Below, in pieces: positions 1 to 64,000 of a stretch of DNA of 64,000 bases. The notes beneath the pieces are model-generated. The model searched no databases, was not told where the DNA came from, and saw only the letters and a program-made list of their open reading frames with translations. Numbering within the stretch: position 1 is the first letter of the stretch; the number at the start of each line of letters is the position of its first letter. The translations under genes were made by a program, and so were the position numbers. Source of the stretch: Vitis vinifera (taxonomy: Eukaryota > Streptophyta > Magnoliopsida > Vitales > Vitaceae); the NCBI RefSeq assembly GCF_030704535.1, contig NC_081806.1, positions 2,739,001 through 2,803,000 on the forward strand, in the 5' to 3' direction.

Positions 1-756
1 TCAATACTAGTCTTGAAAACTTCACCCAAAACAAAAAATAATTGAGACTTGAGGCTGATAAGCTCAACCTCAATGTCCAGACTCTCCACAATCCAAGCTC
101 GGGCCCAGTACCCCAGCCCAGCCCTAAATAACTATTGGACTAGGCCTTCTTCTGGCCCAAGTGCGAAGGACGAATGATTAAATTTTAAGCCCATATATCC
201 AAAGGTGGATGGAGGAGGCATGATGGTCAGGGAAATGATAGTGCTAGGCTGTGGGGTGGGTGGTGTGTGGGTGGTGTCTGCCACTAAATGTGTGCACGAA
301 GCAAGGAAAGGCTGTCACTGAAACCTCAAACTGCCATCAATGGAATGCCAACCCTAGACACGATGACTCATCCACATTCAGGACATCCAATCATTAGATC
401 CTGCACATTTGCTTGCCCTTCCTCACTCTTCCTACTTGTACTAGATTCCAATCAATACAGTAACCTTTTCCATCTTTGATTTTTAGGGAAGGATGTAGTG
501 TATTGTAAGATGAAATTGATTCAATGCAGAAGGGAAAAATGAAAACGAAATATTAGCTCTGGTAAAAAAAAAAAAAAATTGATAATAATTTTTTTTTAAG
601 AATAAAAAATATAATGTTTCAAAATAATTTTTTTTTTATTTTTACTTATTTTTTAATGATTTTTTTAAAATATAATTATACAAACAACGTTAAATGATAA
701 AAATAAAATATCAAATATAATTATTGAAATAAAATTATAATCATTTTTATCCATTA

Positions 757-1385
757 AGACTATCTTTGATTCTCGAACAATAAAAGAGAAAAAAAATAAA
801 GATTGAATAAAATGGTTTTCTTATGTTTAATTTTGTTTTAGAAATTACAAAAAATAAATAAATATTATTAAATTTAATAAAAGTTTTATGAATTTTTAAA
901 TTCTTTATATTGAGAAAGAAAAATAAGTAAAAAAAAGTTTAAAGAAATGTATAAAATAAACATTTATCCTACTTTTATTTTATTTTATTTTTCCTTCCTT
1001 TTTGTTGTCCTCTTTATTTTTTTCCTTCATATTTTTTTTAAATCTTTTTTTGGGAATAATGTTTGAGAATATTATAAAATAGCTTTTTACTATATGTTTG
1101 ATTTCTAGGAAATACTACAAAAATAAAAATAAAATATTAAGAAAAATGGGTTTTTTTATGTTTAGTTTTATTGTGAAAAAAAAAAACAAATATAATTAAA
1201 TTATTTTAAAATGTATACATTTAAATTTTATTTTATCTTTACATAAGTGAAAATTAATAAGTAAAATAAAATTTAAATACATATAAAAATAAATTATTTT
1301 TTATTTTACTTCATTTTTCTTTCTTCCAATTTTTTTCTCCATTTTTCTTTTTTCACATTTTCCCTCAAAAATATCAAACACCAAG
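757..1385. repeat. Degenerate Tourist-like MITE remnants
   Basis: At 754 the sequence TAA followed by GACTATCTTTGATT resembles the left end of the clear MITE at 36289 (TAA then GACTATGTTTGGTT). A similar motif, ACTATATGTTTGATT, lies near 1090, and TATCAAACACC near 1372 could be a matching right end. The interior has the same A/T-run texture as the better copies. Right ends are not clearly defined, so these are read as one or two old copies. Confidence 0.3.
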
Positions 1386-2490
1386 TATGAAAAATACTTA
1401 AAGATCCAAACAATAAAAAAAGGGGGAAAAGGAAAAGTGAAAAACCAATAGGTTGACTCCCAAGTGTGTTAGCATATGGTGTGGTGGGTAGGTCATCCCC
1501 CTCAACCCAAACCCCTCCTATGGGTCACATCCCCATGAGGGTTCTCAAAACCAAACCTTATAAATTATGACACATATTTTCTTTGTCCTAACCCATGATG
1601 TGTAAGCTCTACTTAGAATATTTATGGGTCATTTAAAAAAATAAACAAAGCATGCTAAAATATTTGTATACTTAGTCATAAAATAATCACCCATAAAGTT
1701 CATGATGGAAGCAGGCTAATAAAATAATGGGGAGATGGGATTTAGCTCAAATCAAACCAGTGAAAAAAAGAAAAACAACAAAATCATTATTGGAAATGGA
1801 TTGAGAGGGAAGACATTGAATAGGCCACTACTTTTGGGCACATGTTGGTAGCCCCATGCTTTCAAATTGGTTAATTGTCTCCTTCTCATAAGTTCATAAC
1901 ATACACATATATATGCATTGCATGGATCAAAGGCATCCACCCAAAAAGAAGAAAAACAAGTGGAAAAAATACAAAATTTAGAGAGGTTAGTAGGGTTTAA
2001 TGGGTCCAACAAACCCATGGCTCCCACACATGGCCAATTCAATTATAAAGGGGGTTCCTAAAAATGACAGTGGGACTCCAATTAAAGCACCCTCCATTAT
2101 GATAATGTATCAAGTACATTTTGCATATACATGTTTACAAATATTTATTTATTTTTAAAAAGAAAGTATTTAACACTCCACCCCAAGTGCTTTTTTCCCT
2201 TTCCAAACCTGCTTTTATTGTAATCAAGTTTGGTAGATTTTTCCTTCTTTTTTTTTTTCTTTTTTTTTTTAAAAATTGAAACAAGATTCAAACCCAAAAT
2301 TTAAAAGAATATAAATAGAATTCTCAAGAAGATACTAGACACCCATAAAATTTTAATTTAATTTATTCATATTTTAAAAATATCTAAAACTCTTTTTTTT
2401 TTGTAAAGGTGATATAAGAAGTAAATTTTAAAAACGTTTTTGGATTACAATTCCTAAGTATAAATTTATCCTATAATCAATTTATTTTTA

Positions 2491-2768
2491 GGTTATGCTT
2501 GGTTGTCCAAAAATATTAAGAGAAGAAAAATAAGGAAAACGATTTTATTATGATGTTTGGTTTTATTATGAAAATATAAAAAAAAAATCAAATATAATTA
2601 AGGTTATAAGAATTTTATATATTTTAAATTATTTAATCTATAAATAAAAATAGTTAAATAAGTGAAGAAAGTTTAAAAGAGTATTTATTGATTTTAAATC
2701 TTTTTTTTTTCTCTTTATTTTATTTTCTTTTTATTTTTCTTTGAATTTTTTAGAAACCAAATATAGTT
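2491..2768. mobile_element. Tourist-like MITE (copy C)
   Basis: A 278-bp non-coding element starts GGTTATGCTTGG and ends CCAAATATAGTT. These are imperfect terminal inverted repeats. It is flanked by TTA on both sides (2488-2490 and 2769-2771). A 3-bp TTA/TAA target duplication and TIRs of the form GGTTATGTTTGG are typical of Tourist elements mobilised by PIF/Harbinger transposases. The same ends occur at 36289 and 36624. It has no coding capacity. Confidence 0.6.
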
Positions 2769-3249
2769 TTAGCCTATTATTAAATACATGGGTTTTTACT
2801 TTTTAGGTTATTTTTTCCATAAATAAAATGAAAAAAGAAAAAAAAAATTTTGCTACATTGTGATTGAAAAACAAGGCAATTTGTCTATCACTATATCTTA
2901 ACATAATTTTTTCTCAAGATTTAATGTAGCAATATGTACATTTATTACATCAGAACCAATAATTCTATAATATATTCATATAGTATCACAAATAAATAAA
3001 TAAATATAGAATTGTGAGTCAAAAGAAAATTTGAAACACGGGCTTTGGAACGAAATTCCACCATTATTAATGGCGGAGATGCCTCATGTCAAAGATCAGA
3101 GGGTTGGTAACGTTGGTTAAATGATGGTTGAAGTTGGAGAGATTTAAGGAGGAAGATGGAAGAAAACACAAGCAAAATTTATTTGAGTTGAAAGCTTTAG
3201 ATGGGACAGAGATGAGTCGACAATAGTTGTCATAGACTCAGAGTCTGGT

Positions 3250-4561
3250 GTATTTTTCACTGGTCAATTTCATATTAAAGTCCATATTTCCCTTCTCTCT
3301 TCTTCTTCTTCGTCTCCTTCTTCTTCGTCCATTGTTTTTCATCTTCTCTTTTCTTTCTCTTTCTTCCTCACTGCAAAAAATGGAAGAAATGACCATGTGG
3401 GTCGATCAAGAGACACAGTTTCTTTGTTGATTCAGCTGAATTCTGGAGTTTTTCATGGTTTTCCACAAGTTTGAATTCTGGGTTTCCTGTTTCTGCTCAA
3501 TTTGAGAAAAGTGAGGTCAACAGCAGAGCTGGAAACTGGGTATTTACTTTAAGGCTCTTTTTTCCTTTTTTGTTGTTGTTTTTGTTTTTGCTTTTGTTTT
3601 TCTCCTTTTCATTTTTGTTGTTTCTTCTGACCAAAAAGTGAAAATCTCAACTCCAAGGTAGCCAATTGTTTAATCAGGCCTAGTGAAAATTGTCTATTTA
3701 TAGGATGCTGAAGACTGAAAATCTTAACATTCTAAATTTTTATTTTCCTTTCTTATGCTCCTGCATTTTCCCAACAACCAAACAGAGGCTCCCAACAGTT
3801 CCATGACTCTGGAATTCTTTCATTGACTGTATCTGTTCTTGTGTGTGGTTTGCCACTGTCAAACCTTATTTCTGGGTGCAATTTTCTCCATCTTTATCAC
3901 AAATAGATCTCAAGATCACAAGACAAGATCTCAGAATCTCTTACCAACCAGTCAGAGATATGATTCGATTTTAGGATTGTTACAGCTTCAGACTCCATGT
4001 TGGAGAAACTATCACTTTTCCATGGGATAGTTTCTGGGCTCTTCACATTTTAATTTTATGGTATTCTTTATATCTTTTTATATAATTATTGGTGTTCTCA
4101 GGTTTTGATGCAGCCACATTTATCAGGTTGTTTTCAGTGAAAACTAGGCATCATAGAAAAGAGATCACAGAAACATCATAGACTCTGAGAATTACCAGAA
4201 TATTTGTATATGGGGTTTGGTTAATATGTTCGATTTTCGGCCACCTAATTCCTTGCAGATGTGAGACATGTGAACAAACACACTGATGGTTGGAATTCCT
4301 CGGTTGTTTCAAATGAAAATGATCTGATCTAAGTCTCATTGTTATACCATAGATGTGATCTTAGTACAGACCTAAGCAAATTAGTCTAATTTTTCAGTCA
4401 GTTATGTAGTGAATGATAGTATGTAGAGGGGATCTTGAAATGTATTGATCATTTGTTTGCTTCCTTAAGAGGCTTTCTTGTTCTGTGATACGAGTCACTA
4501 TTTGTATCGGGTCCTGATGCTGTTATGTGGTTAAGTTTGAGCTTTGAATTTCCTTTTTCAG
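3250..4561 (+). other. Probable 5' leader and first intron(s) of the DUF4378 gene
   Basis: A pyrimidine-rich stretch (TTCTTCTT repeats near 3300-3375) followed by a moderately GC sequence looks like a plant 5' untranslated exon. Possible donor sites are at about 3538 (GG/GTATTT) and 3657 (AAG/GTAGCC). The coding start was not fixed. One option is ATG 4108 in a tiny exon 4102-4126, because it ends in the codon phase required by the exon at 4562. Another is the in-frame ATG at 4847. The ATG at 3379 opens only a 16-codon frame and could be an upstream ORF. Confidence 0.35.
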
Positions 4562-7500
4562 GCAGCGGATTGGGCAGCAACCTTGATGAAGATTATCAAC
4601 ATGTAGTGGTAAGTATGAGCAACCTACTGTCATGGTCGGATTTAATGTATATTAGACGCTTGTTGCTCTTCTTGTTCTGTTTTATGTTTGATATTTCCTT
4701 TAATATCTATCATCTGGTTAGAAACAAAATTCTAGATGCTGGTCCTTTCTCTAGAATAAGTAGTTTGTGCCATAGATGCTGATGGTAAAAACTTTTAGGT
4801 TGGGGTGAACAAAACTTCGACAGTTGATTCTGATAAGGCGAGCAAGATGTCCTCCGGGCAGTGCATAAAGAAGCAGATCGCCCCTATCAAAGTGGGACAC
4901 CTACAACCAGAATTTGTTGGTCTGTCGTCAAAAAGTCAAAAAAAGGCTAGCAAGGATCATCCTAGAGCTCGTGATATACCCGTTCATGGTTGGAAAAATT
5001 TAGCCGGCTCGAGACATGAGAGACTTACTCAACCAAATAGAGGTCATGGTGTTGGCAATAAGAAAAGTGTTACTGGTTCAAAGCACGACCAATTTAATGA
5101 GGTCAACCTCCTACTAGCTCAGAAAAGTGAAGCAGCTGAGGCCTTTGTGAATCAGAAGTTATTTGTTGGTAAATATCTTAGCAAAGATGGGGCAAATCAC
5201 CGGTCCAAACAATTCTTGGATGCTTTAGAGGTTTTAAATTCAAACAAGGAATTATTTCTGAAGCTCCTTGAAGATCCGAATTCTCTGTTAGTGAAACACA
5301 TCCAAGACTTACGAGATTCTCAGACAGGGAAAGAACCAGCTAAATCACTCTCAGGAGACAGAAGGTCAGAATGTGGACTTAGTAATGCAAAGCAGCAGGA
5401 AGGAGCTGAGCATACTCGAAAGTCACAGAAGAAAAATGGGCACAACCTTTTCTGGAAAAAGATCAAGTGGGATAGATACTCATCAAAAGGGAGTAGCAAT
5501 CATCAACCTTCACATACAATAGAAGTTTCCAAACCATGCCTAACAAGAGCACAGAATTTTGAAAGCAGAACAAGACTGTTTCCCTCCCAGCAACATCAAT
5601 ACGGCTTGAGAGATGGTTCGCAGAATGGTAGAAGTAGATCGGAACATGCTATGGTGGAAAACAGAAAAGAGCAGCATTGTAATCCAATGGATGATGCTTT
5701 GTGCAAACCTCCTTATTATGACCTCCGAGGCTCAGAGTTTGTTGGAAAATGGATTGGTGGGAAGATTGTTGGAAGAAGTTCATCGAGTTCAGCCAAACTG
5801 GACATTGGAAATACTGCCAAATCTTCCACCGATATCAAGAGGAGGAAGAACATAGGCAAGCCTAAGGATTTTGGGCTGAGCATTCAACATGAAACTGGTT
5901 CAACCAGTGGAAGCGGTTCTAAAAGTTTGAAAATATCAGCTGCCAAGTACTCAAAGCAAAAAGAATCTAGCATATACGCTGAGGCTAAAAGACATCTGTC
6001 TGAGATGTTAAGCAATGAAGATAAGGATGAGTTCTTTTCCACCAAACAAGTCCTGGGACCTTTGGGGACGATACTCTCTTTGCCTGGATATGACCTATCT
6101 TCTAAGCTCAGTCCTCGGTGGGAAACAGAACATGGTTTTGTGACTGCAGAGATGCGATTTTCCCCTTACAGCAATTTTCAAGCAGACCTTCAGAACAGGC
6201 AGTTGCTTCAAAAAGAAAAGAACAAAACTAGCCACCCAAGTCCATTGGGGCAGAATCCAGAGGATCCACCATGTGCTAATATCAAGAAACCCATTGATCA
6301 GTTGCAAGTTCCTGACTCAAAGACAAATTTTCCACATCTTCTTTCTGATGCCAAACTCCATGAAAGCATCTGTTCCATTAGAGACGATAGTAGTTGGGAA
6401 GGTAAAGATCTTTAGTTTTATAATGCTCCTTACTGCCATGTTTTATGTATATCATGACTTGATCACTCCACTGAACTTCTGCAGGCGATGTGAATATTTT
6501 AAAAACACATGATACAATACATTTAGGAGAAAGTAATTGTTTGGAACGGCCCTTGGGACTGAGTAGCAGACCTGAAACCAGATCTAAACGATGCACTGAT
6601 GCCACCAGTGTGCGTGAGGAAAATGAGTATCTGGAGTTCTCTGGACCGGTAAAAATTGCTTTATTCTTTAAGATCTTTTGTCCTTTTTTTTTTTTCTTAT
6701 TATTGTCAGTGTTCAATTGCTCTCTCACATGGCCTCTGCCTTTCATTTGCTCTTTCCAGGATGTACTTTTAGAGGATCAATCGCAAACATTTTCATTAGG
6801 TGTTCCTCCATCGAGCCCTTCTTCAAGCGTCCAGGAAACAGAAGATTTGGAAGGAATTAAACATAGAGCAGATCAGACCAGTCCAGTATCTGTCCTGGAG
6901 CCATTTCCCATGGAAGATGTCACTAGCCCCTCAAGCATCATTTCTAAACATGGTAAGATTTTGTGTCTGGAATTTATAATTAGTCGTTTTGTTGTCTTTC
7001 GATCTGAAATTGAATTATCCCACTTGAACATCTACAGATGACCTGCCAATGCAACTAGAAATTACTTTTGATAAACATTGTTCTGCTTCGAGGATGTGTC
7101 CTTTGGATCCTGCAGTCAATTCAAACACCTGTATGGAAGACCATCAATTTGCTGATAAGTATGTCAGAGAAGTGATACAAGCTTATGGCTTGAACTGTGA
7201 TGAACTCTTGGCAGATAGGCAGTCACCTATGGAGTACTGGAATGACCCTAAGCTCCTCTTTGATTGCATTAACGAAGTTGTTCTAGAGGTATACAACCGT
7301 TATTTTAGACACCTCCCTTGGCTATCATCTATCAAACCAAAGATCCAGCCAGTCCCATTAACGGAGAGAGACGTGGTTCGCGAAATAATGGAAGGTGTTG
7401 ATTTGCGCCTTCTTCAGCCACGGGAAGTCCAGCTCCAAAGAGATGTGAAAAAATCTGGAGCATGGCTTGATATTCGAACCGATGTTGAAGATATTGTTAT

Positions 7501-7564
7501 CAATATAGTGGAAACCAGCCTAGAAGCATTGATAGAAGAAACCATACTTGAGCAGCAAGCTTAA
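4562..7564 (+). CDS. DUF4378-containing TRM-like protein (start exon unresolved)
   Basis: Exons read by splice signals and codon phase are 4562-4608, 4799-6401, 6485-6648, 6760-6952 and 7038-7564 (stop TAA). They give about 840 residues plus an unknown N-terminus. The frame is continuous across every junction. The N-terminal part carries a DUF3741-like motif (residues near LNSNKELFLKLLEDPNSLL). The middle is basic, Ser/Lys-rich and probably disordered. The last exon encodes DUF4378, with the FADKYVREVIQAYGLN start, a WNDPKLLFDCINEVV core and an acidic DVEDIVINIVETSLEALI end. This architecture matches TON1 RECRUITING MOTIF proteins and LONGIFOLIA relatives, which recruit TON1/PP2A complexes to cortical microtubules and influence division plane and cell shape. 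The function is inferred from the family, and no canonical VARLMGL motif was seen. The first exon remains undefined, so the N-terminus is provisional. Confidence 0.8.
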
Positions 7565-8833
7565 TTTATCAGCAGAAGTTGCTTTCTTGTGCTGTTGTCT
7601 AAATTGGAAACGGCATAAATCTGAAGAGAGGCAACTTGAACAAGGAAACCCGGATTAAGATCATCTTTGTGATTCAGCCAGCATCTTCAGAGGCATTGTA
7701 TGATCACATGCTTAAGACATTTTGATTTGAATCTGGGTTGAGATTTCCTTGGTTTAGAGTAGGTTCATGGGGTCCAAGCTCCATGTATTATAGATTTAAG
7801 TGAAAGCTGCAGCCACTGTAAAATATTAGGATTCTGGTGGTTTCATAGGACTTTCTCCATTTTGTTCTGTTCTTTGTCATGATGAATGTGAACTGATAAC
7901 CCTTTAGTAATTGTTTTTGTAATACTGATCAGAGATGATATAGATTTGCTCAGATTCTTGCAGTTGGTAATGAAATCTGTCATTCTACTGTGTGAAGAAA
8001 GTTGTCTCTTCACCATGTCATTCCACAATTTTCCATGTCTAGGTCTGGACTGTAGCATCTGCAATTCCTTAGATTTCAACTGGTACGTACAACTTGGTCC
8101 GGTTGGATTGGGTTGACATTTAAGATGAGTTCTCATTTGTCAAGAACGCGACTGATGTTACAAGTAGTGTATACTAAACCAACCAAATAACTTAATTTAA
8201 GTTATTAAATAAATTAAATAAAATATTAACCTAAGATATGAATTAAATAATAAGTAAAATAATTAAATTATTTTTAAATTTATCTTAATTATAATTTATA
8301 AGAATAAATATATAAATTTTATGATTTAAAATTAGTTTTAAGTTAATTTTATCAAATAATCTTAATATTTAAAGTTATAATTAAATAATAAGTTTTAAGA
8401 TAACAATATAAGTATAATTTAATTTAAAATCAACTTAAATAATTAAATAATTAAATAATAAATATTAAGTTTTATCAAATACCTGAAATCTACTTTTCTT
8501 AATTCTAATTGAAAATTATAATAAAATATGCCTACATGGAGCTAAGAATAAAATTGGGTTTGATCAAGTTAAAGGTAAGTTTTAACCAAATATGGAATAT
8601 AATTATCCATCTCATTTCTTATATCCTTTCTATATATAGGGTATACTATTTCAAATAAAAATATAAAATACACATATCCCATATATATTATAAAAAAATT
8701 TATTGAATTTTTATTTTTTATATTACTTATTTTGTAAAATAAATTTTTTATTATAAAAGTTAAATCATTGTTTATAAAAATTTTAAAAATATTTATGAAA
8801 TATATTGTAAAGTAATATTAATTATGTGTATTA

Positions 8834-8836
<3 letters not shown>

Positions 8837-8880
<44 letters not shown>
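8837..8880. repeat. (TA)n microsatellite
   Basis: An uninterrupted TA dinucleotide run of roughly 40 bases lies inside AT-rich intergenic DNA. Confidence 0.9.
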
Positions 8881-8883
<3 letters not shown>

Positions 8884-9989
8884 TTTATATATTGAATAAC
8901 ATAATATAATTTTTTTATAATAACTTAATATACAAATTTTTTATTTATAAAATTTAAATATTTTAATCATGAATATTATTAAACATATAAAAATTTTCTT
9001 ATTTTTTTAATAGAAAATATTATAATGTAATATAATTTATATTTTAAATATTAAAAAAACAACACATATTCCATTCTTTTTTTTTATTTATATTACAAAC
9101 TAAATGTAAACATAACTTAAAATACTCTTATGATATTATATTCATTAGATTTAATATTCTATAATATCATATCCCATTATTATATGATATACATTTTTTA
9201 TTAAATGAAATATAGAGTTTGCTTAACAATAATTGTAAGAAGTGTTTTTAGTTTAACACATTTTAAAATTTTTGAAATTTTGAATTTTTTTTTGAAAAAA
9301 TATTTAAAGTGCGTTTTGGAGTGATTATAAAAAATGTTTTTAACATAAATGATAAAATTAAAAGTGTTTTTCTAAATAAGTGTTTCATATAATCATTGTC
9401 AAACGGGTTCTTAATAAGTGATTTTTCTAAAAACATTTCAAATAAAAATGTTGTCAAAAACATTTATATAGAACTCATTTGATAATGATTTTATAATATA
9501 TTTTTAAAATGTGTTTAGTAGTGATTTTAATAAGTGTTTCTAAAATATGTAATACTTGAAACTTTTCATCATTCAAATATTAAAAATACTAAAAACATTT
9601 TCTATAATCATTGCTAAACACTATTTCTAACATTTAAAAGATAAAAAATTTAAATGTTATAAATATTCAAAACACTTCATAAAATCATTACCAAATGTAT
9701 TATATTATAGGATATATATATATATATATCATATCCTATCATTTCAACGAAGTATAACCCTATGGATTTATTCAGAAGTGTTTTGAAAATAGTTTTAAAT
9801 TACAATTTTTAAATTTGACTTTATTTGTAATAATTTTTTAGAATAAAAATACATATAGGAAGATTGTCAACATGTTTTCTTGTTTTTCAAATATTTATTA
9901 AAAATATATTTTATTTATAATATTTTATCTATAAAAAACTTGTGTTTGAAAACAATTAATAACTATAGTTAATTTGATATTTTTTAGTT

Positions 9990-9992
9990 TTC

Positions 9993-10029
<37 letters not shown>

Positions 10030-10030
10030 G

Positions 10031-10092
<62 letters not shown>
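9990..10092. repeat. (TAA)n and (TA)n microsatellites at the copia 5' flank
   Basis: A run of about twelve AAT/TAA units (about 9992-10029) is followed after ten bases by a pure TA run reaching 10091. It directly abuts the left LTR of the copia element. The element therefore inserted into, or next to, a TA microsatellite, which blurs the target-site duplication. Confidence 0.9.
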
Positions 10093-10095
<3 letters not shown>

Positions 10096-10318
10096 TGAGA
10101 TATTAGGAATGTTTAAATATTATGAAAGTTGAGATATTAAGAATATTGAGATATTAGGAAAGTTGAGATATTAAGATATTAGTTGTTATTTCCTTATATC
10201 ATTCTTTCCTTGTATCATTCATTCTCATTCTTAGAATGGTGATTACCCTCTATATATTCTCTGTACATGAACGAATGAAAGTATGAATGGAAAAAACTAC
10301 CATTTATCAATTTGAAGA
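10093..10318 (+). repeat. 5' LTR of copia element
   Basis: It starts TGTTGAGATATTAGG and matches 14011-14236 with 9 mismatches. It contains three imperfect GAGATATTAGGAA-type subrepeats near its start and a TATATATTCTCTGTAC sequence that may include the promoter. The end shared with the 3' copy is GAAGA rather than the usual CA, and the primer-binding site begins at the next base. It lacks a 54-bp block present at the left end of the 3' LTR. Confidence 0.88.
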
Positions 10319-10330
10319 TGGTATTAGAAC
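10319..10330 (+). other. Primer-binding site of copia element (degenerate)
   Basis: TGGTATTAGAAC follows the 5' LTR directly. The usual plant copia site complementary to the initiator methionine tRNA 3' end is TGGTATCAGAGC. Two positions differ, so priming would probably be weakened. Confidence 0.75.
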
Positions 10331-10331
10331 C

Positions 10332-13300
10332 ATGGAACTGAAATCCTGGATATTTTGTCGCTATGGTAGTCCGACAGCGATCATCCATCCTAAGACAAGC
10401 CCTTCAAATGCACTCACTGCAATAAGATTGATCCCACTAATCTGGATATCCCACAATTTCAAAGCAACGACTCTTGGTATGACCAGGAAAACAATGAGGA
10501 ACCGAAGGTTTGAACCATGGACCTTTAGATCATGTTTAGGCTATCAACACTTTGTTATTAATGATAATAATCGTGATCAACGAAAGAAGGATTCCAAAAA
10601 AACCTCGATTGCAACTGTTGCCGAAATAAAAACAGAAGCTAATGTTGCTGAGAAAACCTCTACATTGGTAGCTGCTACAGATCATGGTGGTAGATTTTTA
10701 AATACTTTTACACCTGTTATTAATAGTGCATGGATAATTGATTCTGGTGCTACAGATCATATGACTTTTGATTCTAAACAGGTTTCACCTCTTAGACCTT
10801 CCTCACAAAAAAATGTTTCCACAGCCAATGGTAACACAACCCCAGTCATTGGGGAAGGATCCTTAACTCTTACTGATACTTTGAATTTGGATTCTGTCTT
10901 AGTTGTTTCATCTTTAGATTACAATCTTTTGTCAGTTTCTCAAATCACCGCAACCTTATCTTGTATTGTCATTTTTTTGCCTGAATTTTGTGTGATTAAG
11001 GACATTCAAACAAGACAGACGATTGGTTGTGGTATTAAGCGGGGAAAACTCTATTACTTGGACTTGCAGTCAAAGGATTCAAATAAGTTGCAACAAGCCT
11101 TGATGGCAGATGGATCTAAGGGGGAGAAAAAAAAGTCTGAAATTTGGTTGTGGCATCGACGTCTGGGACATGCTTCCTTTGGTTATTTAAAAAAATTGTT
11201 TCCTAATTTGTTTGCAAAGAGTGATATTTCTAGTTTCCGTTGTGATATTTGTGAATTGGCTAAAAGCCATCGTGTTTCGTTTTCGTTAATTTTGAACAAA
11301 AGTCTATTTCCTTTTATGATTATACATTCTGATGTTTGGGGCCCATCCAAAGTCCCAACTTTGAGTGGCTCACGTTGGTTTGTTACTTTTATTGATGATT
11401 GTACCAGAATGATATGGTTATGCTTGATGAAGACCAAAGATGAAGTGAACTTGTTGTTTCAAAATTTTTATAAAATGATTGAAACTCAGTACAATGCAAA
11501 GGTTCGGGTTCTACGTAGTGATAATGGTGAAGAATATCAAAGTTCTGATCTTCAAAAGTATTTGGAAGGACATGACATCATTTATCAGACTACTTGTTCC
11601 AATACACCCCAACAAAATGGAGTCGCTAAACGGAAAAATCGGCACTTGTTAGAGGTTGTTCATGCTTCCTTGATAGCAGCAAAAACACCAATATCTTATT
11701 GGGGAGAAGCAATCACATCTGTCGCATACTTGATCAATCGGGTACCTTCCAGCTCAATTAACTTCCAAACACCTCTCCAAGCTCTTACTAATGTCATAGT
11801 TGCCCCAACTGTCCCAAATCTACCTCCTCGTGTTTTTGGTTGTGTGGCGTTTGTGCATCTACACAAACACCAACGCACCAAATTAACTTCCCATGCATTG
11901 CAATGTGTGTTTGTTGGATATGCATTGCACAAAAATGGATATCGATGTTACCATCTTCCAACTCGACAAATGTATATTACAATGGATGTGGTGTTTCATG
12001 AAGATTCGATGTATTTTTCATCTGAGTCTGAACTTCAGGGGGAGTACCATAAGGAAATTTAGACTCTCGATTATGATTATCATATCTTTAAGGAGAATGA
12101 ATCTGGACAATCTGAACTAATGAACCAAGAAGCGGGTGAGTTGGATATGAGTGGTCAACAATTTGGGTCCGAAGATGTCTTCACTAAAATACCAAACCAA
12201 TCGTCGTCTGTTGAAGGTGTTCTTAATTTGGAACCTGATCCATTCATGAAACGGTTACCACACCGTCATAATAGAGGTATTCCTAAACCCACATATGAAC
12301 CTAAATTGTTTACCAAAGTCAAATATCCCATGAGCAATTATGTGTCTAACCATCGTTTGTCTGAATCAAATAAGTCATTTGTAAATCAATTATCTACTGT
12401 AGCTATTCTTAACAGTGTGCAGGAAGCCTTAGCTGATCCAAGGTGGAAAGCAACCATGAATGAAAAGATGAAATCATTGCAGAAGAATGAAACATGGGAA
12501 CTCGTAGAATGTCCACCAGGAAAGAAGCCAGTTGGGTGTCGTTGGATCTATATTGTGAAGTACAAGGCAGATGGTAGTATTGAACGATTTAAAGCAAGAC
12601 TGGTAGCAAAATGGTACACTCAAACTTATGGAATTGACTACACAAAGACATTTGCACCTGTAGCTAAGATCAACATAGTTCGAGTATTATTGTCTTTAGC
12701 TGCAAACCTAGATTGGCCATTACAACAGTTTGATGTGAAAAATGCCTTTCTGCATGGCGAGTTATCTGAAGAAGTATATATGGATCTTCCACCAGGATGC
12801 ATGGTGTCAGAAAAGCAATGTCAGAAGGTGTGCAAATTGAAGAAGTCATTGTATGGGTTGAAGCAATCCCCGAGAGCATGGTTTGGAAGGTTCACAAAGT
12901 CAATGAGAGTTTTTGGCTATCGTCAAAGTAATTCAGATCATACTTTGTTCCTGAAAAAGCAACATGGTAAGATTACCGCACTCATCGTATATGTGGATGA
13001 CATGGTAGTTACAGGAAATGATCCCGAAGAAAAAAAAGCTCTGCAAAATTATCTATCTAGAGAATTCGAAATGAAAGATCTAGGTCTTCTGAAATACTTT
13101 ATTGGGATTGAAGTTTCTCGATCAAGTGAAGGAATTTTTCTGTCTCAAAGAAAGTATGCCTTAGATCTTTTACAGGAGACTGGAATGTCGGGATGTCAAC
13201 CTATTAATACACCAATAGAAGAAGGTTTGAAATTGTGTGTTGAGCCTAATCAAGTATCAACCGATAAGGGAAGATACCAGAGACTTGTGGGGAGATTAAT

Positions 13301-13949
13301 GTACTTAGCTCATACAAGACCAGATCTTGCTTATGCATTGAGTGTAGTGAGTCAATACATGCATAATCCTGGAGAGCAACATATGAATGCAGTTATGCGT
13401 ATTTTGAGGTATTTGAAGAATGCTTCTGGGAAGGGAATTTTGTTCGCTAAAAATGTTAATCATTAGAGTATAGAAGTATATACTGATGCTGATTGGGCCG
13501 GTGCAGTGGATGATAGACGATCTACATCTAGTTACTTTATCTTTGTAGGTGGTAGTCTTGTGACATGGAAAAGTAAGAAGCAGAATGTCGTCGCTCGTTC
13601 AAGTGCAGAAGTAGAATTTAGAGGTATGGCTTTAGGACTTTGTGAGGCATTATGGCTAAGACTTCTCTTACAGGATTTAGGTTACCTATCTAGGCAACCA
13701 ATCCGATTGTCTTGTGACAATAAAGCCGCATGTGACATTGCTCATAATCCAGTACAACATGATCGTACAAAGCATGTCGAGGTGGATAGATTCTTCATTA
13801 AGGAAAAATTGGATGATAAGATTGTGGAATTGCCTAAGATTCGATCAGAAGATCAATTGGCCGATATCCTCACCAAAGCTGTCTCAAGTCAAGTGTTCTC
13901 AAAATTTTTAGACAAGTTGGGCATGTGTGACATCTATGCACCAACTTGA
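10332..13949 (+). pseudogene. Copia gag-pol polyprotein with two in-frame stops
   Basis: One reading frame runs from ATG 10332, just after the primer site, to TGA 13947-13949. It is broken by TAG at 12060-12062 and TAG at 13464-13466. Order of parts: a short unrecognisable N-terminal stretch in place of gag (no zinc knuckle seen); aspartic protease with DSGATDH (about 10740); integrase zinc-binding region with WHRRLGH (about 11151) and CDIC (about 11240); DDE core with D in HSDVWG, D in RSDNGE and Lys codon AAA at 11628-11630 where the glutamate belongs; reverse transcriptase from about 12490 with YVDD near 12990; and RNase H with TDADWAG and the C-terminal DRTKHVEVDRFF segment. The breaks occur at the integrase/RT linker and at the start of RNase H. 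No intact enzyme set can be made, so it is annotated as a pseudogene. Confidence 0.92.
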
Positions 13950-13956
13950 GGGGGAG
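13948..13956 (+). other. Polypurine tract of copia element
   Basis: GAGGGGGAG lies immediately before the right LTR (TGTTGAG at 13957). Its position and composition fit the plus-strand primer. It overlaps the stop codon of the polyprotein frame, an arrangement common in copia elements. Confidence 0.88.
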
Positions 13957-14236
13957 TGTTGAGATATTAGGAATGCTTTCTGTATATCATTCTTTCCTTA
14001 TATTATTTAGTGTTGAGATATTAGGAATGTTTAAATATTAGGAAAGTTGAAATATTAAGAATATTGAGATATTAGGAAAGTTGAGATATTAAGATATTAG
14101 TTGTTATTTCCTTATATCATTCTTTCCTTGTATCATTCCTTTCCATTTTTAGAATGGTGATTACCCTCTATATATTCTCTGTACATAAACGAATGAAATT
14201 ATGAATGGAAAAAACTATCATTTATCAATTTGAAGA
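13957..14236 (+). repeat. 3' LTR of copia element, with extra 54-bp head
   Basis: The segment 14011-14236 aligns to the 5' LTR. Before it, 13957-14010 repeats the LTR start (TGTTGAGATATTAGGAATG), continues differently, and then the LTR start appears again at 14011. Since the polypurine tract abuts 13957, the 280-bp form may be the original LTR. In that case the left LTR lost 54 bp, possibly during turnover of the adjoining TA microsatellite. Confidence 0.82.
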
Positions 14237-14459
14237 ATATATTCCTTTGTGGTTTTTTGTTATATTTTTATTTTCTTCTATTTTTTATTTCTTTTTGTTC
14301 CCACTCATAACTGGTATATACCAATATGAGAAAGTATGTATCTAAATTTGAAATACAAGCTTTCTTCAAAAAAAAAAATTTCTAAAATGAGAAGAAATAG
14401 AAGAGGGAGCTTGTGAATTGATTAGGGACAAAATAGTCTTTCCATTGAGGGTAATTTTG

Positions 14460-14737
14460 TCATAAATAATTTAAAACTTAGTGGGGGAAAATAGAGTTTT
14501 GGCGGGGTGTTTCATAAACCCTCTCTCAGTATTATGCTAAAAATATTCCTGCAAATTGAGATTCCAATACTATCCTCCACTTCGTGCAACAGGTATATTC
14601 AGCCGCCCACTTCCCGCCAAACCCCCAAAACCCTAGCTCTTGTTCGTTATAAACCCTAGTTTTCCTCCCTCAAACCCGCCCACCTTTCTCGGGATCCAAA
14701 CACAACGCTGCAGACGACCACGAACCCTAACCCTGCC
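14460..14737 (+). promoter_or_regulatory. GMP synthase promoter with E2F-like sites and telo-boxes
   Basis: TTTTGGCGGGG at 14497-14507 and TTCCCGCCAAA at 14611-14621 are E2F-type motifs in opposite orientation. Two AAACCCTA telo-boxes lie at 14628-14635 and 14651-14658, and a related AACCCTAACCCT sequence lies close to the ATG at 14738. Telo-boxes in plant leaders are associated with genes for translation and growth, and E2F sites with S-phase and nucleotide supply. The transcription start was not determined. Confidence 0.5.
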
Positions 14738-17700
14738 ATGGACCCCGAGAACGTGAAGTCAAACCTAGTTTTGATTCTCGATTACGGCTCGCAATACACA
14801 CATCTCATCACTCGCCGAATCCGAAGCCTATCGGTCTTCTCTCTGTGCATCTCCGGCACATCGTCGCTGAAATCCATTGTCGACCTCAAGCCGCGTGTCA
14901 TCATCCTGTCTGGCGGCCCCCACTCCGTTCACTCGCCGAACTCGCCGAGCTTCCCTGACGGCTTCGTCGACTACGTGGAGTCGAACGGCGTGTTCGTGCT
15001 TGGCATTTGCTATGGGCTGCAGTTGCTTGTGCAAAGGTTGGGTGGAATTGTTAGGGTTGGGGAGAGGCAGGAGTATGGGAGGATGGAGATTGAGGTCGTG
15101 AGGGCTTGTGGGTTGTTCGGGTCCAAGGAAGTCGGCCATAAGCAGACTGTATGGATGAGTCATGGCGACGAGGCCGCAGAATTGCCAGAGGGGTTTGAGG
15201 TGGTGGCGCGCAGCCAGCAGGGGGCAGTGGCTGCGGTTGAGAATAGGGAGCGGAGGTTTTACGGCCTTCAGTATCATCCGGAGGTAATTGGGTCTGATTT
15301 CATTTATTTCAATGGCAGAGAAATTACATTGCTGGTCTCTGTTGGGTGATAAAATGCATCATGTTATTTATTTATTCATTTAAAAAAACCCAAATAATTC
15401 TCTGGTTAAAAAAATGTTCACAAAATAAGACATAATCATGGTAATGGTGACATTCAAATCTATATGACTCCTACTGTGTGTATAATGCTGGACAGTATAA
15501 TTTGATTCAAAGATAATGCATTGAAGCGAAGATTGTTTTTCGCGCTTGAGTCTTGAGATGCATCTATAACTAATTTAAGGTGCCACTTCAAGTGGAAAGT
15601 TTCTAATTTCTAGAGTGGCATGTGTTGTTCCATTATTGGATTGTGAGTTGATTTTGATTTTATGTAGGTGACACATTCCCCAGAAGGTATGGAAACACTG
15701 CGGTATTTCCTCTTTGATGTATGTAGAGTTGATGCAGGATGGAATATGGAAGATGTCCTTAATGAGGAAATTAAATTGATCAAAGGCATGGTTGCGCCTG
15801 ATGATCATGTCATCTGCGCGTTATCTGGGGGTGTGGATTCCACAGTTGCAGCTACTCTTGTTCACAAGGCAATCGGAGATAGACTTCACTGTGTATTTGT
15901 TGACAATGGTTTATTGAGGTGAGAGTGCGACCTATTTCTGACTGAAAAGCTCTGAACATTGATTACTCCTTGAATGTTTTTCGAAGATAAACAACCTTTT
16001 TTAAATTTATATTTGTGTCTAGAACTTCCATAATGAATATACTTTTGTATGCTTCCTTTAAATTCTGGTCATGGTCTTTGTTCCCTGTAGGTATAAGGAG
16101 AGAGAGCGTGTGATGGAAACCTTTGAAAGGGATCTTCATTTGCCTGTTACTTGTGTTGATGCCACAAATCAATTCCTTAGTAAGCTGAAAGGTGTGGTAG
16201 ATCCTGAGATGAAAAGGAAAATTATCGGAAAGGAGTTCATCTCCAGCTTTGATGCATTTGGCCAAGATTTGGAACATAAATTTGGAAAGAAACCTGTTTA
16301 CTTGGTCCAAGGAACATTGTACCCTGATGTGATTGAATCTTGCCCACCACCTGGAAGTGGAAGAACGCACTCCCACACAATCAAGAGCCATCATAATGTT
16401 GGAGGGCTTCCTAAGGATATGAAATTGAAGCTTATTGAACCACTTAAACTTCTGTTTAAAGATGAGGTTTTGGATTTTGTTTCCTTATTGAATTTTGTAG
16501 TTGACCTTTATTTTGATGATGCACTGATATTACTCAGTCCATATTTTTTGTTGAAGGTTCGTGAACTTGGGAGGATCTTGAATGTTCCTCGGGCATTTCT
16601 ACAGCGCCATCCGTTCCCTGGGCCTGGTCTTGCAGTGCGAGTTTTGGGGGATGTTACAGAAGGAAATGCCTTGGATATTCTACGCCAGGTATATGGTGTT
16701 TGTGCATAGAAGTAAAAACTCGGCTTTCTTGGTACAACCTCTAGTGTTCATCCCTTGTGAATGTTTTTTTTCAGGTTGACGAGATTTTTATTCAGTCAAT
16801 CAAGGATGCTGGGATTTATGATTCTATTTGGCAAGCTTTTGCAGTGTTTTTGCCAATAAGGTCGGTTGGGGTTCAAGGTGATCAAAGAACACATTCTCAT
16901 GTTGTTGCTCTCAGAGCTGTTACTAGTCAAGATGGAATGACAGCAGACTGGTAAGCCTATCTCTTTTTTACATATTTTCTGCTCTTCATTTTTCTTTACC
17001 TTTCTGCAAACTCATATGTATTATTTGGGTATGTTTATGACATTGTGTTTGAAAATATGGGAATTTCACTGTTAAAAAGATGTACATTTCAGATTTTGAG
17101 TTTTCTCCATTTTATTGTTGTGTAACTCATGCTTTCATGCAGTTATCTGTCTGTATATCTTTACATAAAGTTTTCCTTGGTATTTAATCTTTCTATGATG
17201 TGGTACAAATTTTTGCCCAGTGTTATTTCTAATTTAATGTATTAATATATTACTGTGTTACAAGATTAATGTATAATCTCACATTGAAGGGACTTTTTCT
17301 GACACTTGAACTTCTCTCTGAAACCACTGCCCCCCCTTCTTTCCACCATCATCTAGGCATTTTCTTCTGTTGCTCTCCATCTCAGAATGATGCAGTGCCA
17401 CCTGTGCTAGTGAATAAAGGTTTTGGCATGTTGATAATTGATAATCACTTATCATGTTTTCTTCCGGAACCAGTATCAGTGAGCTATTACATAGAGAAGC
17501 TGTTACAGTGTTTTGGGCCTTTTGGCTTGCCTAACTAGAGGCTAATATACATTAGCCATAAAGTATTTCTTCTCTCATGCAATTTCTTTTCTCTTTTGGA
17601 TTGTGTGATACCAGGTACAATTTTGAGCACAAGTTCCTTGATGATGTGGCAAGAAAAATTTGCAATAGTGTTCGAGGTGTAAACCGAGTCGTTCAAGACA

Positions 17701-17738
17701 TTACATCAAAGCCTCCATCAACAATTGAGTGGGAATGA
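14738..17738 (+). CDS. GMP synthase (glutamine-hydrolysing)
   Basis: This enzyme converts XMP, ATP and glutamine to GMP, the last step of de novo GMP synthesis, probably in the cytosol. Exons are 14738-15283, 15668-15918, 16091-16466, 16557-16688, 16775-16950 and 17615-17738. All junctions are in phase and give 534 residues, the usual length of plant GMPS. The N-terminal class I glutamine amidotransferase domain has the nucleophile Cys91 in GICYGLQ and the His180/Glu182 pair in YHPE. The ATP-pyrophosphatase domain carries the PP-loop SGGVDST (235-241). The C-terminal dimerisation domain has [12 protein letters not shown], KxxHxH-like segments and a terminal IEWE. The ATG follows a short leader with telo-boxes. 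The gene appears intact, with the copia element ending about 500 bp upstream. Confidence in the product is very high; exon borders rest on reading by eye. Confidence 0.96.
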
Positions 17739-18922
17739 AGCCATGTCGGAGGTTGATGGTTAGATGGAAATCGAGTAAGGAACTCTATGGCCTTATACAA
17801 GTGCAGGTTTTTAATCAATTATAGTTACTGTTAGTGGTTGCCTTCCCATGACATGAAATACAGTTAAGCTCGGCGGGAAGAGAATTGAGCCATGTGGAAT
17901 TTCACTTTATTTAATGCTTGAGATCGGTGCTCTTAGCAATATTTCCTAGCTCTCATGAGGTCATGATTCTTTGTATGGACAATTCCACAAACCCTTTTGT
18001 GGAAACTTGCAATGATAAATTATTATTCTCCCTTTGATGCTTTGATGTATCAAGGAATTTTTATTCTTGTGCAACATATGTATATATATATATATATATG
18101 GACCTATGAATGGTTCTTATACAAGATTAATAAGTAAATTTTTCTGATTTGAAGTTTATCATAGGTGTAGCTACATAAGGAAAACTTCAAACTTCTGCTA
18201 GTGAGAACTGAGTAATGCTGAATACCTTTTTGGTTACCCTTAAACAACCTTCATTTCTCAGACCTATGGTTCTTTGAGTATGCTTAATTTTGTGCTCGTT
18301 GCAGTTGAGATTTAAAGGGTACAACCGTGAGTTATTTACTATTGTTATTATTGTCATTGTTTTTGTGATCATCATTGTCATTTTCATCATCATAATTGCT
18401 ATCATTTTCATAATCATCATTAATTCACTATTATTCTAGTCCTAGGTCAACGGTTTTAGTCGTTAGCATTACCAGTAGCAGCGGTGATGGTGATGTGGTG
18501 CTTGTGGTTTGTGGTATCCATCGTCATGGGGATTATGGTATGATTTAATGGAAAATCCAATATTTAGAAGTGTCGATTTAGATAATACTCTCTTTCTTCC
18601 CACCTATTTATATATCTGTGTAGGCACACACAAACAACACCTTTTTGTTATGCCTGGGCAGTAATGGTATTCACGGTGGTGCCCCAATGCCAGCTCTTTT
18701 AAAATATGCATATTATTGTAATATATATATGGCAATCAATAATTATAGAGTTGAAAGTACCTTTATCATTGTTGTCCACGGTGGAGCTTATTGCGAGACC
18801 TTGATTAGCAAGTTGAAATTAACACTAACATTAAGCATCCTTTCTCTCTACCCTCTTGTATTTGTAATCAATCTCCTTCCTGTGACTGCAACCCAACAGA
18901 AGAAACTGTTGCATTTTCTTCT
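17739..18922. other. GMP synthase 3' UTR and intergenic region
   Basis: The first 300 bases or so are the likely 3' UTR. A short TA repeat lies at about 18079-18100. A degenerate ATC/ATT trinucleotide tract is at 18338-18425. From about 18560 the sequence is the promoter and leader of the dioxygenase gene, where TATTTATATATC (18604-18615) could be a TATA region. No other gene is seen. Confidence 0.5.
18338..18425. repeat. Imperfect ATC/ATT trinucleotide repeat
   Basis: A run built from ATT, ATC, GTC and TTC triplets (for example ATCATCATTGTCATT) extends over nearly 90 bases. It opens a Met/Ile/Thr-rich frame on the minus strand that has no protein character. Confidence 0.7.
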
Positions 18923-19986
18923 ATGATAATGAATGAACCACCGACTCCCATACAACTTCCTGTGTTAGATTTATCTCAACCAGTTCACCCCTCTTTTCTA
19001 ACTTCTCTTTCTCAAGCCTGTGAAGAATGGGGCTTCTTCCATGTAATGAATCATGGTATCCCCCAAGATCTTTTCAGCAAAGTATGTCTTCTTTCAAAGC
19101 ATATCTTTAGCCTTCCTGCAGATTCAAAACTCAAACTGGGGCCATCTTCATCCATCAAAACATACACTCCCCGTTTTATTGCATCTCCCTTCTTTGAAAG
19201 CCTGCGAATAGCTGGACCAGACTTCTTGGCCTCTGCTAAGAGTTCTGTTGCTGAACTCTTTGACCAACAAAATTCTGAATTTAGGTAATAATGTCTAACA
19301 CTCCAGTCTCTTTCTACCCTCAATTTGCTGTTTATTCATGTTTGTTTTGTTTGTCACTTTCTTTTTCACCTCATAGTGAGACGTTGCAAGAATATGGAAG
19401 CAAGATGGTGGAATTATCAAAGAGAATTGTGGAGGCTGTATTAATGAGCTTGGGAGATGGGTATGAGAGGAAGTTTAATGAATCTGAATTCAATAACTGT
19501 CAGGGGTATTTGAGGTTGGTGAACTACTCGCCACCCGAGTGTGTGGAAGATGAAGAGGTTGAAGGGCTTGGAATGCACACTGATATGAGTTGTATAACAA
19601 TAGTCTATCAAGATGAAATTGGTGGGCTTCAAATGAGATCGAAGGGAGGGGAATGGATAGACATAACCCCATGTGAGGGTACTCTTGTAGTTAACATTGG
19701 AGATCTGATGCAGGGTTGGAGCAATGGACGATTAAGATCATCTGAACACCGGGTTGTTTTGAAGCGATTTGTGAACCGCCTCTCTCTGGCTTTCTTTTGG
19801 TGCTTTGAGGATGAGAAGGTGGTGTTGGCACCAGATGAAATCGTGGGAGAAGGAAACTCGAGGATTTACAAGCCATTTGTTTGCTTGGAATATTTGAAGT
19901 TCAGAGAGAGTAACGAGGAAGGTAAGTATGAGAAAGTTGGGTATACTGTAAAAGATTTTGCAGCTTTGAAACTTGAAATGAAGTGA
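18923..19986 (+). CDS. 2-oxoglutarate/Fe(II)-dependent dioxygenase (GA20ox-like group)
   Basis: Two exons, 18923-19284 and 19377-19986, join in phase (AG/T, Ser121) and give 323 residues, typical of the plant 2OGD family. The N-terminal DIOX_N domain has LPVLDLSQP and the ACEEWGFFHVMNHGIP motif (32-47). The C-terminal jelly-roll domain has the iron ligands His188 and Asp190 (GMHTDMS) and His245 (SSEHRVV). Arg255-x-Ser257 binds 2-oxoglutarate. The overall pattern resembles proteins annotated as gibberellin 20-oxidase-like, such as the Arabidopsis At5g51310 type, rather than true GA20ox. The substrate is unknown and could be a hormone, flavonoid or other specialised metabolite. A second ATG lies two codons downstream of the chosen start. 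It converges with the bHLH gene on the opposite strand. Confidence 0.9.
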
Positions 19987-22575
19987 TGGGAGCTGAAACC
20001 ATAAAGCTACCTGTTGTACTGCGGGCACATATATGTGTGTTTATTATACATATGCTGCTTGTTCTTTGCTGTTGTTGCAGGTCTTATTTGATTGTTCTGC
20101 AGTTGTTTGCTACTGAGAAGACAGGAACGGTTGTGTGATTCTAGATTTTCTTATCTTCTGTCTTCTTCTGTCTTAGCCTAATAGAATTTGTGTATAATTT
20201 CCTTGTGAAATGTGCCTATAGTGATTGAATTGGATACCAAGGTATTCTGGCTTGTAAGTGAGCATCAAAGTGGGCATAATGCAAATAAAAGAGGGAAGTT
20301 TGGTGGATTAGGATGTGAAAGGTTGAGTCTAGAATCTTGTTGGATTTTGGAACTAAATTGGTATTGTTATTGTATGTGGAAGAATATGTAATGAAGTTGA
20401 AGTTCAACTTTTTGTGTTATATGAATTGAATGTCATTCAGTGGATCTGGTTGCCTTTTTCTTCTCCCTTGTTTTCTTATTTCTACTTCATTGCTTTGACT
20501 AGGGCGCCTCTGGAGATAATATATGGTGCTCATTTTCCTGTCCACTTAGGAAGGATCTACAAGTTGAGAATATTTGATAAAAATAACTATATTTTATACA
20601 TTGGGATACTCAAATGGCATACCTTGTTTCCCCACCTTGGTGATTTCTTCAGCTATTATGCTTTAACTCTCTGATCAAATGCTTGTATTGTTTTATACGC
20701 CGAAAGTGAACTTTGAAATAAATAAAAAGAACGATGATAGGGAACATTCAAGAAACGATCAAGTGAAAGAAACTCAATATTGTAAAAGAGGAGAAATAAT
20801 GGGAGCTTTGCAGGTGAACAAAGGGAAAAGGGACCCAGATAAAGGAGGAAGTAGAGCTTGAAGGGGTGAAAGCCAAAGAAATGGAAGATACACCCTGATT
20901 TCTTCCAATATTGAAGCTGGGCATTCTTACTGCAGAACCACCGTGAATGGATTTCTGGAGAAGATGGTTGCCGATGGGAGATGATGATTGGGACCTCGAT
21001 CCAATAAGTTATATGTAATGGCATTCTTGTGCTGTAAACCATGTTTTGATAAGTTAATCCCTCATTTGAATGGTTGATTTTAATAGAGCTTAAGCAACCT
21101 GATTCTCAATGCAATGGGTACCAAGAAGTCAAGGATTCTCAATCCCCTTGCCCTCCTTTCCCTTCTTTTTTTGACATTTGATGAGTTTAGTTTCCCTTTT
21201 ACGACAGCCATTGTTTTTTAATTGTGATAGAGATGCTCTGTGTCGCCAAAAACTTAGTCTCCTTTATTTCACTGCCTAGATTTGGTGGACCATATGATTA
21301 GTTCCCTTTCTTTTACAATAAGAAAAAGCAAAAACATGCCTTGGAAAAGATCAAAGGTGGAAAAAAAGGGTACTAGATCTCCTCCAATCATGTCTGCCCA
21401 ATCTCATATCTCAACACACCCTTTATTATCATTCACATTTGCCATGCAGCTGATTAAACATTCTCCAGGATCTCAGCCTTGGGTCATTTGTTTGTGTTTT
21501 CTTTAGCCCTTTATCCTTTGAGGGAAAGAAATAGAAGTAAAGAATGTGGCTCATGTTCTTGACCAAAATGAAAGGCAACCCCAGTAAGAATTTTACTCTG
21601 CTACTACATGCTTTCGTTCTGTCTTTGCGGCTGCTTTATACATGGTAATGATCCAGTCTTCCAACTCTATTATTATTAATCAGACGTTCTACACCGCTTT
21701 ATCTTATTTTATTTATTTATTTCTGTCTCTTTCCTTTGAACAACTTTGCATAAAGTAAGCTTGCTTTACTTTATGACTAAAGCAATATCAGTATTATGTG
21801 CCTTTAAGCCCATCTTAATATTGATCGATCTAAATCCAATTCACATTTTTAAAATATATCTCATAGCCTCCTGGCCGACATTATAAACGCCCTTAAAACT
21901 TGATATCATTTTTCAGGCATTTAGTAGTAAGTCATTCTTCCTTGAAGTTGGTTTGGAGTACATGGAGAACAAAAATCACCTATGTATTTTTCGGATGGTT
22001 TGGAAGGCAAGAAACAGAATTGCGTTTGATGATAATGTGTTGTCCATCCAAAAACTAAAAGAGTTTTTTTGTTTATTTTCTTTGATCGGAGTTGAATTTG
22101 TTCATAAAAGATGGCCCTTCGACTTTAGTTGGTTTCATTGATTGGGTGGGTTTTTGTTGAGGGTGGGGTTTTTTTTACTCCTCCATGTTTGACAGCTGTT
22201 TGTTCCAGCTGGGGAGGGGGGGTTGGGGTAGGGTTTCTACTTTGTATACTTTGAGTTGCTGTTTTAGCGGCTCTTTTCAATACAATTTTATCTCTTTTAT
22301 TTATCAAAAAAAAAAAAAGGAGAACAAAGTCACCGGTTAACCTCTATTATAGCTTCAGAAGTATATCCTAGATCATGGGAAAAAGAATACAAAACCCGGA
22401 AAATAGGTTTCTTCGACTTCATTAGACTATTCTACCTGTAGATTTATCAACTAGAGCTTGTGATTATGATGATCAAAGATCTACAGAGCTTTTCAACAAC
22501 ACAATTTTATAGTAACTGAAGCAAAAGATTCTAGAAACTCAAAGAACATTACAATTACCACCTAGAAATTGAGGT
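19987..22575. other. Intergenic region between convergent genes
   Basis: The first 250 bases are the likely 3' UTR of the dioxygenase gene. The rest has normal composition but no reading frame with family features; the short ORFs at 20414-20674, 20656-21042 and 21282-21506 look random. A truncated LINE occupies 21981-22318. The last 240 bases probably contain the 3' UTR of the minus-strand bHLH gene. Confidence 0.5.
21981..22318 (+). mobile_element. 5'-truncated LINE (non-LTR retrotransposon) fragment
   Basis: This 338-bp insertion encodes at its start VWKARNRIAF followed by a Phe-rich tract. That resembles the zf-RVT/C-terminal end of plant L1-type ORF2. A T/G-rich 3' tail follows, ending in TTATC and a run of A. 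It is flanked by a direct repeat: GGAGAACAAAAATCACC at 21964-21980 and GGAGAACAAAGTCACC at 22319-22334. A poly-A tail and a long variable target duplication are the signature of target-primed insertion. It is too short to be active. Confidence 0.8.
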
Positions 22576-25500
22576 TCAACACTTTGGGACAACTCTCTGA
22601 AGTGCTTGTCTGATTGTTTCTGCTGATGCAAATGATGATCCCTTAAACTGCAAGTCAGAAACTACCCTTAGAATTGAGTTTTAGCATTTCTAGAAGTTAA
22701 TAAATGATCATGTTCATGCTAGGTGCGCCGTAGATGATAGTTTACCTGGAAAATAAGGTGATATGGTTATGGTGATCTTGAGTTCATACCTTTGATTTAA
22801 TGGTCAGAGAAAGAATTCCATCAACGCTGGCTGACTGAACTGACTGAGAATCTAAATGGAGATTGCTTACAGCATCCATGATCTCAAGCAACAAGCACTC
22901 TCTCCATGGACACCTCAGTTCGATTAGAATATCCTTCTCGTTCATATTGACTGTTATATTTTCAGCTGAATCATCTTTCAGTAAAACCCGGTTGGAATCA
23001 GGCTCCATTTCATCAATGTCACAAGCCTTCCTCTTGTTCAACAAAGGTTTCTTGCCATTTCCAACTCTGTCGTTGCCATAGTTATCAGATGTCCTCTCTG
23101 CAGTATCTGGGGTTCTCCTGCTTGTTCTTGCCTCTATTTCTGTTGACTCCTTGCTAGATTCCAACTCTTCAACTCTTCTTTTGAGCTCTTTCAGGTATTC
23201 TATGGTGTCATCAAGTACAGACACTTTGTTGACCTGCACAAACAAAGCCATTGAGTAGTGTCTTTAAACAGAGATTGACATGGGGGAATAGAGTTTCTAA
23301 CTACCTGGTTAATAGAAGGAACAAGTGATCTGAGAACCGAGAACCTTTCATTTATTTTTTCCCTCCGTTTCCTCTCGGACAACACATGGTTCAGAGTGAT
23401 TTCGTCAGCCTCTGGTCTCCAAATTTCATCGTTATCTCCATTATTATCCCGGGAGCTCATTAAGCAACCACCATGCATTTGAGCAACTTCAAACAGCACC
23501 TTCTTCAATAATTTTTGTTGGGTTCCAGTGTTCAGCTTCTGAGTACCCATCAATCCTCTTTTCTTCCAACTAACGAAGCTTGACTCCTTATTGGAATTTC
23601 GAAAGCATGGTCCCAAAATCAACTGGTTGGAGCTCAAAAGGGATGAAAGAATACACTGATAATGAAGATCATCCCGAAGATCCAATGAGGTTAATTTGGT
23701 GTTATTGCATTCCTGAAGGTCTACCAGGCAATGATCATTAACCTTTTCACCCTTTGAAATAGGAACAACCTTTTCAGGATTCATGATGGTCTGAGATATG
23801 CAGTCACTAGAGTTCATTGAGTTATGGACACAGTTACTGAATTCATCCTCCAAGAGTTGCCAGCTTTGTACCTGAGAAGCTCCCCCACCATTTAAGCAGT
23901 CAACCATAATCGATTCCTCTCCCAATTGATTCAGCTCAAACCCATCTGAGCTGTTATTTGGAGAACCTACTTCTAAAACTGCTGGATTAAGGTTGGTGTC
24001 GAGAAAATTATGATCAAGCTCTGCAGAAGCAGGGTCTTTGTCTTCTCTTATCTTTCTGGAATTAGATATCCTGGACAGCATGGGGTATGGAATCTCCAGA
24101 AAAGAAGTTTTGATGTGTTGGATGAGACTCGGGTCCTCCAAAACCTTCAAAGCAAATTATGAATAGGAATGTGAGTTGCATAGGAAATGGTACATGCTAA
24201 TACAAATTTCTAAATGATTAAAACTCAGAGGCAAAATCTAACACAAAAACGTTACCATTTCAGTCGCACCCAGCTCTATCACACCTCCTAAATATGGAAA
24301 GCATACCACAGTCTGCAACTCAAAAAACAGGAGATGTTATCAATATCCAGAAAGCCAATGGTGTTGTGTGTTTGTAGTAGGAGGAAGGGTGTTGTTGACA
24401 ATATCTAAAAACCCAGGGAAATTTTTGGAACAAATATCGCATTATATAGAAAGATCACTACATTGAATACTCATGTGACCAAGCCGGTCTAAAGAAACAT
24501 GAGGATCAGGGCGAAAGAGAAACCATGACAATACCTGGATAGATGCACTCTGAGGAAGACGAATCAGTACAAGCCCCGGTCATTGAACGGAAACAAACAG
24601 AAAAGAAAAGTTCAGTTTGGTCATTTTAAGCATGCCAGCAAATCCCAGAAATTAAGATTCACTTAGAACTAAATCAGATTAGGGATGAGAAACAACAACC
24701 TACCTTTGCTAGCAGAGAGCGGCTGAACACTTTGCTCTCTGCATAAGGAGCATTGCATAGCCAGATAGGCTGGCCACTAGCCAATGTTCTTCCGGGCAAT
24801 CTGAGGAACAATTTAGAGGAATATTAACAATGATAAAATTTTCTTTCTAAATCATTGTGATGAACATTATGAAGAATAACCCAGCACAACAACTGTCTGC
24901 AGTAGAACTCAGGATTCATGACTGGTAAAATTAGGTTCCAATCCAACAAAAAGCAATGTGGTAGTTTGGCAGATCTGAGGTCCAGTGGTCCCAAAATGGA
25001 AGACGAGAATTTATGAACAGAGGCCAAGATAGATATAGAAGACAAAGGAGTTATCAACTTGCAGTCAATAAATGTTAACTCAAATATTCTTCTCAACAAT
25101 GACAATTCACACAAAACCTCATCACAATGCAGAATGATTTTTTATTCTTTTTCTGCTGAATTTTCCTTGTTTATTTGTGAAAATGATTGCAGAGCCTCTT
25201 CATAATGTGATGGGGTACTGTGTGATTGATCACTGCAGTCCAGAAAGATGTTAAAGCCCCTCACTGGAGAGGTATAAACCTTTGATTTTGAACACCTTGA
25301 AGATAAGCCAAAAAGGCTCAAGTTTAGAGAAGCAGTGGTGCTAGAATTTACCCTTGGCCTATATCGAACACGAAGGACATGCAAACCAAGTAATACCACT
25401 CTGCATCTGTGAGGTCTTCAGGTGATAATGCTGCAGAATGCCTTCTGGGTTGTGGGTTGGATTCACCTATTGAAAGGGACTCGTAAAGTTCTCTCAATTG

Positions 25501-26390
25501 CTCACTTCTCTGCAACCCCATTTGGTCAGCATTGAACTCCACAGCCTGAACGGTTTTTCTTGTTTTGATGTCTCCATTGTAGTACCCATCTCCCCACTCC
25601 AGTACCCTAAGGAATTCACATTTGCAATAAATGAGAACAGGAAAAGAAATATATGCATGTTAGTACTATAACCATGAGGGGCTGAATATAACAATATATT
25701 TTTAAGAAGTCCTTAGAAAGAAACCGAAATAAATCATTGCAACAACAAAGCAGCATTAACATCTTCCAGAATGCTACAAAGAAGAAATGACCTGTAAATC
25801 TTTGTCTGGGCAGTATGCCAAGATGGGAAACAATGTAGGAAAATGATGGCTACCATGACACTAAATTGTATTCCCTTCAGAAATCAGCAGATCAAACAAA
25901 TGATAGATTAAAAGGAGTGGCGGATTTCATCAGTTTCAACTGTACAGGAACTACATTATACCTCACTTTACATGACAGATATACCATACTTAAATCCTGA
26001 GGCTGATATCAAGAGGAAAAGAGGATAAAGCTATTTGATTTATTTATTCATTGTGGGCGAAATGTAATCAGCTCCCCATTTTCTAAAGATTTCCCATAAA
26101 CTTGTGCATACACAATGCAGAAGATGAAGACAAAATAATTATATACAAAAATTCTAGGTGGAAATTCAGAAGGCATATCATACGGAGCAAGAAAGCAGGT
26201 TTAAGGGAAAATAAAAATAAAAAATAACTAGGAACAGAAAGAAAGAGAAGAGATGGGAAGCTGAATACCCTGGTTGTCTAGTTGAAATTGACCAGAAGAT
26301 TGCATAGCTCCATTGAATGTTTCTAACAGCAAGGGCAAGCTGGTTCCTTAGGTTCTCTGGCACTCCTTGATTTTGGGGTTCAGTATCCAT
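22576..26390 (-). CDS. MYCA1: bHLH transcription factor, GL3/EGL3/JAF13 type
   Basis: Coding exons from 5' to 3' on the minus strand are 26390-26269, 25606-25352, 24800-24704, 24549-24535, 24312-24256, 24144-23305, 23233-22790 and 22647-22576. All are in phase and give 633 residues. The N-terminal MYB-interacting region begins [24 protein letters not shown], shortened here to its key residues [11 protein letters not shown] and WSYAIFW. It contains [11 protein letters not shown] and the [14 protein letters not shown] exon. An acidic middle follows, then a bHLH at about 434-487 with the basic stretch [16 protein letters not shown] (His/Glu/Arg E-box contacts). The C-terminal ACT-like dimerisation domain ends RVVPKC. 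The IIIf subgroup partners R2R3-MYB and WD40 proteins to control anthocyanin and proanthocyanidin genes, trichomes or root hairs. The sequence agrees with what I recall of grape MYCA1, so the symbol is offered with moderate certainty; family assignment is firm. Confidence 0.93.
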
Positions 26391-27560
26391 GGTCTATTGC
26401 TTTGAAGTTGACTTATTTTTCTCACAACTAAAAATGAAAGAGAAAAAAAGGTAAAATCCCACCACTCAATCAGACCGCCAAAACCATCAGATACAAGTAT
26501 TTTACAAAATGGATTCTTGCTCTGCAGATGATGCTTCTCCCTAAAAATAGATAACAAAACTCAGTTCCCTTTTTGGTGGAAAAATGCTACCCAAGTATCA
26601 ATCAAGGCAGGTGTTTAGGTTGAATTCCTGATTTTGTATCCCAAAAAAAAGTAACCCAGATGGGTGTCTTTTGGACCGACTGCTTCTGGCTTTTGAACCA
26701 ACCAACCATCACTCCAGAACCAGCTTGATCTCGCAGCAGAGTAATAAAAGAACCACACTCAGAAGGGAATCTGTGGATAGTTTTGGAGCTAAAACAAACA
26801 GAGATAAGAAGGGAAAAAGAAGCTTCTGCTGCTCATTCTCAGAAGCACTGGAACTGGGTTTTAAGCTAACCAGCCATACACCACACTCCCAGTGGTAAAT
26901 AATTTCCTTCTCTGTACAGAACCAGAACACTCACTTTAATGAGCCCGCAAAAGAAAAGAGGAAAAAAAACTATCATCTTTGTTCCAATCTCATAAATGGG
27001 TACATGAATTTTCAACAAAATCAAACAATCTCCTGTCAAATAACCAAGAAAGACTACGCCTTTAATGGCTGAAAGAAGTGGGTTCCCCCACTCACTCACC
27101 CTTTTAACCCCAAAAACACCTCAATATCCTCTCTTATTTTGAAGATAGCTCCTCAACCCCAACAAACAAATTAAACAACTGCAGCACTGGACCTACAACA
27201 AAACCACACAACACCACTTTTGGCCTAGGGTGGGATGTGCTTGTTTTTCAGCCATGACCCAGCTCAAAAAACCAGTCTATAGTAAAGCTACTTTTAAGAA
27301 AGAACAAACTTCAAAATAGTAATAATTGTGCTGATATACATGCTGTCTTGTGCTTTTCTGCATTTCTTCATGGACTTTAAAAGAATTTCAAAAAAAAAAA
27401 TCCAAGAAAAAAAAAAAAAGACACAGAAAAGTTTAACACAATAGCAGCAGAAAGATTCTCTCCTTCTAGAGGTGCCTTGATCCAAAGTCCATATCAGTGA
27501 AATCACAGTGACAGAGAGAGTATTTGTAGAGAGAGAAGGGGGTGGAGGAAGTAGTTGAGG
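26391..27560 (-). promoter_or_regulatory. Probable 5' UTR (with intron) and promoter of the bHLH gene
   Basis: Upstream of ATG 26390 on the minus strand the sequence keeps transcript-like composition to about 27550, with long pyrimidine stretches. Several short upstream reading frames exist, such as minus-strand ATG near 26557 and 26930. A 5' UTR intron is common in this subgroup, but its borders were not fixed. The CTCTCTCT-rich stretch near 27510-27540 (minus strand) may mark the start region. Confidence 0.35.
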
Positions 27561-30500
27561 GAACAGTAGTCACATGGACATTTAAGCTGCAGTTGCACGG
27601 CCGTCGTTATATGCTTGATGGTGGGATTTGGTTGAAATTATAAACTAAAAACCAAGAATAATTAATTCTTTCACCCTGAGGACAGAAAAAAAAATAGTCA
27701 TTTCCTATGTTCACTCCCCGTTTTGCTCTCTCCACTTCCTCTATGGTGTGGAAGAAGCAATCACAGGAGTGTATGCAGCATTCCCGCAGTGGTAAAAAGT
27801 TTAAAAAATGACGAATTTCCGAGTTTGCCCTTTATATGCATGTGACGGAATAGCCTGGATCATCGGCCCGAGGCCATGTCACCGCGATTCCTGCTTGCGG
27901 TAACAGTGAATTCTCGGATCGGCTTGATACGACTCGGCTTGAGCGCAGTCTGTTGGAAGTACGGAATTGCCCTTGTGTCTAATAGAATAGTTTGTTATTT
28001 ATCTGAGCCGAAGCTTCCAATAGGAACACGCCATGTCGGTTTCATCTGCAGCATCTCGGATCCATAAAAAATGTTAACATTGAATATTAGTTTAATTTTG
28101 AAGATTTTTTATTTTTTTATTTTATATCATTTTGTCTGAACTAAGATGATATCATACGTGAGAAAAAACAAACTTATTAATGTGAATTTGAGATTTTTGT
28201 TTTATCGAATTAGAATATTATTTTTTTTATCAATCCCGTATGTAGATGGAAATGATAATAAATATAACTAAATAAAATGTCATCCGCATAGATTAGGGAT
28301 GAGAATGAATTTAAAAGAAAAAAATAATATAAATAAATAAATTTTTATTAATAAAAAATTGAGTAGGGAATAGGGAGAGGAAGTGGGAGGGTGGGGTGGC
28401 AGGGGACCATGAAATTGAAATCAAGAGGAAATGGGTCGGATTTGGAGCATGTGAAAAACAGAAAAGGAAAAGCCAAAAGACCAAATCCTAAAGGCCTTTT
28501 CCAGTTTGATTCATGTCCAATCCCCTTGTGCCACCCCTTACTGAAATCCATGCTGCCAGCTGTTCTATCATCACACTCTTTATGTTGTTCTCCATTATTT
28601 CTCAACCAATATCAAAGCAACTGTTTTCCAAAAACAAAAAACATGTTTTATTTTTAAATATTGTTGTCTCTTGTTTTATAAAACAAAAATATGTTTTAGA
28701 ATTTGAAATATTTTTAACTTGCATTTAAATAATTTTTATATGTCAGAATTTTATTTTTAATCACTTTTTATGTTTGGTATTATTCAAAAGAGCTTTTTGT
28801 TCTCCAAAACAATATATATATCAAAATTAGAAAATTAAAAAAAAAACTTTTTCTTCTCAAAAATAAATTTTATTTAGTCAATTTTTAACATCTTGTTAGA
28901 TCATATTTTCATCAGGGATAGAGCCAGAAATTCATTCATTTTAGAGGGGCAAGAGAGTGATCAAATTATTTCAAGAGGAGTAAATTTTAAGGAGGAGAAA
29001 AAATATCATTTTGGCCGGGAGAAAAAGTCAAAGGTTTGTGTGGAACTCGCATTTCGGCTCATGCGCTTTTCATAAAATGGCGACTCCAAATCATTTTCTT
29101 AATAAATAAAAATGGTCCACAGTTTGACTTATCCTATTTACAATATTTTGTTTTATTTTTCAAGCCTTCAACCTTATGGCTAACTTATTTGCCAGACAGT
29201 CCCTTTCGGTGCCAGCTCCTTGGTGCCCTCCCCAGTCTCCGCCCCACCCCCAGCTTGTAAGTATTTTTTGACAAAATATTTTTTCAATTTCTCTGGCCCA
29301 AATTTAACAAAAATAAATTAATAAAATTAAAATAAATAGGATCCGACAACCATATCCAAAAAGCTTGGGACAATATTTGTAATGAAATTTTGGTCGTTTT
29401 CTTTGGCTTCATTTTAGGAATACCCGTGGAAAGAAAAATTTTAAGCGTGTCCAATTGATACTAGCAATGAAATAATCTAAGTCATCAAAATTTAATGATA
29501 AAATTTAAGGGTCTGCTTGATAATTATTTTCAAAAATAATTATGAAAAACAGTTTTTGATATTTTGAAAAGTAAAAGTTTTATTGAAAACTTAAAATATT
29601 TTTAATTTATTTTTAATATTTTTAAATGTGTTTTAAAAATAGTTTTTATATTTACATATTTATATAATTATTTTTTAGAACAATCATTAAAAAATAAATA
29701 AAAATGATAAAAAAATTATATAAAAACAGATATATAAACAAATATGACTAAATATATAGATCTCTTATGGAATATAATTGATACCTATTAAGAAGCATGA
29801 CTAATTACAATTAGTCAATATCCGATTTGGTGTTTTAGTTTGCATTCAACTTATATCTCGTTATTTTGTACTTTATATTTGTTTTTAGTACTTAATAACA
29901 TTAATTTATACTATGATGCCTCGTAAATTTATATCATCATTCATCAACTTAGATTTCATTGTACGTTTTTAATGGTAGATATTATAAGTTGGTTAGATAC
30001 CAAATCCATACCCTAACACTAATATTCACGAGATATTTTTCCTCACAAATTTAGATGAATCACTTTATGCAAAATAAACTTTATGGTCGCATTGGATTAG
30101 TGACTGGATTCCACTTCAAATATTTTAATGTCATAATAAAAAATAAATAAAATAAAATTACATGATATGTTACTAAAAAAATATGCTTAGATTTTGGAAT
30201 TATTCATAAAATTCCACTGTTCCTTAAATTGGAACTTGAGGCAAGTCCCAAACAAAACACCACATTGCCTCTTGTCGTTACCCAAAAAGGCAAAATAATT
30301 GAATAGTGTTGCCCCCTGCATTCATTGGCTTCAACCATCTACTTTAATGCCTGTATCTTTCAATGAAACAATCATATCTTATATTCTTGTGGTCCAAAAA
30401 TAATAATAATAATAATCAAACAATTATAATACATAGTTTTTTCTATATGCCTTTTCCCCATCCAAACAGACAATATGAAATCAACCCGTCCATGCATGGT

Positions 30501-32045
30501 CACTAAATATTCCGACAAAATCAAATAAATTACTTGAAATTCATGAGAAACCAAGGAGTGTTCCCATGTTTTAGCCATGAAAGGAATTCAAAATTATGTA
30601 GTTTAAGAAAGACTAATTCTACTTCAATAGACGAATTCTTTAAGTTCTTCTATTGTCTTAGAGTGGCTTGTAAGAAAACAAAAGTCATTTTGAATAATTT
30701 TGTCAAAAAATAAAAATAAAAAAATAAATAATTTAATTTAATTTATACATAAAATTAGTTAATACTTAATAATTTTTTATAACATTAATATTATTTTTAA
30801 ATTCGTTTACCTTTTTTAAAATTTTAACTAAATATATCTGGTTCTTATAAATTTGAATGCCATTATACATTTTTTTAAGTATTTGATGAAATTTTAAAGT
30901 TATGATGATTGTATTTTTAGTAGAATCCTAAAAGGGAATGAAATTAACCCAAAAAATTATAATTTTTTATTTTCATTTTCAAGATAAAAACAAAAGTACA
31001 ATTTTTTTATTTTTTATTTTTTAAAAAGGAGACCAAATATGTTTAAAAAAATCCTCACAATCACCTTTATAAACCAAAAAAAAAGAAAAGATTTTTTAAT
31101 ATGAATTACTAAAAAAACTATAAATTAGAGGTGACAATCTCACAAAGTTGTATATTAGGGTCAATGCGTTTTTAACACGTAAACTTGAATTTCAAAGTTA
31201 AAATCAAGTGGTTAAAAGTTAGGAAAGGAGTGTCATTTTCATAATAATGAACTAAAGACATCAAACTTTGAATAGTAAGTGTTCATTTATTGTCGGACTT
31301 ACGTGGATGTATGGAAAAGTTGAACAACAATGAGGCATGCTTAAAAATAGTGGCACGCCGTCTGGTTTTAAATTCGTGGGCACTATTCTTGTACATGACT
31401 TCGAATTTGCAAAAGATTCTTCACAATCCAAAAATTAAGATGATTTGAACATGAATTTCGTATTCTCCAAGATTTTAGAGTAGATAAAATTTGATATTAG
31501 TATTTAATTTAAAAATAATTTACTTTTCTTTTTGTGTGAATCATGTCACATGTATCATAATTTGATTTAATAGAATTATTAAGAAATATATATATTTTAT
31601 ATTATAAGATATATTTGATAACTGTTTTTTAAAATTATTTTTAATATTTTATAAAATAAAAGTCTGTTTTAAATTTTAAAATATTTTTAACTTATTTTTA
31701 ATAATTTTATATATTTATTTAATTTTTTTTAAAGAATCTTAAATAAAAAAGTGAAAAGAGAAAATTATTATAAAAAACAATTACAAAACATGCCCGTATA
31801 CTTCATATGATGATTTCATTTGACGTGAAATCTTATAAAAAAAAAAAAAACACTTGTCGTATCACATTTAGGTTTGTGGGGTTTGTAAGAAAATTATTGA
31901 ACAATGAAAAATAAAAAAGTATAAAAAACAAAAAAGCAAAAGAAAACCTGAAAATAAATCAATGGAAAGCTAATTCAAAGAGCAGGGTTTGTTCATTGAA
32001 TGGGCCCTTTACATTTCTAACATTGCCATCATTTCAAATCATAAG
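27561..32045. other. Gene-poor AT-rich region
   Basis: No gene is supported. Small islands of ordinary composition lie at 27840-28065, 28375-28620 and 28900-29260, with short ORFs but no domains. Sequences starting GGGTCTGCTTGATAATTATTTTCAAAAAT (29511 on; key phrase TTGATAATTATTTTC) and ATATATTTGATAACTGTTTTT (31608 on) share their beginnings and interiors (ATATTTTTAACTTATTTTTAAT). They are probably old copies of one short inverted-repeat family. Confidence 0.5.
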
Positions 32046-32054
32046 AAAAAAATT
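32046..32054. repeat. Left target-site duplication of fold-back element
   Basis: AAAAAAATT is repeated exactly at 33875-33883, outside the other end of the inverted repeat. A 9-bp duplication is the norm for Mutator-like elements. Confidence 0.75.
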
Positions 32055-32163
32055 GAGCTTTGACCCAAAATAATGCTTTTTAAAAAAAAATTCCAAAAAA
32101 TAAAGTGGTTTTGAAAATAATGCCCGATCTAATGCGTTTGTGCCACATAAGCCGCCACATCAT

Positions 32164-32357
32164 AAAACCGTAGTTGGTGACTACGGTTTTATTTTTCTAA
32201 AGTGTTTAGAAACCGTAGTTACCAACCACGGTTTTAACTTTTAAGTTTAAAGCCGTAGTTGGTGACTACGGCTTTGACTTTTTTTTAAAATGGTCAAAGC
32301 CGCAGTTGGTGACTACGGCTTTGACTGGTCAAAGCCGTAGTCACCAACTGCGGTTTT
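32164..32357. repeat. Five palindromic CCGTAGTTGGTGACTACGG-type modules, left arm
   Basis: Modules lie at about 32164-32190, 32210-32235, 32249-32275, 32295-32323 and 32329-32357. Each is built on AAAGCCGTAG / CTACGGCTTT around a short TTGGTGA or TTACCAA core, so each forms its own stem-loop. The last two are also inverted relative to each other. Mirror copies lie at 33570-33767 in the right arm. Confidence 0.88.
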
Positions 32358-33569
32358 AACTTTATATATATTTATATATAACTTTAATTTTTTTAATAAA
32401 AATATTATATTATTTTGATTTTAAATATACTTATTTCATTATTTTAAAAATTATAATATACGAAATTAAATAATTGATATTTTTAATTTGATATAAAAAT
32501 ATATTTTTGAATTTTATTAAAATAATAGGCACTATATTTAATATAAATATAATTAATTAATTAAAATAAAATATAATAAATTATATTTATTTAAAATAAA
32601 TAAATTATAAATGCCTATTTAGAAAAATAAAAAAGTAATATAAATTATTATATTAATTAATAATTTTTTATATATTATATATAAGTGGTATATAATACCT
32701 CTCACACACACACATATAAAAGTCTAATTTAAGTTTAAAATTTATCACATTTTTATTTAAATATATAAATAAATTTTATTAAAACATTTGACACTATATT
32801 TAATATAAATATAATTATTTAATTAAAATTAAATATAAATAAAATATAATAAATTATGTTTATTTAAAATAAATAAATTATAAATGCCTATTTGGAGAAA
32901 AAAATAATATAAATTATTATATTAATTAATAATTTTTTTATATATTTTATCGAGACCAGTTAGATGCACAGACCCATGACCATAATATATAAAAAAATTA
33001 TTAATTAATATAATAATTTATATTATTTTTTTCTCCAAATAGGCATTTATAATTTATTTATTTTAAATAAACATAATTTATTATAATTTATTTATATTTA
33101 ATTTTAATTAAATAATTATATTTATATTAAATGTAGTGTCAAATGTTTTAATAAAATTTATTTATATATTTAAATAAAAATGTGATAAATTTTAAACTTA
33201 AATTAGACTTTTATATGTGTGTGTGAGAGAGGTATTATATACCACTTATATATAATATATAAAAAATTATTAATTAATATAATAATTTATATTACTTTTT
33301 TATTTTTCTAAATAGGCATTTATAATTTATTTATTTTAAATAAATATAATTTATTATATTTTATTTTAATTAATTAATTATATTTATATTAAATATAGTG
33401 CCTATTATTTTAATAAAATTCAAAAATATATTTTTATATCAAATTAAAAATATCAATTATTTAATTTCGTATATTATAATTTTAAAATAATGAAATAAGT
33501 ATATTTAAAATCAAAATAATATAATATTTTTATTAAAAAAATTAAAGTTATATATAAATATATATAAAG

Positions 33570-33767
33570 TTAAAACCGCAGTTGGTGACTACGGCTTTGA
33601 CCAGTCAAAGCCGTAGTCACCAACTGCGGCTTTGACCATTTTAAAAAAAAGTCAAAGCCGTAGTCACCAACTACGGTTTTAAACTTAAAAGTTAAAACCG
33701 TGGTTGGTAACTACGGTTTCTAAACACTTTAGAAAAATAAAACCGTAGTCACCAACTACGGTTTTAT
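33570..33767. repeat. Mirror set of five palindromic modules, right arm
   Basis: This is the reverse-complement counterpart of 32164-32357, with the same order read from the outside inward and only scattered substitutions. Confidence 0.85.
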
Positions 33768-33874
33768 GACGTGGCGGCTTATGTGGCACAGACGCATTAG
33801 ATCGGGCATTATTTTCATAACCACTTTATTTTTTGGAATTTTTTTTTAAAAAGCATTATTTTGGGTCAAAGCTC

Positions 33875-33883
33875 AAAAAAATT
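33875..33883. repeat. Right target-site duplication of fold-back element
   Basis: An exact AAAAAAATT repeat of 32046-32054 directly outside the right terminus CAAAGCTC. Confidence 0.75.
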
Positions 33884-36160
33884 GTCCCCAAACAGTTTAT
33901 TGAATCCCCGGTCATGATGATGATATCTTATCCCCATCCATGACAATGATACATTGTTTTCATCACCCATTTTATATATTATTTTTGGAATAAATTTTTT
34001 AATATTTTATGAATTATGACTCTGAGTCTGAGCCATCCCATTAATTTTTCAGAATGTTGAGGAATTCAATAAAATCTAATGGTCCAGAATTTTCACCTTA
34101 ATTATTTTAATCACACCACTCGTGGTGGGACCCAGCCCCAGTTTTTTGGTAAAAAAATAATTCTGACGAGGTCAGTTTTGGTATTTAAATTGTAAAAAGC
34201 TGTCAGCGGTCCTATGGACTACTAGGCGGCTTAGCCGTAAAGCTGACTGAGAGATTATTTAAAATGAATTAAAATATACTGAAAAGGTAAATATAGTGGG
34301 CCCACTCTAATACGTTGATACTACTTACCAGTCAAACGTCCCTTTTGGCCGCCGGTACGTCTGTAGTTGGTTCCACAAGAGTTTAATCAAGTATGAGCCG
34401 CTGTTTGCAATGATCAGATACGAGAAGGTCCACCATAGGTGGGGAGAACAGTCCAATAGGATGCGAGGAATATTCTACACGCTTTTGTGCTGGACTGCTA
34501 CCCAGCCTGCAGATGTGTCCAATCAACGATTGCCTCACTCCTTACATCAGTGGTTCTGGTTGGTACACGTCAGAAAACCAGATCCCACTCAGATTATTAT
34601 TATTATTTTTATATCAGATTAATTAATAGTTTTCATTTTTTAAGTCCACTTTAGTTAGAATTTGAATAAAAATAAAATATCGAATATTTTATCATTTCAT
34701 CGAAAATTAATTAATTATGAAAATAAATAAAATAATAAATCATCTTGTTAAAAAAATAATTTAAGTATTTAATATTTACTCGTAACTTTCTCTTTTTATT
34801 TATTTTAAAATTATAATTAATAAAATAGGGGTTGAATAGAAAAAAGTATAAAAAAAAGAAGTGATAATTAAATATAAAATAAGGTCTTATTTATTAATTA
34901 CAAAAATTTATTAACATCTATTTATTAATATGATATATTTTTTTCATTTTTATCTTTACCTTTATCATTTTAATTTAATTTATTTTTGTACTTCTTCTTC
35001 AATTTTTTCAAGATAAATGAAAAAAAAAAGTAAAAATAAATCCCTAAAAAGTCAAAGCCACTACTTTTCAAAGGTGGTGTTGTCACGTGAACCTTAAATA
35101 TGCATACATTCATCCACATTTTTCCGATTTGTTCACATAGGAAATGAAAAATATAGTCAAATGTTCACACTTTGTATCATTATAACCATCTACGTATGAA
35201 AGTAACGTAGAAAGTTATAGTTCCTTCATACCTTGAAAGTTTTGGTTGAATAAAAATTAAATCTCAAACTAGTTTTTACTCTTAATATTTATACTTTAAA
35301 TTTTTACTCAAATATTGTATTTCATTATTTTAATGTCACGCATTATTGAATTATGAAGTTTAAATTAGTTTTATTGCACTTTGTTAGGGATGTCGGGTTC
35401 GAATTATTTGGTCAATTCAGGGTTGAAAAAATTCTTTTATGTGATAATTGACAAGTTTGTATCTATCATATATTTAACTTTTTTTATGTTAAGGGTTTTG
35501 TTTTATGAATGAGCAAAATCATAATTGAGAGGTTTTTTTTCGAAAGTTTTACCATTATAACTCTTTTGATTAATGGATTGTTAAATATTAGTGTACTCCA
35601 TGGATGTAGTGATCACATCGATTGTCGAACAACGGTTAAATTTTTTATTTATTTTTATCTTTTACTTGCATATATGCGTGATTTGACATATCTATATGTT
35701 CATCTCAATTTTTGTATATATATATATATATATAGACAAACATGTCTAATCATCGTGGTCCTTGATTTCGATTACCCCGAAAAGGAAAATGAAATGTGAA
35801 ACAAAGAAAAATCAAGGAAAATGCAACAATTAAAAGCAGAGATGGCGGAGAGAGTAATGCATGGTTGCATGCAAAACGTGGCCATGCAATACTTCTCAAT
35901 ATGTAATTGTCTTTGTGGGTTGGTGTATGGATGTGTTCACATTTTCTGTGTTCGTCCAAATGTGAACTCGCAGGACAAGTCTTCCAACCATATGGTATCA
36001 TATCATAGCTATCTACTTCTCAAAGTTATGTAGACAACTATAGAAATATTTAATAACTTCATTAGCCATCAAAAAGGATTTTGATTTTTATAACCATGAG
36101 TTTTTGGTTTTGGTTACTATAACCTTTTATAAAGAGAGACACGCCCTAAAACATTGAATT
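33884..36160. other. Intergenic region, no supported gene
   Basis: The stretch 34000-34600 has mixed composition and no recognisable product. From 34600 to 35800 it is AT-rich, with a TA run at about 35717-35735. The ORFs at 35509-35799 and 35821-36033 show no family character. Confidence 0.45.
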
Positions 36161-36288
36161 GTGAATAATGACAAAAAAAAAAATCACATGATATGTACGA
36201 TTATATTATTTTACTTACATCAAGTTAGGGTTTGAAATGAAGACATGACTCAACTGAACCTTTGAGGAAAAAAAGAAAAAGACCATAA

Positions 36289-36576
36289 GACTATGTTTGG
36301 TTATTGGAAAGTACTAAAAAATGGAAATTCTTAAGAAAAATGATTTTATTATGCTTGGTTTCATAGTAGAAAATACAAAATAAAAAAAATAATAATTAAA
36401 CTTAATTAAAAACTTATATATTTTAAAATTAGGTAATTTTTATATAATGGAGAAAAATAAGTTAAATGAGTTTTTAAAAATATATAAAAATAATTTATTG
36501 ACTTTAATTCATTTTTTTATTTTACTTTTTTTTTTCTTCCACTTTTCTTCAAAATTTCTCGGAACCAAACATAACC
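36289..36576. mobile_element. Tourist-like MITE (copy A)
   Basis: This 288-bp element has the ends GACTATGTTTGG and CCAAACATAACC and a TAA duplication on each side (36286-36288 and 36577-36579). The interior is AT-rich and non-coding. Removing it rejoins the tandem-repeat phrase around CCCTAAAGTATTA. Confidence 0.78.
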
Positions 36577-36623
36577 TAAAGTATTAAACTAGAAAAAAGG
36601 AACAAGAAAATCACATCAAGTTA

Positions 36624-36952
36624 GGTTATGTTTGGTTTCCAAAAAATTCAAGGGAAAATATGAGGAAAAAATATAGAGAGAAAAAACAGAAGGAAATAAA
36701 AGTAAAGAGAAATAAAAAATAATTTTAAAGTCAACAAATTATTTTTATATCATATTTTAAACTCATTTCACTTATTTAATTATTTTATACAAGGATTAAA
36801 TAATTTAAATATATATAAGTTTTCTACTAATTTTAATTATATTTGATTTTCTTTCATATTTTTCATAATAAAACAAAACATAAAAAAAATCATTTTCTGT
36901 AGTTTTTTTTTTTTTTCTCTTTCTTAGTACTTTCCAAGAACCAAACATAACT
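36624..36952. mobile_element. Tourist-like MITE (copy B)
   Basis: This 329-bp element has the ends GGTTATGTTTGG and CCAAACATAACT and a TTA duplication on each side (36621-36623 and 36953-36955). Its interior resembles the reverse complement of copy A, suggesting insertion in the opposite orientation 48 bp away. It interrupts the repeat phrase CATCAAGTTAG/GGTTTGAAAT. Confidence 0.78.
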
Positions 36953-37480
36953 TTAGAATTTGAAATAAATATATGCCTAAATTAGACATTAAAGAAAAAG
37001 AGAAAAAAAAACCCTAAACTATTATACTATAAAAAAATGGATAAAAAATCATATAGTAGGAACAATTGCATTATTTCATCCACATCATATTGGGGTTTGA
37101 AATGAACCCACCCATGCCTTCACTAAACCCTCAAGAAAAAAAACACATGGTATGAATGATTACATTATTCCAATCACATCAAGTTGGCATTTAAAATGAA
37201 TATATGTCTAATTCGGACCTTCAAGAAGGAGAAACCCTAAAATATTATACTATAAAAAGTGAATAAAAAAAAATCATATGGACATTATTTTATCCATGTC
37301 AAATTAGGGTTTCAAATGAATACATGTACGGATTGGACCCTCAAAAAAAAGAAAAAAAAGACCCTAAAAGGATTAAACTAGAAAAAATGAACAAGAACAT
37401 CATATGATATGAACGGTTGCCTTATTTCATTCATATCAAATTAGGGTTTTGAATGAAATGTATGTTTGAATCGGGAGAAT

Positions 37481-40268
37481 ATATTGGAAACATGGTTCAA
37501 AGAGTTTAAATAAATGAATGTGAAAATTGCATAGAGGCCGGGTTTCTTTCTTACTTTCTATGATGTGTATTGATTTTTTTTGGGCTTTTGAGGGTGAATG
37601 ATATAGAAGTAGTGACATGACAAAGAAAGTGATAAATGAAGAATAAGTGGCCCAAAAATGGACCTCCCTGTCTTTGAAAAAGAAAACAAAATGCAGGAAA
37701 ATAATTCAAAGAAAAATTATTGCATATGGGTGTTCCCCCACTTGGCTCAAAATTTCATTTTTAATTGCAATTATAGACAAGGGAATTTAAAGTGTCACAA
37801 TTGTGAATTTATACTTAGGTCATAATTAAGATATTAGTATGTATGGTAGGATTCATTTTGTTTGGGCTTGTGTGGAGGCATTCATATAATCATGGAAATG
37901 GTTATTTTATACCATGTGTTGGTTACTTTAGGATAAAATAATCAAAATTTAAAATAATATTTCTTTCTTCTCTCCCCTTTTGACATACCAAATCCTGGAT
38001 TAGGTAAATCAAACAAGAAATAAATATTGCTCCAATCATTTTTAATTGAAGGATTTGATTGCAATTTCAACTTTTATAATGATGCCACATAATTAAAAAT
38101 ATTGAATTTTTTTTATGCATAATTAAGAATACAATCAATGATATGATAAAATTATGATTCTAAGTTTGAAAAGATTATAAAGTTAGGGATAAGATTTTAA
38201 TCTATAATTACAAATTTTAAAACAGGTTGATTTGAATTGACCCAGTCCTAGTGTTGCCATATACTTTTTTTTTTTTTTAATGTTAATCACCTTATGAAAA
38301 ATTATTAGAAGACAAAAAAAAAATTAGTGAAATTAGATAAATATTATCATAATTTAATATTAAATAAGAAAATTATTTAAATAAAATCATCAATGGACAG
38401 GATTTTAAAAATGGTTAATTTTTTTTTTCATTCAGATTAAATATCTGCAAATGAAACTTAACTTAAAAAATAAATGGTATTAAAATATCATAAGTTTATT
38501 AAGACCTCAAATAAACTTAACCATTGTTCTATTCTTCCTTCTACTTACTTAACCATTATATATATATATATATATTGGCAAGGGTCGTGGAACTATCACA
38601 TGTGTCACATGTTTTGGTATGGGTTGTGGCACCATGGTAAAGGACACGACATGTGTTATGAAACCGCTTAGAATTTTTCCCATCTCAAATACAATTTTTA
38701 AAAATATTTAAACTAATTATTACTAATTTTTCCTATTTTTTAAAATTATTTTTCTAAGTAAAAAATTTAAAAATAAATTATTTTTTAGCACAGATAGTTT
38801 CACCGATCCTTGATTTCATATTCCAAAATTTTTTTCCCTTGAGATACAATTTTTAAAAATATTTACACTAATTTTTTCCTATTTTTTAAGTAAAAAAATA
38901 TTTTTTCTAAAATAGCGTTGCATTTATATAGATATACCACCTTATTTTTCAACCGAATTTTTAGATTATCTAAATTTACTAAAAACTTTTTATTTTTTAT
39001 ATAAATAAATTTAAGTTTTTATTATAAAACCACTTCTTAAAGTCAAAATATATTTGTTGTACCCATAAGGTCACATATATCTTTATGCACCAACTTCAAA
39101 GGTTGTTGTTGATTTTATAATTGAAAAAAAAAATTCTTATATTGTTTCTTGATGAGACATCCCTTGTGGACATGATATGAAATATCAATAATCGGAAATA
39201 CCATTATTATTTTTTTTTTCCACCAATAACATCAATCAATGAAAATTGAGATGACTAAAACTAAGACGTTAAAGCGAATTGTTGTCTTTCATCGTTGCTT
39301 TCAAATTAAATAAAGTTTCTACTTAAAGAAACATAGGAAACTTCCTATTCTTGATCATCTCGAATTTTGCAATCATCTTCTAATGTTTATCCGTAAGAGT
39401 GCAAACTCTATAAAGCTTAATAAATTTATAAAAATAAATAAATATATTTGAAACAAAAAATACATATATATTACATATAGATATATATAAATACTTTGGA
39501 TTTATTTTTAAAATTAAATTTTCTCTTATATGATTCATTCAATTATGAAAATAATTCTTATTGCACTTGCTATTATTGCATTAGATACCAAACATTTTTT
39601 GTATTTTACTCTACCTCAACCATGATCATGACCTATACTTCCTTGATGGCCACCAAAACCTCTTGTAAATATTTTACTTTACGAGGTATATGCTCTAAAT
39701 TAGAACATTTGATTTTTCTTAGCCATTCCTTATTTATGTGAGCATAATGAACTTATTAATCCTTCAAATTTGAGAGTGAGTACTCTTTATTTCTTCAATT
39801 GTTGCAAAAATAAACTTAAATTTTACATTTAAAGATCACATAACTTTCTCATTATTATGTGATTATCAAGTTTGTCACCATTAAACCACATTTGGTTTAA
39901 ATTTGTTCAAAATAACTTGAAACTAATTCAAAGTTATTCATGCAGAAATACTCAAATTCAACTTTTAATATTTATTCCTCGATGATCACTTGACACAATC
40001 ATCGCATTTTTTTAGTTTTTGTAGAGTATCCCACACCATTTTTGTAATAAATCTTTGATATTTTCTCAAATTATATGAATTCATCTATTGTTTAAAATAT
40101 TTCATAAAGTGTATTATGATATTCCTTTTGGGAATTTTTCAATAAATTATTCTGCTTCTTTGATAAGGTCTTGAATCCTCTTAAATCAATCACTTTTTTT
40201 GTAGTCGTTATTCACTATATCTCATAAATCTAAAATTTAAACAAAACGTGCATTATAATACATGAATT
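37481..40268. other. AT-rich intergenic region, no supported gene
   Basis: Nothing coding is supported. A TA run lies at about 38556-38574. Two related passages containing TTTTTAAAAATATTTA(AC)ACTAATT near 38694 and 38850 suggest a local duplication of about 150 bp. Confidence 0.45.
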
Positions 40269-40277
40269 GTCAAAATT

Positions 40278-40794
40278 AGGGGTGATAATTTATGTAGGTG
40301 GGTTGTATTCATATTGTGTCAAAGTTTAGGTATTATACTATTTAGGTTAACCCAAACTCGACACGAATAATTATCGTGTTAAAAACATAAATTCAAATAC
40401 TAATGTGTGACCTATTTAACCTGTTTAAAAATTAGGTCCTCCTATTTAATAATTAGATTGAATTAAGTCTTATATAATTCTATGTAATTAATGTTTCAAC
40501 TAAATAGGTTTATTACTTGATTGACCTATTTATTTAAAAACAAATTTAAAATGAGTGAAATATAAGTTGAATAATTTAAAATCATAATTAAAATAATTAT
40601 CAGGATTATTAAATGGGTCAATTCCGACTAATTTCGAGTTATGCAAGTTGACCAAAAAACTACTTATTTATCAATCGAGTTATACAAGTCGATGTGAATT
40701 TGACCCAAACCCAATTATACTCCGATCTAAACTCGCAAAAAACGTATTGGATTTGTATTATATTGGTAAATTGTATCAAACATTGTCATCCTTA
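40278..40794. mobile_element. 517-bp non-autonomous element with 9-bp target duplication
   Basis: The sequence GTCAAAATT is present at 40269-40277 and again at 40795-40803. The bracketed segment begins AGGGGTGATAAT and ends ATTGTCATCCTTA, which are imperfect inverted termini. The inside contains no reading frame. A 9-bp duplication fits Mutator-like elements and an 8-bp reading (TCAAAATT) would fit hAT, so the superfamily is open. Confidence 0.65.
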
Positions 40795-40803
40795 GTCAAA
40801 ATT

Positions 40804-43022
40804 CTTACTTCTAAATTGTAAGAATTGTGATTGAATTGAGTTATTATTTACAACTATAGTTTCACCAACAAAATTACAACTTTCTTAATTTTTTTTTTTA
40901 TAGATTTTCTATTATTCTAACTCTACTATTTTGGCTTTACATATTTCCTTCTTCTAATATCACATGTTTGAACCCACAATTATAGGCATTGATAATAAGT
41001 TTTATTAGGCTAATAATTTATTTATTCAACTTATTAATTAACATAATAACAAACTTATTTTCATAATAAAATAATCATAGTTAAACCAAAACTCTATTTT
41101 ATAATCCAACAAAAACTCCTAAATAACATAAAAATATAAACAAATAATAATTCTCAATCTTTTTTAAATTCCTAAAATTTAACTTTCAAGATAATTAAGA
41201 TTTTCAATGTAGAGGGGCATCAATCTTAACTATACATATTTGGAAACACCCATGCATGTTCATGAGAGAGGAGGACGAATCTCTCACCATCGTATAACAA
41301 ATTTTTCTTTCTTTCTATTGGATTTTTTTTTACTAAAATAATATTTTATTTCATCAAACTTGTTCTTTCGCATAATAATAAATCTGTTATGGAAAAATAA
41401 AAAAACTTCCTTTTTTATTATCACTATTCCTTTTCTTAAATTTTGTTCTCTTCGATTAAATATGAAAATATAAAGAATTGTGAATTTAAACAAAATTAAG
41501 AGTTAAAAAAGTGAGTCGAATTTGATAAGACATGTGATAACACATTGTCCTAAAGCTGATAACATCTTCCTACATGCGGTATTAATGAACTATAGTTGCT
41601 CCAAAATACAATCCCAATTATTGACTTGAAGTTTTAAACTTTATATTTTTAAATAAAATCTTACAAAATCTGTATTTATAATAAATTAATCATACTTATA
41701 TTATAATTTAAAATTCATAATTTAACAAAAACTTCTATACTTATGTTGTATATAAAAAAGTAGAGTGTTTATCAATTTTTTTTATATGCGTTTGGTCTTA
41801 TCATTATTTTATTCAATTAATTTGAATAATATTTATTTTTTGAAGAACAACTTGAAAATTGTTTTAGATAATGTTTCTCTTTTTTTGAAAAAATTATTAT
41901 AATTTTGATTAAAATAAGTTTAATATGAAAAGTGTAATTATGTTTCTAGACCCCTTTATATATATATATATATATATATTTTATAAAAAAATACTTTTAC
42001 ACGAAAACCCATATGTTCAAAAATAGATATTTCTTGTAATATAAATAAATAAAAATTCCTCAGATTTTTCAACATAGAGAGGGCATCAATATTCTTCATT
42101 ACACATGTTTGCCAACAACAATGCATTTTCAATAGAAGAGGCCCAAGAGGGGGACAAACTCATCATAACAGAAGAACTTTTTCTTTCTTCTTGTCTTCTT
42201 GTCATAAGAGTGTAAGACTATATATTTCTTTTACCTACGACTTTTATCAAATAAATAATTTGAAACAAAAGTAAAAAACAATAATAATAATAATAATAAT
42301 GAGAATAAGAAAGATGTGTATGTGATGATGATGGAGTTTCATGTCAATGTAAGGCAGCTTGAAGCTTTCACGTGGAGACAAGAACAAAAGAAGTGTCATA
42401 ATTCAATTTGATCTCTCAGCGGAAAATTGTTGAGTGTCAGTGTGTTTGTGGTACTTGTTACACATCGTGTCTACTATTTTCCCTTTGCAAGCCCTTCCAT
42501 TATTCAATTTAACTTTTCTACCTTATTAATTAACAAAAATAAAATATTTCTAATTTATTTTAAATTATTTTGTGGAATATTATCTATATATATATATATG
42601 GGCTCCGATGGTTGTTTAGAAGCAAACCCTTGCCCACTTGAGTGATACATAGAAAGTAAACACATGACTTTGAATGGAAGACTGTTACCCTCATGGCCAA
42701 TTATTAGCAATTAAAACATTAGAGGAACATGAAAAACGTTACAATTTCATTTCCATAAAAAACCAATAGACATCGGAAAAAAGTTTCATAAGAAATTTTT
42801 GTCTGTTTGTTTTTGAAAAACTAACTTAAACCTCATATATGCGTGCTTGAAAAAACAACCTGAACACACCTTATTGTAGAAACACACCTTATTGTAGAAA
42901 TACTAATCGCTTGATTAGTTGAAAGAATGAAATTATTGGCCGTGTACCAACATAAGAAACATGATATCATTAACATATCCAATTAGATATATTATATATT
43001 ATTTATATAATATGAATGAAAA

Positions 43023-43062
<40 letters not shown>

Positions 43063-46000
43063 TAAATTTTTTAATAAAAATTATATTATATTATATTATT
43101 TTCTATTTTAAAAAATAAAATATCTATACCATTTAAAAATACTTGTAATTAAAATATTTAAACTTTATAATTTTTTATTATTTTTTTATTCAATATAAAA
43201 AATATAATATATATATATATATATATATTATTTTATAAATATTTTAAAAATATATATTTTTTAAACACAAATTTAATTTTATAATAAAAATTGTTTTGTA
43301 AAATAAATATATAAAAGACAAAATTTGATAAAATAAATAAATTTATAATATATAGAAAATATATATGTTTAAAGAATATAAAAAATGAATAATATATTTC
43401 ATCACTAATTTTATCATATATTGTATCATATTATATCCGATGAATCAAATATAACCTAACAAAAAATACATTCTTATTTATTTTTTAATACAAATAAATT
43501 AAAATTAAAATTTTGAAAAGAGAAAAAATTCACATCCAATGCCTATGTGAAGATGACTTTTTGCTCATCATTCTTATGGAAACCAACAAGTTAATAATAA
43601 TAATAATAATAATAAAATAAAATAAAATTCCGTGATAGATTGCTTTCAAGACCCATGGAAGAAAATTTATAATTGGGAAATGGGATTATCTTTCCAGCTC
43701 ATTACCCAACTTGATTGGAACTTTTTCTGGAAGGGATTTTATAATTTCATTTCCTCATCATCATCTTCTGAATCTAAGTGGTGGGTACCTGAACAGAAAA
43801 GAAATGAAAGGGACCAAAAGCACGTACCCCATTCTCTTTGTCCTTTTATTATTCTCAATATACCCCAGTATTAAACTTTGTCTTATTTTTGCATATAATT
43901 ACAAAACAAATAATTAAGAAATTTTTTTTAATAAGATGTATGGATCTTTAAAAATGTTATTTTAATAAAAGATAATTTCATTCGTCTCCTTTTAAATTTT
44001 GGCTAAATACAATAGTCCCCGTAAATTTGAAATTTTCTTGGGATCTTCCTTATTTTAAGTGAGAGAGAGGAGGGAATGTGAGTAAAAATAAAAAATAAAA
44101 ATGATAGGAGTGGTATTTGATGACATTTTAAATACGCATTTAGTCCAAACCTTGGGGAGGTAAACAAAATTAATCATCTTAATAAAAATAAAATAAAAAT
44201 TAAAGTTCTAAAATCATTATTTTTATCATATCTTTTTATTATTTTATCTTATCCAATTTTATCAAATATATTTTTTGTCTTGATCTTATCAAAATCTTAG
44301 AGTGTTTATTTTTTAACTTTTTACTAAAAGTAATTTGTCATCGGACTTTAAGTTGTTTGTTTGTTTATTTATTATTATTTTATAATTTATTATAAACTTT
44401 TGACTTTAAAAAAAAAATTAGCTTTTTATAAATAAAAAGATAATATATTAAATTTTTTTATTTTTAAATATTTAACAATAATAAAATATTATAAAAACAA
44501 ACAACCTAATACTTAACATTTTATATATATATATATATATATATAGAAAAACTTATCAAAACCATATTTTCTGATGTTCGTCGACTAACCTGCTATTGTG
44601 GCAAGTCAGCCTAATACTTAACACTATTAAACTAAAAAAAATACCAATTTATTTTTCCGAAAAAATCTTATTACCAAGAAAAAGTAGGAAATATAAAATT
44701 AAAATTTTGAATGTAGTATCACATTTATATTTAAAATTTAGACTGATTTTAACTTATTCAAACTCCAAATCAATAATATGTATATATATATTATTGAGCA
44801 AGGAAGTGAAGTGGTACAATACTTGCATGAACAAATGGATTTGTGGACCCTATTTTCACATGATTGTAAATCAACAGCCTACAATATGTTTTGCAATAAT
44901 GCACTCCATACGACTTATTTCAATCGTACCCGTAAATTTCAAAAATATCTTTTACAAATACCAGCACATTTATTTAGATAAAAAGAAATTACTATTGTAT
45001 TTCAAATGATTAATTTACATTTTTTTATGTAAATTATGTATAATTAAATATAATTTTTATTTACTAAATTTATATATTATTAACTTTCACTTAACGTTAT
45101 AAAGCGATGATGTACTTAGTATTTTTCTTACAGAAACGTGGGTTTAGTCTAAGAGAAGACCCAATTTTCATTTTGTAGAAAAATTAAGTACCTTTTATAT
45201 TCCAAAGATCAAAATATAGTTGTTTCACCATTTAATTCTTTACCTCAAATCAGTAAATGAAATATACACTAAAATCGATAAGCCTAAAAACTTTTTACTT
45301 TTTTTTCTTTTTGATGATAAAAGTAAGAGAGAGAGCTCTTCGTCCTATTCCTTTTTTTTTTTTTTTTTAATGGGCGGTTTTTGAGCAGTTTTAACTCCCA
45401 TAATTGCCCCCCTATCTTATTTGGTTGGATCGAGTTGGATGAATTGAACACCCACCTATTCCAATGTTTATCATTAAAGAAAGGAAAAAATTGTTATAAG
45501 GAATCTTCTTAATCATCTAGATGTTGTTAAGAATCGTGAACTATTAATGTATAGAACGGAAAATATGTATATCGAGGTTACATTTTATATGTTGTGAATT
45601 CAAGTTGTGGCACACCCGATAAAGCAGGGGCACATAGTAACATGCCCTCTAGAGCCTAACCCTAATGATATGAATAATTGGCTGATTAGTAAAGGACATT
45701 AATGGAGTGACGACAATGGCCTTTAATGCTGCATTTGGGGCATCACCACGTTGAAATTCAATTGGACTGTCTGATTATATTATTATTATCCAATTCATTA
45801 GGTAATAGGACAACTAATTTAAAGTTTTTAGTGGGACTCAATCTTCGTCTTATGTTACTTCATTTCATATTTTTTTATATTATTATTATTATAAATAAAT
45901 AAAAATATGTGATGAATGTTTCAGAGTCAAAGAGTTGGAGCGTGGGTAAGACTTACGAGTGTGCATAGCTACCCGGACCTTGCGGGCCCAATTCGATTTG

Positions 46001-47191
46001 TTTAGAGTTGTTCCAGTTTGCTTTGAAATTTGTGGTATTAGGGGAATTGGGTTTCGTGTTTGACATAATGGTGGCCCATTTTGATATTCATTTGTCACGT
46101 TAATAAATCGAAAGGGCAACCTACCTAACTTCAATATACTATATAGAGTTGGAGGATCTCCAGAAGATATTAAATTTAAAAATGTTCTTTCAACGTGCCA
46201 TTTTCAATCAAAATCTTGAAGCACTTGCTCTTTTTTTTAATCTGTTATATTCTTTTCTAAGGAACTGAGGAGAAAGAAAGACTAAACAAATGGGCAAGGT
46301 GGGGTCTGTTGGGGAGGAGTCCTTAAGTTAAGGGCATCGGTTAAACGTCAAGGGGACGGAGCCCACCAAAGCTGGAGGCCTGCTGGCAAAGCCCATACAT
46401 GTGTTAAGCCTAGGCTTCTTTGGTTTCTTTTTGTTGGGCCGTGTACACGCTAAAGCCCTGTTTGAGATAATATGGGACCAAAGCTAACTCCTATAATGGT
46501 GGAAAAGACCGAAGCTTTAGGTCTTTTTTGGCAACTATTTTAGAAAAGAATTTTCCATTCTTCTAAAAAAAAAAAAAAAAACGTTTAAGTAAAAAAATCA
46601 TGTTTTTTTAAATTATTTTCAATTGTTTTTTAATGTTTTAAAAAACTAATTTTATACAACGCTATATTTAAAAGTTATTTTAAAAAAATATTTAAAAACA
46701 TAAAAAATAGATTAACAAAATTCCAAGTTCTAAGTAAACTTTCGTTCTACAAAACATCAGTTTTCAAAATACCAAAAAAGTATTAAGGAAAGAAAAATAA
46801 GTGCAATGAGTTTAAAATAACATAAAAATAATTTATAAAGTTTAAATCAAATTTTTTTATTTTGCTTAGCTTCTTATTTCGTTCCACTTTGCCCCTTATT
46901 TTCTTTCCCCTAAATTATTTTTGGGAGCCAAATTCACCCAAGCACAAGACGAATTCAATAGGCACCAATAGCTAGAAAGAAGACCAATGCATATTCAATA
47001 AATTTGGAATACAAATCAGTGATTCATAATAATGTTAAAAAATACTGTGACTTTCAGCTACAAAAGGGCAAAACATTCCTTTCGGTTTTTGTTGGCTGGA
47101 CCAGCCTATTCTCACTGCAAAATCACCAATAAGCTTTGAAAGTGTACCTTCAGATGATAGCGATATAACGGATAAATTGACCAGGTCAGCA
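40804..47191. other. Gene-poor AT-rich region
   Basis: No gene is supported over 6.4 kb. TA microsatellites lie at about 41958-41980, 43027-43057, 43207-43229 and 44524-44545, and TAA runs at about 42279-42300 and 43594-43615. A dispersed repeat pair is described in the findings (41201 and 42065). The longest frame, 137 codons at 44596-45009, is AT-driven and overlapped by another frame. The less AT-rich stretch 45890-46500 shows no product. Confidence 0.45.
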
Positions 47192-50100
47192 TCATGGAAG
47201 ACGGGTAAGCCTATTTACACCCGAGTCCAGAGCATCTACATTCCTCCTCAGGATCTTTCTAGACAAGTATCAAGGATGTAAGCAAAATTCAAGATGACAA
47301 AAACTAAGCCATACTAAAAACTATATTGCATGATGAATTGTTCTAAGCCTAATGCAATTCACCAGGTTTGATTTTTAAAAACTTGGATCAAATTCTATCT
47401 GAAGTCATCGGTGTTAATCTGTGGTTTTTATGGACCACCCACTGGCTTGGTAGCCCACCTTGGATCCGGCTGCCTTCCCACTAGGGAAGGAAGTTGGACA
47501 AAGACCTCTGAACCCACAACAAATGAGAAAAAGAAGTGCATGGGCATGCACCAAACCAAATTAAAAGGATACAGCTGCATAGCCAGACCATCAACACCCT
47601 TCATCTCTTCATTTAGCCTGCAGCAAAGAAATTTCAAAAGAGATTAAGCTTTTCCCCCTCTTTTTTTTTTTTTTTTTTTTTGTCTCAACTTTTAAAAAGA
47701 AAAGGTCATACACAACATGCAAATGCCAAAAACAGATTTAAAGCTTTCAATCCTTTTCCACTTTTGTATCCAAGATTGCGGGTTGCTAAATGACTTACAG
47801 GTCAAAAAATCCCAATTATTAGTCACACTTTAGCCCCTTTGGTTAAGAAAGGAGGAGGCCTTTATCTCTGTAGGGTTTTGTACTAGCCAGAATATAATGA
47901 GAGAGGTGTGTGCAACATGTGTCACCGACAATTGAAATTTATATAAATCATATCTTTTCTCAAATAAACGTTTTTTTAGGGAAAGAGTAACTTTTACTAA
48001 ATAGTGTGATTGGGTAGTGAAATATTTTTCCATGATCTAAAAGTAAGATGAATAAATGTTCTACTAACAGCAGTTAAAGCAACTGAGAGAAAACCACAAA
48101 TGCTGCATATTTGATGGCTAAAGTTGACACCCCTGTAGATGCTACAGAGGGAAACTGTAAGTGCTCACAAGCCAAGGTCTATTGCTCTGGGATCCAGGTA
48201 ACAGAAAAGGTCTATAAAGAGACTGAAATTAAGTTATAAGCCTTTTCTCCACAAGGTTTGATCCCACTCTTGGATCTATCTCCACAAGCACTTGGAACAC
48301 TCTCTTAAATTACTCCCAATCCTGAACTTGATTCAATACCTTGGGAACAACCAAATAAATATATATAAAAAAACCTGCCATTCAATAGGACAAAATAAAC
48401 TTGGAAACTATGCAAAGCTTGCAGCTTAATAACTTCTAATAAACTTGCAAAGTTCACTAAATCATATGAATATATATAAACTTTCATAAAGTTTTGTACA
48501 TTTCTGAAGGTCATAAATTTGTAAAGTTTATAAATTCATACTACTTTATTTATAAACTTACACAGATTATAAAGGAATTAAAATTAATAATTTCTAAGTG
48601 CCCATGAGCTTGTGAATAGTAAATCATTAATTTAACCTAAAGTTCAATTAGAAAATTATGAAGCTTAGTGATTTTAGATTTACGAAGCTTAAATTATTAA
48701 AGTTGTAACAAGCCTGAAGCACAAGGCCAAGTCAGGATCTTAGGCCCAGATGTCCCTAGTGGAAAAAAGGTCCAGACCTAACATATTTTACATCCCTAAA
48801 CACCAGCTACAGCTACATAACTGAAAGCCACCATTAAGGCCTCTTCAACCTGAGCAACCTTTATATATTATTTGCACATTCCTTTTCCTCTATTTTTAGC
48901 GTCGGTGAGAATGACTTAAAAAACTAGTAAAAAGGGAAAGCATACAGTTCAAATACAATGTCAAATAAAATGCATAAAAGTAACTAATTAGCTGCAATTA
49001 ACATAGCAAATGCCACTTTGTTCTGTCTATCATGTCAGTAATCTCCAAGTATACCGCAACTTTAACATGCAAGTCATCTTGCAATACACTAAGGCAATTG
49101 ACACAAATATCCAGGAAGATATCTCCAAGTTTCACAAACTATGCCTCAGCACTTCCGACAGTTTATGTTTCATCAGTATCCAATATCCATGCAAGCACAT
49201 AATACCAATGCTGGACATCTAAATAAAATACCTGAGACATGAATTTATATACCGGTTTCCCCTTGTAGCTGCATCGAGTGCTGCAAAATGAGATAAAAAC
49301 AAAAATACAGATGTAAATAAGGAGGTCTATGAAACATCCAAGCAACTGGCTGGTTAAAGTAATATTTCAGGGAGAAAAAAAAAATAAGACAAAAATTAAT
49401 GCAAATCATCTAAAGCAAGAATCAATCCTAAACAATAAGTCACTGTTTACCGACATAAATTCAATTATCTGAGAAAACTAGTGCAGCAATAGACATATAG
49501 GGGACATATGCCCCTTAGGAATAGATATTTAGAACTGGGTTGTAATGGACTTGTGCATCTCCAATACTGGTCACATCTAATAATCCCAACCATTATCACT
49601 GCATCTGATCCAGAAGTGGAAATGCAAGAGTCATGATTTGAGGTAATTCCCTTTTTTTATCCTGGAATGTGAGGGAATTTGCCTTGCTCCACACTCATTT
49701 GCCCAAAATGCTTTAATGGGGTAGAGGACTGCACTTAGATTTTGTGATCACAGTTCCACCTACCGGAGTTTTTCTAAGAATAATAAAGCACTACATACTA
49801 CACATGAATCCCTCGTTTACCTGATTCCTGGAGGCGGCCTGCAGCATCATTGAAGCACCGCATATGATCAACAGAACTGCTAGTAACCTACAATATTATA
49901 TTGTACAATCAGAAAGACAATCAATGAATCAAAATTAAGTAGGTTCGGCTCTGTCCTAAAGAACTGCATATATAGACATATTATATCCAGGTTCTTATCC
50001 ATCAATTCAAAAATTGAAATGAGATAACTCTTTATGAGTTTTCATCAGCCTATAGTATCTATAGATTTTCATCTATGCCAACAATCTAGGTAGTTTGCTG

Positions 50101-50759
50101 ATGAGTTGCGCGTTCTAAGGGCCAAAAGTGTTAACAATTTAAATTTCCGCAAAGGCTCAAATTGGTTGCCGAGTAATCAAGAAAAGGAAGGAAAATTGAA
50201 GCCTTGCACTTTGTACTAAATAGATGCTAAAGAAAACAAAATTTCGGGTCAAATGGTTCTCCAAATTTCAGTGAGAATAAAAATGTGCAGTTTGGAATTT
50301 TCTTTCTTTTCCTCCAATTACTCACCAAACAATCGAGCAACACAGCAAACCAGTAATCAAAAACTCTGATTCTCCTTTCTGTGAGAAAACAAGTACAAGA
50401 AAAGAAAATTGAAATTTCCAACTCAAATGTGATCCAAACCTTCATTTTCCTTTCTTTTCCCCTATTTTGTCAGCAACCAAACGAAGGCTAAGAACTCAAC
50501 CACAATCCCCAACAATTTCCACGATACCAAAACTCACCTCAGAGAGAGCCAAACGCAGCGAAGCAAAGAGAGAAGTGAAGCTCTCGGCGATGGCTACGGA
50601 GTCTCTTTCCACGACCTCCAGAGCTCTAAGAAGCTCAGTTGGTTTCGATTCAGAGCGGCAGGCATCAGGATGCTCCGGCGAACCTTGGGGACACGTGGAC
50701 GGTGGATCGGAGTCTGATTCTGATATTAGGGTTTCGGACATGATCGGCAGGTTCTCCAT
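47192..50759 (-). CDS. Small helical protein, probable BORCS6/lyspersin-like
   Basis: Exons on the minus strand are 50759-50538, 49887-49821, 49280-49232, 47617-47573 and 47258-47192 (stop TGA 47194-47192). All are in phase and encode 149 residues. The first 40 residues are Ser/Pro/Asp-rich. The rest is predicted to be helical, with LRALEVVERDSVAIAESF, SLFASLRLALSEV, an SSVDHMRCFNDAAGRL segment and a C-terminal LNEEMKGVDGLAMQLKILRRN. The pattern resembles the DUF2365 domain of animal BORCS6 (C17orf59), a subunit of the BORC complex that positions lysosomes, especially in the ARCxxLN..M..V..LA..I..I segment. The match is from memory and moderate. A general BLOC/BORC-type coiled-coil protein is the fallback. 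Two introns exceed 600 bp and one exceeds 1.6 kb, while three internal exons are 45-67 nt. Confidence 0.7.
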
Positions 50760-52665
50760 GGACGCGAGCTGACGGCAGTACGTTGGACTCAGGATCCATA
50801 TCATATCATGGATTTTTCGTATCGGGTTCGGGTCAAACGATCCAATATTAAGGACGTGTTTGGATATGACCACTAACATGAATATGACCAAATTGCTGAT
50901 CAAAGACAACAAATTCATATTCAAAATTGTTGAAAAAATCATAAAATTGTTCCCTATAAAAAATTTACTAAACATATTTTCTAAATTAGAAAATAGGTTT
51001 TTGATCTAAAATTATTTGTATAAATTTTAGAAAATTTAAGCTAATTAATTATAATTTTTAAAAATCTCTGTTGCAAAGTCCTATAAACATCTTCTTCATC
51101 TCAAATTTTGAATAGACTCCCTGGATGATGAACAAATCTCAGAAAAAATTTAATTATTTTTGAAAAATCTAATGGAGCTGGCTTATGACAATTTTCTTTG
51201 TCAAACCATGCTATTTTTTTAATATATAATTTTACAAATATAAAACTAACTATATAATTAAAAATTTATTTGATAATTCTTATAAGAATGACCCATTTAT
51301 TATAATAAAATAATAGTCGGGATAATTTAAAAACATGCAAATCAGTAATAACAAATATTTATTTTTATTTTCCCAACGGGTAGAGTTCCATGCTCGACCA
51401 ATGTAAGCGATAGAACAATATAACTATATTTGATTGATTTTATATTGTATGACATATGATAAAAGATGGGATATATGATATCCTATGTTTGATTAGCAAT
51501 GAAATATAATAAGTTATCTTATTATTTATCATGTCTTATGTTCAATATAACTTTGTACTTAGATGTTAAAGAAGCGAAATTTTTGAGTGAATTTTATTTA
51601 TTTTCCTTTGATTACTCACCAAACAAGTGAGCAACACAACAAACTAGTAAACAACAACTCTGATTCATCTTTCAACGAGAAAATGAATATAATGAAAGAA
51701 AATTGAAATTTTCAACTAAAATGTGAAATAAAAAACATGTTTTAGATAACAAGTAGTAGTTGTTTTCACTAGTTTTTTAAAATAAAAAGAAAGCAGAAGT
51801 TGTTTAAACTTATTTTTAAAAATTGTTTTTAAGTTAAATATAATTTTTAAAAACAAGTTTCAAAAAACATGTCCAAACAAGCCCTTCATTTTCAGCAAAG
51901 ATATTTTGGGCATCATGTAGGTATTGAAATGTTGAATATCCTTTCAAAAAATATATTTCATTATCATGGATCATTGCATGAATTCTTATAGTTTTGGAGA
52001 ACTTTGCTCTATTATAATAAATTGGAAACCCTTAAATATAATTATCTGATTATTTATTTTTATTATTATTTTGAATGAGAAAAGTCATAGCATTACTTAT
52101 TCACATCCTATTCCATATTTGGACGCCGGAAAATAATATGGAATAGAATAAAAGAGATGATAATTTTTTTTTTTCTATTGGTTATGAAATAAAATAAGTT
52201 AGTTTTTTTTTTTATATTTTATTATATTTTTATTAAATACAATGATAAAATATATTATCCATCATTTTTATTATTATTTTTGCATGAGACATATTAATTT
52301 TAAGTCACATAAGATATATCCCATTTATCATAAATTTATTTTTTCATTAATTTTTTTCTATTACTTATTTTATAAAAAAAAAAAAATGATTAAAAAATTA
52401 AACTTGTAGTTAAAAAAACTCCTTATTGGCTCAACGTTCAGTGAATATCGCTACATGATTGTATATCCATACATTTTGAATATACGAACCATTTTGTATT
52501 GGAGAAAGTTAAGGTAGAAGATTTGCAAACGAAAAAACAATCGCTTCCTAGTTGAAGTGGAGACTAATTTTTTTGACCATGAAGAACTCCCCTGACTCAC
52601 AATCACACTTAAATCAGCCACCAAATCAGAATATGTTTCATGCCTCTTTCTTTCTTTCTTCCACA
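50760..52665. other. Intergenic region between two minus-strand genes
   Basis: The bases just above 50760 are the promoter side of the small helical-protein gene. From 50850 the DNA is AT-rich and non-coding. Short matches to sequence upstream of 50460 (for example CTCACCAAACAA and GAGCAACACA, 50322-50345 versus 51615-51635) show that part of the neighbouring intron is duplicated near 51590-51730. The 3' UTR of the TyrRS gene probably occupies the last 200 bases. Confidence 0.5.
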
Positions 52666-55600
52666 TCACCGGGTGACTCTGTAGGCCTGCAAAACCAAAC
52701 AAATATTTGGTGACTTCCCTTTGGAAACTCTTCATAAAACTTTTTTCAAAAACCAGTTCGAGCAACAATCGAAAATATAGAGACTATTTAAGAACTTTTA
52801 TATTATCCATAAGTGTCCAGTGCCTACACAAAGACTAAGCTGAGAATTTGTTTTACTATTTAAGTTTTAGATATTTGTTTTCCAAAATAAATAAGAATTG
52901 TTCTGAAAAACCAACCCCAACAAGCCCTAGGTTTTTCTGATTTAACCAAAGCCATTGCAGACAGACATGATTAAAAGGAAAATTTCTGAAAATAATACAA
53001 AAGCCAAACGAGTATGTACCTTGACCCGCTTCAACAGATCTTTGGCATTGCTGTCATTAGCAAAGTGATCTCGCACAGGCTGAACATACAAAGAACAGAA
53101 TAAATGATTCAGGTTAGTGGCTCACCTTTCCTAGAATTTGAGAGAAAATTTACCTGGGAAGCACATTGGATAAGACTAGGAAAAGCTTACCTGTAGTATC
53201 TTATTTAAAGCCTTAGACAAAGAAGGTTTGAGATCGCCTGGATGTAGCTCCCCATTTTCATAGTCAGCAATCAATTCTTCGTAACTTTTGAAGATCCTGG
53301 ACAACCGAGAAATGGGGTAAAACCATTGTTATTGGAGTTCAAGAGACTGGCATCTTCAACCCAAGCATTGAGAATTAACAAAACTATATATACAAATGAT
53401 AAATGGAGAATTGTAAATAAGTATCTGATCTGAGGGTGCATAAAACTCACTTATCTCCACCATTTTCAGCTTTGCGCTCTACTTTGAACTCATTAAACCA
53501 TGGGAAAATGATGTAATTCACATACTCCAAGCATGGATTTCCTTCAACAACTTTTGGAGGGCAGTAAGCCTTCTTTATCTTCACATTCACCTCGGCCTGT
53601 GACATGGAGAATGAAAACATTAGAAGAATAGGTGCCCAAATATAAGTTACATTCTCAAAATATCCCAGTTCAATGCCTCACTAAATCCATGTTATATATC
53701 CGAGTCCTACTAGGTCTCCATTCCATCTGGGAAACTGTGAGGGAAAGGACAAGGAAATGGAAAATAGAAAAGAAAGAAAAAGGGAAGGGAAAAAAAGTTT
53801 GAGCTCACTAAACTTTCTCTCTTCTCCTTCTACTTCATTCATATTTGAAACACAGAATAAGAATGTTGAAAATGCATAAGATTCAACATAATTCTTATTT
53901 GACTTCATTCCCTTCACATTTTCTATGAAAACCAAACAAGAAAAATCGATTCCTCCTTTTTTTTCCCTTTCCCTCAAAGGTTCTGATAACCAAATCAACT
54001 CTGCTCTTTCTGAATTGTTTAAATTCCCTTAAAAAAATGCTATACCTCTTCATCCTCCATGAAAATGGAGGATGAGGGGTCACTTTTTGACATCTTCTCC
54101 TGCCCTTGCTGTAGACCAGGTAGCATATCTGCAAATCACATATAAGCAAGGCCAATAATGAGTAGCTGATTGAAACAAATGCTATTGTAAATACAGAATT
54201 AGCAACAGTTGGAGGTTACGGTGTGACAAGATGATAGGCTTGTTCTTCATTTTGATATCATCACAATACTCTCTGGCAAGTACATTCACTTTCCTCTGAT
54301 CCATTCCCAACTGGCAGATGTCAGCCTGTTCAAAAGAAAAACCAATTTACGTGATTCTCTGTGATGTGTTAACATAAAATCAACCTAGGCAACCCAGTGT
54401 GTTTGCGTATGAAGAGATATACAAGGTGGGAAAAAATGGATCCCAAATTCTGAAAGAAGAAAAGGTGGTTGCTGGCATGGACATCCCCATCAACATAGGC
54501 ATTGCTTACTACTGCTACATTACATTTAACTTCAATTTGTGATAGTCATCAGAAAATAAAAATACATTCATTACTCTAATTGTAAAACATCACACACCTT
54601 AAGGAAAAATATGTCAGCACATTGCATGCATGGGTATAGAATCTGAGCTGCACTCAATTCCTCCTGCTCGGATCGACCCATAATTTGAACACACCTACAA
54701 ATGAAGAAAATGAAAATTTCCAACTTCACCAAATACTGTAAGCATCATTGACAGCAAAAATTAATGTACCTCATTATCCTAGGGAGCTTGTTCCTTCTAG
54801 CTATATCCATTACACGAGGCCAGTACTCATGTGCTCTGGCATTAATTTCTTTTGAAGACCACAAAAACTCAACTTTGCCTCCGTCAAGATCCATCCCAAC
54901 AGCTTTCCATATCTCAATCAGATATCGTCCAACTGTTTCAATTTTCTTCAGATCACCCCCCATTTTATTGTTTAGCTGTGCAAACCAATCTGCAATCCAT
55001 ATCTTCACTCTGCACCCGGCAGATGTGAGTTTGTTCACACTTATTGTCTTCATAACTCCCTGCACATAAAATAAAACAACCATATTGAACATAATATAAC
55101 TCCGAAACCAGCCAACTACAAAGGAACAAGAAAAATAGCAATTCATGTTGACGTTTTTATAGGTAAATTATAAGAGATAGGACAGTACAGAATTAATATA
55201 AGTCAATCCCGCAAACTATAACTAGAAATGATGAAAGGGAACACTCTGAATATGAAAATAGTACCTGAGCAATATGCATTCTGCCAGAGGGTTCAAAGCC
55301 ATCATAGCATATGGGTTCAGGTTTATTCCTCAGCAGATTCATCAGCTCATCCTCTTGTATACACTCCTCTCCCACACTCCTCACGATCCTGAACTTCTCC
55401 TCCAACGTCATCCTGATTCAAGAGAACATCATCTCCAAAGCTCAAAATTTGCACAATTTTTCACAAGGATACAACATAAATCACCGTGATGAACCACTAT
55501 TTCACTGTCTTGGAACTGAGAATTAAAAGGAAGCAAAAAAAAAAAAAAACTAGTTTTCAATTCTGTTAACACCCCCGCCTCGAGTAGCTGAGCCGACTTC

Positions 55601-55861
55601 CACGAATTCCTCAAACAACAACAATGGAACACTCAAGACCCAACAAATTTTCAATTTTAGTCCCTTTTCACCTATTTTCCGAGCATTCAAACAAATCGAA
55701 AGAGTAGAAAAACAAAAAATTGCTTCTATGTGGAGAGAGAGGTGAAAGATTGATTCTTACGCGGGCGCTGGATTGGAAGAACTGGCGGAGTCGTGATTCT
55801 GAGAATCGTTGACAGATAGAGATTGCATGTTCGGAGTAGGGTCTGAAGCTTCGCTCTCCAT
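52666..55861 (-). CDS. Tyrosine--tRNA ligase, cytosolic
   Basis: This enzyme charges tRNA-Tyr with tyrosine. Minus-strand exons are 55861-55761, 55412-55265, 55059-54770, 54694-54598, 54325-54220, 54128-54046, 53596-53451, 53296-53191, 53079-53020 and 52686-52666. The frame is continuous through 385 residues, the usual length of the plant cytosolic enzyme. Class I synthetase signatures are the HIGH-like HIAQ after PSGRM (about 80-83) and KMSKS at 259-263. The catalytic fold includes CYDGFEPSGR, KIWIADWFAQLNNK, ADIFFLKADICQLGMDQRK and LPGLQQGQEKMSKSD. It is of the archaeal/eukaryotic type without an EMAP-like extension. The first 34 residues are Ser/Asn-rich and not part of the catalytic fold; they do not look like a clear organelle transit peptide. 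Met35 is an alternative start. A telo-box lies 66 bp upstream. Confidence 0.95.
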
Positions 55862-55926
55862 TGGATCTGCAGATGGTGGCCGCTTCTTGGACTCTATTCT
55901 TTCATTTCTTTGTTAGGAATCGTTAG

Positions 55927-55934
55927 TAGGGTTT
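55927..55934 (-). promoter_or_regulatory. Telo-box upstream of TyrRS
   Basis: AAACCCTA on the minus strand lies 66 bp before the TyrRS start codon. This motif is common in leaders and proximal promoters of plant translation genes, which matches the product. Confidence 0.45.
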
Positions 55935-57535
55935 CGGCTGCGTGATTTGGACTTTGTACGGCTCTGGTCAACTGGATATTTGAAAACTTTGTTTGCTTGT
56001 ATGGGCGGGTTAGCCCGATTGGGCCAACTCGTTCCCAAATTATACTTGTAGTTGGGCTTGGTCTTGGGCTTGGTACAGTGTCTTCATTTATTAAATAAAA
56101 AATAAAAATAAAATCTTAATGCATTTTGATCTCGTTATCCCCACAATTTCGTGGGATTTTGAAAAAAAAAAAAAAATTAAACTATTTTTAAATTTATAAC
56201 ATTTTTCATAACATTAATTGAACGCCTATTTTGAAGAGATAGCTTAAATTAAATTTTAAAGTTATTTTTTAAAGAATATTTTTCATATTTAAATTATAAT
56301 CATTTTTTAAATACAACTTCGAATTAATATTATAAAAGTATCGTAAATTCATAAATAGTTTAAAATATATTATATTTTAATAAATATTTTTAAAATTTGT
56401 TTTATTTAAAAAAATCCCAATTTGTAGCTTTTATATCAAATTTTTGTAACAATTTTTAAAAACTATATATTATTATTATTTTCAGTAGTAAAATTACATT
56501 TGAAACTCACTTCTAACCATTTTTCAAAATTGACTAAACATATATTTTTTTGTTAATAAATTGTTTCTTATTTTAATTTTCCATATATAAATTTATCTTA
56601 AACTTTAAGAATTATTTTCAAAATTTTGAAAATTTAAGATAATAAAAATTGTCTTGATTGTTATTTTCAATTTTTTTAAATAATTATTTTTTTAATTAAT
56701 ATTATGTGTAAAAGTTATTACTTATTACTATTTTTTATTTATTTTAAAAACATACAATAAGAAGCTGAGGCAAAAAAAAAAATTTATTGTCCTTATTAAA
56801 TATTTGATAATTTTTAAATGACTGAAACCATTTTTTCATGAAGTCATATATTTATATATGAAAAGACATTCGTATATTCCACGAAATAAATTTTTTTATA
56901 GTAGAATTACGATTTTTGTTAACAAGTTGTAACGCAATAGCTCGTATACGGTTTAAAAAAAATTATAGATTTTAAAATCCACACGTTTTATACGTTTTTA
57001 TTAGTTAGAAAAAAGGACATTTATTAGTTTATTGATTGTACATTTTTACATATTAAGAAAGCCATTTTAAAAATATAACAACCAAACACCTATAAATTAT
57101 TAAATTCATTCAATTTTCAAATCAAACGGCGACGTAAATAGTCATAATGACGAGACCGTCCTTCTGAAAGCGTGGAAGGAACGAGACATGAATTGTTGCT
57201 TCCATGAGTAAATTTTTTAGGTTCCAAATTGAGGTGGACCACTAAAAAGGCTCCGGCCTGAACGCGGTGACGCTTTCCTTTGTGCTTTATAGCCATCAGG
57301 GGCCCACTGGGCTCGGCCACACTCAATCCCCCAATTTCCAAAAATGAAAAAATTGAAAAATGGAAAAATGAAAAACGACACAAAGCACCAGAAAGGCGGG
57401 AACACCAGTCCAAAATCACGGGCCAAATCTGCAATTTCACAATAATCGCAGACCCCTAAAATTTCAAAATCTCTGACTCAAACCATCTCTATTTCCCAAC
57501 CAACGCACCTCCAACCTCGCCTTCTTTTTATTTTT
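55935..57535. other. Divergent intergenic region (TyrRS / kinesin)
   Basis: 56060-57100 is AT-rich with no gene. 57115-57535 has higher GC content and is probably the kinesin promoter. The minus-strand frames there (57117-57440, 57528-57962) follow from base composition and antisense to the leader. Confidence 0.5.
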
Positions 57536-59027
57536 TTTTGCTCTCCGTCTTTCTTCTTCTCTGAAATACCGGACGCCTTTCGGAAACGTCGACGGGCCGA
57601 TCCGGCCGCTCCGGTGATAGATCCGGCCGACGGTTCCAACCGGAAGTCGGAGCTCCGCGTCTGCGATTTTCTTGTTTCCAGATCTCGTTCCGAGCCTCAG
57701 CTTTCGGTTTGGTCAGGTTCGTGTTTTGATCCGCATTTCGTCGCGGTGTTTGTGTTTGTAGGAAGTCTAGGGTTTTGAGCGGATCTGAGGTGGGAGTGCT
57801 AAAATGCTGCTTGAGATTTTGCGTTGTTAGGCGTCCGGTTGCCGAGAAACCGAGGGAAAAGGAAATGAAAGAAAATGAAGGTATTTGACGGTTTATTTTG
57901 CTTTTCTGTTGTTGTGGTTGTTTCCGAGAAAACGGGGAAGGTGGTGGACTCCAGTGAGACAAATAGCTGGATTAGGCACAGTTGAGAGTGCTTTTTTGTT
58001 GCAACGAAAAAGTTAAAGATTTGACGTGTTTGATTTGTTTGTTTGTTCATTTTTATATTTCATGCATTTTTCTCAGCAACCAAATGGATTCTCAAGTTAA
58101 GGGTTTTTAAAATTTGAAGGTTACATGCTTTGTCTTAGTGTACATTTCTCTAGTTTATTGCATGTGCAATTAATTCCAAATACTTCCGTGAAATTGGTGT
58201 GCTGGTGATACATTGTGTACTTTATGGGAGAAAACTTCCGATTTGTGAGCCCCATTGTAGTCATCTCCGTTCTTAATGGAACTTCCTCCATTGTTTTCTT
58301 CCCTAGATTTGGGTTTGTTTAAAATTTTACCTGTTTTGCGCAATAGCTTAATTTGTTTCTTCTTTATCAAATTTCCATCAAAGGCTCTAAAAGATATCAT
58401 TGATATTTAAGATGCTTTTGTAGTTTCTCCTGTTGAATTCATGGGTCTAATAGTTGAATTTATATCTATTATGCTAAGTTGCACTTATATCTATTTATTG
58501 TGTTCAGATGAAACAAGTCTTTAACATCATGTAGGCGGCTACTTCAATCAGGTTTCTTAATAGCATAGAATGGTCAGAAAAGCAAGATTAATGCAGACCC
58601 AAGGTTGCAACCTATATCTCCACCTCTCTAACATTAGATTATTACACGTTCTTTATCAACCAGTACTAAGTTAGTTTGCTGATCAAGAACATAGATATCG
58701 TGATGCTTTTGTCTGTGGTTAACTGTTGATTTCTTTTTTCTCCCTCTTTGGACAGATCACATGATTTTATTATAATATCACATAGATTGTTTTGATTAAA
58801 GCAAACCAGATTAGGATTGTGCATAGCTTAATACTATTGGATTTCAACTTCTAATGTAACTGATGGTCACTGCATTTCTTTAGCAATGTGTGCACTTACT
58901 TGATTTTTGTTCTTTTCCTCCAGGGAGACTAGTATTTTCCAGATTAAAAAGTGTGGATGAGATTATTTCCTATTGGCACTGTGTCCATAATTGATCACAG
59001 AAGCAAAGTATTTCTCACGAGATCACC
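57536..59027 (+). other. Probable 5' UTR and leader intron of kinesin gene
   Basis: A CT/TC-rich leader near 57540-57560 leads into GC-rich sequence. A donor is likely at 57718 (TCAG/GTTCGT). An acceptor at 58923 (CTCCAG/GGAGAC) precedes the exon containing ATG 59028. The intron of about 1.2 kb has no other gene. Intron-containing leaders are common in plant kinesin genes; borders are inferred. Confidence 0.45.
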
Positions 59028-62000
59028 ATGAATCCCCTGTCAGAATTACATATAAGTGAAAATGGAAGTTTTAAAAACTCAAATGAAGGTTACAACCCAG
59101 AAGTTGCTGAACAAATGGAAAGTTTTGATGGAACGATAGAGGGTAAGAAGTATACATTTTCTCCATCCCTCTCGTTGCACCAGTAACTCTGATTTTTTCT
59201 TCAGGTAACCTGAGCCAGAGAACACAATTAGTGGAGTGGCTAAATGGTATACTTCCTTATTTAAGTTTGCCATTGGAGGCTTCAGAGGAGGACCTAAGAG
59301 CATGTTTAATTGATGGCACTGTTCTATGTGGCATTTTGAACAGGCTGAGTCCTGGTTCCATTGAAATGGTTGGATTATCTTTCTGTTTTTCTTTTTCCCT
59401 TAAAAAAGAAATTGAGTTGGAACCTTATCTTTAGGTATTTCTTTCCATTCTAATGAGTCCTTTATATTTTAGGGAGGCATCTCCGAGTCATATTTGGAGA
59501 ATCTCAAAAGGTTTTTGGCAGCTATGGAAGAGATGGGACTACCAAGATTTGAACTATCTGACCTAGAACAGGTAATTTACAGTTCTTGCTTGCAAGGCAG
59601 TTATAGTTTGTATAGCTTCTGACGTCACAGCAGTTGGTATTAGAGGTGCATCTTTAGTTGATTGAACCCCATGACGAATGGATTCAACTTAAACCTATGT
59701 TTTTATGTTGAGAAAGTGAGGCTTGATCCCGAACTATGGGTCAAAGCAATTCTCTGTTGATAATTCTGACCCAGATGAGTCAACATCTAATTGTGGGTCA
59801 TATAAATGGAATAACCTTTGAGGAAAACCTAGAAATTAGCTTTGGAAGTATCCCAATCAAAACCAGCCTGAATTAGTTCAGTTTGGTTCTGATTTGGAAT
59901 TGTCAGTTCCAATGCCAGGTCATTGTGCTTTTTGAGCTCATGGAGCCAATCCCCCCTGATTTGGTTTTCACTTCAATATGGACTGATCAAACATGAACTG
60001 ACTTGCACTCCTTCTTGGTAAGCAAGAATGACGACTTTAGTCCTGTAGCCTTTTGCTATTTCTTCTACCTCTTAGTTTCTTCTTTACTTATTTTAATCGA
60101 TGACTGAAATATTGTGCAGGGATCAATGGATGCAGTTCTCCAGTGTCTTCAGACACTTAGAGCACATTTTAATTTTAATATTGGGGGAGAGAACATTCGG
60201 AATTATTCAAGAAAGAAATGGAATTTGTGCGAGGTAGAATGTTTGGAGGGATTTGATCGTTCTCAAGGAGATGCATCTTCCCATGGAGAACACTCTGATG
60301 AATTTGTAGAAGAGAGGAGGAATTCACTGGACTCTAAATTTCAACATGTTTTGCGTCGTTCTGTTTTCTCAGGTATGGTTGCTTTCATGAATGATGGGAG
60401 GAAATTAAAGATGCGTGAACTGGAGAATTGATTTCCTAGTGGCATTGTATAGTGATTAATATAGTAGCATGCCTGCAGCCTGCCACTGTGAATCCTGATT
60501 TGTATTCTGAGACTCTGCTATTCATTTCAAGATTTGTAGTAACCATTTGATGAGTAGTGTACCAATGCTTCCTTGACTATCAGAAGTGGTATTGAAAAAA
60601 AAAGGGCATGAGAAAAACTGTTGTTGCTCATATGACTTCTCATGATCACTACTTAAGCTGGTTTTAGTGCTCTCTCTCTCTCTCCCCAAAAAATAAAGTG
60701 CTACTTGTAAACCTCATTACATGATATTGACAGTTTGTGGGAAAAGACTAGGCTGATCAGTATCCTTTTTCCCTTGCTTCCTTCATGATTTATAGGAATT
60801 GGGCCTAGTGTTGTTTGAGCTTGGGCTCTTTACCTTATCAGCTCAGCGCTAATGCTTGGAATGGTCTATTTAGTTTAGTTAATAAGTGAGCCAAGATTCA
60901 GCTCAGTAGCAGTTGGTTTCTCTATCAGCTGAACATATGATCCCATGCGTAGCCTAAAAGTTCAGATAATAGAAGAGCCTTTGAGAATTGTGAATGTTCA
61001 GATAATTCTTTTAAAAGTTTTTTTTTGTATCTATTTTGGGATTGGGTAAGATTGTATATTGGGGAGGCTCCTCGTCGACGCTTGATTTTGTAGATTGGTT
61101 AGGAGCTCCATAGGGTCTGGATGTTTTTTGTGTGTCCGCGCCTTTTTGTTTTTGGTTTCTTGTATACATCGTGTATACTTTTCTTTTTAATACAATTGCT
61201 TTTACCTATCATAAAAAAAAAAATTAAAAAAATTACAAAATTTCATCAAATAATTCCACTGTGGGTTGATCAAATTTCTCTATCAGCTGAACATATGATT
61301 CCATGAGTAGTTTAAAATCCATAAAATTTCATCAAATAATTTCACTGTGGGTTCCCCAAATTTTAAGTCCCAAATGCCCCACATTTAATGCTGATAAAAG
61401 TACAATTGGATATGATTATGTTGTATGTGTTGCTTCAGTCCTTTAGTCTTTTGAGCATGATACCTGGATTTTGGTAAATATATATGCAATTTTGTTCAAA
61501 CACCCCCAAATATGGAGGTCATATACACAGCATTTGTTGCAACTCAAGTATGAAATGGAAGGAACTGGGAATTGAGGGAAGTGAGCTTGAGGCTGAGATG
61601 CATAATCTTATTTAGTTTGCCAAATGCCACAGGCTTTCTTTGCCATCTAAATAGTTAATATTGCTTATTGCTTATTGTTCTTTTTATCTTTATTTTTTTT
61701 CTCTTGATTTCTGTTTTTTGGTAGAGCCATTGGCTGCATCAATACATCATGTTGGACATAGGTTCCAGGAGGGGTTCCAATTGAAGCAAGGGGGTTATGC
61801 TGATTTTCCTGCTGCTAAAATTTCTGAATTAGTGGAACAAAAAAGTCTAGAAGTAATTTTCTCAACTATTTTTTTGTTTGTGTATTGCTATTTGAATAAA
61901 ATTTTTGTTTTTATTCATCAAAGCTTAAGTTTCCCCAGGTAGTTGGAATAGAGGCCTGAGCGAGTTGAGTATTTCAACTTTGTGCTATTCTCATGCTCTT

Positions 62001-64000
62001 TAGCAATTCTTATGTGCAGAACACCCCAACTCATCTGCTTTTCAGCATTCTGATCAATATTCTGGATGGAAGCATTGAAAGAAAGAATGGGGATGTACCT
62101 CATGTATGGCTGTGAGAGGGTGCATGGATGCTATTTTACTGAAGCACACATGAATTAATAAACTGTTGTATTTCTTTTCCTTTATTGGTCTCAAGTATAG
62201 ACTTCATTGCAAACCTTTTAACATTTTTCACCATTTGTGTAGCGAGTTGCATTTCTGTTGAGGAAAATTATCCAAGAGATAGAGCAGCGAATTTCTACTC
62301 AAGCAGAAAACTTAAAAAATGTAAGATGCTTCAAATAATATTCTGTCTAACAATTTTGTTCACTGTTCTTTAAATGTCTTCAATGTTGCATGCCACAGCA
62401 AAACAATCTTTATAAGGCTCGTGAAGAGAAGTATCAATCAAGAATAAGAGTACTTGAAACCCTTGCAACTGGGACCACTGAAGAAAATAGGGTAATTTTA
62501 GTGTTAGAGCTAAATCCATACATATATTTCTGCTCATTTTAGTTATTCAGCCAATTGATTTAAACTGTTGACCTTTCTTCTTATAGGTTGTTATGCACCA
62601 GCTGCAGCAAATAAAGGTGTGATTCTAATCTTTGGTCCCTGTTTCTGATACATAGCTAATTAAGGATGTTTCTTGTTGTTGATCCCCAATTTTCAAGGAC
62701 ATATTCTTATTATATTAGTCATAACCATGGCTGAAGAACAATTTCATGCATAACAATCCTATATGTCATCTATAAATTTTTTGAACTGCAATGACATTTC
62801 CACCGGGGGTAGTAGGATATTGGGATCATATAAGAATGCCAAACTGGAGTGCAAATTAGCTTATGTGAGTTCTTCAATAACTCTAGTCAATGAGGTTGGT
62901 TGAAAGGAGAGCTATTTGTCCAAAGATAAGAGCAACCACACAACATGTTCAAGAGTCCGGACCAAAATTTATAACCGAAAATGGAATATTGTTGCTAAAG
63001 TGGATCATTTTTGTATGATTTGTCATCAGAAAGGGCATAATAAACTAAATGCTAAATCCTATAGGTTAAGAATTAGATATGTCCTCCATGTTTCTTCAAG
63101 ATTTGATGATCCTGTTGTCTTCTTACTTTATGGCCCTTAAAATCATGACAAAATTCATCTTTTGATTGCATTTGTCTTGTAATTCTTAAATTTTCAATAA
63201 TCTCTTGACAGTGTTCAATGCACTTCAAACATGAATATCTGTGCATAACACCATTGTTGTTATTACTTAAAGATGCAACCTGTTTTCACCTAAAAATGTT
63301 TAGGGTTTTGGCTAGTAGTGTTTCTAACTTTTTGTACATTGCTGTTATCTGTTTACTTTTCTTCTTGCAGATTGAAAATACCAAAATAGAAGAGAGGAAA
63401 AAACTTGAAGAGCAGGATGTGGATAGATTAATGAAGGAGAAGGATCGTAGTGATAATGAGATTTTGGCACTTAAAGAGGAACTTGAAATGGCCAGAAAGA
63501 CACATGAGAAACATTGCTTGCAATTGGAAACACAAGCTAAGGAAACCAAAGTCGAATTGGAGAAAAAATTAAAGGAGCTTGAGAATCTTCTAACAGATTC
63601 AAAGAAGAAGGTGAAAGAACTGGAGGCATTTTCTGAATCCAAATCTCGAAGATGGAAAAGGAAAGAACTCAGATACCAGAATTTTGTAGATTCTCAATTT
63701 GGAGCTTTGCAGGTTCTCATTAAATGTCATGCTCTTAACATCGTGTTGCTTTGATGTTGACTTTTGTAATACTAAGTTATCATACTACTTAGGAATTGAG
63801 GGTGGCTTCTGACTCCATAAAGCGAGAAGTTTTGAAGACACACAGGACTTACTCTGAGGAATTTAATTACTTAGGTAGGGTTTGTTTAGCATCTTAAACT
63901 TGTGCATTTATGCTGGCTAGGCATTTTATCACATTGAAAACTTCTTACCTTGAACAGGAATGAAGCTTAAGGGTCTAACTGAGGCTGCTGAAAACTACCA
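59028..64000 (+). CDS. Kinesin-14 with calponin-homology domain (5' part)
   Basis: Exons read by phase are 59028-59142, 59205-59368, 59473-59571, 60120-60372, 61725-61852, 62020-62103, 62243-62320, 62399-62491, 62587-62616, 63371-63712, 63793-63874 and 63958 to the window edge. The calponin-homology domain spans roughly residues 44-145 (QLVEWLNGILPYLSLP, CLIDGTVLCGILNRLSPGS, NLKRFLAAMEEMGLPRFELSDLE). A Ser/Glu-rich linker follows, then a long coiled coil rich in Glu/Lys (for example ILALKEELEMARKTHEKH). The minus-end motor domain should lie beyond 64000. This architecture is that of plant KIN-14 proteins with CH domains (KIN14I/J type), which link actin and microtubules. Which paralogue it is cannot be told here. 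A LINE tail and duplicated segments sit in the intron at 60373-61724. The 30-nt exon 62587-62616 is unusually small. Confidence 0.88.
60917..61353 (+). mobile_element. LINE 3' fragment and local duplications in a kinesin intron
   Basis: The stretch from about 61021 to 61223 ends with TGTATACTTTTCTTTTTAAT, ACAATTGCTTTTACCTATC and a poly-A run, the usual tail of plant L1-type LINEs. On its two sides TTTCTCTATCAGCTGAACAT occurs (60917 and 61275), extended over about 43 bases with changes. A second repeat of 31 bases, beginning AAAATTTCATCAAATAATT, lies at 61237-61267 and 61323-61353. The repeats exceed a normal target duplication, so more than one event is likely. Confidence 0.6.

Follow-up and report, generated by a model that had tools for sequence, protein, structure and literature searches.

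How does a grapevine genome come to carry a near-perfect palindrome with arms of about 890 bp, is this palindrome mobile, and why are its two arms so alike? We addressed these questions for an element at C2:2771055, which lies in a 64-kb stretch of Vitis vinifera DNA (64,000 nucleotides analysed as a whole, hereafter the window).

Anatomy of the palindrome

Self-comparison identified the element as the longest inverted repeat of the 64-kb window, and the original prediction of a near-perfect fold-back with ~890-bp arms and a 9-bp target duplication proved exact, both in its coordinates and in its flanks (Table 1). As is typical of foldback elements, the arms are long, accounting for 1783 of the 1820 bp; they are 99% identical, with 7 mismatches and one 1-bp indel in a global alignment. 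The arms are also internally repetitive (hairpin cores and an internal duplication, Table 1), another trait of foldback elements. With up to 3 substitutions allowed, the hairpin core occurs 0 times in the 64-kb window outside the two arms, and it is found 3 times in the left 400 bp and 4 times in the right 602 bp of the parental element described below. The arms are A/T-rich except for roughly the outer 300 bp, where the hairpin cores sit. The element is non-coding, and a known structured RNA or tRNA is ruled out as a feature of the window by 0 Rfam matches at gathering score and 0 tRNAs in a bacterial-code scan. The next inverted repeat of the window (36316-36540 and 36692-36916; 225-nt arms, 73%, 151 nt apart) is unrelated to the element and presumably older.

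Table 1. Features of the palindromic element and of the nearest recognised gene (positions in the window)
Feature	Position	Strand	Remarks
HLH exon	23200-24156	-	Pfam
bHLH-MYC_N exon	25348-25656	-	Pfam
Weaker bHLH-MYC_N exon	26178-26390	-	Pfam, just under cut-off
Left target-site duplication AAAAAAATT	32046-32054	.	9 bp, exact
Whole non-autonomous foldback MULE	32055-33874	.	Termini GAGCTTTGACCC...GGGTCAAAGCTC
Left arm, 892 bp	32055-32946	+	Copied from the right end of the 11.5-kb parent MULE, 95%
Outer 227 bp of left arm	32055-32281	+	Common to both parent ends (true terminal inverted repeat, 92%)
Five palindromic hairpin cores CCGTAGTTGGTGACTACGG, left arm	32168-32353	.	Up to 3 substitutions
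Partial internal duplication in left arm	32497-32946	+	About 32497-32680 vs 32759-32946, ~85%
Spacer, 37 bp	32947-32983	+	With 2 adjoining bases, parent 8094-8132 exactly, inside the PMD gene
Right arm, 891 bp	32984-33874	-	Right end of the parent again, inverted
Five hairpin cores, right arm	33576-33761	.	Up to 3 substitutions
Right target-site duplication AAAAAAATT	33875-33883	.	9 bp, exact

Related copies and their target sites

A primer of the grape marker VVMD7 has 0 exact matches in the genome (495.6 Mb, 21 contigs) and one match with 1 mismatch, on C7, versus 0 for its control, in keeping with grapevine. We searched this genome with one arm and obtained at least 278 matches from the best 40 of 473 candidates; since only these best 40 were scored, and they are the 40 loci analysed here, all family counts are lower bounds. 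Both termini (up to 4 substitutions) are present in 32 of the 40 related loci. Left out of the two-ended counts are L038, L039, L041 and L052, which are ends of 11-12-kb elements, and L045, L050, L056 and L058, in which at least one terminus is missing within 4 substitutions. The 22-bp terminus itself (up to 3 mismatches) has 225 matches in the genome, as compared to 0 matches for the reversed 22-bp terminus used as a control.

Target duplications of MULEs are generally 9-11 bp long. Further copies with 9-bp duplications had been anticipated, and perfect duplications indeed flank 27 of the 32 two-ended copies (24 of 9 bp and 3 of 10 bp), versus 0 of 992 mismatched left-flank/right-flank cross pairs that match over 8, 9 or 10 bp; a perfect 9- or 10-bp duplication is absent from five copies (L034, L040, L042, L046 and L048). 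The A/T-rich duplication of the window element would not carry the case for transposition alone.

Using the joined flanks of 9 copies as queries (best 40 of 65 candidates scored), we were able to identify empty sites, spanned across the junction and with a single duplication, for two copies. L030 has empty sites at C10:20164724 (99%, whole 180-bp segment), C16:12833745 (99%, all except the first 6 bp) and C11:13302795 (95%), and L028 has one at C10:2568816 (99%, whole segment); a partial empty site of L026 is found at C19:1896726 (85%). For 6 of the 9 copies, including the window copy, only their own flanks and no empty site were found among the best 40 of 65 candidates, so the empty sites looked for exist for two of the nine copies tested and none was found for the window copy.

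Long palindromes are generally known to be prone to misassembly, and the element might accordingly be taken for an assembly artefact or chimera (a false inverted duplication). We put the probability of this at practically nil: the arms differ at 7 sites and one indel, and the artefact is ruled out by the 37-bp spacer, which recurs without a single difference in L027, a copy on another contig, and in the parent, by the perfect target duplications across the family, and by the empty sites of the two other copies. Transposition, which had been argued for from the flanks of this single locus, is thus borne out by the family as a whole, and the window palindrome is a genuine mobile foldback MULE of the non-autonomous kind.

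Some of the target sites have a history of their own. L028 (C10:2533440-2535027) is inserted 26 bp after a flanking ATG (by eye), and its left flank, with this ATG, has 14 related places on C16 (24.7-26.1 Mb), two of which start 12 bp after a related element (L049 at C16:25452304-25453975, and the terminus at C16:25564998-25565019); one gene family may have been hit near its start, or one insertion may have been duplicated with the cluster. A relative of the L026 site (C19:1946211-1947408) is split by about 1.04 kb at nearly the insertion point of L026, possibly by another insert at a paralogous site. Three identical variant termini at C5:2059654, 2167544 and 2275420, ~107.9 kb apart, suggest that a ~108-kb segment with a single element has been triplicated in tandem.

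Parental MULE, founding junctions and arm history

At least four pairs of termini in the genome lie 10.9-11.9 kb apart (two on C7, and others on C9 and C10). The same 22-bp terminus is found at both ends of the two ~11-kb C7 elements, and with 1-2 differences in the C9 and C10 elements. All four of these ~11-12-kb elements contain the same MULE transposase gene, and it is thus with elements encoding a MURA-type transposase that the palindrome shares its termini, as expected of a MULE. We located this gene by reading the interior of one element and then searching the genome with that protein (a genome search with PF10551 gave no match inside the four 11-12-kb elements among the best 150 of 791 candidates). 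The match is full-length at C7:13504922 (0 internal stops), C7:23933469 (1 internal stop) and C10:9138832 (3 internal stops), and partial at C9:5371025 (residues 1-621, 2 internal stops). The element at C7:13501030-13512531 (11,502 bp, hereafter the parent) has its own perfect 9-bp duplication and a transposase frame at about 3893-6523 (876 residues from stop to stop, with the domains MULE, DBD_Tnp_Mut and SWIM), which is followed by a gene with a plant mobile domain (PMD) in pieces (the first strong, the middle one below the curated cut-off, the last scanned on the C10 copy). The window element therefore resembles MULEs (MuDR/Mu superfamily) both in its 9-bp duplications and in having a partner transposase with these domains.

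It is very improbable that the foldback is moved by a different transposase family and that the 11-12-kb elements are carriers merely sharing its ends. In favour of this reading, the genome searches scored the best candidates only; against it, the same MULE transposase gene is present in all four of the ~11-12-kb terminus pairs identified, and the 9-bp duplications are those given for grapevine MULEs in PMC2528002. We are confident that the palindrome is a non-autonomous foldback MULE that was born from a ~11-12-kb MULE with near-identical termini and is probably moved in trans by the transposase of the latter.

The two ends of the parent are alike over 227 bp only (92%), whereas the similarity of a window arm extends over 892 bp with the parent's right end (95%) and over the first 227 bp with the parent's left end. 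The window copy maps to parent 10643-11502 (arms) and 8094-8132 (filler), the latter being an exact 39-bp match to the spacer plus 2 bases. In L023, L024 and L032 the filler is 171 bp long and corresponds to parent 8264 to 8094 (98-99%), with junction microhomologies in L032 of 5 bp (arm/8264) and 3 bp (8094/arm). Read by eye, this filler runs from the end of one PMD exon through a GT...AG intron into the start of another exon, which makes DNA, and not spliced RNA, its template. Given the 892-bp right-end match versus the 227-bp left-end match, the spacer derived from the interior, and the microhomologies of the filler, the palindrome consists of one transposon end duplicated in inverted orientation, and it spread afterwards. 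It differs from long-TIR MULEs in that it is non-coding and in that its arms are an inverted duplication of one end, ~4 times longer than the 227-bp TIR of the parent. A Pack-MULE was rejected as well (the filler derives from the PMD gene of the parental transposon itself, and there is no captured host gene fragment). Gaps excluded, eight representative arms show 97-99% identity to the four parental right ends, so none of the four 11-12-kb elements is the exact source and the true parent may be lost or unsampled. In one older copy (L048), the outer 226 bp of the left arm match the left end of the parent best.

The filler has been trimmed variously, from 171 bp to short remnants, in L021, L022, L023, L024, L027, L028, L029 and L032-L037, and is absent in L025 and L026; deletions may be concentrated at the centre of the palindrome. 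The same trimmed spacer, 37 bp letter for letter, is present in the window copy and in L027, which is on another contig (C8). Other copies have other centres: L030 and L040 have a common junction from parent 9867 to 10936 with 6-bp microhomology, and the arms of L031 extend to about parent 10454, with a short repeated motif in the centre (by eye).

Diagnostic sites were compared among 32 arms of 16 copies of the young family A (L031 included; L030 and L040 kept apart). At two sites C is found in 32 and 31 of the 32 arms, and also in the parental element at C7:23930329, whereas all 4 arms of L030 and L040, and the other three parental elements, have T and G; L030 and L040 therefore come from a different parental haplotype. 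The third site is G in 29 of the 32 arms and A in both L031 arms and one L037 arm, as well as in L030, L040 and all four parental elements. L031 is unlikely to descend from the lineage of the window copy. Taken together, the breakpoints and haplotypes in these sequences point to two births at the least and probably to three, with the older family B in addition.

The junctions lead us to infer a repair route, by interrupted gap repair or template switching. DNA synthesis would first have copied the MULE end that is distant from the transposase gene. It would then have jumped, at short microhomologies, into a 171-bp stretch within the PMD gene and from there have returned to the first end, copying it once more but with reversed orientation. 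The product would consist of two head-to-head copies of a single end with a remnant of filler in between. Comparable scars are also expected from strand-switching during replication. As both outer ends of such a product are predicted to be accepted by the transposase, the palindrome could be excised, reinserted with a new 9-bp duplication and amplified, presumably mobilised in trans by the transposase of the parent. The window copy would be a later member of the lineage, with its filler trimmed to 39 bp.

We built a tree of 64 arms and the four parental ends (outer 560 bp, midpoint-rooted). Family A includes 18 copies (the window copy among them) with closely related arms; in the older family B, two distinct clades each contain one arm of all 13 copies; and L053 belongs to neither family. 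Six of the seven arm mismatches of the window copy are common, arm for arm, to its sister copy L027 on C8 (two of the six, 32138 and 32704, are also variable among other copies), and the seventh (32252/33677) is private to the window copy. Because they are common to a copy on another chromosome, the six mismatches predate the window insertion, and arm identity therefore dates the palindrome and not the insertion.

These data bear on the possibility that the arms are the ancestral TIRs of a long-TIR MULE, homogenised by gene conversion, or by repeated re-synthesis, between them. Consistent with it are the 99% identity of the arms, the arms of one copy being mutual nearest relatives in 6 of 32 copies (L022, L023, L031, L034, L035 and L053), and 4 of the 86 private alleles in the 18 family-A copies being found in both arms of a copy. 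However, the other 82 private alleles are found in one arm only, six of the seven window mismatches are held in common with L027, the arms of all family B copies are split between two clades, and the parent's own ends are alike over 227 bp and not 892. We consider this reading very improbable, and conversion as the main cause of arm identity is largely ruled out by the tree and the private alleles; because arms of one copy do pair together in some copies, conversion may act occasionally. The original prediction that such similar arms point to a recent insertion or to gene conversion between them is thus not supported in that form. The arms are mostly inherited as a unit, and the main reason for their likeness is the recent origin of the palindrome, through inverted duplication of one end of the parent. 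The 99% arm identity is that of a young palindrome, and the window insertion is younger still.

Predicted hairpin, known relatives and neighbouring sequences

Folded in silico, a single strand of the element reaches -1256 kcal/mol, with 887 of 891 predicted pairs formed arm to arm, so the very long hairpin originally proposed for a transcript through the element is supported as a prediction. Such a hairpin is expected because the sequence is a palindrome; it says nothing about transcription.

Foldback MULEs are not new: FARE of Arabidopsis is reportedly one such family. Tm1 of nematodes, as outlined in PMC3169594, is a Mutator/foldback family with duplications of 8-10 bp (mostly 9 bp) and composite, internally repetitive terminal inverted repeats, some members of which encode transposase. 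The grapevine elements are like Tm1 in their composite, internally repetitive arms and ~9-bp duplications, and unlike it in sequence and host, and in that the parent, the filler and the founding junctions are readable here. Tandem-TIR MULEs are discussed in parts of PMC3310237. Among grapevine elements, the MULE families Mutavine-1 to -18 are described in PMC2528002 with 9-nt duplications where found and, in several cases, sizes of about 10-11 kb; by description, which is the basis of the comparison, they agree with the elements studied here in both respects (9-nt duplications and ~10-11-kb sizes), and the words 'foldback' and 'hairpin' are absent from the main text of that paper. Among the matches listed for the open-licence literature (titles and beginnings of abstracts), we found no description of this foldback family.

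The closest parallel is Mu killer of maize. In the passages of PMC3440606 on its structure, both TIRs of Mu killer come from one end of MuDR, together with an inverted duplication of mudrA; the transposase-side end is duplicated with ~1.3 kb of mudrA, and this one locus silences MuDR. In the window element, too, both ends come from the same end of an autonomous element in inverted orientation, and a transcript of either could therefore be a hairpin. In contrast to Mu killer as so described, the duplicated end here is the one far from the transposase gene, the arms and filler lie outside the transposase frame of the parent, and the element is multi-copy with target duplications.

A silencing role is a testable idea. 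We think it rather doubtful, and state it as such, that this MULE lineage repeatedly (in at least two births) throws off one-end palindromes that multiply as mobile, multi-copy, Mu-killer-like hairpin loci, which, if inserted within or close to genes, could yield ~890-bp dsRNA, so that the transposon builds and disperses its own silencing trigger. If true, the trigger would be the transposon's own because the outer 227 bp of the dsRNA matches both ends of the parent, and hairpins that are transcribed would amount to naturally occurring, mobile versions of Mu killer. In most cases a foldback element is found with no trace of its origin. The kind of element is already known, and it is the completeness of its record that is unusual: a single genome contains a parent whose transposase frame is unbroken, founding junctions that preserve filler and microhomology, descendants in which the spacer has shrunk, and births that can be told apart by parental haplotype, which makes the interrupted-repair model of fold-back birth directly testable. 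The same record corrects a common shortcut, as arm identity need not date an insertion.

We note some other features of the window. Among 15 window frames scanned against Pfam, the nearest recognised gene is the minus-strand bHLH gene (from 26390), ~5.7 kb from the element. Host genes found within 4799-26390 include a DUF3741 protein, a class-I glutamine amidotransferase (which we take to be GMP-synthase-like), a 2OG-Fe(II) oxygenase, and this bHLH-MYC_N/HLH transcription factor (minus strand). A Ty1/copia-type retrotransposon is found at 10094-14144, with an integrase-side frame at 10287-12062 (Pfam) followed by reverse-transcriptase-like frames (by eye); two blocks of matching 34-bp tandem repeats (10094-10180 and 14012-14098) could belong to its pair of long terminal repeats.
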